Assembly (NCBI RefSeq): GCF_008014675.1
Contig: NZ_VOXD01000011.1
Span: forward strand, 104,146-168,145
Direction of reading: 5' to 3'
Origin: Neolewinella aurantiaca
Lineage (GTDB): Bacteria; Bacteroidota; Bacteroidia; Chitinophagales; Saprospiraceae
Length of the DNA stretch: 64,000 nucleotides
Position 1 is the first letter of the stretch. Every line of letters begins with the position of its first letter. Both the position numbers and the translations under genes were made by a program. Shown in pieces: positions 1 through 64,000 of the stretch. Under the pieces are notes generated by a model. That model saw only the letters and a list, made by a program, of their open reading frames with translations, had not been told where the DNA came from and did no database searches.

Positions 1-568
1 GTTGAAATATTACTACACATCCGGGGATCGGATTGGTGAACAAGTAGATGACTATGCGCCAATCACTGATCTGGACAATCCGAGTCCGACATTCGCCCGG
101 TATTACCAGCGGCAGCATCCGTCCTGTATCAAATTTGCTCAGGAAGACGATAACCCCAACTCTTACCTTAACCGGAGCAACATCATGGTTTACAGGTTGG
201 CCGAAACCTACCTGATCGCTGCGGAGGCGATCATGAGGTCTTCCGGTGATCCGTTGCCCTACATCAATGCCGTAAGAGAACGGGCGAATGCTGCCCCCCT
301 CACAGTTGTGGACGAACAGGCCATTCTGGATGAACGTGCGCGGGAACTCGCCTTTGAAGGTCAACGATGGTTCACCCTGAAAAGAATGGGGCAGGAGGTC
401 ATTGACCGGCAGATTACCAGCTTTGCGGGAGACGGAGAATTTTTCCCCGATAACCTCGGTGAGAAAGATCCACGGACCAACTGGCGATCTCACTACATCA
501 ACTGGCCGATCGCGCAAATTGACCTGGACCTCCTGGGCCCGGGTTACCCACAGAATGACGGCTACTAG
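1..568 (+). CDS. SusD/RagB family outer-membrane lipoprotein, C-terminal part
   Basis: The gene enters from the left edge, so only about the last 188 residues are present. The stretch YRLAETYLIAAEAIMR followed by YINAVRERAN and LDERARELAFEGQRW is the standard C-terminal helical signature of SusD/RagB proteins. These surface lipoproteins bind a nutrient (usually a glycan) and cap a SusC TonB-dependent transporter. The partner susC would be expected just outside the window to the left. A long hairpin follows the stop, so this looks like the last gene of its unit. The ligand cannot be told from this fragment. The first in-frame TTG at base 2 is not a real start. Confidence 0.9.
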   Translation, partial: LKYYYTSGDRIGEQVDDYAPITDLDNPSPTFARYYQRQHPSCIKFAQEDDNPNSYLNRSNIMVYRLAETYLIAAEAIMRSSGDPLPYINAVRERANAAPLTVVDEQAILDERARELAFEGQRWFTLKRMGQEVIDRQITSFAGDGEFFPDNLGEKDPRTNWRSHYINWPIAQIDLDLLGPGYPQNDGY

Positions 569-592
569 ACCCGAAACAAGGAGCTGAACCTG

Positions 593-650
593 AGAATTGT
601 CGCTTTTCTTCCCTGGAATGGTAAATTACGGGAAGGAAAGCGACAATTCT
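593..650 (+). terminator. Long hairpin after the SusD gene
   Basis: Two 21-base arms (593-613 and 630-650) are complementary apart from one mismatch and enclose a 16-base loop. The structure sits 25 bases after the SusD stop codon. Only a weak T-rich stretch follows (GTTTGTAG), so it may act as a terminator or as a 3' stabilising structure. Confidence 0.6.
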
Positions 651-688
651 GTTTGTAGAGGGAGGTGCCGGCTCCTCAAAAAGCAGGT

Positions 689-707
689 CTGCACCTGCGA
701 CCGCGCC
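689..707 (-). repeat. Dispersed 19-mer, copy 1
   Basis: Minus-strand copy of GGCGCGGNCGCAGGTGCAA with one mismatch (last base). It lies in the 389-base gap between the SusD gene and the arsenite exporter; apart from this and the hairpin at 593-650 I see nothing else there. Confidence 0.85.
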
Positions 708-957
708 CGATGAACCACCATAAATTCCGACGCCCTACCCAACGGATACAGCTTGTCGCCCACGTTCTGGTCGAACAGCGTTTTGAGCTTTCAATTATTG
801 ATTGTAATATTGCAATGAAACAATGAATGCCTTTTCACGTTGCTTTCAACAAAGCAAAAAAACATAAGGCAGGAGCGACAGGAATTCTGATTCTGGAGGA
901 TTATCGCGCCTGGTCTTTTTTATAATCTTGCTGCAACCGGACTTTTAAAAAATAAAC

Positions 958-2022
958 ATGGCAACTAAAAAGCTAAGCTTTCTCGACAGGAATTTGACGC
1001 TGTGGATATTCGTCGCGATGGCAATAGGCGTTGGACTAGGTTATTTCATACCTTCTTTCCCGAGTATTATCGATTCTTTCAGTAGCGGAACGACTAATAT
1101 TCCAATCGCTATCGGTTTGATTCTGATGATGTACCCACCGCTGGCAAAGGTCAACTATTCGCTGTTGCCCAAGGTGTTCAGAAACGTGAAGATTCTCTCA
1201 ATTTCATTGATCCTGAACTGGATAATAGGACCTGTGTTAATGTTTCTGCTGGCAATCACCTTCCTGCGCGACTATCCTGAATATATGGTCGGGCTGATAC
1301 TTATCGGTCTGGCCCGTTGTATTGCGATGGTTCTGGTGTGGAATGACCTGGCCGAAGGAAGTACCGAATACGGTGCGGGCTTGGTGGCATTGAATAGTAT
1401 TTTTCAGGTGTTTGCCTACAGTTTCTACGCATGGGTTTTTATCACTGTTCTTCCCCCTTACTTCGGTTTCGAAGGGGCTATCCTAGACATTTCGGTGGTT
1501 ACGATCGCAGAAAGCGTTGCGATTTATCTCGGAATCCCGTTTGTGATGGGTATCCTGAGCCGATTGATTCTGGTGAGACTCAAAGGAGAAGAGTGGTATA
1601 CTCAAACTTTCATTCCATTCATTTCGCCCATAACACTAATAGCTCTGCTTTTTACCATCGTCGTTATGTTTTCTCTGAAGGGGGAACTGATCGTTAAGAT
1701 CCCTATGGACGTTTTGATCATAGCTGTTCCTCTGCTGATTTACTTTACGCTGATGTTCATCATCGGCTTCTTCTTCACCAAAGCAACCGGAGCGGAATAC
1801 GACAAAACTGCTTCGGTGGCCTTTACTGCGGCCGGGAATAACTTCGAATTGGCGATCGCAGTCGCCATTGCGGTATTCGGCCTTAACTCAGGCCAGGCTT
1901 TTGCCGGAGTGATTGGTCCACTCGTAGAAGTGCCGGCGCTGATTCTGTTGGTGCGTGTTTCTTTCTGGCTACGCGACAAGTATTACGGAAACACGGTTAA
2001 AGGCCAAAATTCTCCGGAGTAA
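958..2022 (+). CDS. acr3: ACR3 family arsenite efflux transporter
   Basis: A 354-residue integral membrane protein with about ten hydrophobic segments, the usual size for ACR3 (arsenical-resistance-3/BASS superfamily) carriers. The conserved motif [16 protein letters not shown] is present, with the family's essential cysteine at residue 121. ACR3 proteins export arsenite or antimonite using the proton gradient. No arsR or arsC lies directly beside it; the next gene is an AraC-type regulator on the same strand, and whether the two are functionally linked is not shown. The ATG at 958 begins a short soluble N-terminus just before the first membrane helix, which fits the family. Confidence 0.9.
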
Positions 2023-2289
2023 AGAGCCAGGAATGGAGCCGTATTAATTTTAATACGTTTCAGAAAAGTACTCTTGTTTTGTTATCTGGTGGGCAGGCTG
2101 TAATTTAAAGTGACCGATACGTACAGTTTGCACGAGTGGACGGACGTCTGCGCTCCTGTAGGAACCAAATGCGGGCAAATAACAAGCAGCAAAGCGTATA
2201 CCCCAGTCAACCAAAAGCAGTGCTTCAGGTATCCTCGCAACAGGATGATTGGATGCCGGGCAAGGTTAACGTCTTGAAACTGGTGAGGA

Positions 2290-3168
2290 ATGGAAGAAGA
2301 AATCCCGAAGATACTTTTTAATACAAGCCAGTCGCTGCAGATTGAGGTGATGACTTTCGAGCAGTTGTTCAGGAAAATATCTCAATCGAAAGACCACAAT
2401 CCGTTCGCGCCGCATAAAATAGAGTTTTACCTGGTTCTTGTAGTAACCGAAGGCAGCTACACCCATTTTGTCGATTTCAATGACTACGCGTTAGCGCCGG
2501 GAAGTGCTATTTTCATAGCGAAGAACCAGGTCCATCATTTTACTGAAAAGCTAACTGAAGCCGAAGGCTACGGGATTATTTTCAGCAGCACTTTCATGGA
2601 AGAGTATTACCTCTTGTCCGGTAACCGGAAGTTTAACCGGCTTTTCAATTATCATATTGAATCTCCCGTAATTCGAACGAATGAGCCCGAGGAAAATGTC
2701 TTTTCTGAAATTGCGGATCATTTGTACCGCGAATTCAAGTTTCCGAACAGCTTTGCAAAAGCTGAAATGCTGCGCACATTGCTTCACGTTCTATTGCTAA
2801 AGGCTGAAAGAACAAAAGAAATGTACTCCGGACGCGGTGCTAAAAAGCAATGGTTGGAAATCTTCAATTCGTTCAAGGACTTACTGGAAACGGACTATGA
2901 GTTCACCCGGAACTCGAGAGCGTATGCCTCTAAACTGCTGATTTCCTACAAATTCCTCAACGATGTAGTTAAGCAATTGACCGGCAAGACTGTAAAAGCA
3001 TTTATCGACGACTTTGTCACCATGGAGATCAAGCGTTATCTGGTTTCTACTTCTTTGTCGGTGAAAGAAATCAGCTACAGAACCGGGTTTGAAGATTCGG
3101 CCAACATGGTTAAGTTCTTCAAAAGGAACGCGCAGACCACACCACTCAAGTTTCGAAGAGCAGTCTGA
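2290..3168 (+). CDS. AraC family transcriptional regulator
   Basis: A 292-residue protein. The N-terminal ~140 residues resemble the cupin-like sensing domain of AraC proteins (for example ALAPGSAIFIAKNQVHHF). The C-terminal ~100 residues form the double helix-turn-helix: SVKEISYRTGFEDSANMVKFFKR is split by family-typical residues, ending in TTPLKFRR. It probably binds DNA as a ligand-responsive activator; ligand and target are unknown. The start could instead be the ATG at 2350 (MTFEQLFRKIS). It stands alone between the arsenite exporter and a methyltransferase set. Confidence 0.88.
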   Translation: MEEEIPKILFNTSQSLQIEVMTFEQLFRKISQSKDHNPFAPHKIEFYLVLVVTEGSYTHFVDFNDYALAPGSAIFIAKNQVHHFTEKLTEAEGYGIIFSSTFMEEYYLLSGNRKFNRLFNYHIESPVIRTNEPEENVFSEIADHLYREFKFPNSFAKAEMLRTLLHVLLLKAERTKEMYSGRGAKKQWLEIFNSFKDLLETDYEFTRNSRAYASKLLISYKFLNDVVKQLTGKTVKAFIDDFVTMEIKRYLVSTSLSVKEISYRTGFEDSANMVKFFKRNAQTTPLKFRRAV

Positions 3169-3498
3169 TTTCAACTCGTCAAAGCCCTGTACGCGTTCTT
3201 GCCGGGAGCGCGTAACTACGGATCAGGACGTGACTCTGATCCGTAGACACCAACGGCCATTTTAGCAAGACGGTTCCACTTTTACCATTTTTGCTGTCGC
3301 TTTGATAGCAGTTCAGGCGGAGAAAGCCCATAGTTTTGCTGTACCAAATAACCAAAGAAATAATGAATCGTGCAGCAGCTGTCATTTTATCCCGGAGCCC
3401 GGGTAGCCCGGTAAGGGTAGGAGGATAGTAATCTTTTCCCGAGTTGATCGGGGAATTCGGTCTCATTTGCTGTGCTGCCTTATTCAAAGACAATTACC
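3169..3498. other. Intergenic stretch with one perfect hairpin
   Basis: This 330-base gap holds an 11-bp perfect inverted repeat (CTACGGATCAG at 3216-3226 against 3236-3246, 9-base loop) about 50 bases after the AraC gene. No T-run follows, so it is not a typical intrinsic terminator. I see no gene or RNA here. Confidence 0.5.
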
Positions 3499-4128
3499 AT
3501 GACCGTAAATAAATCAGTTCAGATCGATAGCGTCCTCACGGAACTTCACCATGATGCTCGATTCGACCATATCAAAATGCTAAAGGGTGCAAGCCGGAGT
3601 GTGTTCAGGCCTATGAAGCCGCAAGACTTCAAAGATGCATATCTCTCTATCTCTAAAAAGCAGGGGGAAGCTCTGACTGAGCTCATCAGGGCTAAAAACT
3701 TGCGTACTGTAGTAGAATTCGGAACCTCTTTCGGGATATCCACCTTGTACCTCGCCAAGGGCGTTTCCAGCACGGGCGGACGAATTGTTACCACAGAGCT
3801 CATAGCTTCGAAGGCCAGCAAAGCCAAAGAGAATTTCCGGAATGCGGGAGTCGAAGATTTAATTGAAGTAAGAGTTGGTAACGCCCTTGAAACCTTAAGA
3901 GACTTCAATGAGCCAATTGATCTCTTATTCCTCGATGGCTGGAAAGAATTGTACCTGCCCCTGTTCAGAATACTTGAAGGTAATTTCAGGTCGGGAACTG
4001 TCGTGTACGTAGACAACGCTGATATGGCGGATACAAAAGCCTTTCTGAGGACAATTGCTGAAAGCAAAAAATATCACCTCCAACCCGAATTCAACGGGAA
4101 GGTAGTAATCATCACTATTCTTGCCTGA
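3499..4128 (+). CDS. Class I SAM-dependent O-methyltransferase
   Basis: About 209 residues from the ATG at 3499 (MTVNKSVQIDS), chosen over an upstream ATG at 3472 because the latter adds only a short non-conserved lead. The SAM-binding glycine motif VVEFGTSFGISTLYLAKG is clear, followed by an acidic residue at the next strand (VTTELIASKASKAKENF) and by LLFLDGWKELYLPLF, which matches the metal-binding region of the cation-dependent O-methyltransferase (family 3) group. The substrate is unknown. It leads a same-strand run with a tiny CxxC protein and an NmrA-type reductase. Confidence 0.8.
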   Translation: MTVNKSVQIDSVLTELHHDARFDHIKMLKGASRSVFRPMKPQDFKDAYLSISKKQGEALTELIRAKNLRTVVEFGTSFGISTLYLAKGVSSTGGRIVTTELIASKASKAKENFRNAGVEDLIEVRVGNALETLRDFNEPIDLLFLDGWKELYLPLFRILEGNFRSGTVVYVDNADMADTKAFLRTIAESKKYHLQPEFNGKVVIITILA

Positions 4129-4171
4129 ACAACGGAGCAGACCCGCAACGCAGGCCTAAATCAATTATAAT

Positions 4172-4375
4172 ATGAGTCAAATAGCAACCTGCCCTACTTG
4201 TGGCAGTAAATCAAAGATCAAAGAAAAGGATGGAACCCTAACTTACGAAGCGCTTCAGGATGACGAAGTCATCCTGAAGGTGGGACAACTCAAAAAAGCG
4301 ATGCAGAAGTTCAAAGAGAAGGCTGAGGCCCTGGAGCAAGAATTGGCTTCCATTAAATCGAAAAACAACCAATAA
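4172..4375 (+). CDS. Small CxxC protein with C-terminal helix
   Basis: A 67-residue protein. The N-terminus has one CPTCG knuckle, and residues from about 35 on (KKAMQKFKEKAEALEQELASIK) should form a charged coiled coil. With only one CxxC it could bind metal as a dimer, or the knuckle may be vestigial. It ends one base before the ATG of the NmrA-type reductase, so the two are almost certainly co-transcribed. I do not recognise a defined family and assign no function. Confidence 0.65.
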   Translation: MSQIATCPTCGSKSKIKEKDGTLTYEALQDDEVILKVGQLKKAMQKFKEKAEALEQELASIKSKNNQ

Positions 4376-4376
4376 A

Positions 4377-5228
4377 ATGAAAATCGCAGTAACATCAGCC
4401 AGCGGACAGCTCGGCGGAGCCATCGTTAAAGAACTAATCGACGAAATCGGAAAAGACCAGGTGATTGCCATTGCGCGGACCCCCGCGAAAGCCAGTCATT
4501 TTGGCGTGGAAACCCGTGAGGGAGACTACAACAGCCGGGAGCACTTCAACCAGGCGTTAAAGGGAGTTGATGCCGTTCTTCTGGTTTCCGGAATGGACGA
4601 TCCGCAGAAGAGGATTCAGCAACACCGGAATGTGATTGAGGCCGCGAAGCAAAACGGGGTAAGTAAAATCGTTTACACCAGTATTGTAGGCGACGAAAAC
4701 AAAACATCGTTTAGCGAGGTCGTCAGGAGCAACCGACAAACGGAGAAAGATATTCAGGCTTCCGGCCTGCAGTGGTCCATCGGACGCAATGGAATATATA
4801 TAGAGCCGGACCTGGAGTATGTTGATCAGTATGTGGCAGAAGGTGAAATCCGTAACTGTGCGGGTGACGGGAAGTGTGCTTACACGAGTAGACCGGAGTT
4901 AGGGCATGCGTACACCAAGATGCTTCTCGAAGAGAAGCATAACGGACAAATCTACAATCTGGCAGGCAAATCGATTACTCAGGCTGAATTGGCTGAACTT
5001 CTCAATGCTGCTTACGGATCAGACCTCTCATATCACCCCGTTTCCGTGTCAGATTACGCAAAAGAACGTAAGGCAGCCCTCGGCGAATTTATTGGAAGCG
5101 TAATAGCGGGCATCTACGAGGGGATTCAACTGGGGGTGAACGACGTAGCCTCCGATTATTCTACAGCTGCCGGCAGGCCTCATCTGTCACCTGAAGAGAT
5201 GATCGCTAATTTCCAGAAGGGACATTAA
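4377..5228 (+). CDS. NmrA/QorB-like NAD(P)-binding oxidoreductase
   Basis: A 283-residue atypical short-chain dehydrogenase. The N-terminus MKIAVTSASGQLGGAIV is the Rossmann dinucleotide-binding motif of the NmrA branch, and the arrangement (AVLLVSGMDDPQKRIQQHRNVIEAAK, then KIVYTSIVGDE) follows the quinone oxidoreductase 2 (QorB/YtfG) type, which reduces quinones with NADPH. The usual length is about 285. Start is fixed by the ATG one base after the upstream stop. The substrate is inferred from family only. Confidence 0.8.
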   Translation: MKIAVTSASGQLGGAIVKELIDEIGKDQVIAIARTPAKASHFGVETREGDYNSREHFNQALKGVDAVLLVSGMDDPQKRIQQHRNVIEAAKQNGVSKIVYTSIVGDENKTSFSEVVRSNRQTEKDIQASGLQWSIGRNGIYIEPDLEYVDQYVAEGEIRNCAGDGKCAYTSRPELGHAYTKMLLEEKHNGQIYNLAGKSITQAELAELLNAAYGSDLSYHPVSVSDYAKERKAALGEFIGSVIAGIYEGIQLGVNDVASDYSTAAGRPHLSPEEMIANFQKGH

Positions 5229-5446
5229 CGGGCGTAGGCCGTAGCAAGGGGAATCTCAATCTCGTGAGTTCTATTTCGAATTGTTGCCCCAGGATGCGTC
5301 CGGTGAATTGTATGTTCTATTGAGGAGTTGTCGAAAGGTTTCTGACGGGCCTTCAATTCAGGCCTTGAGAAGCTATCTTTGAAAGGTTAATCAGGAGCCT
5401 TTGGCTGCCTGATTTCCGTCTCTGACCTTCATAACCCATACAATAC

Positions 5447-6034
5447 ATGCCGTTTTTTAGCTACCTGGACGAGTATTCAGACATTACTGATATCACATTC
5501 CGCGACCGAAAAAGGTTTGCATCTCTGGATAAGTTCTCCCACCAGATTTTACGTGGCAAGTCGTCGTTGAGCGTATCCCAACGTGAAATAATTGCTGCTT
5601 ACGTCTCCGGCCTCAACGAGTGCAACTTCTGCCAGGGCATCCACACTGAAGTCGCCAAGAATTTCGGTATCGATGAAAGACTTATTGTAGACCTGATCAC
5701 CAATATTGACCAGGCAGATGTATCTCCTGAATTTCTGCAACTTCTCAAGTACATAAAGAAGCTGACACTGAGCCCCAGTAAAATTGTAGAAGAGGATGCT
5801 CAGGCCGTCTTTGCTGCTGGCTGGAGCGAGAAGGGGCTTCAAGATGCTATTTGCGTAGGGGCCTTATTCAACTTTTACAACAGGCTGCTCGACGGACACG
5901 GCATCAAAGGCGACAAAAACATGTACGAACTTGGGGCTGTCCACCTGACGAAGAGAGGCTACTCGGTACCCTGGTTTATCCGGTACATCCGAAAATTCAT
6001 CCGTGAGAGCAGGGTAAAAAAACTGAAAGGGTAG
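5447..6034 (+). CDS. Carboxymuconolactone decarboxylase/AhpD-like protein
   Basis: A 195-residue protein with the AhpD-type redox motif NECNFCQGIHTEVA, that is CxxC followed by a histidine four residues on. Such peroxidase-related enzymes use the cysteine pair for thiol-dependent peroxide reduction. Other family features are REIIAAYVSGLNECNFCQGIH and VGALFNFYNRLLDGHG. It is alone, convergent with typA. The C-terminus is basic (RKFIRESRVKKLKG). Confidence 0.85.
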   Translation: MPFFSYLDEYSDITDITFRDRKRFASLDKFSHQILRGKSSLSVSQREIIAAYVSGLNECNFCQGIHTEVAKNFGIDERLIVDLITNIDQADVSPEFLQLLKYIKKLTLSPSKIVEEDAQAVFAAGWSEKGLQDAICVGALFNFYNRLLDGHGIKGDKNMYELGAVHLTKRGYSVPWFIRYIRKFIRESRVKKLKG

Positions 6035-6088
6035 TGGAGCAGGCGTAATAACCACTGCTTGAGGTGCTTTCCACCCAACCCCAACAAA

Positions 6089-6123
6089 AACGGCCCGCTT
6101 TCCGAGAAGGAGAGCGGGCCGTT
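6089..6123 (-). terminator. Intrinsic terminator of typA
   Basis: An 11-bp perfect GC-rich stem (6089-6099 with 6113-6123) lies 44 bases beyond the typA stop. Read on the minus strand the stem is followed by TTTTTG, which gives the direction; it may also stop readthrough from the converging gene. Confidence 0.8.
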
Positions 6124-6166
6124 CTATAAGCAACTTAATGTGAAACCATAAGCCTCACATACATGG

Positions 6167-7972
6167 CTACATGTTGATTTTGTGTCCACGCTTACGCTCG
6201 GCTTCGCGAAGGAGAATCTTCCGCAAGCGGATAGATTCAGGAGTAGCTTCTACGTATTCATCGCCCTGGATGTATTCCAGCGCTTCTTCCAGCGTGAACT
6301 TCCGTGGGGGAACGATGCGGGCTTTATCGTCCGCTCCGGAGGAACGCATGTTGGTCAGCTTCTTAGTCTTGGTAACGTTGATTACCAGGTCGTTGGCACG
6401 GTTGTTTTCTCCGATTACCTGACCTTCGTAAATCTCTTCACCAGCATCTACGAAGAAACGGCCGCGATCCTGAAGGTTGTTAATAGAGAAAGGAATGGCT
6501 TTACCGAGTTCCATAGAAATCAAAGATCCGTTCATACGCCCCGGGATTTCTCCTTTGTGCGGCTGGAATTCTTTGAAGCGGTGCGTCATGATAGCCTCAC
6601 CCTGAGTAGCGGTCAGCATATTGGAACGCATACCGATGATACCACGAGATGGGATTTCGAATTCAAGAACAACACGGTCGCCTTTTGGAGTCATGCTCAG
6701 CATCATTCCCTTACGCTGGGTTACCATGTTGATGGCTGTACCAGACATACTCTCAGGAAGGTCGATGGTCATTTCTTCGACGGGCTCATGCTTAACGCCG
6801 TCGATTTCTTTCATGATTACCTGTGGCTGGCCAATCTGGAGTTCGTATCCTTCGCGACGCATCGTTTCGATGAGTACGGAAAGGTGCATTACACCACGAC
6901 CGTAAACCCGGAAGGTATCGGCGCTGTCCGTGTTCTCTACGCGCAGCGCGAGGTTGCGCTCAAGTTCGGCCTGCAGGCGATCGTGAATATGACGGCTCGT
7001 TACGAATTTACCCTCTTTACCGAAGAAAGGAGAGTCATTGATGGTGAAAGTCATGCTCAGCGTCGGCTCATCGATGGCGATGGTAGGCAGTGCTTCGGGG
7101 TTCTCGGCATCAGCGATGGTATCACCGATTTCAAAACCTTCGGCACCGAACACAGCACAGATATCTCCGGTCTGTACTTCTTCCACTTCTACGCGGCCGA
7201 AACCTTCGTATACGTAAAGGTTACGTGCTTTAGCGCGGGTCTCAACACCTTCACGGTTAATGAGCGTCAGCGACTGGTTTTGTTTCAGGGTGCCACGGTT
7301 GAGACGACCAATGGCCATCCGTCCGATGTACTTGCTGAACTCAATGCTGGTAACCAGCATCTGAGTGTTACCTTCTTCTGCCTGGTGCTCGGGAACGTGC
7401 TCGAGGATAGCATCGAGAAGGGGAACGATCGAATCGGTCTCTTTGCGCCAGTCGGTGCTCATCCAGCCGTTCTTTGCAGAACCGTAGATGGTAGGGAAGT
7501 CGAGCTGCTCTTCGGTAGCGTCGAGGCTGAACATCAGGTCGAATACCATTTCGTGCACTTCGTCCGGCGTACAGTTCGGCTTGTCAACCTTGTTAACTAC
7601 CACGAGTGGGTTAAGGCCGAGTTTCAGCGCCTTGTCCATTACGAACCGGGTCTGAGGCATAGGACCTTCGAATGCATCAACGAGCAAGAGTACACCGTCG
7701 GCCATGTTGAGAACGCGCTCAACCTCACCACCGAAATCGGCGTGACCAGGGGTATCAATAATGTTGATCTTCGTTCCCTTATAGTTAATGGAGACGTTCT
7801 TGGCCAGGATAGTGATGCCACGCTCACGTTCCTGATCATTGTTATCCATGATTAGCTCACCGGGCCGCTCGTGGTCGCCGAATAACTGACCTGCGAGGAG
7901 CATTTTATCAACCAGGGTAGTTTTACCGTGGTCTACGTGAGCAATGATGGCAATGTTTCTTATGGACTTCAT
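6167..7972 (-). CDS. typA: Translational GTPase TypA/BipA
   Basis: A complete 601-residue ribosome-binding GTPase. The GTPase motifs are all visible near the N-terminus: AHVDHGKTT (P-loop), ERERGIT (switch I), DTPGHADFG (G3) and NKVDKP (G4). They are followed by an EF-Tu-like domain 2, EF-G-like domains III and V, and the BipA-specific C-terminus. TypA acts in ribosome assembly and translation under stress or cold. The length matches the family. It is monocistronic, between terminators on both sides. Confidence 0.97.
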   Translation of the reverse strand: MKSIRNIAIIAHVDHGKTTLVDKMLLAGQLFGDHERPGELIMDNNDQERERGITILAKNVSINYKGTKINIIDTPGHADFGGEVERVLNMADGVLLLVDAFEGPMPQTRFVMDKALKLGLNPLVVVNKVDKPNCTPDEVHEMVFDLMFSLDATEEQLDFPTIYGSAKNGWMSTDWRKETDSIVPLLDAILEHVPEHQAEEGNTQMLVTSIEFSKYIGRMAIGRLNRGTLKQNQSLTLINREGVETRAKARNLYVYEGFGRVEVEEVQTGDICAVFGAEGFEIGDTIADAENPEALPTIAIDEPTLSMTFTINDSPFFGKEGKFVTSRHIHDRLQAELERNLALRVENTDSADTFRVYGRGVMHLSVLIETMRREGYELQIGQPQVIMKEIDGVKHEPVEEMTIDLPESMSGTAINMVTQRKGMMLSMTPKGDRVVLEFEIPSRGIIGMRSNMLTATQGEAIMTHRFKEFQPHKGEIPGRMNGSLISMELGKAIPFSINNLQDRGRFFVDAGEEIYEGQVIGENNRANDLVINVTKTKKLTNMRSSGADDKARIVPPRKFTLEEALEYIQGDEYVEATPESIRLRKILLREAERKRGHKINM

Positions 7973-8029
7973 ATAGACTTTTTAACTCAGCCACTACTTC
8001 CAGGCTGGAAAATCTGCGCTAAGAGGCCG

Positions 8030-8037
8030 CAAAGATA
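8030..8037 (-). promoter_or_regulatory. Candidate -7 box for typA
   Basis: Minus-strand TATCTTTG fits the Bacteroidota -7 consensus TAnnTTTG exactly and lies 58 bases upstream of the typA start. The -33 region is only partly consensus (CTG at the expected distance). Confidence 0.5.
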
Positions 8038-8102
8038 CGGGTTTATGATTTAGAAAGCAGTAAAATAAATTATCTTTTACAACTTGGCCCAATAACGTAA
8101 AA

Positions 8103-8130
8103 ACCCGCCCCAGCCTGAGCTGGAGCGGGT
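8103..8130 (-). terminator. Intrinsic terminator after the metalloprotease gene
   Basis: A 12-bp stem (8103-8114 with 8119-8130) with a 4-base loop is followed on the minus strand by a T-run (GGGTTTTTACG). It lies 42 bases beyond the metalloprotease stop codon. Confidence 0.8.
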
Positions 8131-8172
8131 AAATTTTTACGTAAAAATAATTTGGTGCTGAATCGCAACCTG

Positions 8173-9051
8173 CTAGTAGATGTATTCCAGTGCTACCCGG
8201 TCGTAGTAACCGAACTCGCCATCTTCGTTAGAACTGAAGCACGCGAGCATGATTGAGTTAGCGTCGTAGCCGGTTGGCGTACCCGGAATGTGAACCGCAC
8301 CATCGGAGCCAGCGCTTTCGCCCGACTGACCGCAAGACTGACGGCTGAACCAATCCGTATGGCGTAAACCCATACAGTGTCCGATCTCGTGTGTCATCAC
8401 GTGCTCGTTGGTGTTGGTGTTGTAGTTCTCCATGCCGTTGTAAATCTGGACCCACTTGTAAGGCTGGCCTCCACTCGGGAAACCTGCCACACCACCAGCA
8501 CCGTTGTTGCTTACGTTACGGTACACTACAATGTCGGCATTGGTGCTCGCCGCAAAACTGAGACTGAAGGTCTTGTTCGTGTTCAATGCATTGTAGTTGT
8601 TTACTGCCCACTGAAGCGCTGTCCGCATTTTGCTGGTAAGGTTGTAGCCGCTTCCGGTGTAGCCAACAACTGTAATGTAGTTGTCCGAAACAAGGTTGTT
8701 CGTGCGGTATTGCTTCTCTCCGTTGGCGTCCATGCTCTGAAGCTCGCGGAGTTGCTCTTCAGTTACGTCAACGTCTCCGTCGAGGCGCCACATGGTTTCT
8801 GTAGTTCCGTCCGGACGAGTCTCCGTGACTTTCTCCATAGAAGTGAAGTCGAGTGAATGGCCTTCAACGTGCTCCGCGATGGCATCGCCGAATTCGTAGG
8901 CAGGCATATTTGTATTGCCGTCTTCGTTGACGTCAACGATGAAAGCAAGGTCGGTGGTAGGAGCGAGCTGTTCGGTGATCGCATTGTCTGTGGTACAGCT
9001 CGAGAGGGCGAAGAGGCCGCAGGCGGCCATCGCAAATGATGTGAATTTCAT
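8173..9051 (-). CDS. HEIGH-type zinc metalloprotease lipoprotein (M57/DUF-like)
   Basis: A 292-residue lipoprotein. The start at 9051 (MKFTSFAMAACGLFALSSCTT) gives a good type II signal peptide with lipobox LSSC; the longer reading from 9120 has no signal features. The catalytic motif THEIGHCMGLRHTDW near residue 218 is the HExxHxxGxxH of metzincin-like peptidases, where two histidines of HEIGH and the later histidine bind zinc and the glutamate is the general base. The preceding region (SKMRTALQWAVNNYNAL, GGVAGFPSGGQPYKWVQIYNG) fits the dual-action HEIGH/M57 group common in Bacteroidota. It should act on the cell surface or in the periplasm. Monocistronic. Confidence 0.88.
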   Translation of the reverse strand: MKFTSFAMAACGLFALSSCTTDNAITEQLAPTTDLAFIVDVNEDGNTNMPAYEFGDAIAEHVEGHSLDFTSMEKVTETRPDGTTETMWRLDGDVDVTEEQLRELQSMDANGEKQYRTNNLVSDNYITVVGYTGSGYNLTSKMRTALQWAVNNYNALNTNKTFSLSFAASTNADIVVYRNVSNNGAGGVAGFPSGGQPYKWVQIYNGMENYNTNTNEHVMTHEIGHCMGLRHTDWFSRQSCGQSGESAGSDGAVHIPGTPTGYDANSIMLACFSSNEDGEFGYYDRVALEYIY

Positions 9052-9604
9052 GATTAAATGGTTTGAAAAAACAAGTATGTGAAACCCCGGTTTCCGTAGG
9101 TAAGGGCATAGTACTACCATTCATCAGGACGGCGCCTTCCTGACGGTGCAATACAATCAACCCTCCGGTCAACGATGCCGGTAATTGATTACTAGATTAG
9201 TATTTTTATTTAGGAATTGTTGGTTTGTTCTCTTGGTATGAGCTAGTCAATGAAGTGGGTAGGAAATAGCCGAGCAACGCTTTGGGTAGTGTAATTAAGC
9301 GGCTCGTGATTGGCAAGATATAAAGAAATATATAAATTGCAAGTATTTTGCTAAAATCTTTTTATGGCACCCGTTCTTCGGGTATTAGCTTGCTAGTTGT
9401 TCGTTTATGTCTGGCTTTCGGGGTACGGCAGAACATCATTCTTTTCAGGGGTGTGGGCATTTGCTGCGCCATTTGCTAGCCTTGGGAGTCGTAAATCGAT
9501 GGTTTTCAACAGAGTGCTGTAAACTTGCAGGTAATTGTGAACGTACGTGGAATAATCGGGGTTATTACTCCGATTCAATTTCGTTTCACTTCAACCCCAG
9601 AGTT
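9052..9604. other. Intergenic region without visible gene
   Basis: About 550 bases between divergent genes. It is locally AT-rich (9185-9370), as expected for promoters of both neighbours, with a small hairpin CCCGTTCTTCGGGT near 9368. I found no convincing promoter pair, RNA gene or repeat copy. Confidence 0.4.
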
Positions 9605-9874
9605 ATGCCTATTCTGTTGCTTCTGCTTGGTGTGTTTTTTCCGCGCATCGTTATTGTGTTTCTTTTCTTTTTTACCGGGTGGTTCCGTGACGCTTTCGAT
9701 GGCTACCTCCTCCCGATTCTCGGGTTCCTGTTTTTACCGATCACTTTACTTTGGTACGGTATCGTTCAATACTTTTACGGAGGAGACTGGACGATGATTC
9801 CCACCATTGGAATGGTCGTTGCGGTCTTGCTCGACCTTGGCCTCATCGGAGGTGGCGCGCGCAGCCGGAGATAA
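9605..9874 (+). CDS. Small integral membrane protein
   Basis: From the ATG at 9605 this is an 89-residue protein with three hydrophobic segments (MPILLLLLGVFFPRIVIVFLF, LLPILGFLFLPITLLWYGI, and TIGMVVAVLLDLGLIGGG) and a basic tail GARSRR. A longer reading from 9407 has unlike composition upstream and is not supported. Proteins of this size and pattern are common in Bacteroidota, but I know no function. It is directly followed by a MITE-like insertion. Confidence 0.7.
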   Translation: MPILLLLLGVFFPRIVIVFLFFFTGWFRDAFDGYLLPILGFLFLPITLLWYGIVQYFYGGDWTMIPTIGMVVAVLLDLGLIGGGARSRR

Positions 9875-9884
9875 ACAACAATAG

Positions 9885-10015
9885 TAGTATGCAACTGGAC
9901 ATTTTTGGTTTTCCACCTCACCCTCCGCCCTCTCCAGCAAGCTTCGCCTAAGGCTCAGCGGAGAGGGAACCAAACCTCGAAGAAGCCGCGAAGCGAAATG
10001 TCCAGTAGTATGCAA
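9885..10015. mobile_element. MITE-like element with 10-bp TIRs and 10-bp target duplication
   Basis: The 111-bp body (9895-10005) begins CTGGACATTT and ends AAATGTCCAG, a perfect 10-bp terminal inverted repeat. It is flanked on both sides by the same 10 bp, TAGTATGCAA (9885-9894 and 10006-10015), as expected of a target-site duplication. Inside is a second palindrome (CCCTCTCC with GGAGAGGG). It has no coding capacity. A related core lies at about 60594-60671. Confidence 0.7.
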
Positions 10016-10041
10016 TAGTAGGCCAGGTTGATAGATCATAC

Positions 10042-10060
10042 GGCGCGTACGCAGGTGCAA
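10042..10060 (+). repeat. Dispersed 19-mer, copy 2
   Basis: GGCGCGTACGCAGGTGCAA, one mismatch to the consensus. It forms an inverted pair with copy 3 (10106-10124), so the two can fold into one hairpin with a 45-base loop. Confidence 0.85.
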
Positions 10061-10105
10061 GGAAGGGAATAATCAGACCGTTCCCCAGGCCTGAAATTCC
10101 GCGCT

Positions 10106-10124
10106 TTGCACCTGCGTGCTCGCC
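10106..10124 (-). repeat. Dispersed 19-mer, copy 3
   Basis: Minus-strand GGCGAGCACGCAGGTGCAA, two mismatches. Right arm of the inverted pair with copy 2. Confidence 0.8.
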
Positions 10125-10274
10125 TCGTCATTAGCCGAAAGGTGCCCATCGCTGTCGTCCCGTCTTAACAAATCTTAATTCTTCTTAACCCGACCGTAAG
10201 CAACCGGAAGGGAGAAAAAGCCGTGTTTAGCAGTAAGAAAGGTGATCATGCATCACCTGATTAATTATCTAGTT

Positions 10275-11468
10275 ATGACACGCCTGATTCAAACCCCCAT
10301 CTTTTTTTGCTTCGCTTTACTTGCGCTGCTGGTCACTTCCTGCGGATCGGTGGAGAAGCTTGTCGAAAGCGGACACTACGAAGAAGCCGTGCGGCTGGCC
10401 CAAAACCGCCTGACCGGTAAGCAAAAGAAAAATCCGAAATTCGTACTGGCCCTCGAGACCGCTTTCAATAAAATGATCGCTCAGGATATGGAGCGCGCCC
10501 GCCGCATGACGGTATCGGGCAACCCCAACTGGGCCGAAATTGCTTCTGTATACGACAATATCCAGCGCCGCCAGGATGCTCTCACTCCTTTGCTTCCTTT
10601 GGTAGACAAAAATGGTTACCAGGCCGAATTCCGTTTCGCCCGCCTGGACGGACTAATCTCCGAAGCCGAAGAAAAGGCCGCTCAGCAATACTATACCGAG
10701 GCGCTGAATCTGCTGTCAGAAGCCCGCATCGGCAATAAATCCGCCGGCAGAAAGGCTTTCGTCGCTTTTGGCAGGGTGGAGGAATACCGTGCCAACTACC
10801 GCGATACCGATGCCCTGCGGGCCGAGGCCCGCGAACTGGGTAAGGTCTTCGTCGCGGTACAAATGGTCAACGAAACCGGCGGATATCTGCCCCGTAACTT
10901 CGAACATGAATTGCTGCGCCCCGAAGGACCGGTACTGGACGATAACTGGAGGTTCTACGACTTCACGCCAGTTGCCGGCAAGGAGTACGACTACACCGCG
11001 CGCATCGTGATCGATAACATCCAGGTGAGCCCCGAGCGGGTCAACGAGCGCGCATATACCGACGAGAAGGAAATCACCGATGGCACTGAATACGTCCTCG
11101 ATGCCAACGGGAACGTGGCTAAGGACACCCTGGGGAATGACATAACCCGTCCCCGCCTCGTTGTCGTTCGTGCCGATGTACTGGAGGTCCTCCAGACCAA
11201 AACCGCGCTGGTATCCGGTAGCCTCGAACTCTTTGACCTGCGCAGCCAGCGTGTTGTCGACCGCGACGAACTGACCGCAGAAGCAGTTTTCGAAAACTAT
11301 GCGAGCACTTTCCGGGGAGATCGCCGTGCGCTTAGCCGGGATACCCGGCGCTATCTTGGCAACCAGCCCGTTCAGTTTCCTTCGGATGAATCTTTGATTC
11401 TGGAGGCTGCCGACGTCCTTAAGCCCCGCCTGACAGAGCGGCTTGAGCGCAGTTCGAGGGTGATCTGA
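10275..11468 (+). CDS. Lipoprotein of unknown function
   Basis: About 397 residues from the ATG at 10275 (MTRLIQTPIFFCFALLALLVTSCGS), chosen because it gives a clean type II signal peptide with lipobox VTSC; earlier GTG/ATG codons (10242, 10248) only lengthen the lead. After the lipid anchor the first ~120 residues read like TPR-type helices (VEKLVESGHYEEAVRLAQNRL, AEIASVYDNIQRRQDAL). The remainder is mixed and not recognised. It is probably an outer-membrane lipoprotein; function unknown. It converges on the RibF fusion gene. Confidence 0.75.
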   Translation: MTRLIQTPIFFCFALLALLVTSCGSVEKLVESGHYEEAVRLAQNRLTGKQKKNPKFVLALETAFNKMIAQDMERARRMTVSGNPNWAEIASVYDNIQRRQDALTPLLPLVDKNGYQAEFRFARLDGLISEAEEKAAQQYYTEALNLLSEARIGNKSAGRKAFVAFGRVEEYRANYRDTDALRAEARELGKVFVAVQMVNETGGYLPRNFEHELLRPEGPVLDDNWRFYDFTPVAGKEYDYTARIVIDNIQVSPERVNERAYTDEKEITDGTEYVLDANGNVAKDTLGNDITRPRLVVVRADVLEVLQTKTALVSGSLELFDLRSQRVVDRDELTAEAVFENYASTFRGDRRALSRDTRRYLGNQPVQFPSDESLILEAADVLKPRLTERLERSSRVI

Positions 11469-11554
11469 GTTCTTGGCGCAGAAAAGCAAGCTCAGCAGCG
11501 CGACCGGAGTAATCATGCCTGAGCATGATGATGGCATAGTTGTAGGTAACGCGT

Positions 11555-13570
11555 TTACCCTTCCTTGATTTGCTCCCGGAAAATCTGTGCAAACCGGCGG
11601 TGGCCGAGCAGGTAATAATGCAGGATGATACTGTCGGCAACGCGCCCGACTTCTGTACGGTCTTTCCCGATCTTTGCGGCAAGAATCTGGGCTTTGCGTT
11701 CCTTCCGTCTGTTTATCCAGAGGCCCAGGTTTTTATAGAAATGCATATGCGCCCAAAATATGGAGCCGATATGAGCGAAGTTTCCCTGGGTCAGGAACAG
11801 CCCTCCGGCAACGCCATCGAGGATCATCCGGACAGGAAGCCACCACACGAGGCGGCTGAAAGGTTCGTTCTTGAAACTCGTTGTCAGCGTATTGCGGAAG
11901 TTGAGGTAAGTCTTCCGGGGGGTATTGTAATTGAGCGTCCCGCCGCCAACGTGATAGACCACCGAGGAAGGCTCGACCATGATCTTATACCCGGCGCGTT
12001 TCATCCGCCAGCAGAGGTCGATTTCTTCGGCGTGGGCGAAATACTCCGGTTCGAAACCGCCCAAAGAGTGGAAGAGATCGGCCCGGCAGAAGAAAGCTGC
12101 TCCGGTAGCCCAGAAGATCTCTTTGCGGCCATCATATTGTCCTTCGTCCCGTTCGGTATGGGTGAAGATGCGGCCCCGGCAGAAAGGGTAACCCAGGTAG
12201 TCGAGATAGCCGCCGGCTGCGCCGGCGTACTCAAAACGATTGTGGTCCGCTTCGGCGAGAACCTTGGGCTGTATGGCCCCGATCGTTTCATCCTGAAAGA
12301 GGCGAGTGATGGTCGTGATCCAATCGGGAGCAACCCGAACGTCGCTGTTTAGGAGGACGTAAATATCCGCCTTGACCTGCATCATGGCCATGTTGTAGCC
12401 ATTGGCAAACCCGTAGTTTTCGGGCAATTCGATCAGTTCTACGCCGGGATGGTTTGTCTTCATCCATTCGACAGAATCATCGGTACTGAGGTTGTCGGCA
12501 ACAATCACCCTGGCGTAGGGCGGCAGACTGGTGATGACGGTCGGGAGGTACTCTTCGAGATAGCTTCGTCCGTTATAATTGAGGATAACCACGGCGGTGT
12601 CCGGCGCGTAGTTCAGGCTCGGATCGGGGACTTCTGCAGGTGCAGCCAGGGCCTGGCGGGCAGCAATTTCATCCATTGCCAGTTGGGCCTGCAAGTCTTC
12701 GAGGCTCGCGAGCTCTTTGTCGCCGCGCAGATGGTCTACAAAAATAACGGTGATGGCCTGTCCGTAGATGTCTTCGTCAAAATCGAAGATGTTGAGTTCA
12801 ATCACGACTCCGCGACCATCGTTAAGGCTGGGGCGGTCTCCGATGTAGAGCATTCCTTCCAGTTCGCGGTTCAACCATTTTGCCCGAACGGCATAGATGC
12901 CGTTTTGAGGGATGAGTTTAAGGCGGTGGAAAGGTTTGATATTGGCGGTCGGGAAGCCGATGGTCCGTCCGATCTTCTTGCCTTCGACGACGGTGCCGGT
13001 TATTTCATACGGCTTACCGAGCAGGGTTTCGGCTTCTTTTACCCTGCCGTTGAGCAGGGCGTTGCGGACCTTAGTGGAGCTCACCGTTATGTCGTTCACT
13101 TCCTGAGCGTCAATCTCGATTACTTCGTAGCCGAGTTCCTTACCATGGTGCCGCAAATAAGCGAGGTCACCCTTACGGTCTTTACCGAAACGGTGATCGT
13201 AACCGATGACGATACGTTCAGGACTGAAGTGTTTGACCAAAAAATTGCGGATGTAATCTTCCGGGGTTTGCCGACTGAACTCTTTTGTAAAAGGAACGAC
13301 GACGAGGTGATCGATGCCGGCGGCTTCGCAGCAAGCCGCTTTCTCGGGCGTGGTGGTCAGCAAGCGAAGCGTGTCGTCTTCGGGGCGGAGAACAGAACGT
13401 GGGTGTGGGTCGAAGGTAATTACTACCGATTCACCACCTCTTCGTTCTGCCAGCCGGCGGATGCGGGCCAGAAGTTGTTGGTGGCCCTTGTGTACGCCAT
13501 CGAAGCTTCCGATCGTGATGATCGCTCGCCTGAAACGGGGTAAATTTTCTAACTGGTAGTGGACTTTCAT
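11555..13570 (-). CDS. ribF: Fusion: bifunctional riboflavin kinase/FAD synthetase plus GT2 glycosyltransferase
   Basis: One uninterrupted 671-residue frame from the ATG at 13570 (MKVHYQLENL). Residues 1 to ~312 are RibF: IGSFDGVHKGHQQLL (FAD synthetase nucleotidyltransferase), ITFDPHPRSVLRP, IGYDHRFGKDRKG, then the flavokinase domain (GRTIGFPTANI, NGIYAV). A ~15-residue Ala/Pro linker (ARQALAAPAEVPDPSLNYAP) leads to a family 2 glycosyltransferase from about residue 325: AVVILNYNGRSYLEEYLP, IVADNLSTDDSVEW, VLLNSDVRV, and C-terminal AEEIDLCWRMKRAGYKI. RibF makes FMN and FAD; the GT2 half probably transfers a sugar to a cell-envelope polymer. An in-frame ATG at 12676 could allow separate translation of the GT2 half. 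This fusion is unusual; nothing in the frame suggests a sequencing error. Confidence 0.9.
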   Translation of the reverse strand: MKVHYQLENLPRFRRAIITIGSFDGVHKGHQQLLARIRRLAERRGGESVVITFDPHPRSVLRPEDDTLRLLTTTPEKAACCEAAGIDHLVVVPFTKEFSRQTPEDYIRNFLVKHFSPERIVIGYDHRFGKDRKGDLAYLRHHGKELGYEVIEIDAQEVNDITVSSTKVRNALLNGRVKEAETLLGKPYEITGTVVEGKKIGRTIGFPTANIKPFHRLKLIPQNGIYAVRAKWLNRELEGMLYIGDRPSLNDGRGVVIELNIFDFDEDIYGQAITVIFVDHLRGDKELASLEDLQAQLAMDEIAARQALAAPAEVPDPSLNYAPDTAVVILNYNGRSYLEEYLPTVITSLPPYARVIVADNLSTDDSVEWMKTNHPGVELIELPENYGFANGYNMAMMQVKADIYVLLNSDVRVAPDWITTITRLFQDETIGAIQPKVLAEADHNRFEYAGAAGGYLDYLGYPFCRGRIFTHTERDEGQYDGRKEIFWATGAAFFCRADLFHSLGGFEPEYFAHAEEIDLCWRMKRAGYKIMVEPSSVVYHVGGGTLNYNTPRKTYLNFRNTLTTSFKNEPFSRLVWWLPVRMILDGVAGGLFLTQGNFAHIGSIFWAHMHFYKNLGLWINRRKERKAQILAAKIGKDRTEVGRVADSIILHYYLLGHRRFAQIFREQIKEG

Positions 13571-13625
13571 TCGTGTTGGGGCAAAAGCAATCTTCAATAT
13601 CATCCCTGCTTCCGGAGTAGGCAGG

Positions 13626-13644
13626 GGCGAAAACGCGGGTGCAA
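13626..13644 (+). repeat. Dispersed 19-mer, degenerate copy 4
   Basis: GGCGAAAACGCGGGTGCAA matches the consensus at 14 of 18 defined positions. It sits between the divergent ribF fusion and mrp. Weakest of the listed copies. Confidence 0.5.
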
Positions 13645-13763
13645 GGTAAGAACGTAGGAGCAAAGGTTCGCATAGCGGCTGATTCATGCCCCAAAAACCA
13701 ATTCTTTGCATCCTGCGTCCGCGCCACGAAACCATAAGCTGCTCAATAATGTTTGCTCCCACG

Positions 13764-14876
13764 ATGGAAGAAAGCAAAATCGTACGCGCCCTGGCCACAG
13801 TCCAGGACCCCAACACCGGCCAGGACCTGATTACCGCCAATATGGTATTGCACCTGAAGGTGGAAGCCCCTAATGTATCTTTTACGCTTCAGTTGCCTAA
13901 ACTGGATGCCGACTACAAGCAACAGCTGAATTTTGCTTGTCAGGAGGCTATTCTGGGCGTTTACCCCGAAGCGAACGTGCACGTCCATATGCAGAACCCG
14001 GGAGCTACGCCCCAGGCCAAGGGCGGTGGCGGACCTCAAAAGGGCAATCCGCTGCCCCACGTAAAAAACATCATCGCAGTTGCCAGTGGCAAAGGTGGGG
14101 TAGGGAAGAGTACTGTTTCCGTCAACCTTGCCCTTGCCCTCCAGGAACTTGGCGGTGCCGTTGGCCTTCTCGATGCCGACGTCTACGGCCCCAGCGCGCC
14201 TACTATGCTGGGTCTTCAGGGGCAGAAGCCAAAGGTGGAAAAGGTTTATGGCAAACCAAAAATCAAACCGCTTTTTGCCTACGGTATTCCCGTTATGAGT
14301 ACGGGCTTCGTCGTCGAGCCGGAGCAGGCAGTGGTGCTGCGTGGCCCCCGCCTGAGCGGAATCATCAAGCAGTTCCTCGAAGAATGTGTCTGGCCGCCGC
14401 TGGATTACCTCATCATCGATCTACCTCCGGGGACGGGCGATGTACAGCTTTCACTCGTGCAAACGGTTTCGGTTACCGGTGTCGTCCTGGTGACTACGCC
14501 CCAGCAAGTTGCTTTAGCCGATGCCATCAAGGCAATGAATATGTTCTTCCTGCCCGACGTTCAGGTGCCCGTTCTTGGCGTCGTCGAAAATATGTCATGG
14601 TTTACGCCCAAAGAACTGCCCGACAATAAGTACTACCTCTTCGGTAAAGACGGTGGCAAGAGCCTTGCCCGGAAATCGAATTCGATGCTGCTCGGTCAGA
14701 TCCCGCTCGTGCAGGGCATCCGTGAAGGCGGCGACGACGGCAAGCCAGCGTTCCTCAATAAAGAGGACGAAGTTACCCGGGAAGCCTGGCTCAATGTGGC
14801 TAAAAACGTTGCCCGGCAGACTGCGCTGCGCAACGAGATGATGGAACAGACTAAAGTGGTGGAGGTGAAGTCCTGA
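13764..14876 (+). CDS. mrp: Mrp/NBP35 family iron-sulfur carrier ATPase
   Basis: About 370 residues from the ATG at 13764 (MEESKIVRALATVQDPNTGQDL); the ATG at 13749 (MFAPT) is an equally possible start. The N-terminal ~90 residues are the MIP18/DUF59 domain. The deviant P-loop ASGKGGVGKSTVSVNLA is near residues 107-123, followed by LLDADVYGPSAPTMLG and YLIIDLPPGTGDVQL. These ATPases carry Fe-S clusters to target proteins. The CxxC that binds the bridging cluster in many Mrp proteins is absent: the matching place reads ENMSWFTPKELPDNKYYLFG. Confidence 0.93.
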   Translation: MEESKIVRALATVQDPNTGQDLITANMVLHLKVEAPNVSFTLQLPKLDADYKQQLNFACQEAILGVYPEANVHVHMQNPGATPQAKGGGGPQKGNPLPHVKNIIAVASGKGGVGKSTVSVNLALALQELGGAVGLLDADVYGPSAPTMLGLQGQKPKVEKVYGKPKIKPLFAYGIPVMSTGFVVEPEQAVVLRGPRLSGIIKQFLEECVWPPLDYLIIDLPPGTGDVQLSLVQTVSVTGVVLVTTPQQVALADAIKAMNMFFLPDVQVPVLGVVENMSWFTPKELPDNKYYLFGKDGGKSLARKSNSMLLGQIPLVQGIREGGDDGKPAFLNKEDEVTREAWLNVAKNVARQTALRNEMMEQTKVVEVKS

Positions 14877-14986
14877 AATTAAGACAGGCTATTGCCCGAT
14901 GGGGGCAACAGGTTCTTAAAGTTAGCCATTCCGCACTGTCGGTGCACGAAGGGAATTGCTTGAATTACAAGCAAGTATGCCTTCTG

Positions 14987-16015
14987 CTAAAACTCAAACA
15001 ACGTCCCGGCTGCCCCCGGAGGCGTAGCGCCAATGTGGTGGTAAGCCTTCTCCGTCGCCTGCCGGCCACGGGGCGTACGCTGCAGGTAGCCTTCCATAAT
15101 CAGGAAAGGCTCATGGACCTCTTCGATGGTGCCAGTATCCTCACCTACCGCCGTAGCGATGGTGGACACACCGACGGGGCCACCTTTGAACTTATTGATG
15201 ATGGCGTCCAGGATTTTGTTGTCCATTTCGTCGAGGCCGCCTTCGTCGACGTTGAGGGCGGAGAGCCCGTAATCTGCGATCTTTTTGTCGATGGTCCCGT
15301 TTCCTTTGATTTGAGCGAAATCGCGGATCCGACGGAGCAGTGCGTTGGCGATACGGGGGGTGCCCCGGCTGCGCCGGGCAATTTCGATTGCGCCGTCTTC
15401 GGTAACGGGCACGTCCATGATCTGGCAACTTCGTTTGATGATCTTCACCAGCGTAGGCACATCGTAATAATCAAGCAGACAGTTAATGCCAAAGCGCGCC
15501 CGCATGGGCGCGGTGAGGAGCCCCATACGGGTGGTTGCCCCAACGAGGGTGAAGGGCTCGAGGCTGATCTGAACCGAGCGGGCGTTTGGCCCGCTGTCGA
15601 TCATGATGTCGATCCGGTAATCCTCCATTGCGGAGTAGAGGTACTCTTCCACGACGTTATTGAGACGGTGGATCTCGTCGATGAAGAGGACGTCGCCTTC
15701 GTTAAGATTGGTCAACAGGCCGGCAAGGTCACCCGCTTTTTCGAGCACCGGACCGGAGGTAAGCTTCAGTTCGGCTCCGAGTTCATTAGCGATGATGTGA
15801 CTCAGGGTTGTTTTACCGAGGCCCGGAGGGCCGTGCAGCAGAACGTGGTCGAGGCTGTCGCCCCGCTGAACGGCGGCCTGAATAAAAATCTTCAGGTTCT
15901 CAACGATCTTGGGTTGACCGCTGAAGTCGTCCAGCGAGTCGGGGCGCAGGGCCCGCTCCATGGCGTTGTCTTCCGGTTGCAATCTTTCAGCGTTAGGATC
16001 GAGGTGCTCGTTCAT
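14987..16015 (-). CDS. ruvB: Holliday junction branch migration helicase RuvB
   Basis: A full-length 342-residue RuvB. Visible motifs are [12 protein letters not shown] (family N-terminus), [15 protein letters not shown] (Walker A), [11 protein letters not shown] (Walker B), [18 protein letters not shown] (sensor 1 and arginine finger) and the C-terminal winged-helix region ending in [13 protein letters not shown]. It drives branch migration together with RuvA during recombination and repair. ruvA and ruvC are not adjacent. A candidate promoter lies so close that the mRNA may be leaderless. Confidence 0.97.
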
Positions 16016-16020
16016 AGTCG

Positions 16021-16051
16021 CAAATGTACTAAATGTTTGGGGAGCTTGAAA
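16021..16051 (-). promoter_or_regulatory. Promoter of ruvB
   Basis: On the minus strand TTTC (16048-16051), a 19-base spacer and TACATTTG (16021-16028) match the Bacteroidota consensus TTTG-N19-TAnnTTTG with one mismatch. Transcription would begin at about the ruvB start codon (16015). Confidence 0.6.
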
Positions 16052-16171
16052 TATGACGCTAATTGTTTTGTTGGAGGGGCGCGAAGCTGTACCTGGTACC
16101 CGACAACAATTGGAGGCGTGACTTAAACATATCCGGGGGTGCTGGGCGCTGACCGGCTTGTGCAGAATGTA

Positions 16172-16657
16172 TTACACCATCCGGGAGTGCCAGCTGTCTT
16201 CCAGTGGGCGTTCGAAAATCTGGCGTAATTCGCCGAGTTCTTTAACGAGCGGATCGAAGACGATCGTATCGTTTTCGAGGCTGCCATTTTTGTAGAGTTC
16301 CTTGAATTCCTCGCGGCCAACAGTGTGGATGTTCCCGTTTCCGTCGCGGTAGCTGAAGCGCATGCGGTTGAAAAAGTCTATCCCGAGTTCAGCGCCCAGT
16401 TCCTGAATGAAACGAACGGACCCATCGATAGAGCAACCGGATGCTTCGGCCTGGCTTTCATCTACTCCTACTACTAAAAAGCGGTTGTGCAGTACGTCGG
16501 CGGCGGCTTTGAGTTCGCGGCGGTGGCTTACCCAGCCAGCTACAAATTCCTGCAGTCGGGCTTTTATGGTCGTTGTTTCGGCATCCGTGAGGGCACGCTC
16601 CGAGCCATAAATCCAGATGCGGCTTTCGGGAATCAACTGGTCGAGAGGGGATTTCAT
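16172..16657 (-). CDS. Conserved Bacteroidota protein of unknown function
   Basis: A 161-residue soluble protein. The pattern RIWIYGSERALTDAE, LQEFVAGWVSHRRELKAAADVLHNRFLVVGVDESQAEASGCSID, split by conserved tryptophans and a single cysteine, recalls a family widespread in Bacteroidota that is often labelled ABC transporter ATPase in databases, although it has no Walker motifs. I assign no function. It stands alone, between ruvB and the antiporter, and has its own candidate promoter. Confidence 0.75.
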   Translation of the reverse strand: MKSPLDQLIPESRIWIYGSERALTDAETTTIKARLQEFVAGWVSHRRELKAAADVLHNRFLVVGVDESQAEASGCSIDGSVRFIQELGAELGIDFFNRMRFSYRDGNGNIHTVGREEFKELYKNGSLENDTIVFDPLVKELGELRQIFERPLEDSWHSRMV

Positions 16658-16682
16658 TTTGCGGCTTTTTTATCAGAAACCG

Positions 16683-16690
16683 CAAAGTTA
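16683..16690 (-). promoter_or_regulatory. Candidate -7 box for the 161-residue protein gene
   Basis: Minus-strand TAACTTTG fits TAnnTTTG and lies 25 bases upstream of the start codon at 16657. No good -33 element at the right distance. Confidence 0.4.
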
Positions 16691-16730
16691 CTTATTTGAA
16701 GGGCAATTGTTTCAGGAAATAGATTCTTTG

Positions 16731-16750
16731 GGCGCTAATCGCAGGTGCAG
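16731..16750 (+). repeat. Dispersed 19-mer, copy 5 (one-base insertion)
   Basis: GGCGCTAATCGCAGGTGCAG keeps the core CGCAGGTGCA, with a one-base longer left half. Intergenic. Confidence 0.7.
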
Positions 16751-16875
16751 GGTACGGTTTAACGGCAAGATCTCCTGGTGTTTTGGTCGGGAACCTGATT
16801 GAACGAAAAGGGCGGGGGAGAATCTGCCCCGCAGCACAACCCGCCGTTACTTCAGTCTGTGCCGGGCAACATACT

Positions 16876-16895
16876 TTGCACCTGCCGGCCGCGCC
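16876..16895 (-). repeat. Dispersed 19-mer, copy 6 (one-base insertion)
   Basis: Minus-strand GGCGCGGCCGGCAGGTGCAA, identical to the consensus apart from one inserted G. It lies 9 bases from the antiporter stop codon, facing copy 5. Confidence 0.75.
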
Positions 16896-16903
16896 TGCTC
16901 ATT

Positions 16904-18157
16904 TCACACCCTGCCCATTTTCCGGTCGACCCAGTTGAGCACGGGCTTGACGCTGAGGCCATGCAGGAAAATAGAAACCAGGATGGTGAAATTCACGATA
17001 CTCCATACGGTATCAATTTCGGGGAAATTGTCGCTGTTGTGGGCGTAGGCCAGATAGTACAACGAGCCAACTCCCCGGATGCCAAAGTAGCTGATGGCTA
17101 CTTTTTCCACCGGGTTCAGCTTACTGGGGATGAAGGCGATGAGGCCACTCAGTGGCCGGATGACCAGTATAATCACGATGCCCAGCAGCGTACCCTGCCA
17201 GGTCAGGTCCGAAAGTCCTCCGGTCGCAATGATACCTCCGAAGGCGATGAGGAAGAATCCTAACGCTGCCTGTTCTACCTGATCGATGGCTTCGTAGCTC
17301 GCCTGCTGGGCTTTAACGTCCGATTCTTTTTGCTGCACGCTGGTGGCAGCAGCGACGAAGACAGCCAGGAAACCATAGCCCTCCACTACTTCAGCACAGG
17401 CATACGTCAGCAGTACCGACGCGAGAATGAAGAATCCAGCTTCTACTTCCGTGTCGTACCTGGCGGCCATGTGGTTCCTGAAGTAAGAGAATAATTTCAG
17501 CAATGCTTTTCCCATTACGTAGCCGACCAGGGTGCCGACTACTATCCGGTAGCCAAAATCCCACCAGGCCCAGGTGGTCAGCGAGCTCGTTATGTCGGTT
17601 GCGGTAACGAGTGCTATGGCCAGATAGACGAAGGGAAAAGCCAGCCCGTCGTTCAGTCCCGCTTCAAGCGTGAGACCGAAGCGTACCTCGTCGTCGGCAC
17701 CGTCGTCTTTTGGTGGTCCAACCTGTACGTTGGCGGCTAAAACAGGGTCGGTCGGCGCCATTACGGCGCCCAGTAAAATGGCCGAAGCGGGAGCCAGCCC
17801 GATCCAACCCCAGGCGATCACTGCAATGGCTGCAATTGTAATCGGCATGGCTATTCCCAACAGGTAAGCGCCGCTGGCCCAGGATTTCCATCCGGGCGAA
17901 CGCCTCATCTTTAAGCCCGTTCCGGCCAGGGAGATGATGACGATCAACTCGGTGAAATATTCCATGAACTGACGATCAAGCTGTTTGTCCTCCGGGTTCA
18001 TGAGCGGGAGCTCAAGCGGCAGGTTGAAGACAAGAAAGCCGAACGACACGTAAATGATCGGCAGGCTGAGCAGCCGATTGCGGAGGAGGCCCGGAAGCAG
18101 GAAGGTTCCCATCAGGGCGAGGCCGGCGAGTAAGATCAACGCTAAGTGAGTAGTCAA
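16904..18157 (-). CDS. Cation:proton antiporter (CPA1 family)
   Basis: A 417-residue membrane protein with about 12 hydrophobic segments. The family's ion-binding region is visible as ILLGAVMAPTDPVLAANVQVG and GLTLEAGLNDGLAFPFVYLAI, where aspartates sit in broken helices, and later IRGVGSLYYLAYA. CPA1 proteins exchange Na+ or K+ for H+ across the inner membrane for pH and salt balance. It has no cytoplasmic regulatory tail. Alone, divergent from the class V aminotransferase. Confidence 0.88.
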   Translation of the reverse strand: MTTHLALILLAGLALMGTFLLPGLLRNRLLSLPIIYVSFGFLVFNLPLELPLMNPEDKQLDRQFMEYFTELIVIISLAGTGLKMRRSPGWKSWASGAYLLGIAMPITIAAIAVIAWGWIGLAPASAILLGAVMAPTDPVLAANVQVGPPKDDGADDEVRFGLTLEAGLNDGLAFPFVYLAIALVTATDITSSLTTWAWWDFGYRIVVGTLVGYVMGKALLKLFSYFRNHMAARYDTEVEAGFFILASVLLTYACAEVVEGYGFLAVFVAAATSVQQKESDVKAQQASYEAIDQVEQAALGFFLIAFGGIIATGGLSDLTWQGTLLGIVIILVIRPLSGLIAFIPSKLNPVEKVAISYFGIRGVGSLYYLAYAHNSDNFPEIDTVWSIVNFTILVSIFLHGLSVKPVLNWVDRKMGRV

Positions 18158-18355
18158 TTTTTTTGCTTAAAGTAAAGGCAACAGGAATATCCCGATCTGC
18201 CGCAATTGTATGTATTGCTTAGGTCCGTTTCTTGTAGCGTGGGGCCCTGTCCCTACGTTTTCGTTGTGCATCTTGTTACACACGAGTTCAAACCTCTATT
18301 TTTCTACATTGGTTCATTTTAACGATATTACCCGGAATAGCTCAGGCTCCTTATC

Positions 18356-19507
18356 ATGACACAACTCACAAATCAACGATTTCTTTTCCCCGAAAAAGCG
18401 GTTTCCGGCTACCTGAACGGTGCCAGCCGGTCTCCTCAGTTGAAAGCACTTGCCGCCGCGGCAAGACACGCCATCTGGTGGCGCGAGGAAAACGCCGGAA
18501 TGCCAATCCCTGCCTTCTTCGAGACGGTAAGTCTGGTGAAAGCGGAATTTGCCCAACTGATCAATTGCGCCGAGCCCGATCGCATTGCGGTGCTGCCGTC
18601 CACCAGCTACGGTATCGCTACGGCTGCCAAAAACCTGCCCCTGCAACAGGGGCAGAACATCATCGTCGCCGAAGATCAGTTCCCCAGTAACTACTATTCC
18701 TGGTTGGAGCGCTGCAAGGAAGTGGGCGCCGAACTTCGGGTCGTTGCCCGGCCCGAGCCGGGCGCAACGGATAGTTGGTCTGACCGTGTGCTTGCGGCCA
18801 TCGATCACAAAACAGCCGCCGTAGCCATCGCTCAGGTGCACTGGGCGGATGGCAGCTTGTTTGACCTAGCGGCGATCCGCGACCGCACGAACGATGTCGA
18901 CGCCTGGCTCATCATCGACGCAACGCAATCGGTCGGAGCCTTTCCCACCGATGTCTCCGCCCTTAAACCCGACGTGCTCTGCGCCGGCGGTTACAAATGG
19001 CTGATGGGCCCCTACGGTTGTGGCTACGCCTACTTCGGCGAGCGGATGGACGGCGGCACTCCGCTGGAGGAAAACTGGATCAACCGCGCCGGGAGCGAGG
19101 ACTTTCGTAACCTCGTCAATTACCGCGAAGAATACCGGCCACTGGCCGGTCGCTACTGCGTGGGGCAACAATCTAACTTCATCATGATGCCTATGCAGCT
19201 CGAAGGCCTGAAGCAGGTCAACGCGTGGGGAGCGGAAAACATTCAGGCGTACTGCAACGAGTTGTGGAGTGGAGTAGCGCCAATACTAGCGAACGTAGGC
19301 ATTGAACTGCCGGAGGAGCGGGCACATCACCTCGTCGGGCTAAAGCTCACCGACGATTTCGATCGGGATGTATTGTCCGCTGAATTCGAACGACGCGGAC
19401 TTTCACTCAGCTACCGGGGCGACGCCATCAGGGTTTCTCCGGGTTGTTATAACCTACCCGAAGAGCTCGCCGAACTTGCCGGAGCGTTCTTCAAGGCAGT
19501 CAAATAA
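18356..19507 (+). CDS. Class V aminotransferase-fold PLP enzyme
   Basis: A 383-residue protein of the NifS/aminotransferase class V fold. Visible: IAVLPSTSYGIATAAKNL (PLP phosphate region), WLIIDATQSVGAFPTDVSAL (cofactor aspartate), and CAGGYKWLMGPYGCGYAYF with the Schiff-base lysine. The line resembles cysteine desulfurase or kynureninase-type enzymes but lacks the mobile active-site cysteine loop that would identify a cysteine desulfurase, so the substrate is open. Monocistronic. Confidence 0.82.
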   Translation: MTQLTNQRFLFPEKAVSGYLNGASRSPQLKALAAAARHAIWWREENAGMPIPAFFETVSLVKAEFAQLINCAEPDRIAVLPSTSYGIATAAKNLPLQQGQNIIVAEDQFPSNYYSWLERCKEVGAELRVVARPEPGATDSWSDRVLAAIDHKTAAVAIAQVHWADGSLFDLAAIRDRTNDVDAWLIIDATQSVGAFPTDVSALKPDVLCAGGYKWLMGPYGCGYAYFGERMDGGTPLEENWINRAGSEDFRNLVNYREEYRPLAGRYCVGQQSNFIMMPMQLEGLKQVNAWGAENIQAYCNELWSGVAPILANVGIELPEERAHHLVGLKLTDDFDRDVLSAEFERRGLSLSYRGDAIRVSPGCYNLPEELAELAGAFFKAVK

Positions 19508-19555
19508 ACCGTAATCCTTGCTTCTGGTGGCTAAAATAGTCTGAAGCCAAAGGGC

Positions 19556-20809
19556 TTACTCTCCGAACGTCCGGCCGTGCTCCCGGGCCATCATTCCGTT
19601 GATGATGAACTGGTAGGCAAGCAAGCCGAAAAGCGCCAGATTGATGAGCAGCGATGAACCGGCAGGGATCCCAATCAGCGCAAAGCCCACCAAAGCGGCT
19701 GTATATATGGTCAGGAGGAGCCGTGGTTGTTTGCGTTTCGGCCGCAAGAAGCTGCCCAGCGGGATGGTCAGCATCACGAACGCTGCGGCGAACAGCTGAA
19801 AGGTGGAGAAACCAGTCGCGAGCCAGGCGATGCCCGATAGCAGGGCAAGCCCCAGCGATCCACCAACAAGGCTCGCCATGAGTTTATCGTCTTTGTCGAG
19901 CAACAGCCGGCCGTACTTATTGGTCAGCAGGTAAAAGTTCATCAGCGGGTCAATGATCCAGGTCAGCAGAAAAAGGAAGACCATGATGTAAACCAGCGGC
20001 ATGATGTACGGAGCGTACTCGGGGTTGGAGACTGCCTGGCGGTTGAGGAAGTTCACTCCGAACCACAGGCCGATCATGATGCCAAAACTCGCTCCGCCGG
20101 AGAGTTTCGACATGGCCTCCTGGTACTTGAAGTACATCCGATAGGGCCAGAACCTTGCCTTCAGCGCTTCCAGCATGGCGAAGCGGGCGAGTTGGTCGGT
20201 AGGGTTCAGGCTGAGGGCGTACTTGAGGCGCTCCAGCGCTTCGTCTACCTTGCCGTTCCGCAGGAGCTGGTATCCGTGGTTGGCGATGGTCGAACTGTCT
20301 TCGGGGTTGATGTGCAGCGCCTCCGAGATGGTGTCGTCGGTATCGGTTTTCCCAAGAAAACCACCGATGTAAATCTTCATGTTAAGCGCCTCGGTGTTCT
20401 GAGGGTTTACGGCGAGTGCTTCGTCAACGTAGTGGAGTGCCGCATCGTAATTGCGCTGGTCCAGCTTGGCTTTTGCCATCAGGGTATAAGCATCGTCGTC
20501 TTCGGCGTCCATTTCCATCAGCTGGCCGGCAAACTGCTCGGCAATCTTCGGTTTGCCGTCGTTCAGTTCAATAATAGCGGCCAGGCGGAGCACCATCGGG
20601 TTGTCGGGGTGCTCACTTAGTAGCGGACCGACCAGTTCCCGGGCGCGCTCCTTTTCCCCCATGTTAGAGAGTGTGTTTACGTAGTACAACTGCGCGATGG
20701 GCTCGTCCGGATGGTCAGCCAGGTAGGTCTCCAGCAGCGTCTTGCTCTCCGGCCAGCGGGCCTGGGACTGGAGGAGGTGGAGGCGTTCGATCAGGGCGTT
20801 TAGTTGCAT
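19556..20809 (-). CDS. TPR-repeat membrane protein
   Basis: 417 residues in two halves. The first ~215 are tetratricopeptide repeats (for example DAALHYVDEALAVNPQNTEAL and DEALERLKYALSLNPTDQLA), with a run of five or six units. The second half has about six hydrophobic segments and ends in MMAREHGRTFGE. The TPR part should face the cytoplasm and recruit a partner. Directly upstream on the same strand is an AAA+ ATPase whose N-terminus is also TPR-like, which suggests that the two work together, perhaps in membrane protein remodelling (inference). Confidence 0.78.
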   Translation of the reverse strand: MQLNALIERLHLLQSQARWPESKTLLETYLADHPDEPIAQLYYVNTLSNMGEKERARELVGPLLSEHPDNPMVLRLAAIIELNDGKPKIAEQFAGQLMEMDAEDDDAYTLMAKAKLDQRNYDAALHYVDEALAVNPQNTEALNMKIYIGGFLGKTDTDDTISEALHINPEDSSTIANHGYQLLRNGKVDEALERLKYALSLNPTDQLARFAMLEALKARFWPYRMYFKYQEAMSKLSGGASFGIMIGLWFGVNFLNRQAVSNPEYAPYIMPLVYIMVFLFLLTWIIDPLMNFYLLTNKYGRLLLDKDDKLMASLVGGSLGLALLSGIAWLATGFSTFQLFAAAFVMLTIPLGSFLRPKRKQPRLLLTIYTAALVGFALIGIPAGSSLLINLALFGLLAYQFIINGMMAREHGRTFGE

Positions 20810-20843
20810 GGAGGAGAGTAAAAGGGGAACGAGGGAGGTAAGG

Positions 20844-20862
20844 GGCGGGGCCGCAGGTGCAG
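20844..20862 (+). repeat. Dispersed 19-mer, copy 7
   Basis: GGCGGGGCCGCAGGTGCAG, two mismatches. Lies in the 80-base gap between the AAA+ gene and the TPR membrane protein gene. Confidence 0.8.
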
Positions 20863-20889
20863 GGGTGGGGACGGGGCGAGCCCCTTCGG

Positions 20890-22212
20890 TTACTTTAAAT
20901 ACTTGAGGATGTCATCGTACAACCCTCCTTTATTGGCAAACATAGCGTAATTCTTTGCGGTCGTGAACCACTCCGCAGTGGAAGGACGATGCTGGTCGGC
21001 TCCCCGCAGGAGGTCTTTTGTTGTGATGGGGCGGGGAACTCCGGTTTTGATGGCTTCTTCGAGGATACCTTCTACTGCAATATCGACGACAGCGTTAAGA
21101 TCTGCTCCCGAAAAGTCTTTGGTCCGCTTGGCTACCTTGGCGAAATCAATTTTCTCGTTTGGCTTGTCGGCAACCTTGAGTTTCAGGATGGCCTCACGGC
21201 CAGCTGCGTCGGGCGGCGGAACGAAGATGATCCGGTCGAAACGGCCGGGCCGGCGAAAGGCCGTGTCCAGGTGCCAGGGTACGTTGGTTGCGCCAATGAT
21301 GAGCAAGCCATCGTTGTTGGAACTGATGCCGTCCAGTTCGGAAAGGAACTGGTTGATTACGTTGCGGCCTGCGCTTTGCTTCATGTCCGAACGCTTAGCG
21401 CCAAGGGCGTCGACTTCGTCGAAGAACAGAACGCACGGCTTCTTCTCGCGGGCGAGGTCGAAGTAGCTGGCCAGTTGTTTCTCGCTGTTCCCAACCCACA
21501 TGTCCAGAATGTCGTTGAGGCCAACGCTGATGAAATTGGCATCTATTTGCCCGGCGGTAGCGCGGGCGATGAACGTTTTCCCACAACCCGGGGGGCCGTA
21601 CAAAAGGATTCCTCCTCCTACTTTTTTGCCGTAGCTGCGGTAGAGCTCTGCGTGTTGCAAAGGTTGGATGATCTTAAGGTCGATCTCCCGTTTTACGGTT
21701 TCCATCCCACCAACATCGCTGAAGTCCATATTGGGCTTGCTGAGCAAGCGCTCGTCTTCATCGTCGTCCTCAAATTCGAAGTTGAAATCGTCGGCTTCAA
21801 ACGTGGAAGGTTGGCGGAAGGCCTGGTCGAGCTCGTTATCGGCAAGAAGGATGTTGTCTTCAATCGCACTGCGGTAAAGCATTCCCGCGCGCTCGAGATC
21901 GTTGTCTTTAAGGTAGCAGCGGGCAATGATCAGGCGGGTTTCCGGGGTGAGCAGTTCCGGATGACCGAGTTCCTCGAAGATGATGAGGCAGGCTGAATTT
22001 TTGTCCTGAGCATGGTAGACTTCGATGAGGGCCTGTTTCAGGTCCAGGTCGTGCGGCTCCAGCTTCATCAGGGTGTTGATTTCGCGTTCCAGTTCACGCT
22101 CGAAACCGGATAAACCCCGGAGCTTGTTGATAAGCAGGCGGCGTATATAGGCGTTTTCCGGGCTTGCTTTAAGGGCGTCCCGGAGATCTTGTAGTTCTTT
22201 ATCTGGTGTCAT
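20890..22212 (-). CDS. AAA+ ATPase with TPR-like N-terminus (Cdc48/FtsH-type module)
   Basis: 440 residues from the ATG at 22212 (MTPDKELQDLRDALKASPENAY); an earlier in-frame codon at 22323 adds an unlikely lead. Residues 1 to ~135 are helical repeats with TPR-like spacing. From about residue 165 there is a single AAA module: GPPGCGKTFIARATA (Walker A), PCVLFFDEVDALG (Walker B), LLIIGATNVPW (sensor 1), FRRPGRFDRIIFVPPP (arginine fingers) and FSGADLNAVVDIA (second region of homology). There is no protease domain. It is likely an unfoldase or remodeller, paired with the downstream TPR membrane protein. Confidence 0.85.
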   Translation of the reverse strand: MTPDKELQDLRDALKASPENAYIRRLLINKLRGLSGFERELEREINTLMKLEPHDLDLKQALIEVYHAQDKNSACLIIFEELGHPELLTPETRLIIARCYLKDNDLERAGMLYRSAIEDNILLADNELDQAFRQPSTFEADDFNFEFEDDDEDERLLSKPNMDFSDVGGMETVKREIDLKIIQPLQHAELYRSYGKKVGGGILLYGPPGCGKTFIARATAGQIDANFISVGLNDILDMWVGNSEKQLASYFDLAREKKPCVLFFDEVDALGAKRSDMKQSAGRNVINQFLSELDGISSNNDGLLIIGATNVPWHLDTAFRRPGRFDRIIFVPPPDAAGREAILKLKVADKPNEKIDFAKVAKRTKDFSGADLNAVVDIAVEGILEEAIKTGVPRPITTKDLLRGADQHRPSTAEWFTTAKNYAMFANKGGLYDDILKYLK

Positions 22213-22371
22213 GGTTGGGAAATAACGAATTTCGCTTGAGGGAAGTTTCTCCCGGCACAGGAAATGTATTCCGATGAATGCCCGCTGGAGATGCCATGCA
22301 AACTTACGGCTTGCTTCCCTCATTAATCCGGTTACCTGCTTGCCGCAGGAGCGTTATTCTATCAACCGGCC

Positions 22372-22390
22372 CGGCACCTGCGGCCGCGCC
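22372..22390 (-). repeat. Dispersed 19-mer, copy 8
   Basis: Minus-strand GGCGCGGCCGCAGGTGCCG; perfect for 17 bases, last two differ. It is the only feature I can name in the 348-base gap between the AAA+ gene and dnaK. No clear CIRCE or TAnnTTTG element was found ahead of dnaK. Confidence 0.8.
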
Positions 22391-22560
22391 CACGTCTGAC
22401 AAAATGACGCAAGGGCAGGGGGGCGCGGTAAATACCGTCAGGTTTGCCAACAGCCGACGGAAAAACTGACACCTGAGGTGGTAAAGCTGGCACACGGCAC
22501 GGGAGTTGCTTTAGTTAGGTGACAAAAATTTCAACTTACAACCATTAAATATACAACCAC

Positions 22561-24468
22561 ATGAGTAAGATAATTGGTATCGATTTAGGTACAACCAACT
22601 CGTGCGTGGCGGTAATGGAGGGCAGCGAGCCCACCGTGATCTATAACGAAGAAGGTCGTAACACCACCCCTTCTATCGTAGCCTTTCTGGACGGCGGCGA
22701 ACGCAAAATCGGCGAGCCCGCTAAACGCCAGGCGATCACCAACCCGACGCGTACCGTAGCATCCATTAAGCGCTTTATGGGTATGCGTTTCGATGAAGCT
22801 AAGAACGACGTAGGCCGCGTGGCTTACAAAGTCGTGAAAGGCGATAACGGCGTTGCCCGCGTAGACATCGACGGCCGTCTCTACACGCCGCAGGAGGTCA
22901 GCGCAATGGTGCTCCAGAAAATGAAGAAAACTGCCGAAGACTTTCTCGGTAGCGAAGTGACCGAAGCAGTAGTAACTGTACCGGCTTATTTTAACGACTC
23001 TCAGCGCCAGGCAACGAAAGAAGCCGGTGAGATCGCCGGACTGAAAGTTCGTCGTATCATCAACGAGCCAACCGCAGCAGCACTGGCTTACGGTCTGGAT
23101 AAGCGCTCTAAGGACATGACCATCGTGGTATATGACCTCGGTGGTGGTACGTTCGACGTTTCCATCCTCGACCTCGGCGACGGCGTTTTCGAAGTGAAAT
23201 CAACCAACGGTGATACTCACCTCGGTGGTGATGACTTCGACCGCGTACTGATCGATTTCCTTGCCGGTGAATTCAAGAGCCAGGAAAACATCGACCTGAC
23301 GAAGGACCCAATGGCACTGCAGCGCCTCAAAGAAGCCGCGGAGAAAGCCAAGATCGAGCTTTCTTCCAGCACAGAAACGGAGGTTAACCTTCCTTACATC
23401 ACTGCTGTCGACGGTGTGCCTAAGCACCTTGTCGTGAAAATCAGCCGTGCTAAGTTCGAGCAACTCGCCGACGATCTCGTTCAGCGTACCCTCAAACCTT
23501 GTGCTGAAGCACTGAAAGATGCCGGCCTTACCAATTCCGACATCGACGAAGTAATCCTTGTTGGTGGTTCTACCCGAATCCCTCGCATCCAGGAAGCCGT
23601 TGAGAAGTTCTTCGATAAGAAGCCTAATAAAGGTGTAAACCCCGACGAAGTAGTAGCCATTGGTGCCGCTATCCAGGGTGGTGTCCTTTCCGGAGACGTG
23701 AAAGACGTCCTTCTCCTCGACGTAACCCCTCTGAGCCTCGGTATCGAAGTGATGGGTGGTATGTTCGACAAAGTGATCGAAGCAAACACTACTATTCCTT
23801 CCAAGAAGTCGAAGGTTTACTCTACCGCCGCCGACAACCAGCCGAGCGTGGAAATTCACGTGCTGCAGGGTGAACGCTCGATGAGTAAGGACAACCGTCC
23901 TATCGGTCGCTTCGTACTCGGAGACATCCCGCCCGCACCGCGTGGTACACCTCAGATCGAAGTAACCTTCAACCTGAACGCCGACGGTCTGCTCGAGGTA
24001 TCGGCCAAAGACAAAGGCACTGGTAAAGAAACCAGCATCAAAATCGAAGCTGGTACCGGACTGAGCGAAGAAGACATCGCACGCATGAAGGCTGAGGCTG
24101 AAGCAAATGCCGATGCCGATGCAGAAGCTAAAGAGCGTGTCGAAAAACTCAATGCTGCCGACCAGCTGGTTTTCCAAACCGAAAAGCAAGTGAAGGAGTA
24201 CGGTGAGAAGATTCCTGCTGACAAGAAGGAAGCTATCGAAACGGCTCTGACCGAGCTTAAGGAGGCCCACAAATCTGAGGACCTCGCTAAAGTGGAAACC
24301 GCTACCGAAACGCTGACCGCAGCGTGGAACGCTGCCAGCCAGGACATCTACCAGGCCCAACAGGCTGCCGGTGGAGAAGCCGGAGCTGACGCGACCGCAG
24401 GAGGAGCTTCTGACGGAGGTGCCGACGACGTACAGGACGTTGAATTCGAAGAAGTAGAGGGTAAGTAA
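22561..24468 (+). CDS. dnaK: Chaperone DnaK (Hsp70)
   Basis: Complete at 635 residues. N-terminal ATPase motifs: [41 protein letters not shown] and [15 protein letters not shown]. Substrate-binding domain: [17 protein letters not shown]. The C-terminal lid ends in a Gly/Ala-rich tail and an acidic end [12 protein letters not shown], as usual for DnaK. It refolds proteins together with DnaJ and GrpE, neither of which is adjacent. Codon use is strongly biased, consistent with high expression. A strong terminator follows. Confidence 0.99.
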
Positions 24469-24558
24469 TTCCCCCTGCTGCGAGAAGAGCTGCTGATGTT
24501 TACATCGTCTTGCGGTTCATGATTCAAAGAATTCCCTTCGGGACTTCAAGATAATATT

Positions 24559-24588
24559 AGCCCACTGAACTTAATTGTTCAGTGGGCT
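24559..24588 (+). terminator. Intrinsic terminator of dnaK
   Basis: A perfect 12-bp stem (24559-24570 with 24577-24588), 6-base loop and T-rich tail (TTTGTTGTTTT), 90 bases after the dnaK stop. Confidence 0.9.
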
Positions 24589-24599
24589 TTTGTTGTTTT

Positions 24600-25117
24600 A
24601 TGCCTGGGGGTGAGTGTGCCAGAGGTGGCGATTATTCAGGCTATGCAATAAACAGTTTGGTGTTTAACGAAAATCAGTAACGGGAAATATAAAAGCACCA
24701 GACCTTTGATTTGAAACAACCCATTTCATAAACTCACCTTGTCTCTTTACGCTCACCTGATTCTTTTCGCTTCCGCCAGGCTGGCCTTCTCTACCTGCAA
24801 TTGTTTCCGGTCGGTGATGCTGCTGTTATCGCGTCGTCACCATACCTCGAAAACAGCTTGCCTGATTTGCCGCGACGCTGAATAGCTCGGCAGCAGGTGC
24901 AGAAATGTACAGAGATGAGCGGAGCGATAAGCATACCCGCTTCGCGGCTCAGCAACGACTGATAGTACACTGTATCCAGCGTGACGCTGGTGAGGCAAGC
25001 CTTTTGATAGAAGATGTCCGCCGTTATAAGCGCTTCTTAGGAATACACAATCCGGTAGGGGAAAAGCGATGGTTTGACTTACTTGTTTTACTTCACCCCT
25101 AAGAAAATCATTCGCTG
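24600..25117. other. Intergenic region, no supported gene
   Basis: About 520 bases between the dnaK terminator and the response regulator. A 65-codon open frame at 24905 has no signal, motif or good composition, and I do not call it. A partial match to the dispersed 19-mer core (GCAGGTGCAG, near 24892) lacks the left half. Confidence 0.4.
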
Positions 25118-25139
25118 TAAATTTGTGCTGTTAAATTTG
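25118..25139 (+). promoter_or_regulatory. Two tandem -7 boxes before the response regulator
   Basis: TAAATTTG occurs twice, at 25118-25125 and 25132-25139, both exact matches to TAnnTTTG and 14 bases apart. Neither has a good -33 element, which would fit activator-dependent promoters such as autoregulation. The second lies 25 bases before the start codon. Confidence 0.45.
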
Positions 25140-25163
25140 AAATAGGATAAAACAAGCGAAAAG

Positions 25164-25868
25164 ATGAAAGGCAGAGTACTGGTGGTAGAAGACGACCGTG
25201 ACATAATAGAGCTCCTGCGTATACATCTTGCGGATCTGGGGTACGAGATTGAAGCAGTAGAGGATGGCAAAAAGGGCCTCGCAGCGGCCCTGAAGGGAGA
25301 GTACAGCCTGATTATTCTCGACATTATGCTTCCCTCAATGGACGGAACAGAAATCTGCCGGCGTCTCCGGGGCAGGGATATTGCCGCTCCTGTTCTGATG
25401 CTGACCGCAAAATCCGAGGAATTCGATAAAGTGCTGGGATTGGAGATGGGGGCGGATGATTACATCACCAAACCATTTTCGATCCGTGAATTCATCGCCA
25501 GAGTGAAGGCCTTAATGCGCAGGGTCGAAAGATCTGGTGCAGAGGACGCCACCGCGGAGAATCCGGTGTACACCTACGGTGACCTCACGATCGATCTCGA
25601 TAAACGTCGGGTTACCAGCGCGGGTGCCAGAATTGATCTCTCCCCGAAAGAATTCGAATTATTGAGCCTGATGGCGGCTAATCCCGGTAAAAGCTACGAC
25701 CGGTCAAAATTACTGAGCCTTATTTGGGGCTACGACTTCGATGGGTACGAACACACCGTCAACTCCCACATCAATCGCTTGCGTACTAAAATAGAGCCCG
25801 ATCCCGCCAAGCCTATTTACATTCTCACCAACTGGGGAGTCGGGTACCGGTTCAATGAAGATTTATAA
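25164..25868 (+). CDS. OmpR/PhoB-type response regulator (orphan)
   Basis: 234 residues. Receiver domain 1-~120 with the acidic pair VVEDDRD at the N-terminus, phosphoacceptor Asp53 in IILDIMLPSMDG, and the conserved lysine in DYITKPFS. The C-terminal winged-helix domain (~135-234) has LSPKEFELLSLMAANPGK, SLIWGYDFDGYEHTVNSHINRLRTKIE and the final GVGYRFNE. It is a two-component transcription factor, but no histidine kinase lies beside it; the neighbour is a converging DUF2254 gene. Confidence 0.92.
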   Translation: MKGRVLVVEDDRDIIELLRIHLADLGYEIEAVEDGKKGLAAALKGEYSLIILDIMLPSMDGTEICRRLRGRDIAAPVLMLTAKSEEFDKVLGLEMGADDYITKPFSIREFIARVKALMRRVERSGAEDATAENPVYTYGDLTIDLDKRRVTSAGARIDLSPKEFELLSLMAANPGKSYDRSKLLSLIWGYDFDGYEHTVNSHINRLRTKIEPDPAKPIYILTNWGVGYRFNEDL

Positions 25869-25894
25869 GCGCAAGCCGGCGCTGAAAAATCCAC

Positions 25895-27256
25895 CTAAGG
25901 ATTGATGCCGGGTTCTTCGAGGTGAGGATCCAACAGGAAGTCAGTGTCCTCAAGCAACTGCTTTAACATAGCGCGGTGTGCTTTGATTTCGCTGGCGATG
26001 ACTTTTCGATCCGCAGAATTGAGGATATGGTCCCGGGCGTCATCCAACAAGGCACGCAATTCCCTGCGGATCGCTTTTTGGTGGGCAAGGCTGTCTCCCG
26101 CTGCTCCAAGGAGGTGAAACAGCATTTGAAATAGCCTGCGAACCACGGTGGTGTCTGATTTACAGTACTGCCGTAGTTGTTGCATAACCGTTGCCAGCAC
26201 GTCTGAAAAATGGTGGCCTGCCAGCCATACATCTCCACCATCCTCATCTTCAGCCTGGTAAAAGTTGTATTCGGGGAGATACATCAACCTTAGGAGCAGT
26301 CCGGTTAAGCGGTCCATCACATCGATGGCTGTGCCGGGGTCGTTGATACCAGGAGACATAGCCTTGACCGCGATTTCGGTCAACAGACGGACCGGGGGGA
26401 GCCTCCAGTCGGTAAACTTTTGCCGGATAGGAGAAACGGCTTGCAGGGCTTCTTTAACTGCCTCCTGATCGAGTTTATGTCTGCTCTGAATGAGCGGATA
26501 GTTGCGGGGAACAAACATTCCTCTGGCCGTACCTATGTAAAAAGAGGTGTCGTGTTTTGTTGCGAGCATAGAGAGTTGATGATAGTTCACCACCCCTATG
26601 TACCCTCCGATGGGAGATGGAATCGCGTACCAGTCAGCTAAGCCCTCCGGAAGGCTACGTTCCGCAAATCCCGCTTTGTCGTGAGCGCCGTCGATGGCGT
26701 TTATTCCTTTCCTGTAGACCTCTTCAATGATGTTCGAAACCTGTATTTTGTTAGAGATAGTGGTAACAAAATACAGGAAGAGCATCAGGCAGCCTACGCC
26801 GAGAAGCAAACACAACAGAACGGAAAGGTTAGGGATGTAGCCCTCGTCGTCTCCCCGGATGCTCAGCAAAACAATAATACTGAGGATGATAACGGCGAGG
26901 TAGGTTCCCATCACAAATTGCAAAGACCTGCTTCCTGTGAAATAGGGAAGTAGTCGGGGGCTGTAGCTGTTGGCCACCTGGCTGAACAGCGTCATCATTT
27001 GGGTAAAGGTGAAGACCGTGAGGGTAATGAGCCCTCCGATTATCAGGGTAAGTACCGATCTGGCTGTCTCCTGACTGCTCAGAATCGCAGAAGGAAGCAG
27101 ATCCGTTATTTTACGGCTGATGTCAGTGTTCAATTCGAGGTAAAAGAGCGCCGCACCAGCAAAAAAGGAGGCGAACATCATCGGTAGCGGCAGAAAAGCA
27201 AGGCTTTGCAGGGCCGTCCGTCCCCAGCTGAGGATGTTTCGATAAAGTTGTTGCAT
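25895..27256 (-). CDS. DUF2254 family membrane protein
   Basis: 453 residues. Four N-terminal hydrophobic segments occur in the first ~170 residues, including ARSVLTLIIGGLITLTVFTFTQMMTLFSQVANSYSPR, divided by family-typical residues, then YLAVIILSIIVLLSI. A large soluble part follows with IAVKAMSPGINDPGTAIDVMDRL, a stretch typical of DUF2254. The function of the family is not established; the membrane part faintly resembles channels. It appears monocistronic. Confidence 0.82.
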   Translation of the reverse strand: MQQLYRNILSWGRTALQSLAFLPLPMMFASFFAGAALFYLELNTDISRKITDLLPSAILSSQETARSVLTLIIGGLITLTVFTFTQMMTLFSQVANSYSPRLLPYFTGSRSLQFVMGTYLAVIILSIIVLLSIRGDDEGYIPNLSVLLCLLLGVGCLMLFLYFVTTISNKIQVSNIIEEVYRKGINAIDGAHDKAGFAERSLPEGLADWYAIPSPIGGYIGVVNYHQLSMLATKHDTSFYIGTARGMFVPRNYPLIQSRHKLDQEAVKEALQAVSPIRQKFTDWRLPPVRLLTEIAVKAMSPGINDPGTAIDVMDRLTGLLLRLMYLPEYNFYQAEDEDGGDVWLAGHHFSDVLATVMQQLRQYCKSDTTVVRRLFQMLFHLLGAAGDSLAHQKAIRRELRALLDDARDHILNSADRKVIASEIKAHRAMLKQLLEDTDFLLDPHLEEPGINP

Positions 27257-27315
27257 AGGTCAGATGGGGAGAGGATTTCTCTCATGAAAGGTGAGCGTCG
27301 TCCTTATTGTTCACC

Positions 27316-28170
27316 TCACTTTCCCAGGTCTACAAATATACCGGCTGAGTAAGCCGGTGCTGCCGCTATGATTCTTCCCGATAGCGCCGTGGCTGCGCCG
27401 GCGCTCAAACCTATTTTATCGGTGACGTAAACGTTGACCTCTCCTCCCAGGCTCAGGTATTCGGCATTGTTGCTGAATACACTGGTTGAACTGAAGGTGG
27501 CTGCTGTTTCTCCGTTTTGGAAAGACTCACTACCGGTTAGCCGGCCGATTAGCCAGACCCTTCGGTCAGCTAAAGCATAACCAGCCTCCAGGCCAAATCT
27601 GAGTTCATCACTAAAGCCGTTTGTGCGATTGTTCACCCCGAATGAAGCCGTAGCGTATGCATTATTGCCGAGACTTCTCCCTGCGCTTAATTCCAGCATC
27701 TGATTAAATTCACCATCTCCGGTTTGCAGGTTGTTGAGTTCACCACCCCGGTCTTCTCCCAGGGGGAGACCAAGCGTTAGAGTTAGTGCGACAGGGAATT
27801 TCGCTCCGGGCTTATTTAGTCCGTAACGCAGAGCAATATCGGCATCGCCCAAACCGCTAATGGCTTCTCCGGGCGTAAGAACATCGCCCCGGGTCCCGGA
27901 AACTTGTTCGTTGATTACGTTTCGGCTGTAAAACGGCAGGTTGACAACGGCGGTGAAACGATCGGTCAGGCCATACTCGCCGTAAATGGCAGTATTGTAA
28001 AGGCCAAGAGTCGCGTTTGGGTCTAACTCGCCCGTACTGGTGTAGTGCTCATCGAAACGTAACCAGAATTCGTACAACTTAAGGTAGCCGTCTCCTTTAG
28101 CCCGGGGCCAGGGGCCGGCACTGAGGGATGTGGCGATGGTAACAAGAAATAATAGAATGAAGCTGCGCAT
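27316..28170 (-). CDS. Outer-membrane beta-barrel protein
   Basis: 284 residues with a Sec signal peptide (MRSFILLFLVTIATSLSAG, cut after Ala). The rest alternates polar and hydrophobic residues with frequent aromatic and glycine positions, such as YGEYGLTDRFTAVVNLPFY, DADIALRYGLNK and FPVALTLTLGLPLGE. This recalls the MetA-pathway/SphA-like outer-membrane family often found in heavy-metal or aromatic-compound settings. It ends in a hydrophobic-aromatic strand (AGIFVDLGK). Substrate unknown. Confidence 0.7.
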   Translation of the reverse strand: MRSFILLFLVTIATSLSAGPWPRAKGDGYLKLYEFWLRFDEHYTSTGELDPNATLGLYNTAIYGEYGLTDRFTAVVNLPFYSRNVINEQVSGTRGDVLTPGEAISGLGDADIALRYGLNKPGAKFPVALTLTLGLPLGEDRGGELNNLQTGDGEFNQMLELSAGRSLGNNAYATASFGVNNRTNGFSDELRFGLEAGYALADRRVWLIGRLTGSESFQNGETAATFSSTSVFSNNAEYLSLGGEVNVYVTDKIGLSAGAATALSGRIIAAAPAYSAGIFVDLGK

Positions 28171-28303
28171 TATCGTGATCTTAGTTTGTCGTAAAGGTAT
28201 CTACAGACTGTCAGCATTCACGTATTAATTAATTAGGTCGTAGCCGGCCGACACTTTAGGACAGGTCCGGGTTTTACTTTCAGGACGTCTGTAAACAAAA
28301 AAA

Positions 28304-28329
28304 CAGCGGCCCCCAAATAAGGGCCGCTG
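28304..28329 (-). terminator. Bidirectional intrinsic terminator
   Basis: A perfect 9-bp GC-rich stem (CAGCGGCCC at 28304-28312, GGGCCGCTG at 28321-28329) flanked by A-run on the left and AAAAAAG on the right. On the minus strand it would end the mazG-LOG-pbpC transcript, 400 bases after pbpC. Confidence 0.75.
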
Positions 28330-28727
28330 AAAAAAGCTTAAAGTCGATCATGCCGCAAGAAAGAACCGGGGGAGACTTGAGAGTAGTTTAAGTCGACACG
28401 GTCTGACTTGAACCTTCAATCATTATCATTCCTTCCCGATTGATAATCCAAATGTACATGCGCTTTTCACTTTGTCAAATGTTACGTTCACCGCTTATTG
28501 TTATCCTCAGTCAGTCTGTTTTGGGTGTTTCTGTTTCGTGAAATTGAAATTAAGTTTTGATTTTTGATTTTTTTCGGAACTATAAAAGTAAGGACAACGA
28601 TTTTTAGATGTTTGTTTCAACGCCTTTGTTTTAGCGTTGTGGGTAATCTGTTATGTCCAAAGCGGGAAGGGTGGGACGAAGAAGAGAATGTTTTCAAATA
28701 AAAAGGTGAATTCCGGCGGAATCAGGC
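28330..28727. other. AT-rich gap downstream of pbpC
   Basis: About 400 bases between the pbpC stop and the terminator. The middle (28540-28660) is AT-rich. There is room for a 3' UTR or a small RNA, but I see no conserved RNA structure and no open frame worth calling. Confidence 0.35.
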
Positions 28728-31208
28728 TCAGTTTACTGTAAACCTTCTTTCCAGGCGATTACCGGCTTTGTCTACCACAGTAAGTAAGTGGCGGCCCTTT
28801 TCAACATCTACGGTCAGGCTATGGAAAAGTGTTGTTTCGCCGAGGTAGTTTCCGTCCAGATGCCAGAACACGGTTGTCTCTTTGTCCTGATGGGCCAGTT
28901 CAAAGAAGATGGGCTCTGTTTCTCCTTTCCAGTTTTTGACCGGACTGAGTACCCCATTTTTGTAGGGATAGATAAATTGCATAGGGCTTTGAGCAACTTC
29001 ATGGCCAGAGCCGCAATCAGGGTGTAGCGGTGGCATTGGTTGGTATTCAGGGTGCTGTTGCCGGTAATAGAAGGCCTGGCGGGCGGGCAGAACAAACCAG
29101 TTATGTGGTGTTGCCGGGGTAGGGCCACAATCGAGGCGAACCCGGAACGTAGCTGCTTCGTTGGTGAAAATCTTTTTGTGGTGAGGGCAGACCTTACTTC
29201 GTTCGCTGTTAGAGGCCACCCACTGGTCTTCGGGGGGGCAGTCTGGCCCGGCCAGATGGCCGGATACTGAGCATATGGTCGTCTCGACCATATCATCCCA
29301 AGGTGGTTCAAACCATGCCGGAGCTTCGGTACTGTGCTCTTCCAGGGCGCGGAATATGTTGAACATAAGTGGTGCTGCGGCGCGTACCCCCACGAGTCCT
29401 TCGCGGCCTTCGCCGTCGGCGTTGCCCGACCAGACACTGACGACGTATGCGGGGGTGGAGCCAACCGCCCATGCGTCGCGGAAACCGAAACTGGTGCCTG
29501 TCTTCCAGGCAATGCGGCGACGGGAGGTGAACCGGCGCGCCGCACCGGTATCATCGGGTCGGGTGAGTTCGGTCAGGGCCTCGAAGGTGAGGTAAGCTGA
29601 GCCGGCTCCGATGGCTCCTGGTGTCGGGCTTAGTTCTTGCAGGGGAGGCCTGGTGCGAGAATCGAGCAGGGTGGGGCGGTCAAAGTCGGAAGATTGGTAT
29701 TGCCCCTGACGGTCATAGAAATAGCGGAGTTGCCGGGCCATCCCCAGGAACCAGCCGTTGATCTCTTCCATTGTGATCTCGCCGCCACCGAGTATGAGCG
29801 ACAGGCCGTAGTGACCGGATGGTTGATTGATTTGCTCAAAACCGTAATCGCGCATTACGGCATGAAAACGGGGGACACCATAATCCTGGAGCAGGTAAAC
29901 GAAGGGAATGTTCAGCGAGCGGGCAAGGGCTTCGTTTGCTCTGATTGCGCCGTCGTAGTTCTGGTAGAAGTTTGCCGGCTGAAAATTATCGAATCTCGTC
30001 GGGATATCAGCCAGCAACCCCCGCGGCGTAAGCTTTCCGTCTTCCTGGGCCAGTGCGTAGAGCATAGGTTTGAGCAGGCTGCCGGGCGAACGAGGAGCTG
30101 TGATGATGTCGACATCAGGCGCGAACGCAGGTGCAAGGTCCGGTGAATTACCGACGTAGGCCACCACTTTACCCGTAGCGACTTCGGTGACCATCGCGGC
30201 GGTGTTGTGTACCTGGTTCCCAGCGAGCAAAGACTGATGACGGCGGACCAGTTCAGTGATTTCGGTCTGTAGCCCTGCATGGAGACTACTGCGGTAGCGC
30301 CCCGGCCCGTGTGCCTGCCGCAGGCGCTCCAGTAAGTGCTCGCCGGCACGGGGAAGGGGATGTGGGTCATCGGGCAGAGGCTCGAGTTTTGCGAGCCCGG
30401 CTTCGGCGGAAGAGATTTCTTCGCTCCGGGCGAGGTCGTCGAGCAGGCGGTTGCGCTTAAAGCGCAATTCCTCCCGCGACCGGCCGGGGTGGATCAGAGC
30501 AGGACTATTGGGTAAAACTGCGAGGGTGGCTGCCTCGGCCCAGCTCAAGGCCGCAGGAGAGCGGCCATAATACCTGCGGGCTGCAGCCTCGGCACCAACT
30601 ACGTTGCCGCCAAAGGGAGCGTTGGCCAGCCAGAGGCGGAGAATTTCGTCTTTCGAGTATCCGGCTTCCAGGCGCGTAGCAACCGTTGCTTCTAACACTT
30701 TTTGCACCAGCGTCCGCGCCTTATTGCCCCGCGCCATTCTGGCCACCTGCATCGTCAGCGTAGAACCACCGGAAACCACCCGCCCAGCCGACCAGTTGTC
30801 GAGCAACGCACGCACAAAGCCACGTGCACTAATACCCCAGTGGCTTCTGAAGGTCTTGTCTTCGTAGTTGATTACCGCCGCAATGAGTTTCGGCGAAACA
30901 CTGTCTGCTGCCGGCATCCGCCACTGGCCGTCGGCGGCAATTCGCGCACTAAGTAACTCCCCGTCGCTGCTAAGCAATTCGGTCGCTAACGGCGCCCTGA
31001 AGAGCGGTTTGGGCAAACAGAACAGCCACCAAACGAACAGCACGAGGAAGACCACTAAAGCGGGCTTTCTTCCTTTTTGCCAGAGCCATTGTAGTCGTTT
31101 CCGCACCGGGTTAAAGGTTCTGATCTGAGATTTTGGGCGCTGTGCCGTCAACTTGTGGTATCTGGCGGTTACTTTAGAGGTAAGGACTGAAGCCGTACCT
31201 TCCTTCAA
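28728..31208 (-). CDS. pbpC: Penicillin-binding protein 1C
   Basis: 826 residues: a short basic cytoplasmic tail, one membrane anchor (PALVVFLVLFVWWLFCLP), a GT51 transglycosylase domain (INYEDKTFRSHWGISARGF, SGGSTLTMQVARM), a transpeptidase domain with SLLK (within RSPGSLLKPM) and KTGTS, and a C-terminal BiPBP_C immunoglobulin-like domain (FWHLDGNYLGETT). It polymerises and cross-links peptidoglycan. The start is TTG at 31208, overlapping the upstream gene's stop (TTGA), which suggests translational coupling; another in-frame TTG lies 19 codons on. A dispersed 19-mer lies inside, in the loop before the SxxK motif, encoding LAPAFAP. Confidence 0.93.
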   Translation of the reverse strand: MKEGTASVLTSKVTARYHKLTAQRPKSQIRTFNPVRKRLQWLWQKGRKPALVVFLVLFVWWLFCLPKPLFRAPLATELLSSDGELLSARIAADGQWRMPAADSVSPKLIAAVINYEDKTFRSHWGISARGFVRALLDNWSAGRVVSGGSTLTMQVARMARGNKARTLVQKVLEATVATRLEAGYSKDEILRLWLANAPFGGNVVGAEAAARRYYGRSPAALSWAEAATLAVLPNSPALIHPGRSREELRFKRNRLLDDLARSEEISSAEAGLAKLEPLPDDPHPLPRAGEHLLERLRQAHGPGRYRSSLHAGLQTEITELVRRHQSLLAGNQVHNTAAMVTEVATGKVVAYVGNSPDLAPAFAPDVDIITAPRSPGSLLKPMLYALAQEDGKLTPRGLLADIPTRFDNFQPANFYQNYDGAIRANEALARSLNIPFVYLLQDYGVPRFHAVMRDYGFEQINQPSGHYGLSLILGGGEITMEEINGWFLGMARQLRYFYDRQGQYQSSDFDRPTLLDSRTRPPLQELSPTPGAIGAGSAYLTFEALTELTRPDDTGAARRFTSRRRIAWKTGTSFGFRDAWAVGSTPAYVVSVWSGNADGEGREGLVGVRAAAPLMFNIFRALEEHSTEAPAWFEPPWDDMVETTICSVSGHLAGPDCPPEDQWVASNSERSKVCPHHKKIFTNEAATFRVRLDCGPTPATPHNWFVLPARQAFYYRQQHPEYQPMPPLHPDCGSGHEVAQSPMQFIYPYKNGVLSPVKNWKGETEPIFFELAHQDKETTVFWHLDGNYLGETTLFHSLTVDVEKGRHLLTVVDKAGNRLERRFTVN
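30118..30136 (+). repeat. Dispersed 19-mer, copy 9 (inside pbpC)
   Basis: GGCGCGAACGCAGGTGCAA, one mismatch. It runs antisense to pbpC and encodes L-A-P-A-F-A-P in a variable loop. Confidence 0.85.
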
Positions 31209-31846
31209 TCTACCATGTGGTCAGTAATGCTGTCTCTTTCGTTGCCCACGTAGAACGCACGGATTTGGGGTTGCAGTATCCAAATGCCGACGGGCCAGAA
31301 GATGAGAAGTAACAAATGAATTGCGGAGCGATTATGGTACGGAATCCGCGGGTGCTTGATTTGGTTCAGGGTCGATACGAGATGGGCGTGCCGAATCACC
31401 TCACAAATGCCCCAGATCAATACAGAAAGCATAATCAGGTACTCACCACTGATGCCGATCACTGTATATTCCGTCAGGAATGAAACCTGATTTCGGGCAG
31501 ACGATGCGACTGCTACCCATACAGACAAAAGCAGCAATGGTGGTAGGAACACCGAGGCCCGAAAAAGAAGGAAACGCTGCTTTTTACTTTTCTGTAATTT
31601 GCCAGCAACAACGGTTCCAATTTTATACTGCCAGATAATCTGTACGGCTGAAATACCAAAGAGCAGAGCAGCAACAGTATATAGGAAGGCTATCAGAAAC
31701 TCGTTCGGACTTGCCGCTGCATCATACCTGGAGTTAGTTCCATAAGCAGCCACCAAAACGCAAGTCCCCAGCAATGCTACAAGTACAGAAGGAATCAACG
31801 CCACACAAAACAAATGCCACGCCCGAAGCTTCAACGTCCAGTCCAC
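31205..31846 (-). CDS. Membrane protein of unknown function
   Basis: 213 residues, starting with GTG at 31846, two bases after the LOG-family stop, and ending in a 4-base overlap with pbpC. Six hydrophobic segments are visible (for example LFCVALIPSVLVALLGTCVLVAAYG, cut here for length, and HLLLLIFWPVGIWIL). I do not recognise the family. Its place between LOG and pbpC in a tight minus-strand operon hints at an envelope role, but this is inference. Confidence 0.7.
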   Translation of the reverse strand: MDWTLKLRAWHLFCVALIPSVLVALLGTCVLVAAYGTNSRYDAAASPNEFLIAFLYTVAALLFGISAVQIIWQYKIGTVVAGKLQKSKKQRFLLFRASVFLPPLLLLSVWVAVASSARNQVSFLTEYTVIGISGEYLIMLSVLIWGICEVIRHAHLVSTLNQIKHPRIPYHNRSAIHLLLLIFWPVGIWILQPQIRAFYVGNERDSITDHMVD

Positions 31847-31848
31847 TA

Positions 31849-32568
31849 CTAGAGCTTATAGTTCGGTTCCAGGTTATGCCCCTGTTCGTCGTAGAACCGC
31901 TTGATGATGTCGAGCACCTCTTCGGGAGAGTCTACAACGGGGATGAGGTACATGTCGTCCATGGCGATGGTCTTCTCTTTCTCGGCCATGGTTTCTCTGA
32001 TCCAGTCGATCATGCCGCCCCAGTACTCCGTACCGATCAGGATGACGGGCACTTTTGTGATTTTACGGGTCTGAATGAGGGTTAGTACTTCGAAGAGTTC
32101 GTCCATTGTTCCGAATCCGCCGGGGCAGCAGATGAAGGCCTGTGCGTACTTCACAAACATAACCTTACGGACGAAGAAGTAACGAAAATCGATGTCTTTA
32201 TCCGGATCGACGAAGGGGTTGGAACTCGTCTCGAAGGGCAGGTCGATATTAAGACCGATGCTGGCCCCTTGCTCGAGGTGAGCGCCTTTATTGCCTGCTT
32301 CCATGATGCCCGGGCCTCCGCCGGTGATAACACCGTAACCCTCGCGGACGAGTGCGCGACCGATTTCGGTAGCGAGCTTGTAGTATTTATGGTCGGGCTT
32401 TGTCCGGGCGGATCCAAAGATAGAAACACAGGGACCGGTCTTGTTCATCACTTCGTAGCCTTCAACGAATTCACTGATGACTTTGAACATTGTCCAGCTG
32501 TCTTCGCCGGATACATTGCCGTGCCAGCGGCGTGGGGCGTGGTGGCCGAAGTTGGATGGATTGCTCAT
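31849..32568 (-). CDS. LOG family nucleotide phosphoribohydrolase (TIGR00730)
   Basis: 239 residues. The defining motif PGGFGTMDELFEVLTLIQT (PGGxGTxxE) and GGGPGIMEAGNKGA are both present, together with ISIFGSARTKP-like opening (CVSIFGSARTKPDHKYY). LOG proteins cleave the N-glycosidic bond of nucleoside 5'-monophosphates; plant and some bacterial members release cytokinin. In bacteria the physiological substrate is mostly unknown. It lies downstream of mazG and directly upstream of the membrane protein and pbpC. Confidence 0.88.
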   Translation of the reverse strand: MSNPSNFGHHAPRRWHGNVSGEDSWTMFKVISEFVEGYEVMNKTGPCVSIFGSARTKPDHKYYKLATEIGRALVREGYGVITGGGPGIMEAGNKGAHLEQGASIGLNIDLPFETSSNPFVDPDKDIDFRYFFVRKVMFVKYAQAFICCPGGFGTMDELFEVLTLIQTRKITKVPVILIGTEYWGGMIDWIRETMAEKEKTIAMDDMYLIPVVDSPEEVLDIIKRFYDEQGHNLEPNYKL

Positions 32569-32650
32569 GGAGTAGGATATTTAATTTTTAAAAAGGGAGG
32601 CGAAGGTACGGTAGACTGTTGGCATTTAGGATCGTTGGTGTTTTAGTCTG

Positions 32651-32707
32651 TTGGATCGTTGGTTCTTTGGTGTAACGAACCAACAGACCAACGAACTAAC
32701 GATCCAA
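32651..32707. repeat. Inverted repeat built from GTTGG words
   Basis: TTGGATCGTT (32651-32660) is the exact complement of AACGATCCAA (32698-32707). Between them the word GTTGGT and its complement ACCAAC recur several times. The right arm covers the mazG stop codon. It may be a processing or attenuation hairpin between mazG and the LOG gene. Confidence 0.55.
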
Positions 32708-33454
32708 TTTCGCTTTCTGCCATAGAGCTTCCATGTCTTCAAGCGACATTTCTGCCAGTCCGCCGTCGCCGGCAGCTTTTTCGACCGACTCGAAGCGCTG
32801 GCGAAACTTGAGGTTGGTGCGTTCCAGGGCAGCTTCGGGATCAATTCCTTTCCAGCGGGCGTAGTTGATGAGGCTGAAAAGAACGTCTCCGAATTCCTCT
32901 TCCTTGTGGCGGTCGTCTTCCGCCTGGTGGAACTCTTCCAACTCTTCCCGGACTTTATCCCATACCTGGTCTACGTTATCCCAGTCGAAACCAAATTGAG
33001 CGGTTTTTTCCTGCATGCGCATCGCTTTTACCATTGCCGGAAGCGCAGTAGGTACACCAGAAAGGACCGTTTTTTTGCCCTTCCCGCTTTTAAGTTTGAT
33101 CTTTTCCCAGTTCTGTTTTACCGCTTCTTCGTCCTCGGCTACTACATCACCGTAGATGTGCGGATGCCGCTCAATCAGCTTGTCGCATACGCTGTTCAGA
33201 GCGTCTGCAATATCCCACGCTCCCTGTTCGCTGGCAATTTTAGCGTAGAATACCATGTGGAGCAGAATATCTCCGACTTCTTCCTTGATTCCGTCGAGGT
33301 CTTCCTTGAGGAGCTCATCGGCCAACTCGTAGGTTTCCTCGATGGTCAGTTTGCGGAGAGAAAGGAATGTTTGCTTTCGGTCCCACGGGCACTGCTCGCG
33401 CAGTTCGTCCATAATAGTAAGCAGACGCTGGAAGGCTTCGGTTTTGGCTGTCAT
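32696..33454 (-). CDS. mazG: Nucleoside triphosphate pyrophosphohydrolase MazG
   Basis: 252 residues from the ATG at 33454 (MTAKTEAFQRLLTIMDELREQCPWDRKQT); frames reaching further upstream run through palindromic DNA and are not coding. Both tandem MazG units show metal-binding helices: EETYELADELLKEDLDGIKEEVGDILLHM and REELEEFHQAEDDRHKEEEFGDVLFSLINYARW (shown in part). It hydrolyses NTPs to NMP and pyrophosphate, cleaning aberrant nucleotides or lowering ppGpp stress signalling. First gene of the minus-strand run. Confidence 0.92.
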   Translation of the reverse strand: MTAKTEAFQRLLTIMDELREQCPWDRKQTFLSLRKLTIEETYELADELLKEDLDGIKEEVGDILLHMVFYAKIASEQGAWDIADALNSVCDKLIERHPHIYGDVVAEDEEAVKQNWEKIKLKSGKGKKTVLSGVPTALPAMVKAMRMQEKTAQFGFDWDNVDQVWDKVREELEEFHQAEDDRHKEEEFGDVLFSLINYARWKGIDPEAALERTNLKFRQRFESVEKAAGDGGLAEMSLEDMEALWQKAKLDR

Positions 33455-33511
33455 GGGGGCGAAGGTAAAATATTTGGGAGGAGAGTTTTTTGGGGAGGAG
33501 GTTCGGGGTGT

Positions 33512-33559
33512 TTTTTCGACATGTCGACAAGTCGACATGTCGAAAAACCGACATGTCGA
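33512..33559. promoter_or_regulatory. Three CGACATGTCG palindromes spaced 16 bp, upstream of mazG
   Basis: The 10-bp palindrome CGACATGTCG starts at 33517, 33533 and 33549, exactly 16 bases apart. The first two also form a 17-bp perfect hairpin (33512-33528 with 33531-33547) with a two-base centre and T/A-run flanks. It sits about 60 bases upstream of mazG. It could be a multi-site operator or a terminator for either direction. Confidence 0.5.
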
Positions 33560-33736
33560 TATATCCGAGTTGAAGACCACACCAGGATCTACAACTACCT
33601 CTAATGTTTAAACAATTCACTTAGTTTACCTTGACCAGGGATCATTTGCCCGTCATTTACGGTTTCCGTTCGTCGGTATCAACTCGTTGTTTGTAGAAAT
33701 AAACTGCGCTTTCAACGGGTTGATTAATGCAACCTG

Positions 33737-33767
33737 TTGCTTTTAAGGTGATTAACCCCTAACTTTA
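33737..33767 (+). promoter_or_regulatory. Promoter of the 216-residue protein gene
   Basis: TTG (33737-33739), 20-base spacer and TAACTTTA (33760-33767), close to the Bacteroidota consensus. The start codon is 105 bases further on, so a leader of about 95 bases is expected. Confidence 0.55.
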
Positions 33768-33871
33768 GGGTGATCCAACACTATTGCGCGAGTAAACGAC
33801 TCGCAGATTGGTGATTGTTCTTTGAAAAAACCGGATTGTGTTTGTCGTATTCATCTTCAAACTGTTTAATC

Positions 33872-34522
33872 ATGGAATTTAAAATCCATACCTACTGGAG
33901 GACTGCCGAGGGCGGTGCTCCGGAAATTAGAAAATGCATAGTTTTTCACGAGACTGAAGTTCAGTACGTTATCGTCCCAGAAGTAGGGATGATGGATGTG
34001 CTGGCCGAAAAGTCTCTTTTTGTTATTACCAACCCTTCCACCAACCGGAAGGAGTATTATGATTTAACCCGAATAGCCACTATTGACGAACGACGTTTAA
34101 ATAGACAGAGCTGCGGACAACTGACCACCGCCGACAGCAAGCGATTAAGTTTTGTGTTAAGGTCACTTTTAGCTCCCCGGATCGGACGTAACCAATGTCC
34201 TTTTGCCGGCACCATTGTGAGCTGCAACTTTGAAAATTCCACGGATGCTTTAATATTGAATAAGTTTCGTCCCGGCCTCATCGTAAAAATGTGGGCCAAC
34301 GGGAAAGCATTAGTGTTACCAATAACTTCTTCAGAGAAGAAGCATAAATACCGGGCCATCCTGCCCATTGGGAAAGTAGGACCATTGACCAAGAGGTCTT
34401 TTGTCGCTATCGACCAGTGGTACAGCGTAAGCCTGAAAGACATCAAATTTCACCCCGATGGCCAACTGCCACAGTTGGGCACCGTGTTGTTGCAGGAGCG
34501 CTGCAGCTATTATTGGGCTTGA
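33872..34522 (+). CDS. Protein of unknown function
   Basis: 216 residues from the ATG at 33872 (MEFKIHTYWRT). No signal peptide, membrane segment or motif I recognise. It has two similar-looking halves of mixed strands, with several cysteines (for example NQCPFAGTIVSCNF). The gene has its own promoter-like site and its own terminator, so it is a real transcription unit. Confidence 0.65.
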   Translation: MEFKIHTYWRTAEGGAPEIRKCIVFHETEVQYVIVPEVGMMDVLAEKSLFVITNPSTNRKEYYDLTRIATIDERRLNRQSCGQLTTADSKRLSFVLRSLLAPRIGRNQCPFAGTIVSCNFENSTDALILNKFRPGLIVKMWANGKALVLPITSSEKKHKYRAILPIGKVGPLTKRSFVAIDQWYSVSLKDIKFHPDGQLPQLGTVLLQERCSYYWA

Positions 34523-34627
34523 TGTCGCTTTAGCTTCAGTGTTGGATTGTTTTCTTTACCGAAAACCCGTAACCAGATTTACGACAAGCTAATTTGGCAG
34601 ACCTGGTCCCTTTCACCAGTCAAAATC

Positions 34628-34663
34628 AGAAGCCCGGATGAACAAGCGTTCATTCGGGCTTCT
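34628..34663 (+). terminator. Intrinsic terminator
   Basis: A 16-bp stem with one G-U pair (34628-34643 with 34648-34663), a 4-base loop and a T-rich tail (TTTGTTTGG), about 105 bases after the preceding stop codon. Confidence 0.85.
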
Positions 34664-34734
34664 TTGTTTGGTATCGGGCCTGACCGGAACAAATCAGGCG
34701 AGAAAACGAATGGGTAAACCCGGTGGCTGGTCCA

Positions 34735-35613
34735 CTAGTAAGCACCGCTACTCAGATACCGGTCGCCGCGGTCACAGATGATGCAAACGATGAGGCCTTC
34801 GTCGAGTTCTTCGGCGAGGCGGAGCGCGGCGGCGGTTGAACCGCCGGAAGACATCCCCGCAAAAACGCCCGCTTCGCGGGCGAGTATCCGCATCGTCTTG
34901 ATGGCCTCGTCCTGACTCACATCAATTTTACGGTTCACCACGGAGTCGTCGTAAATCTTCGGCAGAAACTCCGGGCTCCACCTGCGGATGCCGGGGATGC
35001 TGCTACCGTCGGTAGGTTGTACACCGACGATCTGAACAGTATCCGATTGTTCCTTCAGGTAGCGTCCTGTTCCCGTGATGGTTCCCGTGGTCCCCATGCT
35101 GGAAACGAAGTGGGTGATTTCGCCGTCGGTATCTCGCCAGATTTCAGGGCCGGTAGTGCGGTAGTGTGCCTTCCAGTTGTCTTCGTTGCTGAACTGATTA
35201 AGCTGCACGTAACCTTCTCCGGAATCTTCCATCCGTTGGGCGAGTTCGCGACTGTATTCGATGGTTTTTTCGGCGGGGGTGAGGATCACTTCCGCGCCGT
35301 ATGCCCGCATAGTACCCACACGTTCGGGCGTTGAGTTCTCGGGCATCACAAGGGTAATTGGAATCCGCAACTTTGCGGCAATCATGGCCATTGCTATTCC
35401 GGTGTTGCCGCTGGTGGCTTCAACGATAGATTTTCCGTCGAGGTCGCCGCGCTCCCAGGCGCCCAGAATCATGCTCAGTGCGGCCCGGTCTTTTACGCTG
35501 CCACCAGGGTTTTGGCCCTCCAGTTTACCGAAGATTTGTACGGCGGGGTTGTCGGACAGGTCTGAAAGGTCAATAAGCGGAGTATTACCGATAAGTGAGA
35601 ATAAATTAGACAT
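34735..35613 (-). CDS. cysM: Cysteine synthase CysM-type
   Basis: 292 residues, complete. PLP lysine in GGSVKDRAA, phosphate-binding SGNTGIAMAM, GTTGTITGTGRYLK and the CysM-type C-terminus CDRGDRYLSSGAY. It makes cysteine from O-acetylserine and sulfide; CysM types may also take thiosulfate or other sulfur donors. The opening SNLFSLIGNTPLIDL is typical. Alone between a converging gene and the helix-hairpin-helix gene. Confidence 0.93.
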   Translation of the reverse strand: MSNLFSLIGNTPLIDLSDLSDNPAVQIFGKLEGQNPGGSVKDRAALSMILGAWERGDLDGKSIVEATSGNTGIAMAMIAAKLRIPITLVMPENSTPERVGTMRAYGAEVILTPAEKTIEYSRELAQRMEDSGEGYVQLNQFSNEDNWKAHYRTTGPEIWRDTDGEITHFVSSMGTTGTITGTGRYLKEQSDTVQIVGVQPTDGSSIPGIRRWSPEFLPKIYDDSVVNRKIDVSQDEAIKTMRILAREAGVFAGMSSGGSTAAALRLAEELDEGLIVCIICDRGDRYLSSGAY

Positions 35614-35700
35614 AGATCTGGTTCTGTGGTAGCGTTAAGATGAAGGTCCGGTTGCCCGAAGTCACGCTCTTAACGCCTTAGCCCGCTAAGGGGTTGTCTG

Positions 35701-37038
35701 TCACTCAAAACTCAGGTAAGGCAAAATCCGGGGCTTGTTTTCATCATTGATGAGACGGAGCCGCGACAGATCTTCTGGCCCGTTGAAACGGCCAAATTTT
35801 TCCCGGTTTTTTACGATCGAATTGGCCAGGTTCCGACTGATATAGGGGTGCTTTTTGAGTTCTTCGTAGGTAGCGCGATTGATAACCAGTGGACGGTAAA
35901 TCTTACCTGGGGCGAGGTATTGCTCGATCAGTTGGAACGTAGAATCCGGTAATCCCCGTGTTTCAGCGACTTGGCTGACGGAGGAAAAACCGCCCATCGC
36001 ATCCCGAAAACGGACAATTCGCTTTGCCCGGTATGAACCAATACCCGGCAGGGATTGCCAGGCCGTGGTGTCGGAGCTGTTGATGTCGAACGAAGCGGGT
36101 GGGGGAGGCGGAGTTTTAGGTTTGTAGGCGTACGTTTTGGGCGCGGCCGCAGGTGCAGGGGAGGTTGAAGGAGCAATGCGCACAAGGTCTAATATCGATT
36201 CGACAAGCACTGAATCCAAAGCCCCGACTCGCCGTAAATCCGTTGCCCGCCGAAAGGTTGTTGCCCGGTCTCCACGGTAGCGGACCAGGCTTTTTGCCTG
36301 CCATTCCGGAAACCCAAGCAGCTGAAAACTATCCTTCGTAATGGTGTTTGGGTCAAACGTGAAGCGTTGGGCGGGGGCTTTGGCTTTCTCTTCCTCCGGC
36401 GGGATAGTGGCCAGGGCTACGAGGTGGTCTTTCTGATCGTCGCTCATGGTCCTGATCCGGCGGATATCTTCCGGTTTCCGGAAGGCACGACCGTATTTGG
36501 CTTTACTCCGGTAGCCGATGAAAGCGGCCGCCTGCTTCGGGCTCAGCCCGAGCCGCTCGAGATCCTGCGCAGAGACCGTGTTGGGGTCAAAGGCAAAACC
36601 TTGCACCTGCCTCCGGGCCGTATTCTTCGCCCCCGCAACCGAAACCCGGGCTAGCGGGATCAGGCGTGCTTTGTCGTCGTCGCTCAGCACATACAACTTG
36701 CCGATGTCTTCGGCCCTACGAAAAGCATTCGTTCTCGTACCACGAAATTTCAACCATCCCGCAGCCTGCTTGCTGCTGAGGCCCAGTTCCTGCAGTTCTG
36801 CCGCCGAGACGGTATTGGGATCAAATGTGAAAGCCTTGGGCGGCGGCCGGAAGCTCCTCCTTTCTTCGGCTTTTGTGGTGGTTCGCAAGTTCAAACCCTC
36901 TGCCAGTATGCGCTCCGATGGCTTGTCGGGAGCATACATTATCCGGTCTGCGCTGAGACAGAGAATGATCAGGCCAGCAATAAAAACGACGAGCCCCATT
37001 CGCTGTGCCCGTGGATATGCCCCGTAGCGGTAAGTCAT
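35701..37038 (-). CDS. Helix-hairpin-helix (ComEA-like) repeat protein
   Basis: 445 residues. After one N-terminal membrane segment (MGLVVFIAGLIILCLS) come three related units beginning FTFDPNTVSAAELQELGLSSKQAAGWLKFRG, divided by variable linkers, then a Pro-rich stretch (PPPPPASFDINSSDTTAWQSLPGIGSYRAKRIVRFR) and two further HhH units ending near NRATYEELKKHPYISRNLANSIV. HhH motifs bind DNA without sequence preference; ComEA uses them for DNA uptake. Two copies of the dispersed 19-mer fall in its linkers. A role in DNA uptake is possible but not shown. Confidence 0.85.
   Translation of the reverse strand: MTYRYGAYPRAQRMGLVVFIAGLIILCLSADRIMYAPDKPSERILAEGLNLRTTTKAEERRSFRPPPKAFTFDPNTVSAAELQELGLSSKQAAGWLKFRGTRTNAFRRAEDIGKLYVLSDDDKARLIPLARVSVAGAKNTARRQVQGFAFDPNTVSAQDLERLGLSPKQAAAFIGYRSKAKYGRAFRKPEDIRRIRTMSDDQKDHLVALATIPPEEEKAKAPAQRFTFDPNTITKDSFQLLGFPEWQAKSLVRYRGDRATTFRRATDLRRVGALDSVLVESILDLVRIAPSTSPAPAAAPKTYAYKPKTPPPPPASFDINSSDTTAWQSLPGIGSYRAKRIVRFRDAMGGFSSVSQVAETRGLPDSTFQLIEQYLAPGKIYRPLVINRATYEELKKHPYISRNLANSIVKNREKFGRFNGPEDLSRLRLINDENKPRILPYLSFE
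36140..36158 (+). repeat. Dispersed 19-mer, copy 10 (inside the HhH gene)
   Basis: GGCGCGGCCGCAGGTGCAG, one mismatch. Antisense to the gene, encoding P-A-P-A-A-A-P in a linker. Confidence 0.88.
36601..36619 (-). repeat. Dispersed 19-mer, copy 11 (inside the HhH gene)
   Basis: Minus-strand GGCCCGGAGGCAGGTGCAA, two mismatches. Same strand as the gene, encoding R-R-Q-V-Q-G in a linker between HhH units. Confidence 0.75.
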
Positions 37039-37125
37039 TGAAACAGGAGTTGAAAATAGAAAAAGACGAAGAAAACAAGCAGGTGCATCAACCCGATAAA
37101 GAGCCCAAAGGCCGGAGCAGGGCGT

Positions 37126-37656
37126 CTACTGCATCGGAAGCGGCAACTTCATAAACTGACACAGCAGCCCCCCCATCAGCGCAAGGCAAATGACCCAGTA
37201 GCCGGTATGCAGCGCCATGTACTTCCAGCTTTTACGCTCGAACAGGGAGTTGATACAGATGATACCACCCACGAACACCAGCCCGAACGCTCCTCCGTGA
37301 AGCGCACCGTGCCCGAAATGAAGATGCCTTGTGTACATCCCGTATTTTGTATCGAGCGCGTTGAGGTCTTGCCACAATACACTGCCCGCGTCGTTCCATT
37401 CGGGTAACATGCCGAACATGCCCGAGAGGCCAAACTGGTGCATCACGATCACGTGCAGGAACAATGTAACCAGAAAACTATAAAAGTAGGTCAGACCAAA
37501 AATCTTCAGCATGTTTCCGCCTTCCAACATCTCGTCGGTTATGCCGGCTTCATGTTTCCAGGTGTTGTGAAACAAGAGCGGGCCGTACCAGAAGAAGCCG
37601 ACGACAAGGGGAAGAAGTGCAATCAGGAAAGTGAGCCACCAGTTTACGGGTGCCAT
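37126..37656 (-). CDS. DUF1761-like membrane protein
   Basis: 176 residues with four hydrophobic segments. The opening NWWLTFLIALLPLVVGFFWYGPLLF matches the DUF1761 pattern of a tryptophan-rich first helix and WYGPL. Later FGHGALHGGAFGLVFVGGII and MALHTGYWVICLALMGGLL. Function unknown. It is divergent from the aromatic amino acid operon. Confidence 0.75.
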   Translation of the reverse strand: MAPVNWWLTFLIALLPLVVGFFWYGPLLFHNTWKHEAGITDEMLEGGNMLKIFGLTYFYSFLVTLFLHVIVMHQFGLSGMFGMLPEWNDAGSVLWQDLNALDTKYGMYTRHLHFGHGALHGGAFGLVFVGGIICINSLFERKSWKYMALHTGYWVICLALMGGLLCQFMKLPLPMQ

Positions 37657-37942
37657 AGCATGGAGTGTTTGGTTGGGTTAAAGCTAGGCGTTGGTACATG
37701 CAATTACTAGCAATTGCGTTTTTATTTTTGGAGCCGGCAAGTGGACCAGAACAGGTCCGCCGAGGGGGCAAGCCTGTCGCGGGTCGTCCCTGTTTTCTCA
37801 GTAGAGCCCTGAAGTGTAGGGTTGGTTGCCCGGGCATTCATCCTTCGGGCTGAGCCGCCTGTGATGCGGCCACCGGTTCGATGATCCGGCGGGTGGACGG
37901 GCTGTTGGTCAGAATAACTTTCGATACTTGCCAAAACAACAT

Positions 37943-37973
37943 TTTGTTGTTCGGAATACCCGCCGTAGGTTTG
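37943..37973 (+). promoter_or_regulatory. Promoter of the Phe/Tyr operon
   Basis: TTTG (37943-37946), exactly 19 bases, then TAGGTTTG (37966-37973): a perfect match to the Bacteroidota consensus. Transcription would start near 37980, 30 bases ahead of the leader peptide. The rest of the gap from 37657 shows nothing I can name. Confidence 0.85.
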
Positions 37974-38008
37974 CAGCGCAGGCAAGCAACTTGCACAACG
38001 GAATTACC

Positions 38009-38065
38009 ATGATTAATCGTCACTTCTACTTTTACTTTAGCTTTTACTTTTACCCCATCCGGTAA
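38009..38065 (+). CDS. pheL: Phe/Tyr-rich leader peptide of the aromatic operon
   Basis: An 18-residue frame, ATG 38009 to TAA 38063-38065, reading MINRHFYFYFSFYFYPIR: five Phe and four Tyr, nine aromatic codons in eleven consecutive positions apart from one Ser and the run end. It lies between a consensus promoter and an intrinsic terminator, directly ahead of pheA. This is the arrangement of a transcription attenuator in which ribosome stalling at scarce Phe- or Tyr-tRNA prevents termination. The TTTAC word repetition is low in complexity, but frame, position and operon content all agree. The name pheL is by analogy with enterobacteria. Confidence 0.8.
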   Translation: MINRHFYFYFSFYFYPIR

Positions 38066-38098
38066 GGGACGCTAAACTATTGTAGAAATAACAATGCG

Positions 38099-38138
38099 AA
38101 AAGTGGCCCTGATAGAGATCGGGGCCACTTTTTGTTTT
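38099..38138 (+). terminator. Attenuator terminator ahead of pheA
   Basis: AAAAGTGGCCC (38099-38109) pairs perfectly with GGGCCACTTTT (38122-38132); T-rich tail TTGTTTT follows. It lies between the leader peptide stop and the pheA start (38150), so it can only act as a conditional terminator for the operon. Confidence 0.85.
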
Positions 38139-38149
38139 ATAACCATCCA

Positions 38150-39001
38150 ATGGAAACTACCATCGCCACCAAAGAATTAAAAGTAAGCATTCAGGGTTAC
38201 GCTGGAGCCTTTCATGAGGCTGCTGCCAGGGCTCATTTTACCGACCAGAAAGTAGTGACGGTACCCGCCCATACGTTTTCCGATGTGGTGGCTCAGGTGG
38301 AGTCTGACCGCAGCGATGTTGGCCTCATGGCCATCGAGAATACACTGGCGGGCAGCCTGATGGCGAATTACGACCTCCTGCAAACGGCCAACCTGCGCAT
38401 CACCGCCGAGGTCTACCTGCGGATTCGCCTTAACCTCATGGCTTTGCCCGGCACGGACCTGAGCCAACTGCGGGAAGTGTATTCTCATCCCGTTGCCTTG
38501 ATGCAGTGCCGGGAGTTTTTCAAGGCCTGGCCACGCATCGAGGTGATCGAAGCCGTGGACACGGCGCTCAGCGCCCGGGAGGTGATGGAAAAGAAAGATC
38601 CTACGCGCGGTGCGATCGCCAGCTCCGCGGCAGCGGAGCTTTACGGACTGGAAATTCTCGCTCCGGGCATCGAAACCAACAAACTCAATCATACCCGCTT
38701 TCTGGTGCTGGAAAAAGGGAGAGATCATTCCGGCGACAAGGGCAATAAAGTCAGCCTGAGCTTCAGCACCAGCCACGAGAGCGGTTCTCTGCACAAGGTG
38801 CTCAACGTACTGGCGGCCTATGAGATCAACCTCACCAAAATCCAGAGCAAACCGATTGTCGGACGCCCCTGGGAGTACCGCTTCCACGTAGATTTTCTGC
38901 TGGAAGGCCATGTCACTCTCGAACAGGCGCTAGAGGCTATCCGCCCGATTACCCGCGAGCTGCGGGTACTGGGGGTCTATAACGAAGGCGACAAACCCTG
39001 A
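38150..39001 (+). CDS. pheA: Prephenate dehydratase
   Basis: 283 residues from the ATG at 38150 (METTIATKELKVSIQG). The catalytic domain has IQGYAGAFHEAAA, SDVGLMAIENTLAGS and GAIASSAAAELYGLEIL, the last matching the TR/SS region of dehydratases. A C-terminal ACT domain follows: LSFSTSHESGSLHKVLNVLAAYEINLTKIQSKP carries the ESRP-like Phe-binding segment. It converts prephenate to phenylpyruvate and is normally inhibited by Phe. There is no chorismate mutase domain here; that is supplied by the last gene of the operon. Confidence 0.93.
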   Translation: METTIATKELKVSIQGYAGAFHEAAARAHFTDQKVVTVPAHTFSDVVAQVESDRSDVGLMAIENTLAGSLMANYDLLQTANLRITAEVYLRIRLNLMALPGTDLSQLREVYSHPVALMQCREFFKAWPRIEVIEAVDTALSAREVMEKKDPTRGAIASSAAAELYGLEILAPGIETNKLNHTRFLVLEKGRDHSGDKGNKVSLSFSTSHESGSLHKVLNVLAAYEINLTKIQSKPIVGRPWEYRFHVDFLLEGHVTLEQALEAIRPITRELRVLGVYNEGDKP

Positions 39002-39051
39002 GCGACAATAAGGTCCAAAACTTTTCGGCCCGCCGGCCAAACGCTAAGAAA

Positions 39052-40227
39052 ATGACAATTACAGATAACAAAACCATCATCTCACCCGCCGCCCGCCTGG
39101 GCGAAACAAAAGAGTACTACTTCAGTATCAAATTACGGGAGTTGGCGGCTCTGCGTGCGCAGGGCAAAGACATCATCAACCTGGGCATCGGCAGCCCGGA
39201 TATGCCGCCCGCACCAGAGGTTGTGGCGGCCCTGACGGAGACCGCGCAGCGGCCCGATGTCCACGGCTATCAACCTTACGCCGGCCTGCCGGTGCTGAGG
39301 GAAGCGTTTGCCGGCTGGTACAAGCGGTATTTTGACGTAAGCCTTGATGCCGGGTCTGAGATTCTGCCCCTGATTGGCTCCAAAGAGGGCATCATGCACA
39401 TCAGCATGGCTTTCCTGAATCCGGGTGATGAAGTGTTGGTGCCCAACCCCGGTTACCCGACTTACCGTTCGGCGACCGAACTGGCCGGTGGCGTCATCCG
39501 CGATTACCGGCTCTCCGACGCCACTAACTGGTTGCCGGACCTCGAAGCGCTGGAAGCTTCTGACCTCAGCAAAGTCAAAATCATGTGGGTGAATTACCCG
39601 CATATGCCTACAGGAACAGCCGCGCCGGAAGGATTTTACGATCGCCTCGTGGCGTTCGCGCAGCGCAACGAAATACTGCTCTGCAACGACAATCCTTATG
39701 CCTTCATCCTGACCGAGACGCGGAAAAGCCTCCTTTCGGTACCGGGCGCAAAAGCGGTCGCGCTGGAGCTCTCTTCGCTCAGTAAGGCGCAGAACCTGGC
39801 CGGCTGGCGGGTGGGCGCGGTCGCAGGTGCAAAGGAATACCTGCAGAGCATCATCCGGTTCAAGAGCAACATGGACTCGGGGACGTTCCGCCCCGTACAG
39901 GAAGCAGCGGCCGTAGCCCTCAACCTTGGCCCTGATTGGTACGAAAGCCTGAATGGCCACTACCGCCGCCGCCGTGAAATAGCCTTCAGCATCATGGACG
40001 AACTGGGTTGTACGTACCGGACCGACCAGGTAGGCCTTTTCGTTTGGGCCAGGTGCCCGGCCGGAACCGATGGCTTCGCCATCAGCGACGCAGCGCTCTA
40101 CGACAAAGATGTATTCCTCACCCCCGGCGGGATCTTCGGAGATGAAGGCAACGGTTATGTACGCATCAGCCTCTGCTCATCGGAGGAAAGGCTCACGGAA
40201 GCCCTGACGAGACTCAGGGCCAACTAG
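39052..40227 (+). CDS. Class I/II aminotransferase (aromatic operon)
   Basis: 391 residues. PLP signature: INLGIGSPDMPPAPEVV, NPGYPTYRSATELAGG, NDNPYAFI, and SSLSKAQNLAGWRVGAVAG with the Schiff-base lysine in SLSKAQN. The operon places it as the enzyme that aminates phenylpyruvate and hydroxyphenylpyruvate to Phe and Tyr, although the family also includes LL-diaminopimelate-like enzymes. A perfect dispersed 19-mer (39814-39832) overlaps the GAVAGA residues. pheA stops 50 bases upstream. Confidence 0.88.
   Translation: MTITDNKTIISPAARLGETKEYYFSIKLRELAALRAQGKDIINLGIGSPDMPPAPEVVAALTETAQRPDVHGYQPYAGLPVLREAFAGWYKRYFDVSLDAGSEILPLIGSKEGIMHISMAFLNPGDEVLVPNPGYPTYRSATELAGGVIRDYRLSDATNWLPDLEALEASDLSKVKIMWVNYPHMPTGTAAPEGFYDRLVAFAQRNEILLCNDNPYAFILTETRKSLLSVPGAKAVALELSSLSKAQNLAGWRVGAVAGAKEYLQSIIRFKSNMDSGTFRPVQEAAAVALNLGPDWYESLNGHYRRRREIAFSIMDELGCTYRTDQVGLFVWARCPAGTDGFAISDAALYDKDVFLTPGGIFGDEGNGYVRISLCSSEERLTEALTRLRAN
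39814..39832 (+). repeat. Dispersed 19-mer, copy 12 (inside the aminotransferase gene)
   Basis: Perfect GGCGCGGTCGCAGGTGCAA, sense strand, encoding G-A-V-A-G-A. The residues fit a conserved part of the enzyme, so this copy is likely to be an in-place sequence match and not an inserted block. Confidence 0.9.
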
Positions 40228-40249
40228 TCCCGCTTCTTCAACATGGGCA

Positions 40250-40268
40250 TTGCACCCGCGGCCGCGCC
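40250..40268 (-). repeat. Dispersed 19-mer, copy 13
   Basis: Minus-strand GGCGCGGCCGCGGGTGCAA, one mismatch, in the 110-base gap between the aminotransferase and tyrA. Confidence 0.85.
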
Positions 40269-40337
40269 GGAACCATCGGGTTACGCGCTGCTGTTCGCAG
40301 TACTAATCTAATTTTTAACCAGCTTAATAATTCTCAC

Positions 40338-41180
40338 TTGACCGTTACTATAATCGGAATTGGACTGATCGGTGGCTCCCTGGGCATAACCCTGAAGGAA
40401 AACGGATTCGCGACGCGCGTAATCGGCGTCGACGCCAGCGAGGAAAACCTGCATAAGGCGACCCGCCGACGGTTGATCGACGAAGAAATGAGCCTCGCCG
40501 AAGGCGTGGCAGTAGCCGATGTCATCGTGCTCGCCACTCCGGTCGATGTGATGCGCAAGCTCCTGCCGGAAATACTGGACAGAATAAGCGACAAGCAAAC
40601 TGTGATCGATGTGGGCTCCACTAAAGAGCAACTTCTGGATGAAGTCGTCAACCACCCCAATCGAAAACGCTACGTCGCCTGTCACCCCATGGCCGGTACG
40701 GAATTCAGCGGACCGGAAGCTGCGCTTCCGCGCCTGTTCGAGAATAAAGTCTGCGTGATCGTCGACGCAGAAGACTCGGCCGATAACGCGCTCGAGGTTG
40801 CGCGGCGTCTGTTCAGAAGTGCGGGGATGAACTTCAGCCGTCTGGACCGTAAAGCACACGATCTGCACTGCGCTTACGTTTCACACATCAGCCACATTGC
40901 CAGCTTTGCCCTGGCCCTTACGGTGCTGGAAAAAGAACGCGACGAACAACGGATATTCGACCTGGCCAGTTCCGGCTTCAGCTCTACCGTCCGCTTGGCG
41001 AAGTCCTCGGCGGATATGTGGATCCCCATCTTCCGCCAGAACCGCGACCATGTCCTCGATGTCCTCGACGAGCATATCGAACAACTCTCAAAATTCAGAA
41101 CTCAACTCATCAAACGCGACTTCGATGGTTTCTACGAACGTATCGAACGCGCAAACGAAATATCAAAAATTTTAAAATAA
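40338..41180 (+). CDS. tyrA: Prephenate dehydrogenase
   Basis: 280 residues starting with TTG at 40338; no ATG lies in frame upstream. TVTIIGIGLIGGSLGITL is the NAD(P)-binding site. CHPMAGTEFSGPEAALPRLFENK and LHCAYVSHISHIASFALAL are typical of TyrA, the histidines being catalytic. It oxidises prephenate to 4-hydroxyphenylpyruvate, the Tyr precursor. There is no ACT domain, so feedback probably acts elsewhere in the pathway and through the attenuator. Confidence 0.93.
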   Translation: MTVTIIGIGLIGGSLGITLKENGFATRVIGVDASEENLHKATRRRLIDEEMSLAEGVAVADVIVLATPVDVMRKLLPEILDRISDKQTVIDVGSTKEQLLDEVVNHPNRKRYVACHPMAGTEFSGPEAALPRLFENKVCVIVDAEDSADNALEVARRLFRSAGMNFSRLDRKAHDLHCAYVSHISHIASFALALTVLEKERDEQRIFDLASSGFSSTVRLAKSSADMWIPIFRQNRDHVLDVLDEHIEQLSKFRTQLIKRDFDGFYERIERANEISKILK

Positions 41181-41259
41181 ATTGCCGGCCTGTCGTCGTT
41201 GGCTGTCAGTATTGACGCCGCCGACAACGAAGTTCCGGACAACCAACAACCGTCTAACA

Positions 41260-42333
41260 ATGGAAATGAACATTAAAAAGGTACTGACCCCAACTCCCGG
41301 CCGTGGCCTCGTAATCGCCGGTCCCTGTAGTGCCGAAACCGAAGGCCAGGTAATGCAGTGTGCAAAAGACCTTGCCAAGCTCAATCAGGTGGATCTTTTC
41401 CGTTCTGGTATCTGGAAGCCCCGTACCCGCCCGGGAAGTTTTGAGGGGGTCGGTAAAGAAGGCTTGCAGTGGCTCAAGCGGGTAAAAGAAGAAACGGGTC
41501 TGCGTACTACCACCGAGGTGGCCAAAGCATCCCACGTTTACGATTGCCTGAAGGCGGGAATCGACGTACTGTGGCTCGGTGCCCGTACCACCGTAAACCC
41601 CTTCAGTGTACAGGAAGTAGCCGACGCACTCAGCGGAACGGATATTCCCGTACTGATCAAAAATCCGATCAATCCCGATCTGGGACTCTGGCAAGGTGCG
41701 GTAGAGCGGATCTACAAAGCCGGTATCACGCGTATCGGTCTTATTCACCGCGGGTTCAGCTACCACGGGAAAACCTCTTACCGCAACGTACCGCGCTGGC
41801 AGATGGCCATCGAAATGAAGCGCAAGTTCCCGGATCTGCAGATGTTTGTCGACAACAGCCACATCTGCGGCCGTCGGGATACCCTCCAGGAAGTTGCCCA
41901 GGAAGCTCTGAACCTCAACTACGACGGTTTGATGACCGAAGTACACCCACGCCCGGACGAAGCATGGTCTGACGCCGCCCAGCAAATCACTCCTGAAGTC
42001 TTCGGGGAAATGCTCCAGAACCTCCGCCTCCGTAAGCCGACCGCTGACGAAGTTGAAATGGCTGACCTGATCGAACTGCGCCGCCAGATCGATGAAGTAG
42101 ATAGTGACCTGATCGGTATGCTCGGTAAGCGCATGCAACTGGCCGACTCCATCGGTGAGTTCAAAGCTGCCCGCAACATTGCCGTTCTGCAGAGCGACCG
42201 CTGGGAAGCCATCATGGCCGAAGCAGCAAAAGCCGGTGCAAAACACGGTTTGAGCGAGGAGTTCATGAAATCTTACCTGCGTGCGGTGCACCAGGAGAGT
42301 ATCGATCACCAGGACGCTATTGTTAACCGGTAG
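41260..42333 (+). CDS. Bifunctional DAHP synthase/type II chorismate mutase
   Basis: 357 residues from the ATG at 41260 (MEMNIKKVLTPTPGRG). Residues 1 to ~255 are a class I-beta (KDO8P-like) DAHP synthase: VIAGPCSAETEGQV, FRSGIWKPRTRPGSFEG, IHRGFSY, and DNSHICGRRD. From about 265 comes a chorismate mutase of the AroQ type: DLIELRRQIDEVDSDLIGMLGKRMQLADSIGEFK (helix 1, shown in part). It catalyses both the first committed shikimate step and chorismate to prephenate, which feeds pheA and tyrA upstream. This fusion is normal in Bacteroidota. Last gene of the operon. Confidence 0.94.
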   Translation: MEMNIKKVLTPTPGRGLVIAGPCSAETEGQVMQCAKDLAKLNQVDLFRSGIWKPRTRPGSFEGVGKEGLQWLKRVKEETGLRTTTEVAKASHVYDCLKAGIDVLWLGARTTVNPFSVQEVADALSGTDIPVLIKNPINPDLGLWQGAVERIYKAGITRIGLIHRGFSYHGKTSYRNVPRWQMAIEMKRKFPDLQMFVDNSHICGRRDTLQEVAQEALNLNYDGLMTEVHPRPDEAWSDAAQQITPEVFGEMLQNLRLRKPTADEVEMADLIELRRQIDEVDSDLIGMLGKRMQLADSIGEFKAARNIAVLQSDRWEAIMAEAAKAGAKHGLSEEFMKSYLRAVHQESIDHQDAIVNR

Positions 42334-42343
42334 GCGGTGGTGT

Positions 42344-42454
42344 CCGGGCGCTTGAAGACGCTTCAAGACCCTCCAAATAAAAGGATCTTGAAGCGCTTGT
42401 GGTAATGTAGCCGTAGGCGGAATTACCGCAAGTCTTCAAGCGTCCGGTTTTTTT
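42344..42454 (+). terminator. Three-way branched terminator of the Phe/Tyr operon
   Basis: The outer 16-bp stem (42344-42359 with 42432-42447, one G-U pair) ends in a seven-T run. Inside are two more hairpins: GCTTCAAGA (42360-42368) with TCTTGAAGC, and GGTAAT with ATTACC. The outer and inner stems share the words CTTGAAG/CTTCAAG, so alternative pairings exist. Confidence 0.8.
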
Positions 42455-43253
42455 ATCCATTATCCGAAAAGCCAGGATAAAGCATCATCCCCCCGTCAAC
42501 GTATAGGGTGGCTCCGGTTACATAGTCCGCCGCATCCGAACAGAGGAAGGCACATACATTTGCTATGTCTTCCCCCTGGCCGATACGGCCGTAGGGAACG
42601 AGGGTGAGTAATTTTTCGAGTGCTTCCGGTGTGTCCCAGGCATCCTCGTTGATGTCGGTCTTGATGGCTCCGGGCGATATTGCGTTCACCCTTATTTTGT
42701 CTGGGGCCAGCTCCTGGGCCATCGATTCCATCATCATTTTAATACCGCCTTTGGCGGTAGCGTAGTTGACGTGTCCGGCCCAGGGGATTTCGTCGTGGAC
42801 CGAGCTCATGCAGATAATCTTGCCCGCCGCCCGGCTGCGATCGTGCACGCCCTGCTTACGGAAGATTTTAGCCGCTTCGCGGCAGGCGAGGAACTGACCG
42901 GTGAGGTTGATCCCGATCACTTTATTCCATTCTTTCAGGGTCATGGTCGTAAACGACGAATCTGACTGGATGCCGGCGTTGGCCACCAGAATATCGAGGT
43001 GACCGTATTCTTTAAGGCAGGCTTTAAAGAGTTTTTTGATATCTTTCTCGTCCGAAACATCAGCCTTCACGGCGATAGCGCTTCCGCCTGCGCCTTTAAT
43101 TTTTTTCACTACGTCTTCGGCTTCCTCCTTACTGCTGTGGTAATTGATGACGACTTTAACGCCTTCCTGTGCAAGCCCGATGGCACACGCAGCACCAATG
43201 CCGGTACTTGAGCCGGTAACTACTGCTACCTGGTTTTTGAGTTTAAGTTTCAT
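42453..43253 (-). CDS. Short-chain dehydrogenase/reductase
   Basis: 266 residues of the classical SDR type: VVTGSSTGIGAACAIGL (cofactor glycine motif), LVANAGIQSD, active-site Ser in IICMSSVHDE, and NYATAKGG with the Tyr and Lys of YxxxK. The C-terminus (YVTGATLYVDGGMMLYPGF) is typical of enzymes labelled glucose 1-dehydrogenase or 3-oxoacyl-ACP reductase. The substrate is undetermined. The stop lies within the branched terminator region of the converging operon. Confidence 0.88.
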   Translation of the reverse strand: MKLKLKNQVAVVTGSSTGIGAACAIGLAQEGVKVVINYHSSKEEAEDVVKKIKGAGGSAIAVKADVSDEKDIKKLFKACLKEYGHLDILVANAGIQSDSSFTTMTLKEWNKVIGINLTGQFLACREAAKIFRKQGVHDRSRAAGKIICMSSVHDEIPWAGHVNYATAKGGIKMMMESMAQELAPDKIRVNAISPGAIKTDINEDAWDTPEALEKLLTLVPYGRIGQGEDIANVCAFLCSDAADYVTGATLYVDGGMMLYPGFSDNG

Positions 43254-43365
43254 AGTAGATTTTAGAGTTGAAACCGTACTGTTTGGGTGGATGTTGGGAT
43301 GCGTCAGTTTTATCTGCCAGGTTTTGTAACAATAAAGGTCCGTGTCGACGTATATTTAAGGCATG

Positions 43366-43384
43366 GGCGCGGCCGCAGGTGCAA
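43366..43384 (+). repeat. Dispersed 19-mer, copy 14
   Basis: Perfect GGCGCGGCCGCAGGTGCAA, also preceded by G. Intergenic. Confidence 0.92.
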
Positions 43385-43819
43385 AGCAGGTTGGAAGGAT
43401 GGGGTAGGTCCGTAAAAAAGCCCGCTGTCCGATTGGTCTGTGCTCAACGTGCCATAAGCCTGGCGAAACGGGAAGCCATGTGGCTTCGGATAAATTGTTG
43501 ATGAACAGACCCGGAGAACGGGCGTGTTAAAGATATCTAAAGGGTGTTTACTTCCGGACCGTTTTGTAACTGTATCCGTTTACATTCATGCCCCAATAAT
43601 CGGCCCGCTGAGCGGCTAATGCCACTTTGGTCGATGAATTGGGATGGAAATACGACGAACGACAACTGTTTACTTAGATAGTAAGATAAGTCGTGGCAAA
43701 CAGAATTTCCAGAGCAAATCCGCTGCCGGTGGGTTTGAGTATGGTTGCCCTGCAATTGATATGGTGTTACGCCGCAGATAAGAATAGTAAGGAGAAGAGG
43801 AGACGCCAAAAAACTTTTA
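43385..43819. other. Intergenic region between two facing 19-mers
   Basis: Two perfect 19-mers (43366 on plus, 43820 on minus) enclose this stretch and could form a large inverted structure. A 90-codon minus-strand frame (43537-43809) starts with a signal-like segment, but its remaining composition is unconvincing; I leave it uncalled. The AT-rich part from about 43890 probably holds the promoter of the ThuA-domain gene. Confidence 0.35.
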
Positions 43820-43838
43820 TTGCACCTGCGACCGCGCC
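43820..43838 (-). repeat. Dispersed 19-mer, copy 15
   Basis: Minus-strand perfect GGCGCGGTCGCAGGTGCAA, preceded by G. Intergenic, faces copy 14. Confidence 0.92.
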
Positions 43839-44035
43839 CCGAATGCCGGAATTACCTGGATAAACAAGGTGGGGCGTCAGATTTTTAAAGTGGTTAAGTG
43901 TCTCTAATTTCAAACGATGTATCGTTTTATGGCGTTATCCTAACAATACTTGCGTGAAAATTAGTCTTTCAAAGGCATTATTTTGGTGGCACGATGCTTA
44001 CATTGGCCACCAGAAAGGGAAATACAAAACAAAAT

Positions 44036-47000
44036 ATGAACGATTCACGAGCACAATTGCAGCCAGCCGTGCTGCTTTTCTTAGTTTCAATCCTCCTGTT
44101 TCTGGCCTACGGCTGCGGGAGTAGTCAGCCAGAGGTACGCAGTGCGCTGGTTTTTTCGAAAACGGCGAAGTTCAGGCACGCTTCTATCGAAGATGGCAAG
44201 AAAATGTTTCTGCGTCTGGCCGAGGAAAAGGGTTTTTCGGTAGACACTACCGAAGATGCTTCCGTTTTTACCCAGGAAAACCTCTCGAAGTACAACCTGA
44301 TCATTTTTCTGAGTACAACGGGAGACATTCTCAACGAGGCGCAGCAGACAGAACTCGAACGTTTCATGAAAGCGGGAGGCAACTGGATGGGCATCCATGC
44401 TGCTGCCGACACCGAGTATAAATGGCCCTGGTACAATAAACTTTGCGGTGCCTGGTTCCTGAACCATCCCAAACATCAGGACGCCACGATCATCATCGAT
44501 GAGCCCAATCATCCTTCCGTTGCGCATTTGAACGAAACCTGGAAGCGGTTCGATGAATGGTACAACTACAAGAACATCGAGGAAGGCATCACTCCCGTAA
44601 TGCGCGTTGATGAAACCAGCTACGAAGGTGGCAAAAACGGAGACTTTCACCCCATGGCCTGGTACCGCGACGTCGAAAACGGCCGGTCGTTCTACACCGG
44701 CGTGGGCCACACCCCGGAAAGCTATACCGATCACGATTTCATCGCTCATATCTGGGGCGGAATGGAATACGCCTGGGGAGACGGCAAGCCGGTAGACTAC
44801 TCGCAGGTGAAATCTGCCCCCGAGGAGAACCGCTTCGAAGTAGAAGCGCTGGTAACCGGAATGCGCGAGCCGATGGAAATGGAACTGCTGCCCGATGGCC
44901 GCCCGCTGTGGGTAACCCGGCAGGGTGAAATCCATGTCTATGACCCTGATTTCGAAACCTCAGCCAAAGTTGCTGAGCTCGACGTCTGGACCGAATTTGA
45001 AGACGGCCTGCTCGGCGTAGCGGTTGACCCCGATTTCGTAAACAACGAATGGCTATACCTTTATTACAGCCCCAATACCGAAGAGTCGGTCAACCGGCTC
45101 AGCCGGTTCAAATTCTCCAACAACCAACTCGTGATGGACAGCGAGCAACAGATACTGGATGTACCGACCGACCGCAACAAATGCTGCCACTCCGGTGGCA
45201 GTATTGAGTTTGGGGGCACAGGCTTGCTGCACCTCTCTGTCGGTGACAACACGAACCCTTTCGAATCTGACGGTTTTGCGCCAATCGACGACAGCCGTGA
45301 AGAACCCAACTTCGATGCGCGCCGGTCTTCGGCCAACACGATGGACCTCCGGGGCGGCATCGTCCGCATTAAAGTCGAAGAAGACGGAAGCTACACCATC
45401 CCCGAAGGCAACCTGTTTAAAGACCCCGAAGTAGGCCGCCCCGAAATCTACGCGATGGGGATGCGGAACCCGTTCCGGATACACGTAGACCAACACAATG
45501 GCAACGTTTACTGGGGCGACGTCGGCCCCGATGCCGGTAAAGACAGCACCGGCATTGGTCCCCGCGGCCACGATGAAGTTAATGTAGCCCGCGAAGCGGG
45601 CTTTTTTGGTTGGCCGCTTTTCATCGGAGACAACAAACGCTACCACGCCCGTGACTTTAAAACCGGCGAACTGGGAGACGCCTTCGACCCGGCAAAGCCG
45701 ATCAATAACTCGGCCTATAACACCGGAGCAAAGGAACTACCCCCGGCTCAACCAGCCATGATCTATTACCCTTACGCCGAAAGCCCCGAGTGGCCGCTGA
45801 TGGGAACCGGTGGCCGCAACGCCATGGCCGGCCCCGTCTTTTACCGCGATGACTTCAACGATTCCGATTCCCGCTTTCCCGAATATTACGACGGTAAATT
45901 CTTCTTTTATGACTGGATGCGCGACCACATCATGGCCGCCGACCTCGACGAAACCGGCTACGTGACCGACTTCGAGCGGTTTTTGCCCAATCAGGACCTC
46001 CGCCATCCGATGGATATGATGTTCAGCCCGGATGGAGACCTGTACATTATTGAGTACGGCCGGAAGTGGTTCTCCCGTAACAACGATGCCCGTCTGCTGC
46101 GCATACGGTTCAACGCCGGCAACCGCCGCCCTGTTCCTGAACTCGAAATAGCAGAAACCATCGGAACCGCTCCTTTTCAGCTCCGTGCCGACGCCAGCGC
46201 CAGCCTCGATTACGACGGAGACGACCTGAGCTATACCTGGCTACTCGACGGTAAAAAGATCGGCAGCGAAGCTGAATTGAACTACGAAGTACCGGCGAAC
46301 GGAGAATACACCCTCACGATGGTGGTACAGGACGAGGAAGGAAACGAAAGCAAACTCGAAAAGCCCCTCATAGTGGGCAACAGCATTCCCAAACTGGCCA
46401 TCGAAATTGCGGGCAACAGTTCGTTTTTCTGGCCTGGAGACCGACTTGACTATAACGTGGAAGTGTCTGACCTGGAAGATGGAACCATAGACCCCGCGGC
46501 CATTACCGTTAGTCTGGACTACCTGGAAGGGGAGGATCTCGTGCAGATAGAGCAGGGCCACCAGGTGGCCGGACAGGGAACCGCTAACGCAATCGGGAAG
46601 TCGCTGATCGATGATTCCGACTGCGCCAGCTGCCATGCAGTCAACGAATCCAGCATCGGCCCGAGCTACCAGAGCGTAGCGGACCGGTACCGAAAAGACA
46701 AAGACGCCGTGAAGTACCTGTCGGGCAAAATCATCGCCGGCGGTGGTGGCGTCTGGGGCGAGCAGAGTATGGCCGCACACCCCGACCTGAGCGAAGGCGA
46801 TGCTGCGCAAATGGCCGAATACATCCTCAGCCTCGCCGGACCTGCGCCCAACGCAGAAAGCCGGCCAGCCAAAGGCATCGTCGCTCTCGATAAGCATAAA
46901 GAAGGTACGCCGGGCCGGTACTACCTGCAGGCAAGCTACACCGATCAGGGTGGCCCCGACGGCCTGCCGAGACTCACGACCAAGAAAGTTGTGGTACTGC

Positions 47001-47443
47001 GCGCGCCGGTTCTTGCTGCCGATAAATTCACGGAAGGCAAAAAAGTGATGGCCTACCATGTAGACGGTAAAGACAACCCGATGGGCGACGAAGAGATGGA
47101 CCTGTTGGTAGCCAACGGAGGCGGGTGGGCCAGCTACGGAGCAGTAGACCTGACCGGTATTGAGGCCATAAAAGCCAAAGTTGCCCTAGTGCCCCAAATG
47201 ACCGCCGGCGGAACCATCAAGGTTCGCTCCGGTCATCCGGTAACGGGCAAGGTCGTAGCGGAGGCAACCATAAAGCAGGGCGTTTCCACCTACGGTGTCA
47301 ACGACGTAATCCTGCCGGTCTCCGGCGCTGGCGTCGGAAGTAAGCCGCTTTACTTTACTTTCTCGGCCGATTCCGATGCGCCCGACGCTGTGATGGGCGC
47401 GATCCTTACGATCGAATTCATGCGTACCGAACTCTCCCGGTAA
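44036..47443 (+). CDS. Multidomain lipoprotein: ThuA, PQQ-type sugar dehydrogenase, PKD, cytochrome c, CBM
   Basis: 1135 residues from the ATG at 44036, which gives a signal peptide with lipobox LAYGC. Order: ThuA-like glutamine-amidotransferase-fold domain (~35-250: ALVFSKTAKFRHASI, WMGIHAAADTEYKW); a beta-propeller glucose/sorbosone dehydrogenase domain (~275-690: GLLGVAVDPDFVNNEWLYLYYSP, HSGGSIEFG, GMRNPFRI, FGWPLFIGD); a PKD domain (~700-790: ADASASLDYDGDDLSYTWLLDG); a c-type cytochrome with CASCH near residue 862 and distal Met in EQSMAAHPDL; and a C-terminal CBM6-like domain. It should oxidise a surface-bound carbohydrate and pass electrons to the fused haem. It stands alone. Such fusions are known in Bacteroidota and Planctomycetes. 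Confidence 0.9.
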   Translation: MNDSRAQLQPAVLLFLVSILLFLAYGCGSSQPEVRSALVFSKTAKFRHASIEDGKKMFLRLAEEKGFSVDTTEDASVFTQENLSKYNLIIFLSTTGDILNEAQQTELERFMKAGGNWMGIHAAADTEYKWPWYNKLCGAWFLNHPKHQDATIIIDEPNHPSVAHLNETWKRFDEWYNYKNIEEGITPVMRVDETSYEGGKNGDFHPMAWYRDVENGRSFYTGVGHTPESYTDHDFIAHIWGGMEYAWGDGKPVDYSQVKSAPEENRFEVEALVTGMREPMEMELLPDGRPLWVTRQGEIHVYDPDFETSAKVAELDVWTEFEDGLLGVAVDPDFVNNEWLYLYYSPNTEESVNRLSRFKFSNNQLVMDSEQQILDVPTDRNKCCHSGGSIEFGGTGLLHLSVGDNTNPFESDGFAPIDDSREEPNFDARRSSANTMDLRGGIVRIKVEEDGSYTIPEGNLFKDPEVGRPEIYAMGMRNPFRIHVDQHNGNVYWGDVGPDAGKDSTGIGPRGHDEVNVAREAGFFGWPLFIGDNKRYHARDFKTGELGDAFDPAKPINNSAYNTGAKELPPAQPAMIYYPYAESPEWPLMGTGGRNAMAGPVFYRDDFNDSDSRFPEYYDGKFFFYDWMRDHIMAADLDETGYVTDFERFLPNQDLRHPMDMMFSPDGDLYIIEYGRKWFSRNNDARLLRIRFNAGNRRPVPELEIAETIGTAPFQLRADASASLDYDGDDLSYTWLLDGKKIGSEAELNYEVPANGEYTLTMVVQDEEGNESKLEKPLIVGNSIPKLAIEIAGNSSFFWPGDRLDYNVEVSDLEDGTIDPAAITVSLDYLEGEDLVQIEQGHQVAGQGTANAIGKSLIDDSDCASCHAVNESSIGPSYQSVADRYRKDKDAVKYLSGKIIAGGGGVWGEQSMAAHPDLSEGDAAQMAEYILSLAGPAPNAESRPAKGIVALDKHKEGTPGRYYLQASYTDQGGPDGLPRLTTKKVVVLRAPVLAADKFTEGKKVMAYHVDGKDNPMGDEEMDLLVANGGGWASYGAVDLTGIEAIKAKVALVPQMTAGGTIKVRSGHPVTGKVVAEATIKQGVSTYGVNDVILPVSGAGVGSKPLYFTFSADSDAPDAVMGAILTIEFMRTELSR

Positions 47444-47704
47444 GCTTAATACCTGAGTCAAAGTGGTTCGGGAATTTATTGCTGGCCATTGAAGCGTCTG
47501 ACTGCGTTGAGAAGCCTCATCAGCACTAAGGTGTTGCCTATGTTTTTCACCTCGTCAGCCACTCTACTGCCTGCTCACTGAATTTCCTCAACTACTTCGG
47601 CTTAAGTATAATTCCCAGGCCGTTCGTCTGGCGAACGGTCGTGCCTGAAGGTAAAAAGTACAGCACAAAATGCTAAATCCTGCCTGAAGGGCTATATTCG
47701 CCCT

Positions 47705-48799
47705 ATGCAAATCCTAACCGTTGTAATCGGCATCATTTTTGTCCTGCTTCTACTCAGTCTGTTGGCGACAACGCTGATGGAACTGTTGTCTTCTTTTTTC
47801 AGCCTGCGCAGCAGAAACCTCATCAAGGCGCTGCGCAACATGCTGGCGAGTTCGGACGAGAATGAAATTCTGGTGCAAGAGTTCCAGAACAACAGTCTCT
47901 ACCGTCACCTCACGCAGCAGTACGGGCGGCAGGGAAGCAGCAGCACTTCGGGGCCATCTTACATGAGTGCTGAAACCTTTCAGAGTATTCTGTTCGATGT
48001 GATCCTAAAAGGAGAAGGAACCGATCAGTTGAAATCGAGAATCGAAAGCTTACCCGATGCCGATCTGCGCAACGTACTTTCTCAGTTGCTCCGTGAGAGT
48101 GACGGGCAGTTGGATCTCTTCCGGCTGGAAGTTCAGAATTGGTACAACAATGTAATGGACCGCGCAGCCGGTTGGTACAAGCGCTACACCCAGAAGATTC
48201 TGCTCTTCATGGGCCTCGGAATTGCGGTGGTTTTCAACGCCGATACCGTGGCGCTTTACGATCGTCTGAGCAACGATCCGGAAACGCTCACGCAGTTGGT
48301 AGCAGCCGCAGAGCAGTACGTACAGGCCCGGGACAAAGCCGGCCCGATAGAAACCACGCCAGGATCCGGCCAGGACATTAATACCCCCGCTTCCGTCCCC
48401 GGACCGGGCTTCGACAGTCAAACCACCGTCAATCCTTACGATTCCGCAGCGGCTGTACCCGTGGGAGGGCCTGCACCTTCCACCGATTACCAGCCTTCTG
48501 CCCCGGCACCCGCTACCTACCTGTACAGTGGCGAAGACGTTGCGGAGCAGGATTTTCGCGAATCCCTGGAAGACCTTAAGGGCCTGCTGAACAATGAAAT
48601 CGCCGAAATACGGCGCCCTCTCGGCATGGGGTGGGAAGGCGTCTCGTTGCGCGAGCTCTCCACTTTCGACCTCGTAACGAAGGTGCTGGGCTTTATCCTC
48701 ACGGCACTGGCCATCAGCATGGGCGCTCCCTTCTGGTTTGATTTGCTGAAAAAACTGGTCAACATCCGCAGTTCAGGCTCCAGACCGTACGAGAATTAG
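47705..48799 (+). CDS. Membrane protein of unknown function
   Basis: 364 residues. N-terminal anchor (LTVVIGIIFVLLLLSLLATTLMELLSSFF), a cytoplasmic helical part, a second membrane segment (KILLFMGLGIAVVFNADTVALYDRLS), a Pro/Ala/Ser-rich linker (PGSGQDINTPASVPGPG and more) and a C-terminal segment (VLGFILTALAISMGAPFWFDLLKKLVNIR). The pattern recalls a family found in many bacteria with the ending APFWFDLL. Function unknown. TATATTCG at 47692, shortly before the start, may be its -7 box. Confidence 0.72.
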   Translation: MQILTVVIGIIFVLLLLSLLATTLMELLSSFFSLRSRNLIKALRNMLASSDENEILVQEFQNNSLYRHLTQQYGRQGSSSTSGPSYMSAETFQSILFDVILKGEGTDQLKSRIESLPDADLRNVLSQLLRESDGQLDLFRLEVQNWYNNVMDRAAGWYKRYTQKILLFMGLGIAVVFNADTVALYDRLSNDPETLTQLVAAAEQYVQARDKAGPIETTPGSGQDINTPASVPGPGFDSQTTVNPYDSAAAVPVGGPAPSTDYQPSAPAPATYLYSGEDVAEQDFRESLEDLKGLLNNEIAEIRRPLGMGWEGVSLRELSTFDLVTKVLGFILTALAISMGAPFWFDLLKKLVNIRSSGSRPYEN

Positions 48800-48874
48800 C
48801 AGCTATTTTCTGCCAGGGTGGGGCAGGCGAGGTGAAATCATTGATGGTTAATGAATAACTAGTAGGTCGTTTCC

Positions 48875-48905
48875 TTGCACACGTCCCGCGACTAAACTAC
48901 TTTTG
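48875..48905 (+). promoter_or_regulatory. Promoter of tRNA-Arg
   Basis: TTG (48875-48877), 20-base spacer, TACTTTTG (48898-48905): close to the Bacteroidota consensus and about 50 bases before the mature tRNA. Confidence 0.7.
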
Positions 48906-48957
48906 CCCCGCTTTCAACGCAACCTCTTAGCTTCTTCGTAGTGTTGCCCAGATATCC

Positions 48958-49029
48958 GGTCTCGTAGTACAACGGATAGTATACAGGTTTCCGAAGCCTG
49001 CGATGATGGTTCGATTCCATCCGAGACCA
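48958..49029 (+). tRNA. tRNA-Arg (anticodon CCG)
   Basis: A complete 72-base cloverleaf: acceptor GGTCTCG (48958-48964) with CGAGACC (49022-49028), D-arm GTAC/GTAT, anticodon stem CAGGT/GCCTG with loop TTCCGAA (anticodon CCG, reads CGG), T-arm GATGG-TTCGATT-CCATC, discriminator A. The 3' CCA is not encoded. It has its own promoter and terminator. Confidence 0.95.
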
Positions 49030-49033
49030 CTTT

Positions 49034-49070
49034 AAGACCCCGCTGAGCCTTGCTTAGCGGGGTTTTCTTA
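49034..49070 (+). terminator. Terminator of tRNA-Arg
   Basis: ACCCCGCTGAG pairs with CTTAGCGGGGT across a short loop, followed by TTTTCTTATTTTT. Confidence 0.88.
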
Positions 49071-49114
49071 TTTTTCACAAACGCCATTACAAACGCCCCA
49101 AATCCACCCTCGCC

Positions 49115-49133
49115 CCGCACCTGCGTCCGCGCC
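49115..49133 (-). repeat. Dispersed 19-mer, copy 16
   Basis: Minus-strand GGCGCGGACGCAGGTGCGG; perfect for 17 bases, last two differ. Intergenic, after the tRNA terminator. Confidence 0.82.
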
Positions 49134-49226
49134 GGAATGGCTGTTGGCGCCGGCATTCTATCACACAATTGCCATATTCGCGCTACAGACATCGCAAACC
49201 ACATATTGTGTACCTAATTTTACCGC

Positions 49227-50408
49227 ATGGAAAACATCAGACCATTCCGCTTTTATAATCCGCGTACCTGGGATATGACCCGCTTCGTTCACCGCTCATG
49301 GTGGAAAGTGTTGGCGGTATTGCTGGTGCTTTACGGGCTGGTAGCGGGCCTGCTGGTACCGCTGAAGCCGAATTTGCTGACCGTATCGCCGCGCAGCGCC
49401 AAGCTGGGCGAGACCGTCACCCTCGATGTGGTGGGCTACAACACGCTCTTTACGGGCGAGGGCGCAGGTGCAATGAACGCATGGCTGGTGGCAGGGGACA
49501 GTACTGATTTGAGTCTGCGGGCCGAAAACATTGTTGTAACCAACGATCGTCAGGCGCAGATAACGTTCAAATTGCCTGACTTTCTGCCTGATCCGGAAAC
49601 CGAAAAGGTTACCCTCCCGATCTACATCAACAGCCCCGGCGACGGAACTTTTGTGGATCCTGTCGGACTGTTCATTCGCCAGGAGGCCTCAGCGCCTGAC
49701 CGTACGAGCGCCGAGACGCCCTGGCGGTCTTCGTCCATTCAGAAGGGGGAACTCAGGGCTACGCCGCGGACAACCTTTCCGTATCGTGGTCACCTGGCGG
49801 AGTCGATCCGTAACACCTACTTTCACGTAAGCCTGTGGTTTGCGATGATGTTCGTGTTTGTTGCTGCGGTAACGTACGCCATCAAGTACCTGCTGCGGTC
49901 ACGCCACGCCAGCAATGAAGGCGTTTCGGTCGTGTCTTTCCGTGACAAGGCCGACTACTGGTCAGTGGCGTTCACCAGTGTGGGGATGCTTTTCGGTGTT
50001 CTGGGCCTGCTGACCGGTGCGGTATGGGCCAAATATACCTGGGGAAGCTACTGGAGTTGGGACATTAAACAGTTTACCACCCTGATCGCCCTGCTGATTT
50101 ATGCGGGCTACTTCGTCCTCAGGGCCAGTTTCCCGGACCCCGAGCAGCGGGCCCGGTTGGGGGCAGCTTACAATATTTTTGCCTTTGCCTGCCTGATTCC
50201 GCTGATCTACATCCTGCCACGACTTTCCGGCAACTCCCTGCATCCCGGCGCAGCGGGCAACCCCGCCTTCGGCGGCGAGGACCTCGACAACACCATGCGG
50301 ATGGTCTTTTACCCGATCATCATCGGGTGGACGCTGATGGGTTTCTGGATGGCCGGGGTAAGCTACCGGGCGCGATTGCTAAAAGAACGCTTACTGCTTG
50401 AAGAATAG
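49227..50408 (+). CDS. CcmC/CcsA-like cytochrome c biogenesis protein with an inserted periplasmic domain
   Basis: 393 residues. One membrane segment (WWKVLAVLLVLYGLVAGLLVPL) is followed by ~130 periplasmic residues with strand-rich, immunoglobulin-like character (LTVSPRSAKLGETVTLDVVGYN). Then come five or six more segments with the tryptophan-rich haem-handling motif WAKYTWGSYWSWDIKQF (WWD-type). CcmC/CcsA proteins bring haem to apocytochromes c. Usual CcmC is about 230 residues; the extra domain is the odd part. A dispersed 19-mer lies within that extra domain (GEGAGAM). No other ccm genes are adjacent. Confidence 0.8.
   Translation: MENIRPFRFYNPRTWDMTRFVHRSWWKVLAVLLVLYGLVAGLLVPLKPNLLTVSPRSAKLGETVTLDVVGYNTLFTGEGAGAMNAWLVAGDSTDLSLRAENIVVTNDRQAQITFKLPDFLPDPETEKVTLPIYINSPGDGTFVDPVGLFIRQEASAPDRTSAETPWRSSSIQKGELRATPRTTFPYRGHLAESIRNTYFHVSLWFAMMFVFVAAVTYAIKYLLRSRHASNEGVSVVSFRDKADYWSVAFTSVGMLFGVLGLLTGAVWAKYTWGSYWSWDIKQFTTLIALLIYAGYFVLRASFPDPEQRARLGAAYNIFAFACLIPLIYILPRLSGNSLHPGAAGNPAFGGEDLDNTMRMVFYPIIIGWTLMGFWMAGVSYRARLLKERLLLEE
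49455..49473 (+). repeat. Dispersed 19-mer, copy 17 (inside the CcmC-like gene)
   Basis: GGCGAGGGCGCAGGTGCAA, one mismatch. Sense strand, encoding G-E-G-A-G-A in the periplasmic domain. Confidence 0.85.
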
Positions 50409-50531
50409 GTTCGTGCCTGCAGGGAAAGGGCCACCGCCCTTTGTCCTCAACCCGACGATACCCGACCTATTTGGTTTCCGGCCACGTTCCGGGGATTACC
50501 TTAGTTGTTCATTATCAACAAGCAGCGGAAG

Positions 50532-52118
50532 ATGAAATACCTTTTCATACTTATCATCCAGCTTCTCCTTTTGCAGGGAAGCGACCTTTGCGGACAAACT
50601 TCCGACCGGGAACTCATCGTACGATGGAAGAGCGAAAAGGAGGCGGCCAAAGTAGTGCCGGGCCACCTTACTGCACGGAAATGGTTGTCGCGCAGCACCA
50701 GTACCGAACTGCTGCGCTTCGGCAGCCAGGAAAGCATGAAGAGGGCCGAGGAAAGGCTGAAGGATGAAACCGGCTTATGGTCGGTAGAGCGCAACCAGGC
50801 GGTCGAATTCAGGGTAGACCCCAACGACCCGCTGTACAACGAGCAGCGGACCAACTTCGAACGTACAGGGTTCACGGCTGCATGGGACCTCACCGCCGGT
50901 GGGCGTACCACCAACGGAAAGCAAATCGTCGTGGCCATCCTCGACGCCGGTTTCGACTACACCCACGAAGACATAAGGGCAAACCTGTGGAACAATCAGA
51001 TGGAAATTCCCGGAGACGGTATCGACAACGACAACAACGGATACGTCGATGATATCTTCGGTTGGGACATGACTAACGATGATGCCAGGCCGCCGGTAAA
51101 CGGCCACGGAACGCAAGTCATCGGCCTGATCGGCGCTAAAGGAGACAATGGGGTAGGGATAACCGGATCGAACTGGGATGTACAACTGATGCTGTTCAGC
51201 ATTTCCTCGAGCTCTGACGTGGTAGAAGCCTATGAATACATAAGAGAGCAACGTAAACGCTACAATGAATCCGATGGACAGGAGGGCGCCTTTGTGGTGG
51301 CCACCAACGCCAGCTTCGGCATAGAAGGAGGCACCTGCGCTGACAACTCGGCCTGGGGAAATATGTACGACGCGATGGGGCAGGTGGGCATCCTGACCGC
51401 CGCCAGCACCGCCAACCGCCACTGGGATGTGGACATGTTCGGCGATATGCCGACCGACTGCCCGACCGATTATCTGATCGGGGTGGCCAACGTAGGCGAG
51501 AACGATGCTTTATACCGTTCGTCCGGTTTCGGCCGGGAAAGTATTGACCTTGCGGCACCGGGCGAGGGCAGTTTTTCGACCAACGCCGACGATGCCTACT
51601 CTTCCTTCGGGAGCACGAGTGCCGCGGCTCCCTACGTAACCGGAGCCATCGCGTTGCTGTACGCAACGCCGTGCCCGTCGCTGCTGGACCAGGTCGAAAC
51701 CGACCCGGCGGGAGCAGCTTTGCTGGTTCGTGATGCCATCCTGAACGCCACGGACGCCAACAGTACTCTCACTACCCGAACGGCCACCGGAGGGACACTC
51801 AACGTAGCTGCTGCGCAGCTACTACTGGCCGAAAACTGCAACGCCGGCAGTCAGGAAGATTTTAAAATCACGTCAGTGTACCCCAACCCCGCGGCCACCA
51901 ACGTAACGATAGAGACGAATGCACTCGTGTTCAGCGACGGGGCCGTGGTGGAGCTCTTTGATGCCCTGGGGCGGCGGGTTCGTGTCATGAAAGCCGTGCG
52001 AACGGGAACGAATCCGATCCGTCTCGACGTAAACGTAGTCGGTCTGGCTGCGGGAGCCTACCTTGTGCGGGTTACGGAACGGGACAGGGTGGCTGAGGGG
52101 AGGATAATCGTTCGGTGA
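50532..52118 (+). CDS. Subtilisin-like (S8) serine protease with type IX secretion tail
   Basis: 528 residues from the ATG at 50532, which starts a signal peptide (MKYLFILIIQLLLLQGSDLCG). The catalytic triad is visible: Asp in VVAILDAGFDYTHED (~139), His in VNGHGTQVIGLIG (~191), Ser in FGSTSAAAPYVTGAIALLY (~361). The last ~85 residues (ITSVYPNPAATNVTIET to GAYLVRVTERDRVAEGRIIVR, quoted in part) form a type A sorting domain that directs export by the type IX system and anchoring at the surface. It probably degrades external protein. An ATG/TGA overlap with the next frame suggests co-transcription. Confidence 0.93.
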   Translation: MKYLFILIIQLLLLQGSDLCGQTSDRELIVRWKSEKEAAKVVPGHLTARKWLSRSTSTELLRFGSQESMKRAEERLKDETGLWSVERNQAVEFRVDPNDPLYNEQRTNFERTGFTAAWDLTAGGRTTNGKQIVVAILDAGFDYTHEDIRANLWNNQMEIPGDGIDNDNNGYVDDIFGWDMTNDDARPPVNGHGTQVIGLIGAKGDNGVGITGSNWDVQLMLFSISSSSDVVEAYEYIREQRKRYNESDGQEGAFVVATNASFGIEGGTCADNSAWGNMYDAMGQVGILTAASTANRHWDVDMFGDMPTDCPTDYLIGVANVGENDALYRSSGFGRESIDLAAPGEGSFSTNADDAYSSFGSTSAAAPYVTGAIALLYATPCPSLLDQVETDPAGAALLVRDAILNATDANSTLTTRTATGGTLNVAAAQLLLAENCNAGSQEDFKITSVYPNPAATNVTIETNALVFSDGAVVELFDALGRRVRVMKAVRTGTNPIRLDVNVVGLAAGAYLVRVTERDRVAEGRIIVR

Positions 52119-52168
52119 TTCAGAAAGTAAGCTCTACCTTCCGGAATCAAAATCATTTATACCTATTC

Positions 52169-53512
52169 ATGGATCGATATTTCAGATTTCTACCAATATT
52201 CTTTGCCCTTTTTCTACTGACCAACGCTGGAACATTAGCCGGACAAACAACAGAGTCCGGTACCGGACTCAAAAATGTTGAGCAGTTGGTTGATTTACTG
52301 TTCTCTGTTGAGGACTTTCAGAACAGGTTTGGAAATGCTCTGGATAACAACGCTGAGTTCGTTCGACAAACTACGGATCCTTACTTCGTCGAGATTCTGA
52401 CCGAAGAGGTGGCTTCATCTGCGCTAACAACGTATGGAGAAATGGTCGGCCGGGCATTGTTGAATTTTAACCAGAGCGAGGTGGACAGCCTGATTGCGGT
52501 AATGCAGTCACCTTATGGTGACGTGATCCGTAAAATGTTGATGACGGACAATTCAGAAATTGAAAGGGACCTGGCTAAATACGTAAACAACCTGGTTCAG
52601 GACGGCATTGCCGGATTGAGGTACAGGGATAGTCTCCTTTTCGAAAAAGAATTTCCCTATGACCTGAGAGAAGTTATGAATGGAGCCTACGTCGATTCGA
52701 TGTTTGACAACGTGAGGGTTGATGTAGAGCGGGACGAAACCGTTCAGACGGAAACTGTAGACGGTGATGTTTACCGGTTCAAGATTAAATGGATAAACAA
52801 CAGTAAGTACTCCCTCGAGGATATGCCCGGGAACCCTGCAAGTCTCGGAGATGAACTCGTCGTTAATATCTATGAAATAGAAGGCGACAAATACAAATAT
52901 ATATGGAAGTCTCTTGATGGGAGCTATGATAAACACGAACTGAAAAGAACCGGCTTTGCATCATACCGGGATGATATTACCGCTTTCAGGTGGAGCCTTT
53001 ACGATCAGTACACAGGGAAGTTCACTTCACCTTTGAGTGCAGAAGAAATTCCAAAATTCAAGAACAGTGGAGGGCATCAGTTCTATGAGCCTGATGACCA
53101 ATTCAGGGTTTCTGCAAAGGTCGAGAAAGAAAGCAATCACGAAAAGACGATCACGCTGCAAACCAGTGATGGCCGGGAAAAACAGTACAGCGTTTACGGC
53201 CGGGCGGCTTTTGAGCTTGAAGGAAAATCGCTTTCTCTTGATCTTTATCAACCGGTTGCGGGCGCAGGCGAGCCTACTGAGCCTTATTTGTTTTTGCCGT
53301 TCAGAGACCTGACCTCTGGGAATGAATCTTACGGGGGTGGACGCTATATTAATCTGGACATCCCGGTTGGGAATGAATTGATTATAGACTTCAACAAAAG
53401 CTACAACCCTTACTGCGCCTATACTGATGGTTACTCTTGCCCTATACCTCCGGATGAAAATTCTTTAGACGTCTTAATCAAGGCGGGAATTAAAGCTCCT
53501 AAGCTGAAATGA
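52169..53512 (+). CDS. Secreted protein of unknown function
   Basis: 447 residues from the ATG at 52169, which gives a Sec signal peptide (MDRYFRFLPIFFALFLLTNA then GTLAGQ). The mature part is mixed helix and strand with many acidic residues. I recognise no domain. It lies between a secreted protease and a nitrilase-type hydrolase, with the next ATG overlapping its TGA, so all three may form one transcription unit. Confidence 0.7.
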   Translation: MDRYFRFLPIFFALFLLTNAGTLAGQTTESGTGLKNVEQLVDLLFSVEDFQNRFGNALDNNAEFVRQTTDPYFVEILTEEVASSALTTYGEMVGRALLNFNQSEVDSLIAVMQSPYGDVIRKMLMTDNSEIERDLAKYVNNLVQDGIAGLRYRDSLLFEKEFPYDLREVMNGAYVDSMFDNVRVDVERDETVQTETVDGDVYRFKIKWINNSKYSLEDMPGNPASLGDELVVNIYEIEGDKYKYIWKSLDGSYDKHELKRTGFASYRDDITAFRWSLYDQYTGKFTSPLSAEEIPKFKNSGGHQFYEPDDQFRVSAKVEKESNHEKTITLQTSDGREKQYSVYGRAAFELEGKSLSLDLYQPVAGAGEPTEPYLFLPFRDLTSGNESYGGGRYINLDIPVGNELIIDFNKSYNPYCAYTDGYSCPIPPDENSLDVLIKAGIKAPKLK

Positions 53513-54447
53513 AAATAGCAATCGCTCAAATCGCGCCCGTCTGGTTAGACCGGGCTGCTACACTGGCAAAGATCACCGCTTACGTTGGGGATGCGGCAAA
53601 GGGAGGAGCCGACCTGGTTGTGTTCGGGGAGACAATTCTGCCCGGGTACCCTTTCTGGCTGGACGGAACGGGCGGAGCCCGTTTTAACGATCCGATGCAG
53701 AAGGAACTGTTCCGTCATTACGCAACTGAGGCAGTTTGCATCGAAGAGGGTATGCTCGATGTACTGTGTAGCCGGTGCAATGAATTAAACATCGCGGTAA
53801 TCGTGGGTATCGTTGAGCGGCCGCTCGACCGGGGCGGCACCTCGGTGTATTGCTCTTTGGTGTATATAGATAAATCGGGTGCCATCAGGAATGTCCACCG
53901 GAAGTTGCAACCCACCTACGAGGAGCGGCTCGTCTGGAGCCCGGGAGACGGACACGGTTTACGAACCTTCCCGATCGAAGGCTTTCGCCTGGGTGGCCTG
54001 AACTGCTGGGAAAACTGGATGCCCCTGCCGCGGGCGGCGCTGTACGGACAGGGAGAGACCCTTCACGTGGCCATCTGGCCCGGCAACGTGCGGAACACCG
54101 AAGTGCTGACCCGATTCCTGGCGCGGGAAGGACGCAGTTACTGCGTCTCCGTTGGCGGGCTGATGCGGCCGGAAGACGTTCCGGAGGGAGTCCCGTTCCG
54201 TGATGAGATCATCGGCAGTATGGGAGCGATGCCGGCAGACGGAGGCTCCTGCCTGGCCAACCCGGATGGCAGCTGGCTCATCGAGCCAGTAGTGGGGAAG
54301 GAAGCTCTCCTCTTCGCCGAGATCGACCCCAACGAAGTGCTGCGCGAACGCCAGAATTTTGACCCCAGCGGACACTATTCGCGTCCGGACGTAACGAAGC
54401 TCACCATTGACCGGACCCGGCAGTCGATCCTCGAAATTAAGGATTAA
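53509..54447 (+). CDS. Nitrilase-type carbon-nitrogen hydrolase
   Basis: 312 residues. The catalytic Glu-Lys-Cys triad is visible: Glu in VVFGETILPGYPFW, Lys in NVHRKLQPTYEERLVW, Cys in LGGLNCWENWMPLPR. The spacing and the LNCWEN context match true nitrilases/cyanide hydratase-like branch 1 more than amidases. It would hydrolyse a nitrile to a carboxylic acid and ammonia; the substrate is unknown. It begins inside the stop codon of the previous gene (ATGA). Confidence 0.9.
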   Translation: MKIAIAQIAPVWLDRAATLAKITAYVGDAAKGGADLVVFGETILPGYPFWLDGTGGARFNDPMQKELFRHYATEAVCIEEGMLDVLCSRCNELNIAVIVGIVERPLDRGGTSVYCSLVYIDKSGAIRNVHRKLQPTYEERLVWSPGDGHGLRTFPIEGFRLGGLNCWENWMPLPRAALYGQGETLHVAIWPGNVRNTEVLTRFLAREGRSYCVSVGGLMRPEDVPEGVPFRDEIIGSMGAMPADGGSCLANPDGSWLIEPVVGKEALLFAEIDPNEVLRERQNFDPSGHYSRPDVTKLTIDRTRQSILEIKD

Positions 54448-54491
54448 AAGGCTTGGGCCCTGACCGGAAGACCGGCCCTTGAAACTCCTCT

Positions 54492-54510
54492 TTGCACCTG
54501 CGATCGCGCC
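54492..54510 (-). repeat. Dispersed 19-mer, copy 18
   Basis: Minus-strand GGCGCGATCGCAGGTGCAA, one mismatch. Intergenic, between the nitrilase and OmpA-family genes. Confidence 0.85.
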
Positions 54511-54630
54511 GTATGAGAATGGTGCTACAAAGTGTAAAAAAGCACAATCTAACAGCGAACCTCCTTTGCATTGCTACGTTTTATGTGCCAAAGCCGGACT
54601 GCCGGTCGTGTAACCAACAACCATTATAAC

Positions 54631-55539
54631 ATGAACAAGCTAATTCTTTTATGCCTTGCCCTGACACTGGGCTTCTCATCTTGCGTGAGCAAGAAACAGT
54701 ACGACGAACTGCAGATGAGCACACAGGCCAAGCTGGACGAAGCACAGAAAAAAATGTCTCAGCACAACCAGGAGATTAACCGTTACGCCGAGCGCCTTGC
54801 CGAATGTGAGCGCCGTGAAGCCGTGGTGATCACCCGCGTAGAAGCCGCTCAGGCTCAGGTGAAGCAGGCCAACGACCAGATTGCTGACCTCCGTAAGCAA
54901 CGCGACCAGCAGGCGACTCAGGTAGGTGACCTTACCGTACTCAGCCAGGGCGCGAACCAGAACATTGGCAACACCCTGAAGCAACTGGAAGGCAAAGACA
55001 AGTACATCCGCTTGCTCCAGAATGCTAAATCAAAAGCTGACTCTATTAACCTTGCACTCGCCGTTAACCTCAAACAGGTACTTCGGGATGGCATCGATGA
55101 TCAAGACGTAGACATCAAGGTCGACAAGACGGTTGTTTACATCAACCTGTCCGACAAAATGCTCTACAAATCCGGTAGCTACCAAATCACCGATCGTGCC
55201 GGAGAAGTGCTGCAGAAAATCGCAACGATTGCCAAGAGCCGCCCTAACCTGGAGCTAATGGTAGAAGGCTACACCGACAACGTGAGCATCAATACCAACT
55301 GCATCAAAGACAACTGGGACCTTTCTGTACTGCGCTCTACTTCGGTAGTGAAAGCACTCCAGAATGATTACGGTATTGACCCTAACCGCCTGATCGCAGC
55401 CGGTCGCGGAGAATACAACGCACTTGCCGACAACGCAACTGCCGAAGGCCGCAGCACCAACCGTCGTACCCGCATTATTCTGCTGCCTAAGCTGAATGAG
55501 TTCTACGACCTCCTTGACCCAACGAAGATCCCGGAATAG
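54631..55539 (+). CDS. OmpA family peptidoglycan-binding lipoprotein
   Basis: 302 residues from the ATG at 54631, giving lipobox FSSC (MNKLILLCLALTLGFSSCVS). Residues ~25-150 are a long charged coiled coil (KLDEAQKKMSQHNQEIN and on). The C-terminal ~120 residues are the OmpA domain: MVEGYTDNVSINT, NWDLSVLRSTSVVKAL, RLIAAGRGEYNAL, NRRTRIILLPKL; it binds diaminopimelate in peptidoglycan. It ties the outer membrane to the wall. A strong terminator follows. Confidence 0.92.
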   Translation: MNKLILLCLALTLGFSSCVSKKQYDELQMSTQAKLDEAQKKMSQHNQEINRYAERLAECERREAVVITRVEAAQAQVKQANDQIADLRKQRDQQATQVGDLTVLSQGANQNIGNTLKQLEGKDKYIRLLQNAKSKADSINLALAVNLKQVLRDGIDDQDVDIKVDKTVVYINLSDKMLYKSGSYQITDRAGEVLQKIATIAKSRPNLELMVEGYTDNVSINTNCIKDNWDLSVLRSTSVVKALQNDYGIDPNRLIAAGRGEYNALADNATAEGRSTNRRTRIILLPKLNEFYDLLDPTKIPE

Positions 55540-55577
55540 GAATTGATCGCAGAAGATAGAAACTAGGGAACTAGGAA

Positions 55578-55610
55578 AAGGGGCCCGTCAATCTATTGGC
55601 GAGGCCCCTT
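55578..55610 (+). terminator. Terminator of the OmpA gene
   Basis: AAGGGGCC (55578-55585) and CGTCAA pair with TTGGCG and GGCCCCTT (55603-55610) around one bulged base and a TCTA loop. The 260 bases from here to the next gene show nothing else I can name. Confidence 0.75.
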
Positions 55611-55871
55611 ATTGATAGTTGACAGACCTTCGGCCTGCCCGCCCGGATGTTTGAGTCCCCGGTTCTGCCTCTCCTGATTCGGTGTGAATAACAAGTTGCA
55701 CCAACAAAAACAAAGGGGTGATCCCCCACGCCGCGAGAGACCGGACTCAGGCCCTGAACATAAGCGACCCTTGCGTGGATTCCTGCAGCTTGTTACCCAT
55801 ACCCTGATTCCTCCGCCTTAACACGTCTACCAACTTTTCCGTAGCTTACCTCCAACTGAAAATATTACCAA

Positions 55872-56801
55872 ATGAGATTAATGCAACACAAGCGCGAAGC
55901 CTACTGGTTCTACCGCTACCTTTCCGTCTTTTACGACAAACTGGTTAATCCCCTTTTCTGGACGGCCAGGATGAGAGAAAAAGCACTTGATATTGGATAT
56001 TGGGACGACGACGAGGAGCTTTCGGTAATCGACGTTGGCTCCGGTACAGGCTTCACGACCGAAGGAATCGTAAAAAGGGTACCTTCCACGAACGTTACTT
56101 GTGTGGACCAGAGCCCGCACCAGATGAACCACGCCAAAGCGAAGCACGAACTTGCTGGTTGTACTTTTCAACTCGGTGATGCAGAAAATCTGCCCTTTGA
56201 CGATGATTCATTCGATCGCTACGTTTCGGCGGGTTCTATCGAATACTGGCCCGATCCACAGCGGGGCCTCAACGAGGCTTACCGCGTTGTCAAGCCGGGC
56301 GGCTGGGCGTTGATGATCGGCCCCCTTGAACCGGTGAATCCCATCAGCCGCTTCGCGGCTAATACCTGGATGCTCTTTCCGCCGGAGGAGGATTACTTCC
56401 GTTACATGGAGCGTGCCGGCTTTGACCGTATCGACTATACCTACGTCAGCCCCCATTGGCAGAAGAACGATCGCTACGGCATCGCTATCGTAGGCCGTAA
56501 ACCGCTGCCGGGCAAGAGCCCCAACCATTACGAAGCAGTAGCCGAAGAGCGGCAGCTCGTTGCGGTAGATAATGAAGGTGTTACCCTTGGCCGCGGTCTT
56601 ATGCTCGCAGGTCGGGTGATCCTTGGCTCTGCGGCGGGCTTTATCTTCATCCCAATGGCACTGATTGCCTCCGTTACGGCTCCGATGCGGGGCATCGACA
56701 AGGAGCCCGAACCACTGAATTCGCATCAGAAAGTTGCATTGGCCACCGTAGGAGTTGTAGCCGCGGTTCTGATCGTCAACCGGCTTACGCGCCGCAGGTA
56801 A
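55872..56801 (+). CDS. MPBQ/MSBQ methyltransferase-like (VTE3-type)
   Basis: 309 residues. The N-terminus HKREAYWFYRYLSVFYDKL, the SAM site VIDVGSGTGFTTEGIVKR, DQSPHQMNHAKAKHE and above all DRYVSAGSIEYWPDPQRG correspond closely, as I remember it, to the plant VTE3 enzyme that methylates 2-methyl-6-phytyl- or solanesyl-benzoquinol in vitamin E and plastoquinone synthesis. A hydrophobic C-terminus (~245-300, two segments) would anchor it in the membrane, as in VTE3. It is followed within 25 bases by a VTE4-like gene. It differs in pattern from UbiE/MenG, the usual Bacteroidota quinone methyltransferase. The substrate is inferred from similarity and context. Confidence 0.85.
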   Translation: MRLMQHKREAYWFYRYLSVFYDKLVNPLFWTARMREKALDIGYWDDDEELSVIDVGSGTGFTTEGIVKRVPSTNVTCVDQSPHQMNHAKAKHELAGCTFQLGDAENLPFDDDSFDRYVSAGSIEYWPDPQRGLNEAYRVVKPGGWALMIGPLEPVNPISRFAANTWMLFPPEEDYFRYMERAGFDRIDYTYVSPHWQKNDRYGIAIVGRKPLPGKSPNHYEAVAEERQLVAVDNEGVTLGRGLMLAGRVILGSAAGFIFIPMALIASVTAPMRGIDKEPEPLNSHQKVALATVGVVAAVLIVNRLTRRR

Positions 56802-56822
56802 GACTACAATCTCCCAGGTAAT

Positions 56823-57668
56823 ATGGCAACGCTCAATACGCGAATCAAAGACTTTTACGATGCTTCTACTCCCTTATGGTTAAACACCTGGGGCGAGCAG
56901 ATGCACCACGGTTTTTATGGTCCTGACGGAAAGCGCAAAGTAGCGCACCAGCAGGCCCAACTGGACATGATCGATGAGTTGCTCAGCTGGGGACAGTCGC
57001 CGGCCAAACCGACGTATTTTCTCGATGCCGGTTGTGGGGTAGGGGGCAGCAGTCGCTATCTTGCCCTGAAGCACCTCGGGGCCAAAGGTCTCGGCGTTAC
57101 CCTTAGCCCGGTGCAGGCCGAAAACGGAATGCGCTATAACCGCGAAGCAGGGGTTGATGACCGGCTGGAGATTCGGGCTCAGGATGTGTACACCCTCGAT
57201 CCGGTGCAGGACGGACCTTTCGACCTGATCTACAGCATGGAGTCGGCCGAGCATATGGAAGACAAGCAGGCACTGCTTGATCTGTTCTACAGCCTGCTGC
57301 GTTCTGGCGGTCAGTTGGTAATGGCTACTTGGTGCCACCGCGAAGAACCGCCGGCGCTTTCGGCGGGAGACGAGAAGGTACTCAGCAAAATTTGTGAACT
57401 TTACCACCTGCCGCCGCTGGTGAGTGTGCTAACCCTCGGGCAAGCCGCCGAGAAAGCCGGTTTCCGGGATGTCGCGACCGATGACTGGTCGGCCGCCGTA
57501 GAGCCCTTCTGGGGGGCAGTCATCAGTTCCGGACTTGATCCACGCAACTGGCCGGGTCTGATCGGAGCGGGAATGAGCACCATCAAAGGCGCGTGGGCGA
57601 TGAAGTACATGAAAGAAGGATTCCGCACGGGAGCAATCCGGTACGGGGTTTTGCGGGGGAGTAAGTAG
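56823..57668 (+). CDS. Gamma-tocopherol methyltransferase-like (VTE4-type)
   Basis: 281 residues. FYDASTPLWLNTWGEQMHHGFY, the SAM site FLDAGCGVGGSSRYLALK, GVTLSPVQAENG, IYSMESAEHMEDK, MATWCHREE, LPPLVSVLTL and the C-terminus TIKGAWAMKYMKEGF with GAIRYGVL follow the gamma-tocopherol C-methyltransferase family motif by motif. In plants and cyanobacteria this enzyme turns gamma- or delta-tocopherol into alpha- or beta-tocopherol. Some relatives methylate other natural products, so a different prenylquinol or alkaloid-like substrate is possible. The stop codon lies inside the left inverted repeat of the inserted element. Confidence 0.83.
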   Translation: MATLNTRIKDFYDASTPLWLNTWGEQMHHGFYGPDGKRKVAHQQAQLDMIDELLSWGQSPAKPTYFLDAGCGVGGSSRYLALKHLGAKGLGVTLSPVQAENGMRYNREAGVDDRLEIRAQDVYTLDPVQDGPFDLIYSMESAEHMEDKQALLDLFYSLLRSGGQLVMATWCHREEPPALSAGDEKVLSKICELYHLPPLVSVLTLGQAAEKAGFRDVATDDWSAAVEPFWGAVISSGLDPRNWPGLIGAGMSTIKGAWAMKYMKEGFRTGAIRYGVLRGSK

Positions 57669-57706
57669 TGGGTAGTTGGTAGACGGTAGTGGGTAGTGGG
57701 TAGTGC
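57665..57706. repeat. Left inverted repeat of the 739-bp element
   Basis: A GTAGTGGG-word sequence. Apart from two mismatches and one extra GGGTAGT unit it is the complement of 58369-58403. It overlaps the TAG of the VTE4-like gene. Confidence 0.75.
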
Positions 57707-57712
57707 CCGCAC

Positions 57713-57796
57713 GCGCAAACCATTGTCGCTCAACTCCCTCCCAGCCTCCCCACATCGCTAAGCTGGGAGGAGCAGTCGCGACAATCTGGTTTGCGC
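57713..57796. repeat. Palindromic element, copy A
   Basis: GCGCAAACCATTGTCGC pairs with 57778-57796 with a 2-base bulge; an inner stem CCTCCCAGC/GCTGGGAGG follows. Its reverse complement closely matches copy B at 60241-60332, including CCAGATTGT, CTCCTCCC and GATGTGGGGAGGCTGG. Confidence 0.7.
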
Positions 57797-57864
57797 CCGG
57801 GAACAGGCTTTGCCGGCAAATCCGGACTTTCCGGACATTATTTTTGGAGTCTGTCTCAATATCT

Positions 57865-58370
57865 GCCATGCATATCGCACCTCCAACGTGCGGCAGCTTT
57901 GTTCGCGGCTTGTTCTAACGCCAGCCACGCATATTGCACCTCCAACGTGCAGTAGCTTTGTTTGTGGCCTGTTCTAACGCCAGCCACGCATATTGCATCT
58001 CCAACGTGCCGCAGCTTTGTTTGCGGCTTGTTCTAACGCCAGCCACGCATATTGCATCTCCAACGTGCCGCAGCTTTGTTTGCGGCTTGTTCTAACGCCA
58101 GCCACGCATATCGCATCTCCAACGTGCGGCAGCTTTGTTTGCGGCTTGTTCTAACGCCAGCCACGCATATTGCATCTTTGAACGCTCGGCAGCTTTGTTT
58201 GCGGCCTGTTCTAACGCCAGCCACGCATATTGCACCTCCAACGTGCGGTAGCTTTGTTTGCGGCCTGTTCTAACGCCAGCCACGCATATTGCATCTTTGA
58301 CGCGCGGCAGCTTTGTTTGCGGCCTGTTCTAACGCCAGCCACGCATATCACACCTCCAACGCGCGGCAGC
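57865..58370. repeat. 59-bp tandem repeat array, about 8.5 units
   Basis: Full units begin (GCCAGCCACG) at 57920, 57979, 58038, 58097, 58156, 58216 and 58275, with partial units at 57865 and 58334. The period is 59 bp, once 60. Each unit contains a short hairpin GCCGCA/TGCGGC around GCTTTGTT. There are no spacers, so it is not CRISPR. The period is not a multiple of three and no frame keeps a constant peptide, so it is non-coding. Confidence 0.9.
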
Positions 58371-58403
58371 ACTACCCACTACATTCTACCAACTACCCAC
58401 TAC
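58369..58403. repeat. Right inverted repeat of the 739-bp element
   Basis: Complement of the left repeat (57665-57706). It ends 12 bases before the start codon of the prenyltransferase gene. Confidence 0.75.
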
Positions 58404-58415
58404 CAACTAATTAAA

Positions 58416-59276
58416 ATGGTTACATTTCTTCGCTTCGGTCGTGCTCATACCCTCATCGGAACCACGCTTTCCCTGCTGGCGCTTTACCTGATGGCTGCCC
58501 GTCATACAGGAGTGGAGGATTGGTGGATGTTCGGAATTAGTCTGTTCTCCTGCCTTGCGGCGAATGTGTACATCACGGGGCTGAACCAGGTGACGGACGT
58601 AGAAATAGACCGGATCAACAAGCCGTATCTTCCGCTGGCAAGTGGAGCGTACTCGATGCGGACAGGGAAAGTGATTGTGGGAGTTTGCCTTTTTCTAGCG
58701 ATAGCTACCAGCCTGGTGTACATGCCGTGGCTGACGGCGACTGTGCTGTCCAGTTTGCTGATCGGAACGGCTTACAGCGTGGAGCCGGTGCGGCTTAAGA
58801 AATACCATTTCTGGGCCGCGTTCTGCATCATTGTGGTGAGGGGGCTGATCGTAAATCTATTGCTGTACCTTCATTTCAGAACAAGTTTGGGGGCGGGGCC
58901 GCAGGTGCAGGGAACGGTTTGGCTGCTGACTACGGTAATCTTCGTTTTTGGAATCATTATTGCCTGGTTTAAGGACCTCCCTGATACCGAGGGAGACGAA
59001 GCACACGGCATCAAGACGCTGACGCTGTTGCAATCCCGCGAGTGGGTGTACAACCGGGGCGGATTGCTTCTGACGGTAACATTGTTTCTGGCTGCAGCCT
59101 ACTCGTTTTGGGTGGGGTGGGTGTACCTGGGCGTCGGGCTCGCGGCCTTGCTGGTCAGCTACCGCTTCGTCGCTTCCCGGCTCGATTTGAAAGATCAGGC
59201 TTCGATCGCCCGCTTTTATCAGGGCACATGGGTAGTATTCTTTGGGGTTTACCTCGTCTTCGCTGTATTCGGGTAA
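58416..59276 (+). CDS. Homogentisate prenyltransferase-like UbiA protein (VTE2/HPT-type)
   Basis: 286 residues from the ATG at 58416; earlier in-frame codons read through the tandem array. About eight hydrophobic segments. FLRFGRAHTLIGTTLSLLA, NVYITGLNQVTDVEIDRINK (first Asp motif NQxxDxxxD, 57-65), YLPLASG, IGTAYSVEPVRLKKY, VRGLIVNL and the second Asp motif KDLPDTEGD (186-194) match the homogentisate phytyl/geranylgeranyl transferase branch of UbiA, and not MenA, UbiA or chlorophyll synthase. It would join homogentisate to a C20 prenyl diphosphate with loss of CO2. A dispersed 19-mer lies in a loop (G-A-G-P-Q-V-Q). Confidence 0.87.
   Translation: MVTFLRFGRAHTLIGTTLSLLALYLMAARHTGVEDWWMFGISLFSCLAANVYITGLNQVTDVEIDRINKPYLPLASGAYSMRTGKVIVGVCLFLAIATSLVYMPWLTATVLSSLLIGTAYSVEPVRLKKYHFWAAFCIIVVRGLIVNLLLYLHFRTSLGAGPQVQGTVWLLTTVIFVFGIIIAWFKDLPDTEGDEAHGIKTLTLLQSREWVYNRGGLLLTVTLFLAAAYSFWVGWVYLGVGLAALLVSYRFVASRLDLKDQASIARFYQGTWVVFFGVYLVFAVFG
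58892..58910 (+). repeat. Dispersed 19-mer, copy 19 (inside the prenyltransferase gene)
   Basis: GGCGGGGCCGCAGGTGCAG, two mismatches. Sense strand. The rightmost copy in the window. Confidence 0.8.
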
Positions 59277-59339
59277 TTTTCTGCAGCCTTTGGGCTGCAC
59301 GAATACACCAGCCGCCTTACTTTTTGCATCCAAGCAAAC

Positions 59340-60155
59340 ATGTCACGATATCTACTAAGCCTTCTTCTAACGACAATGTCGCTCGCCGCCGCAAATGCAT
59401 GTTCCTGCATAGGCCATACTTCTTCTTTTAATCTGATGGACTACGATGCGGCCGACCTAATTGTAGAGATTACGGGGTCCGAATACGCTAGGCCAGTGAA
59501 AAGGAAGTCTTTTGACAGAGAAGCCTATCGAATTGAAATCGAGGAAGCCAGGAGACGAGGGAAATCTATTCCCCCACCACCTCCCCCTCCACCAATGAAC
59601 AGCATTGAGTTCAGAGTGAAGGTGGAGTCTGTTTTTAAAGGAGATATTGAAGGAGATTCTCTTACGCTGACTACCTCACCTTTTGGTCCAAGTTGCGGAT
59701 GGCAGCCAGGAAAAGGAGAGCGATACATCCTCTATCTGTACAATCGCGCTAACGAGAACGGTGTAGAGAGTATAGGCGTATCGTTATGCTCTCGTAAAAC
59801 GCGCTTAACTAATGGACGAGGGGCAGCGGAAATAGAAATCCTAAGGGAGTTGTCTTCTGCCCGGGATGGTGCGATATGCGGTGAGCAACTAAGTCTTTTG
59901 CCTGGAACTGAAGCGGAACGGTACGTGGCATTCGACGGCAGTTTCAAGGACGGTGTGCGACACGGAGAATGGAACCTCTACCCAGCCATCTACTACGAGC
60001 CTGATGCCGATATAGATTATAATCTTCCCGAAGTTACGCTCCTTTTCGATGAAGGGAGAATCGTTGAAGTGAATTCGCGGGTGTCTTCTGAAACCGTAAA
60101 CGAAAGAGGTTATTTAAAGCGATGGATGGTTTTTTATCTTAAGAGCAGGGAGTAG
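59340..60155 (+). CDS. Secreted TIMP/NTR-like protein with MORN-like tail
   Basis: 271 residues with a Sec signal peptide (MSRYLLSLLLTTMSLAAANA) so that the mature protein begins CSCIGHTSS, the Cys-x-Cys start typical of bacterial TIMP/netrin-like domains. Supporting: ADLIVEITGSE, FRVKVESVFKGDIEGDSLTL, SCGWQPGKGERYILYLY and VSLCSRKTRL with paired cysteines. A run of nine prolines with intervening Ile is at about residue 78. The C-terminus FDGSFKDGVRHGEWNLYP is one MORN-like repeat. Function unknown; a surface binding or inhibitor role is guesswork. Confidence 0.72.
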   Translation: MSRYLLSLLLTTMSLAAANACSCIGHTSSFNLMDYDAADLIVEITGSEYARPVKRKSFDREAYRIEIEEARRRGKSIPPPPPPPPMNSIEFRVKVESVFKGDIEGDSLTLTTSPFGPSCGWQPGKGERYILYLYNRANENGVESIGVSLCSRKTRLTNGRGAAEIEILRELSSARDGAICGEQLSLLPGTEAERYVAFDGSFKDGVRHGEWNLYPAIYYEPDADIDYNLPEVTLLFDEGRIVEVNSRVSSETVNERGYLKRWMVFYLKSRE

Positions 60156-60240
60156 TGTATCCGCCAACCCGCCTCAATCACAAAGTCCTATCTGTTATAC
60201 GACAACTGAAGTTGTCGCCTGTAGTGAGCAAAGTCCCTTC

Positions 60241-60332
60241 GGGCGCAAACCAGATTGTAACGATTACTCCTCCCCGGCGTACCGATGTGGGGAGGCTGGA
60301 AAGGGTGAGAGCGATAATCTGGCTTGCGCCCG
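60241..60332. repeat. Palindromic element, copy B
   Basis: GGGCGCAAACCAGATTGT pairs with ATAATCTGGCTTGCGCCC at the other end. It is an inverted copy of element A (57713-57796). The two copies bracket the tandem array, the prenyltransferase and the TIMP-like gene. Confidence 0.7.
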
Positions 60333-60500
60333 GCAAAACCTCGTTGAAGGTATTGCTGGATTTGTGTAATTTTTTAACTTCTGATCTAAATCCACCTGAC
60401 CTGAAATCCTTATATTCATCCATCGCTAATGCGTACCTAAGCCCGTTATACACCCGTATCCGTAAGTTGTCCCGACTGATGGAGGCCGAAGGCGTATTTT

Positions 60501-60520
60501 GGAGTCTGGAGTCTGGAGTA
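60501..60520. repeat. GGAGTCT tandem repeat
   Basis: Seven-base word GGAGTCT repeated (60501, 60508, partial at 60515). One of several short-word repeats in intergenic DNA here. Confidence 0.6.
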
Positions 60521-60593
60521 TCCCGAAAATGTGAGCCTTAGCCGTTTATAAACGCAAGCATACGTTTTAAGGCACATTACTCTGCATTTTTGG

Positions 60594-60671
60594 CTCCCTC
60601 TCCGCTGAGCCTTAGGCGAGCACGAAGCACTGCGAGAAGCAAACCTTGTTGGAGAGGGCGGGGGGCAGGGC
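60594..60671. repeat. Diverged relative of the MITE-like element
   Basis: CCCTCTCCGCTGAGCCTTAG and, after a longer insertion, GGAGAGGGCGGGGGGCAGGG match the inverted core of the element at 9895-10005. The terminal repeats are not preserved. The rest of 60156-60832 is made of G-rich repeat sequence (for example around 60765-60798) and has no gene. Confidence 0.55.
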
Positions 60672-60832
60672 TGAGGCATAGGATTCGATTTTAAGCTTTT
60701 AGCTCGAGATGATAGTCACCACCTAAGAGCTTTCAACCCAAAACGCCTAGCGTTTTCACAAGCCCATCCCCCGTGGGGAGGGGTTGGGGTGGGGGTTTAA
60801 CACGGCTTAACTAGCCTATGCGTTAGCCCTGA

Positions 60833-61423
60833 GGGCGGGGGGAGAGGGGAAAAGCATTTGTTGATCTGCGGCCCAAAAAGCGGACCATTCTGCCGAAGGT
60901 GTTAAGTGTTGAAGAGGTCCGGCGTTTGTTTGGGGCCATCAGCAATACGAAGCACCGGTGCATTCTGAAAATCATCTACGGAGGAGGGCTGCGGCTGAGT
61001 GAAGTAGTGAATCTTCGCATAGCGGATATTCATTCTGATCGCTTACAAATATTTGTCAACGGCGGCAAGGGTAAGAAAGACCGCTACACGACGCTATCCG
61101 CCAAATTCCTTACGGAGTTGCGGCAGTACTTCCGTGAATACCAGCCACAACACTGGCTGTTTGAGGGCCAGACCGGTGGACAGTACAGCAAGCGCTCCGT
61201 ACAGGCCATCTTGCGGAAAGCCGTCGACAAAAGTGGCGTCAACCCTTTGTGTACTGTACATACTCTGCGCCACAGTTACGCTACGCATTTATTGGAATCT
61301 GGTGTCTCTCTTCGGCACATCCAGGAACTCCTTGGACACGCCAATAGCTCAACTACGGAGGTATACACCCACGTTTCCACGGCGGAGAAGCAAGGTGTAA
61401 TCAGCCCACTGGACCGGATTTGA
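60833..61423 (+). pseudogene. Tyrosine recombinase, N-terminally truncated
   Basis: The frame is open from an in-frame TGA at 60830-60832; the first usable start is GTG at 60899 (174 residues). The linker (FVDLRPKKRTILPKVLS) and the full catalytic domain remain: GLRLSEVVNL (Arg), GGKGKKDRY (Lys), HTLRHSYATHLLESG (His-x-x-Arg), LLGHANSSTTEVYTH (His, nucleophile Tyr). The DNA-binding N-terminal SAM-like domain is gone, replaced by G-rich repeats. The C-terminus GVISPLD recalls integron integrases and a common Bacteroidota recombinase group, but the extra segment specific to IntI is absent. Probably inactive, or active only with a partner. Confidence 0.75.
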
Positions 61424-61440
61424 GTTGCGGGATATTGGCA

Positions 61441-61582
61441 GTAAACACGCAACAGGCTTTTACCTGTTTGGAGTTGGTGGAGTTGCGTGTTTACGGTATA
61501 TTGGCGGGGGGAAAGCGCAACTGGTGTATAGCGGAGATATCTGGTATACGCGCAATACGTGTGCAACTGTGTTCTGCGCAAC
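61441..61582. repeat. Inverted repeat and GCGCAAC-type sites after the recombinase
   Basis: GTAAACACGCAAC (61441-61453) is the exact complement of GTTGCGTGTTTAC (61482-61494), with a smaller hairpin ACAGG/CCTGT inside. GCGCAAC recurs at 61515 and 61576, GCGCAAT at 61550, GTGCAAC at 61561. These may be recombinase binding sites (inference). Confidence 0.5.
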
Positions 61583-61635
61583 GAATAAACATTGATCTAA
61601 TTTCTATCGAGTTTATCATAATGAAGATAAAGTTT

Positions 61636-61643
61636 TAATTTTG
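61636..61643 (+). promoter_or_regulatory. -7 box before the first AT-rich lipoprotein gene
   Basis: TAATTTTG fits TAnnTTTG and ends 4 bases before the ATG, so the transcript would be essentially leaderless. The -33 element is weak (TTT). Confidence 0.45.
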
Positions 61644-61647
61644 CTTG

Positions 61648-62085
61648 ATGAAATATAATTCACTACTAGTTGCCTTCATGTTTATTATATATTCACTAAT
61701 TTCATGTTCAGGTGAATCAGCGAGCAATCAAATAAGTGTCAATCGAATCGAGGTTCCTCTTAAATGTGGAGATACTATACAAGTAAATTCTATTTCATAC
61801 GGATTAAATGGTCAACATAAGAGGATTTTTCTATCAGATGTCAATGACATACATGCTGTTAGTGCTTTAAATGATGAAATTATGTTTTCAGGTTATATTT
61901 CTGTATATATTTTTGACGCTTTACCTAAATCAATTATATATAGCACTTCAGGTCCAAGAACTCCATTGCAACTATTGAAACGTAGTGATTGTATAACTTA
62001 TCAAAAAGTGACGGGGTCAGATTTGTATTGGTTGTCTAAGAATAATAGTCGTGAACTAATTGATATTCTAGACAAATTTAATTAG
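61648..62085 (+). CDS. AT-rich lipoprotein of unknown function
   Basis: 145 residues from the ATG at 61648 (MKYNSLLVAFMFIIYSLISCSG), with lipobox LISC. The codon use is AT-rich, unlike the genes to the left, pointing to acquisition. I recognise no domain. It lies just after the truncated recombinase. Confidence 0.7.
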   Translation: MKYNSLLVAFMFIIYSLISCSGESASNQISVNRIEVPLKCGDTIQVNSISYGLNGQHKRIFLSDVNDIHAVSALNDEIMFSGYISVYIFDALPKSIIYSTSGPRTPLQLLKRSDCITYQKVTGSDLYWLSKNNSRELIDILDKFN

Positions 62086-62222
62086 TTCTTGTATCATGTC
62101 ATTTAATGTTTACTAACGATGGATAAAATTAAATCAAGTTACATAATTAAGATAACTTAATTATAACAGAAATTAGGATTGTAATTCATTCTAACTAATC
62201 TAATCGATCTAATTAAGAATTA

Positions 62223-62807
62223 ATGGGAAAGGTTATACTCATTTACGTAATCTGTATTTTTAGTTTATCGTTATTTTCATCATGCGATGAGAACGCTAAT
62301 AATCATAAGATCAATGATGTCGATGTATTCTCAAATGAGTTTTTAGGTTATGGCTTATTTGAACCTGCTCCTTTGAGAATTACAGCTTATTTCAGCGAGT
62401 GCGGCGAATTTGGAGACCACTTTGAAGAAGTATTAGTTTCCAAGATTGAGGACAATAAATATTTAGTGAATTTAATTCAATATGATTTGTCCTGTGGTCC
62501 ACCACCTCCTCCAATAAATGGGAACGAAGTCGATTACAGAAGAGAGGAGGTTATTAATAATGATTCAATAATAATCACCAATTTCAAATCAAAAGTTATA
62601 CTCAGATATATACATGAGGTAGTATCTGCGAAACTGTTGGAAGAAAATTTTGTGCATTCTGGCCAAGCATTCACTATTGAAAATATGGATTCTACAATGT
62701 TTATAAGCCTTTATGGAAATGACAAAAATAATGAAGTGAGATACGTACAATTTATAAAGGGTATTGGATTTGAACCGATGACAAATGAATATAATTATAT
62801 TCAATGA
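62223..62807 (+). CDS. AT-rich lipoprotein of unknown function
   Basis: 194 residues with a signal peptide and lipobox FSSC (MGKVILIYVICIFSLSLFSSC). AT-rich like its neighbours. A GPPPPP run sits in the middle. Its stop codon is directly followed by ACATAAA, the left end of the attC-like palindrome, which is how integron cassettes end. Function unknown. Confidence 0.72.
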   Translation: MGKVILIYVICIFSLSLFSSCDENANNHKINDVDVFSNEFLGYGLFEPAPLRITAYFSECGEFGDHFEEVLVSKIEDNKYLVNLIQYDLSCGPPPPPINGNEVDYRREEVINNDSIIITNFKSKVILRYIHEVVSAKLLEENFVHSGQAFTIENMDSTMFISLYGNDKNNEVRYVQFIKGIGFEPMTNEYNYIQ

Positions 62808-62953
62808 ACATAAAAAATGCGCAGAACACCGCAGCCCCGTCAACCCGCGCGGATCGCCAGTGGGGCGGAGCCTAAGTTTTGGGGGAGAGACAATCTTGCG
62901 CTATGCCTTACCTTTGGTGGAACGCGCGGGCTGCGGGGCTGCAAACGTTATGT
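62808..62953. repeat. attC-like palindrome
   Basis: A GC-rich imperfect palindrome in AT-rich surroundings. ACATAAA (62808-62814) faces GTTATGT (62947-62953); GCAGCCCCG (62831-62839) pairs with CGGGGCTGC (62934-62942); CCCGCGCG (62844-62851) pairs with CGCGCGGG (62923-62930). The total length, 146 bp, and the end core GTTATGT are like long attC sites, but GTTATGT fits GTTRRRY imperfectly. Confidence 0.6.
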
Positions 62954-63080
62954 GCGATTAAAATAAAAGGTATAGACTCTTAGACTCTTTTTAGGCATTT
63001 TGTCCAGTTATTATTTAGCTGAGAATAGCCCTAAGGGTTTAATTATTAGATGATTATTTAAAAAATGTATCCATATTTCG

Positions 63081-63110
63081 ATTGCTTTAACATTTAAAAT
63101 ATTATATTTG
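63081..63110 (+). promoter_or_regulatory. Promoter of the third AT-rich lipoprotein gene
   Basis: TTG (63082-63084), 18-base spacer and TATATTTG (63103-63110), the last an exact TAnnTTTG. The leader to the ATG at 63255 would be about 140 bases. Between 62954 and 63080 I see nothing else. Confidence 0.55.
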
Positions 63111-63254
63111 CCACTGTGTTTATGACTTACTATCACTAAGTTTTGCCTTTTCTAAGGCGAGCGACTCATTTTTCGTGCGATTCGTAGTCAATTAACTTGT
63201 GGTTGAATCATATACGCTTTACATATTTACTTCACCTTATTTAAACCTATTACT

Positions 63255-63890
63255 ATGAGACTATTCTTTTTATCTGCTAATCTTATCTTAGCGCTTCTTG
63301 TTTCCTCATGTTCTCAAACAAATTTGTGCGAGTCTGGAAACTGTACTCCAACGAAATTCGAAACGCCAACTCTAATCATTGATTTAGATACAGGTGAGTT
63401 CTCATCAGACAACACAAGATTGTTTGGTGAGCGTGAGGAACCTAACCAATTCTTGTCAACTAGCCTTCATCAAGATGATTTACGCCTTATTGCATCATCG
63501 TTAAGTAAGCGAGGCCATTCGAATGCTCATCTCAATGACCTAACAATTTCTGCAATAAGTTACATTCTTTCACCTAACTTCTTCACATCATCAGAAACAG
63601 TTCAGGTTTCGAAAAAGGACGTGATTGGATATGCAATTCATTATTACGATACCGAGAAAAAAATGTATCGTTTGATTTCAAAAAGCGATCAGATAAATGG
63701 ATGTAATATTGAAATTGATGTTTCAAACATCTCCATGTCCCATTTGTGGCAATTAAGTTCATGCCTAAATTCTAATGCGAGTGGAGACATCATTTTCCTA
63801 AGAGAAAAGGTTTCGTCGAAAGATAGGCCAACTCGTTTTAATTCTACTATACCTAGGGTGTTCCGTCTGTTAGCTTCAAGCCGCCGCTGA
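63255..63890 (+). CDS. AT-rich lipoprotein of unknown function
   Basis: 211 residues, lipobox VSSC (MRLFFLSANLILALLVSSCSQ). Moderately AT-rich. Mixed sequence without recognised domain. Its 3' end overlaps by 15 bases with a possible partial gene on the opposite strand. Confidence 0.7.
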   Translation: MRLFFLSANLILALLVSSCSQTNLCESGNCTPTKFETPTLIIDLDTGEFSSDNTRLFGEREEPNQFLSTSLHQDDLRLIASSLSKRGHSNAHLNDLTISAISYILSPNFFTSSETVQVSKKDVIGYAIHYYDTEKKMYRLISKSDQINGCNIEIDVSNISMSHLWQLSSCLNSNASGDIIFLREKVSSKDRPTRFNSTIPRVFRLLASSRR

Positions 63891-64000
63891 TTTTAGCTCC
63901 CGATTCATACGGCGGACCAACCCGTATCGATTTTCGCAGACGTACTGGGTTTCCCAGTCGTGTACCGCCTGATAAGATACACATGATAAGGCTTTTTGGA
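63876..64000 (-). CDS. Possible C-terminal end of a gene entering from the right
   Basis: A minus-strand frame open from the right edge to TGA (63876-63878) encodes about 40 residues, including YQAVHDWETQYVCENRYG and a basic end RRMNRELKSAAA. Composition is protein-like and GC-rich, unlike the AT-rich genes to the left. It is too short to assign; a transposase or recombinase tail is conceivable. Confidence 0.3.
   Translation of the reverse strand, partial: QKALSCVSYQAVHDWETQYVCENRYGLVRRMNRELKSAAA

What the first reader, a model, noticed from the sequence alone, without database searches (positions are those of the whole stretch)
55872..59276. Tocopherol-type (vitamin E) biosynthesis gene cluster in a Bacteroidota
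Three consecutive same-strand genes read as VTE3-like (MPBQ/MSBQ methyltransferase), VTE4-like (gamma-tocopherol methyltransferase) and HPT/VTE2-like (homogentisate prenyltransferase). Seen: DRYVSAGSIEYWPDPQRG in the first; WGEQMHHGFY and ATWCHREE in the second; GLNQVTDVEIDRINKP, KDLPDTEGD and IGTAYSVEPVRLK in the third. Known: this enzyme set is described from plants, algae and cyanobacteria. Inference: the bacterium makes a methylated prenyl-hydroquinone, perhaps tocopherol, tocotrienol or a plastoquinone-like molecule, as a lipid antioxidant or electron carrier. Tocopherol cyclase (VTE1) and HPPD are not in the window.
Basis: partly seen in the sequence, partly recalled or inferred. Interest (0 to 1): 0.93.

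Follow-up and report, generated by a model that had tools for sequence, protein, structure and literature searches.

The report
Vitamin E pathway genes in Bacteroidota
A Neolewinella-like bacterium carries relatives of the plant vitamin E enzymes, three of them side by side and the others elsewhere in its genome, and is predicted to make a vitamin-E-like lipid of a kind usually credited only to photosynthetic life.

Summary
Window 55872-59276 (+) encodes a homologue of plant MPBQ/MSBQ methyltransferase VTE3 (47% identical to a Rhododendron protein), a homologue of plant gamma-tocopherol methyltransferase VTE4 (36-40%) and a homogentisate phytyltransferase (NF009525, 286 bits, cut-off 226). Elsewhere in the genome lie HPPD (438 bits), a geranylgeranyl-reductase-family protein (GGR1) and a tocopherol-cyclase-family protein. 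In relatives GGR1-VTE3-VTE4-HPT form one cluster. Among 398 genomes of the family, VTE3 is in 43 of 55 with HPT and 1 of 343 without, that one ending at a contig edge. VTE4 and GGR1 are in 45 and 36 of the 55, and in 0 of 24 HPT-less genomes tested. The cyclase is in 43 of 45 VTE4 genomes but also in 127 of 343 HPT-less ones; HPPD is common regardless. 28 genomes, this one included, hold all six. The likely product is tocopherol or a close methylated phytyl-hydroquinone. No chemistry is shown, ring closure is the weakest link, and automatic annotation already uses these names. Seven searches of an open-licence library found no paper on the pathway in Bacteroidota.

The parts
55872..56801 (+). 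VTE3-type MPBQ/MSBQ methyltransferase homologue (MT1), 309 aa, class I SAM methyltransferase with a hydrophobic C-terminal segment
   Evidence: 47% to a Rhododendron protein named MPBQ/MSBQ family and 46% to an unnamed Trifolium protein; Methyltransf_11; below the cut-off of each of the 25 NCBIfam models shown of 31; hydrophobic C-terminus
56823..57668 (+). VTE4-type gamma-tocopherol methyltransferase homologue (MT2), 281 aa
   Evidence: 36-40% over about 290 columns to three plant proteins, two of them named tocopherol methyltransferases (Camelina, Arabidopsis hybrid) and one unnamed (Salix)
57865..58370 (.). 59-bp tandem repeat, 8.6 copies, in the spacer between MT2 and HPT (not known to be part of the function)
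58416..59276 (+). Homogentisate phytyltransferase (HPT/VTE2), 286 aa, UbiA family
   Evidence: NF009525 286 bits, cut-off 226; UbiA PF01040 133 bits; motifs NQVTDVEID and DLPDTEGD

Best explanation
These three genes encode homologues of plant VTE3, VTE4 and homogentisate phytyltransferase, and together with HPPD, a geranylgeranyl-reductase-family protein and a tocopherol-cyclase-family protein encoded elsewhere in the genome they likely make tocopherol (vitamin E) in a bacterium inferred to be related to Neolewinella. Mechanism, inferred throughout from family knowledge: HPPD turns 4-hydroxyphenylpyruvate into homogentisate; GGR1 reduces the geranylgeranyl chain to phytyl; HPT joins homogentisate and phytyl diphosphate and decarboxylates to MPBQ; MT1 adds a ring methyl to give DMPBQ; the cyclase-family protein closes the chromanol ring; MT2 adds the last methyl (gamma to alpha). 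Shown here: presence, homology, synteny and co-occurrence of the genes. Not shown: any activity or any lipid. The probable role is a membrane lipid antioxidant.
For: HPT over the curated cut-off; 0 of 14 control genomes pass that cut-off. MT1 and MT2 are full-length relatives of plant VTE3 and VTE4. HPPD 438 bits, cut-off 277. Tocopherol_cycl PF14249 65.8 bits, cut-off 26.6, with motif YxEKDWG in 31 of 31 sequences compared, own included. GGR1 218 bits to TIGR02032 (cut-off 158.8) and a GGR catalytic domain. GGR1-MT1-MT2-HPT cluster in relatives: 14 of 55 HPT genomes have all four within 10 kb; these four were the only gene families shared by more than 5 of 26 neighbourhoods (three contigs are in that set twice). 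Co-occurrence: MT1 43/55 HPT+ and 1/343 HPT-, the one being cut by a contig end just after GGR1-MT1; MT2 45/55 and 0/24; GGR1 36/55 and 0/24; cyclase 43/45 of MT2+. 28 of 398 genomes, own included, carry all six. In nine same-genus genomes and one other, HPT lies more than 3 kb from MT2 or on another contig, yet both are kept.
Against: The cyclase family also occurs in 127 of 343 HPT-less genomes of the family, in gut Bacillota plasmids and, per PMC4963081, in other heterotrophic bacteria with unknown function, so its role here is uncertain. HPPD is no more frequent with HPT (49/55) than without (21/24), and G309 has the operon but no HPPD in a 99% complete genome. 19 of 55 HPT genomes lack GGR1, including five of the window's genus, four of them 88-100% complete, so some would make tocotrienol-type chains or use another reductase. 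12 of 55 lack MT1 and 10 lack MT2. GGR1 misses the BchP/ChlP cut-off (110.8 bits, cut-off 343.3). No lipid data.
Confidence: 0.7

Rival explanations
1. The pathway stops at an open-chain methylated prenyl-hydroquinone (a short plastoquinone-like redox carrier or antioxidant), and the cyclase-family protein does something else.
For: PF14249 is common without HPT: 127 of 343 genomes. No mapped locus holds it together with HPT, MT1 or MT2, within the flanks fetched. Cyclase-like proteins of unknown function are known in heterotrophs.
Against: 43 of 45 MT2+ genomes have the cyclase (the two without are 61% and 83% complete) against 4 of 10 HPT+ MT2- genomes. VTE4-type enzymes act on the closed chromanol ring (established plant biochemistry, recalled).
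Confidence: 0.2
2. HPT uses a long polyprenyl diphosphate, so the product is a plastoquinone-like respiratory quinone.
For: VTE3 methylates both MPBQ and MSBQ in plants (recalled). Plastoquinone-type quinones exist in non-phototrophic Nitrospira (PMC12324825; listing and passages).
Against: The GGR1 gene next to the others in relatives and the VTE4 homologue fit a C20 chain. MT1 is far below the MpqE model: 37 bits, cut-off 335.
Confidence: 0.06
3. The three genes belong to ordinary menaquinone or ubiquinone synthesis (MenA, MenG/UbiE).
For: Same superfamilies (UbiA; class I SAM methyltransferase).
Against: HPT passes the homogentisate phytyltransferase cut-off; MT1 reaches 65 bits (cut-off 158) for MenG/UbiE. 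The genome has three further UbiA-family proteins.
Confidence: 0.02

Closest known systems
Tocopherol pathway of plants and algae (HPPD, GGR, VTE2, VTE3, VTE1, VTE4)
   Same: A family relative of each enzyme is in the genome; MT1 is 46-47% identical to two plant proteins of the VTE3 type and shares a hydrophobic C-terminal segment with them.
   Different: Genes are clustered (operon-like in relatives) in a bacterium; the cyclase relative is distant (65.8 bits to the Pfam model); activity untested.
Cyanobacterial tocopherol pathway (slr1736 HPT, sll0418 MPBQ methyltransferase, recalled)
   Same: HPT falls in the family model NF009525, named homogentisate phytyltransferase.
   Different: Cyanobacteria are reported to use an unrelated MPBQ methyltransferase (recalled, Cheng et al. 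2003), whereas this genome has the plant type. I had no chromosomal cyanobacterial reference; methyltransferases on cyanobacterial plasmids are 27.5-28.9% identical to MT2.
Tocopherol-cyclase-like proteins of heterotrophic bacteria (PMC4963081)
   Same: Same Pfam family and the proposed catalytic motif with N to D (YxEKDWG).
   Different: Here the protein occurs with the rest of the pathway; that paper leaves the bacterial function open.
Haloarchaeal VTE3-like methyltransferases
   Same: 44-48% identical to MT1 over 180-201 aligned residues in Halomontanus and Natrinema; one lies beside a prenyltransferase gene.
   Different: 209-219 aa, no C-terminal hydrophobic segment.

Membership tests
Homogentisate phytyltransferase (NF009525) | Score over the curated cut-off | tested here: met
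   286 bits, cut-off 226; next best ChlG 61, cut-off 313
Homogentisate phytyltransferase (NF009525) | Two Asp-rich UbiA motifs | tested here: met
   NQVTDVEID and DLPDTEGD in the sequence; second motif in 66 of 66 HPT rows, the window's own twice, but also in one paralogue
Homogentisate phytyltransferase (NF009525) | Prenylates homogentisate | not testable with these tools
   needs enzyme assay
VTE3 (MPBQ/MSBQ methyltransferase, plant type) | Full-length homology including C-terminal hydrophobic segment | tested here: met
   47% over 270 columns to Rhododendron; C-terminal hydrophobic window 2.13 at residue 250
VTE3 (MPBQ/MSBQ methyltransferase, plant type) | Groups with plant VTE3 rather than with other methyltransferases | tested here: inconclusive
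   80/87 and 97/94 support against three haloarchaeal rows, but the AU test does not reject other placements (p 0.12); few outgroups, bootstrap not settled
VTE4 (gamma-tocopherol methyltransferase) | Full-length homology to plant enzymes | tested here: met
   36-40%, E about 1e-66 in a five-sequence set
VTE4 (gamma-tocopherol methyltransferase) | Methylates the chromanol ring | not testable with these tools
   needs assay
Tocopherol cyclase VTE1 (PF14249) | Family score over cut-off | tested here: met
   65.8 bits, cut-off 26.6
Tocopherol cyclase VTE1 (PF14249) | Motif YxEKNWG of photosynthetic organisms | tested here: inconclusive
   YTEKDWG: one substitution, N to D
Tocopherol cyclase VTE1 (PF14249) | Occurs only with the rest of the pathway | tested here: not met
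   127 of 343 HPT-less genomes have it
Geranylgeranyl reductase ChlP/BchP (TIGR02023) | Score over the curated cut-off | tested here: not met
   110.8 bits, cut-off 343.3; only the broader TIGR02032 subfamily is passed, 218 with cut-off 158.8
UbiE/MenG | Score over the curated cut-off (TIGR01934) | tested here: not met
   65.4 bits, cut-off 158.35
HPPD (TIGR01263) | Score over the curated cut-off | tested here: met
   438 bits, cut-off 277, own genome

The most novel reading that the evidence does not exclude
Non-photosynthetic Bacteroidota make vitamin E de novo with a plant-like enzyme set carried as an operon, and this lineage, rather than archaea or cyanobacteria, may hold the closest living relatives of the bacterial source of plant VTE3; other Bacteroidota run a second, partly unrelated version that would recycle phytol.
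Probability: 0.4. Interest if true: 0.92.

Novelty: new variant of a known kind. Interest (0 to 1): 0.78.

Why it matters
A review abstract that came up in my search states that tocochromanols are solely synthesised by photosynthetic organisms (PMC5745509, start of abstract in the listing). A heterotrophic bacterium (lifestyle recalled for Neolewinella, not tested) with the full set would break that rule, suggest a membrane antioxidant role apart from photosynthesis, provide compact genes for vitamin E production, and bear on the open question of where the plant-type VTE3 came from.

Tried and rejected
Rejected: ordinary MenA/UbiE quinone genes; methyl-plastoquinone MpqE type (37 bits, cut-off 335); HPPD as specific evidence (no association). 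The 2016 cyclase survey weakened the cyclase as proof, so I counted it with and without HPT and report both.

Led nowhere: solved structures gave no relative of the cyclase. Its AlphaFold model (pLDDT 89) resembles AttH-like NE1406, Fsa2/Phm7 and a phosphosteroid lyase at TM about 0.5, which does not decide function. The promoter scan found one site, on the other strand. My regular expression for the first Asp motif was too strict and returned none; I do not use it. The VTE3 trees have too few outgroups to settle origin; a paper search on VTE3, archaea and gene transfer gave three papers, of which I looked at passages of one without finding an answer. I had no chromosomal cyanobacterial or curated VTE references. 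In the motif check, 28 of the 30 fetched cyclase loci were used; L107 and L115, which did not show, were left out. Fisher values ignore kinship of genomes. As a partial check, read by eye, in eight genera (g168, g175, g183, g192, g194, g209, g229, g253) one member has HPT and MT1 and another neither; in four of these genera the negative genome is only 81-89% complete. The 2 x 2 counts for the cyclase were also read by eye. Named loci and G genomes overlap, so their counts must not be added.
Full report
What is there. The window lies at C8:104146-168145 of a 6.0 Mb, 99.3% complete genome. Its nearest relatives with a name are Lewinella and Neolewinella (HPT 90% identical to an uncultured Lewinella, 84% to N. 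persica), so the organism is inferred to be of that group; the genome itself is unnamed. Three same-strand genes follow each other: MT1 55872-56801, MT2 56823-57668 and HPT 58416-59276. The spacer before HPT holds a 59-bp repeat, 8.6 copies.

What the genes are. HPT scores 286 bits against NF009525, homogentisate phytyltransferase (cut-off 226); chlorophyll synthase is next at 61 with cut-off 313. MT1 passes none of the 25 NCBIfam cut-offs shown of 31 models matched (best MenG/UbiE 65.4, cut-off 158.35). A search of 5.8 billion proteins with an alignment that included a recalled Arabidopsis sequence listed, among its best 120 of 3309, two plant proteins, one named MPBQ/MSBQ family (Rhododendron), one unnamed (Trifolium); they match MT1 itself at 46-47%. 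MT2 in the same way matches plant proteins, among them ones named gamma-tocopherol methyltransferase, at 36-40% over about 290 columns. Automatic annotation already labels Saprospiraceae or Neolewinella orthologues MPBQ/MSBQ methyltransferase, tocopherol O-methyltransferase and tocopherol cyclase family protein, so the names are not new.

The rest of the pathway. The genome has HPPD at C29 (438 bits), a cyclase-family protein at C43 (65.8 bits for the whole protein), and geranylgeranyl-reductase-family proteins of which two pass TIGR02032. One of these, GGR1 at C1:92749-93978, is 61-74% identical to a reductase that in relatives sits directly before MT1-MT2-HPT. I infer that in the window's lineage the reductase gene has moved away from the cluster.

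Counting. In a sample of 295 genomes of the class, 11 have HPT over the cut-off; in 398 genomes of the family, 55 do, including the window's genome and the 20 same-genus genomes listed. MT1 (E <= 1e-40) is in 43 of the 55 and 1 of 343 others; in that one, G414, the contig ends 38 bases after MT1, with GGR1 before it. MT2 is in 45 of 55, GGR1 in 36 of 55; both are in 0 of 24 HPT-less genomes that I chose for completeness. HPPD is in 49 of 55 and 21 of 24, no difference. The cyclase family is in 47 of 55 and 127 of 343; with MT2 it is in 43 of 45, without MT2 among HPT genomes in 4 of 10. MT1 and MT2 lie within 3 kb in 42 of 43 genomes that have both; MT2 and HPT in 35 of 45. 28 of the 55, hence of 398, hold HPT, MT1, MT2, GGR1, HPPD and cyclase. 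In the phylum at large MT1 (E <= 1e-30) is in 2 of 257 sampled genomes, the window's own and one of its genus. The tests ignore relatedness.

Two kinds of HPT. A tree of 66 HPT rows with three paralogues separates the window's type (41 rows with one Actinomycetota sequence, 100/99) from other Bacteroidota HPTs. Many of the others neighbour a different protein, MTalt, predicted to have a methyltransferase fold (pLDDT 94), and a phytol-kinase-like protein, fused to a DUF92 domain in L012, L134, L135 and L138; the kinase reading rests on recalled resemblance to VTE5/VTE6 and is not tested. Such strains would take phytol from chlorophyll debris (inference).

Mechanism and doubts. The proposed order is HPPD, GGR1, HPT, MT1, cyclase, MT2. 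Every catalytic step is inferred from family. The weak link is ring closure: cyclase-family proteins occur widely without HPT, and a 2016 study, of which I read passages including part of the abstract, notes them in heterotrophs with unknown function. The argument for closure is that MT2 resembles an enzyme that acts on chromanols (recalled) and that 43 of 45 MT2 genomes keep the cyclase. Genomes with the triad but without GGR1 (one search lists eight that also have cyclase and HPPD) may make tocotrienols.

Evolution. MT1 and the plant proteins share a hydrophobic C-terminal segment that three haloarchaeal relatives lack. Plants group with Bacteroidota at 80/87 and 97/94 (bootstrap not settled), but an AU test does not reject the alternatives (p 0.12). 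Direction of transfer is open.

Literature. Searches found no paper describing tocopherol synthesis in Bacteroidota, judged from listings and the passages below; the library holds only open-licence papers. Seen: listings for all, passages of PMC4963081, PMC11344244, PMC12324825 and PMC6832408, and the start of the abstract of PMC5745509.

Noticed in passing
L005-L010, L013-L015, L134, L135, L137, L138, L140, L142 (and L061, L062, L065 without an MTalt match): Other Bacteroidota have HPT beside an unrelated predicted methyltransferase (MTalt, no Pfam match in the one member scanned, L009) and in many cases a phytol-kinase-like membrane protein, fused to DUF92 in L012, L134, L135 and L138: a possible second tocopherol-type gene set fed by phytol recycling.
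   Followed up: partly
window 57865-58370: 59-bp tandem repeat, 8.6 copies at 90% match, between MT2 and HPT; its core was found only in the window and the same stretch of its genome, not in the fetched loci of other genomes.
   Followed up: partly
window 60899-64000: Tyrosine recombinase followed by a stretch of 34-42% GC against 46-59% in the 13 kb before it: a likely mobile or gene-capture region.
   Followed up: no
L171 1438-3130: Haloarchaeal plasmid (Halomontanus rarus) with a VTE3-like methyltransferase divergently next to a prenyltransferase gene.
   Followed up: partly
L039 1000-3985: In the window's genome the cyclase-family gene lies two genes after a protein that reads as an iron/manganese superoxide dismutase (recognised by eye), which may hint at an antioxidant setting.
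   Followed up: no
L064 8001-8861: An Actinomycetota MAG (Nitriliruptorales) carries an HPT that groups with the window's type, on a long branch, without an MT1 or MT2 match in its 13 kb.
   Followed up: partly
window 53509-55539: A nitrilase-family gene and an OmpA-family gene keep their place just before MT1 in L050-L053 and L056; L054 keeps the OmpA gene only.
   Followed up: no
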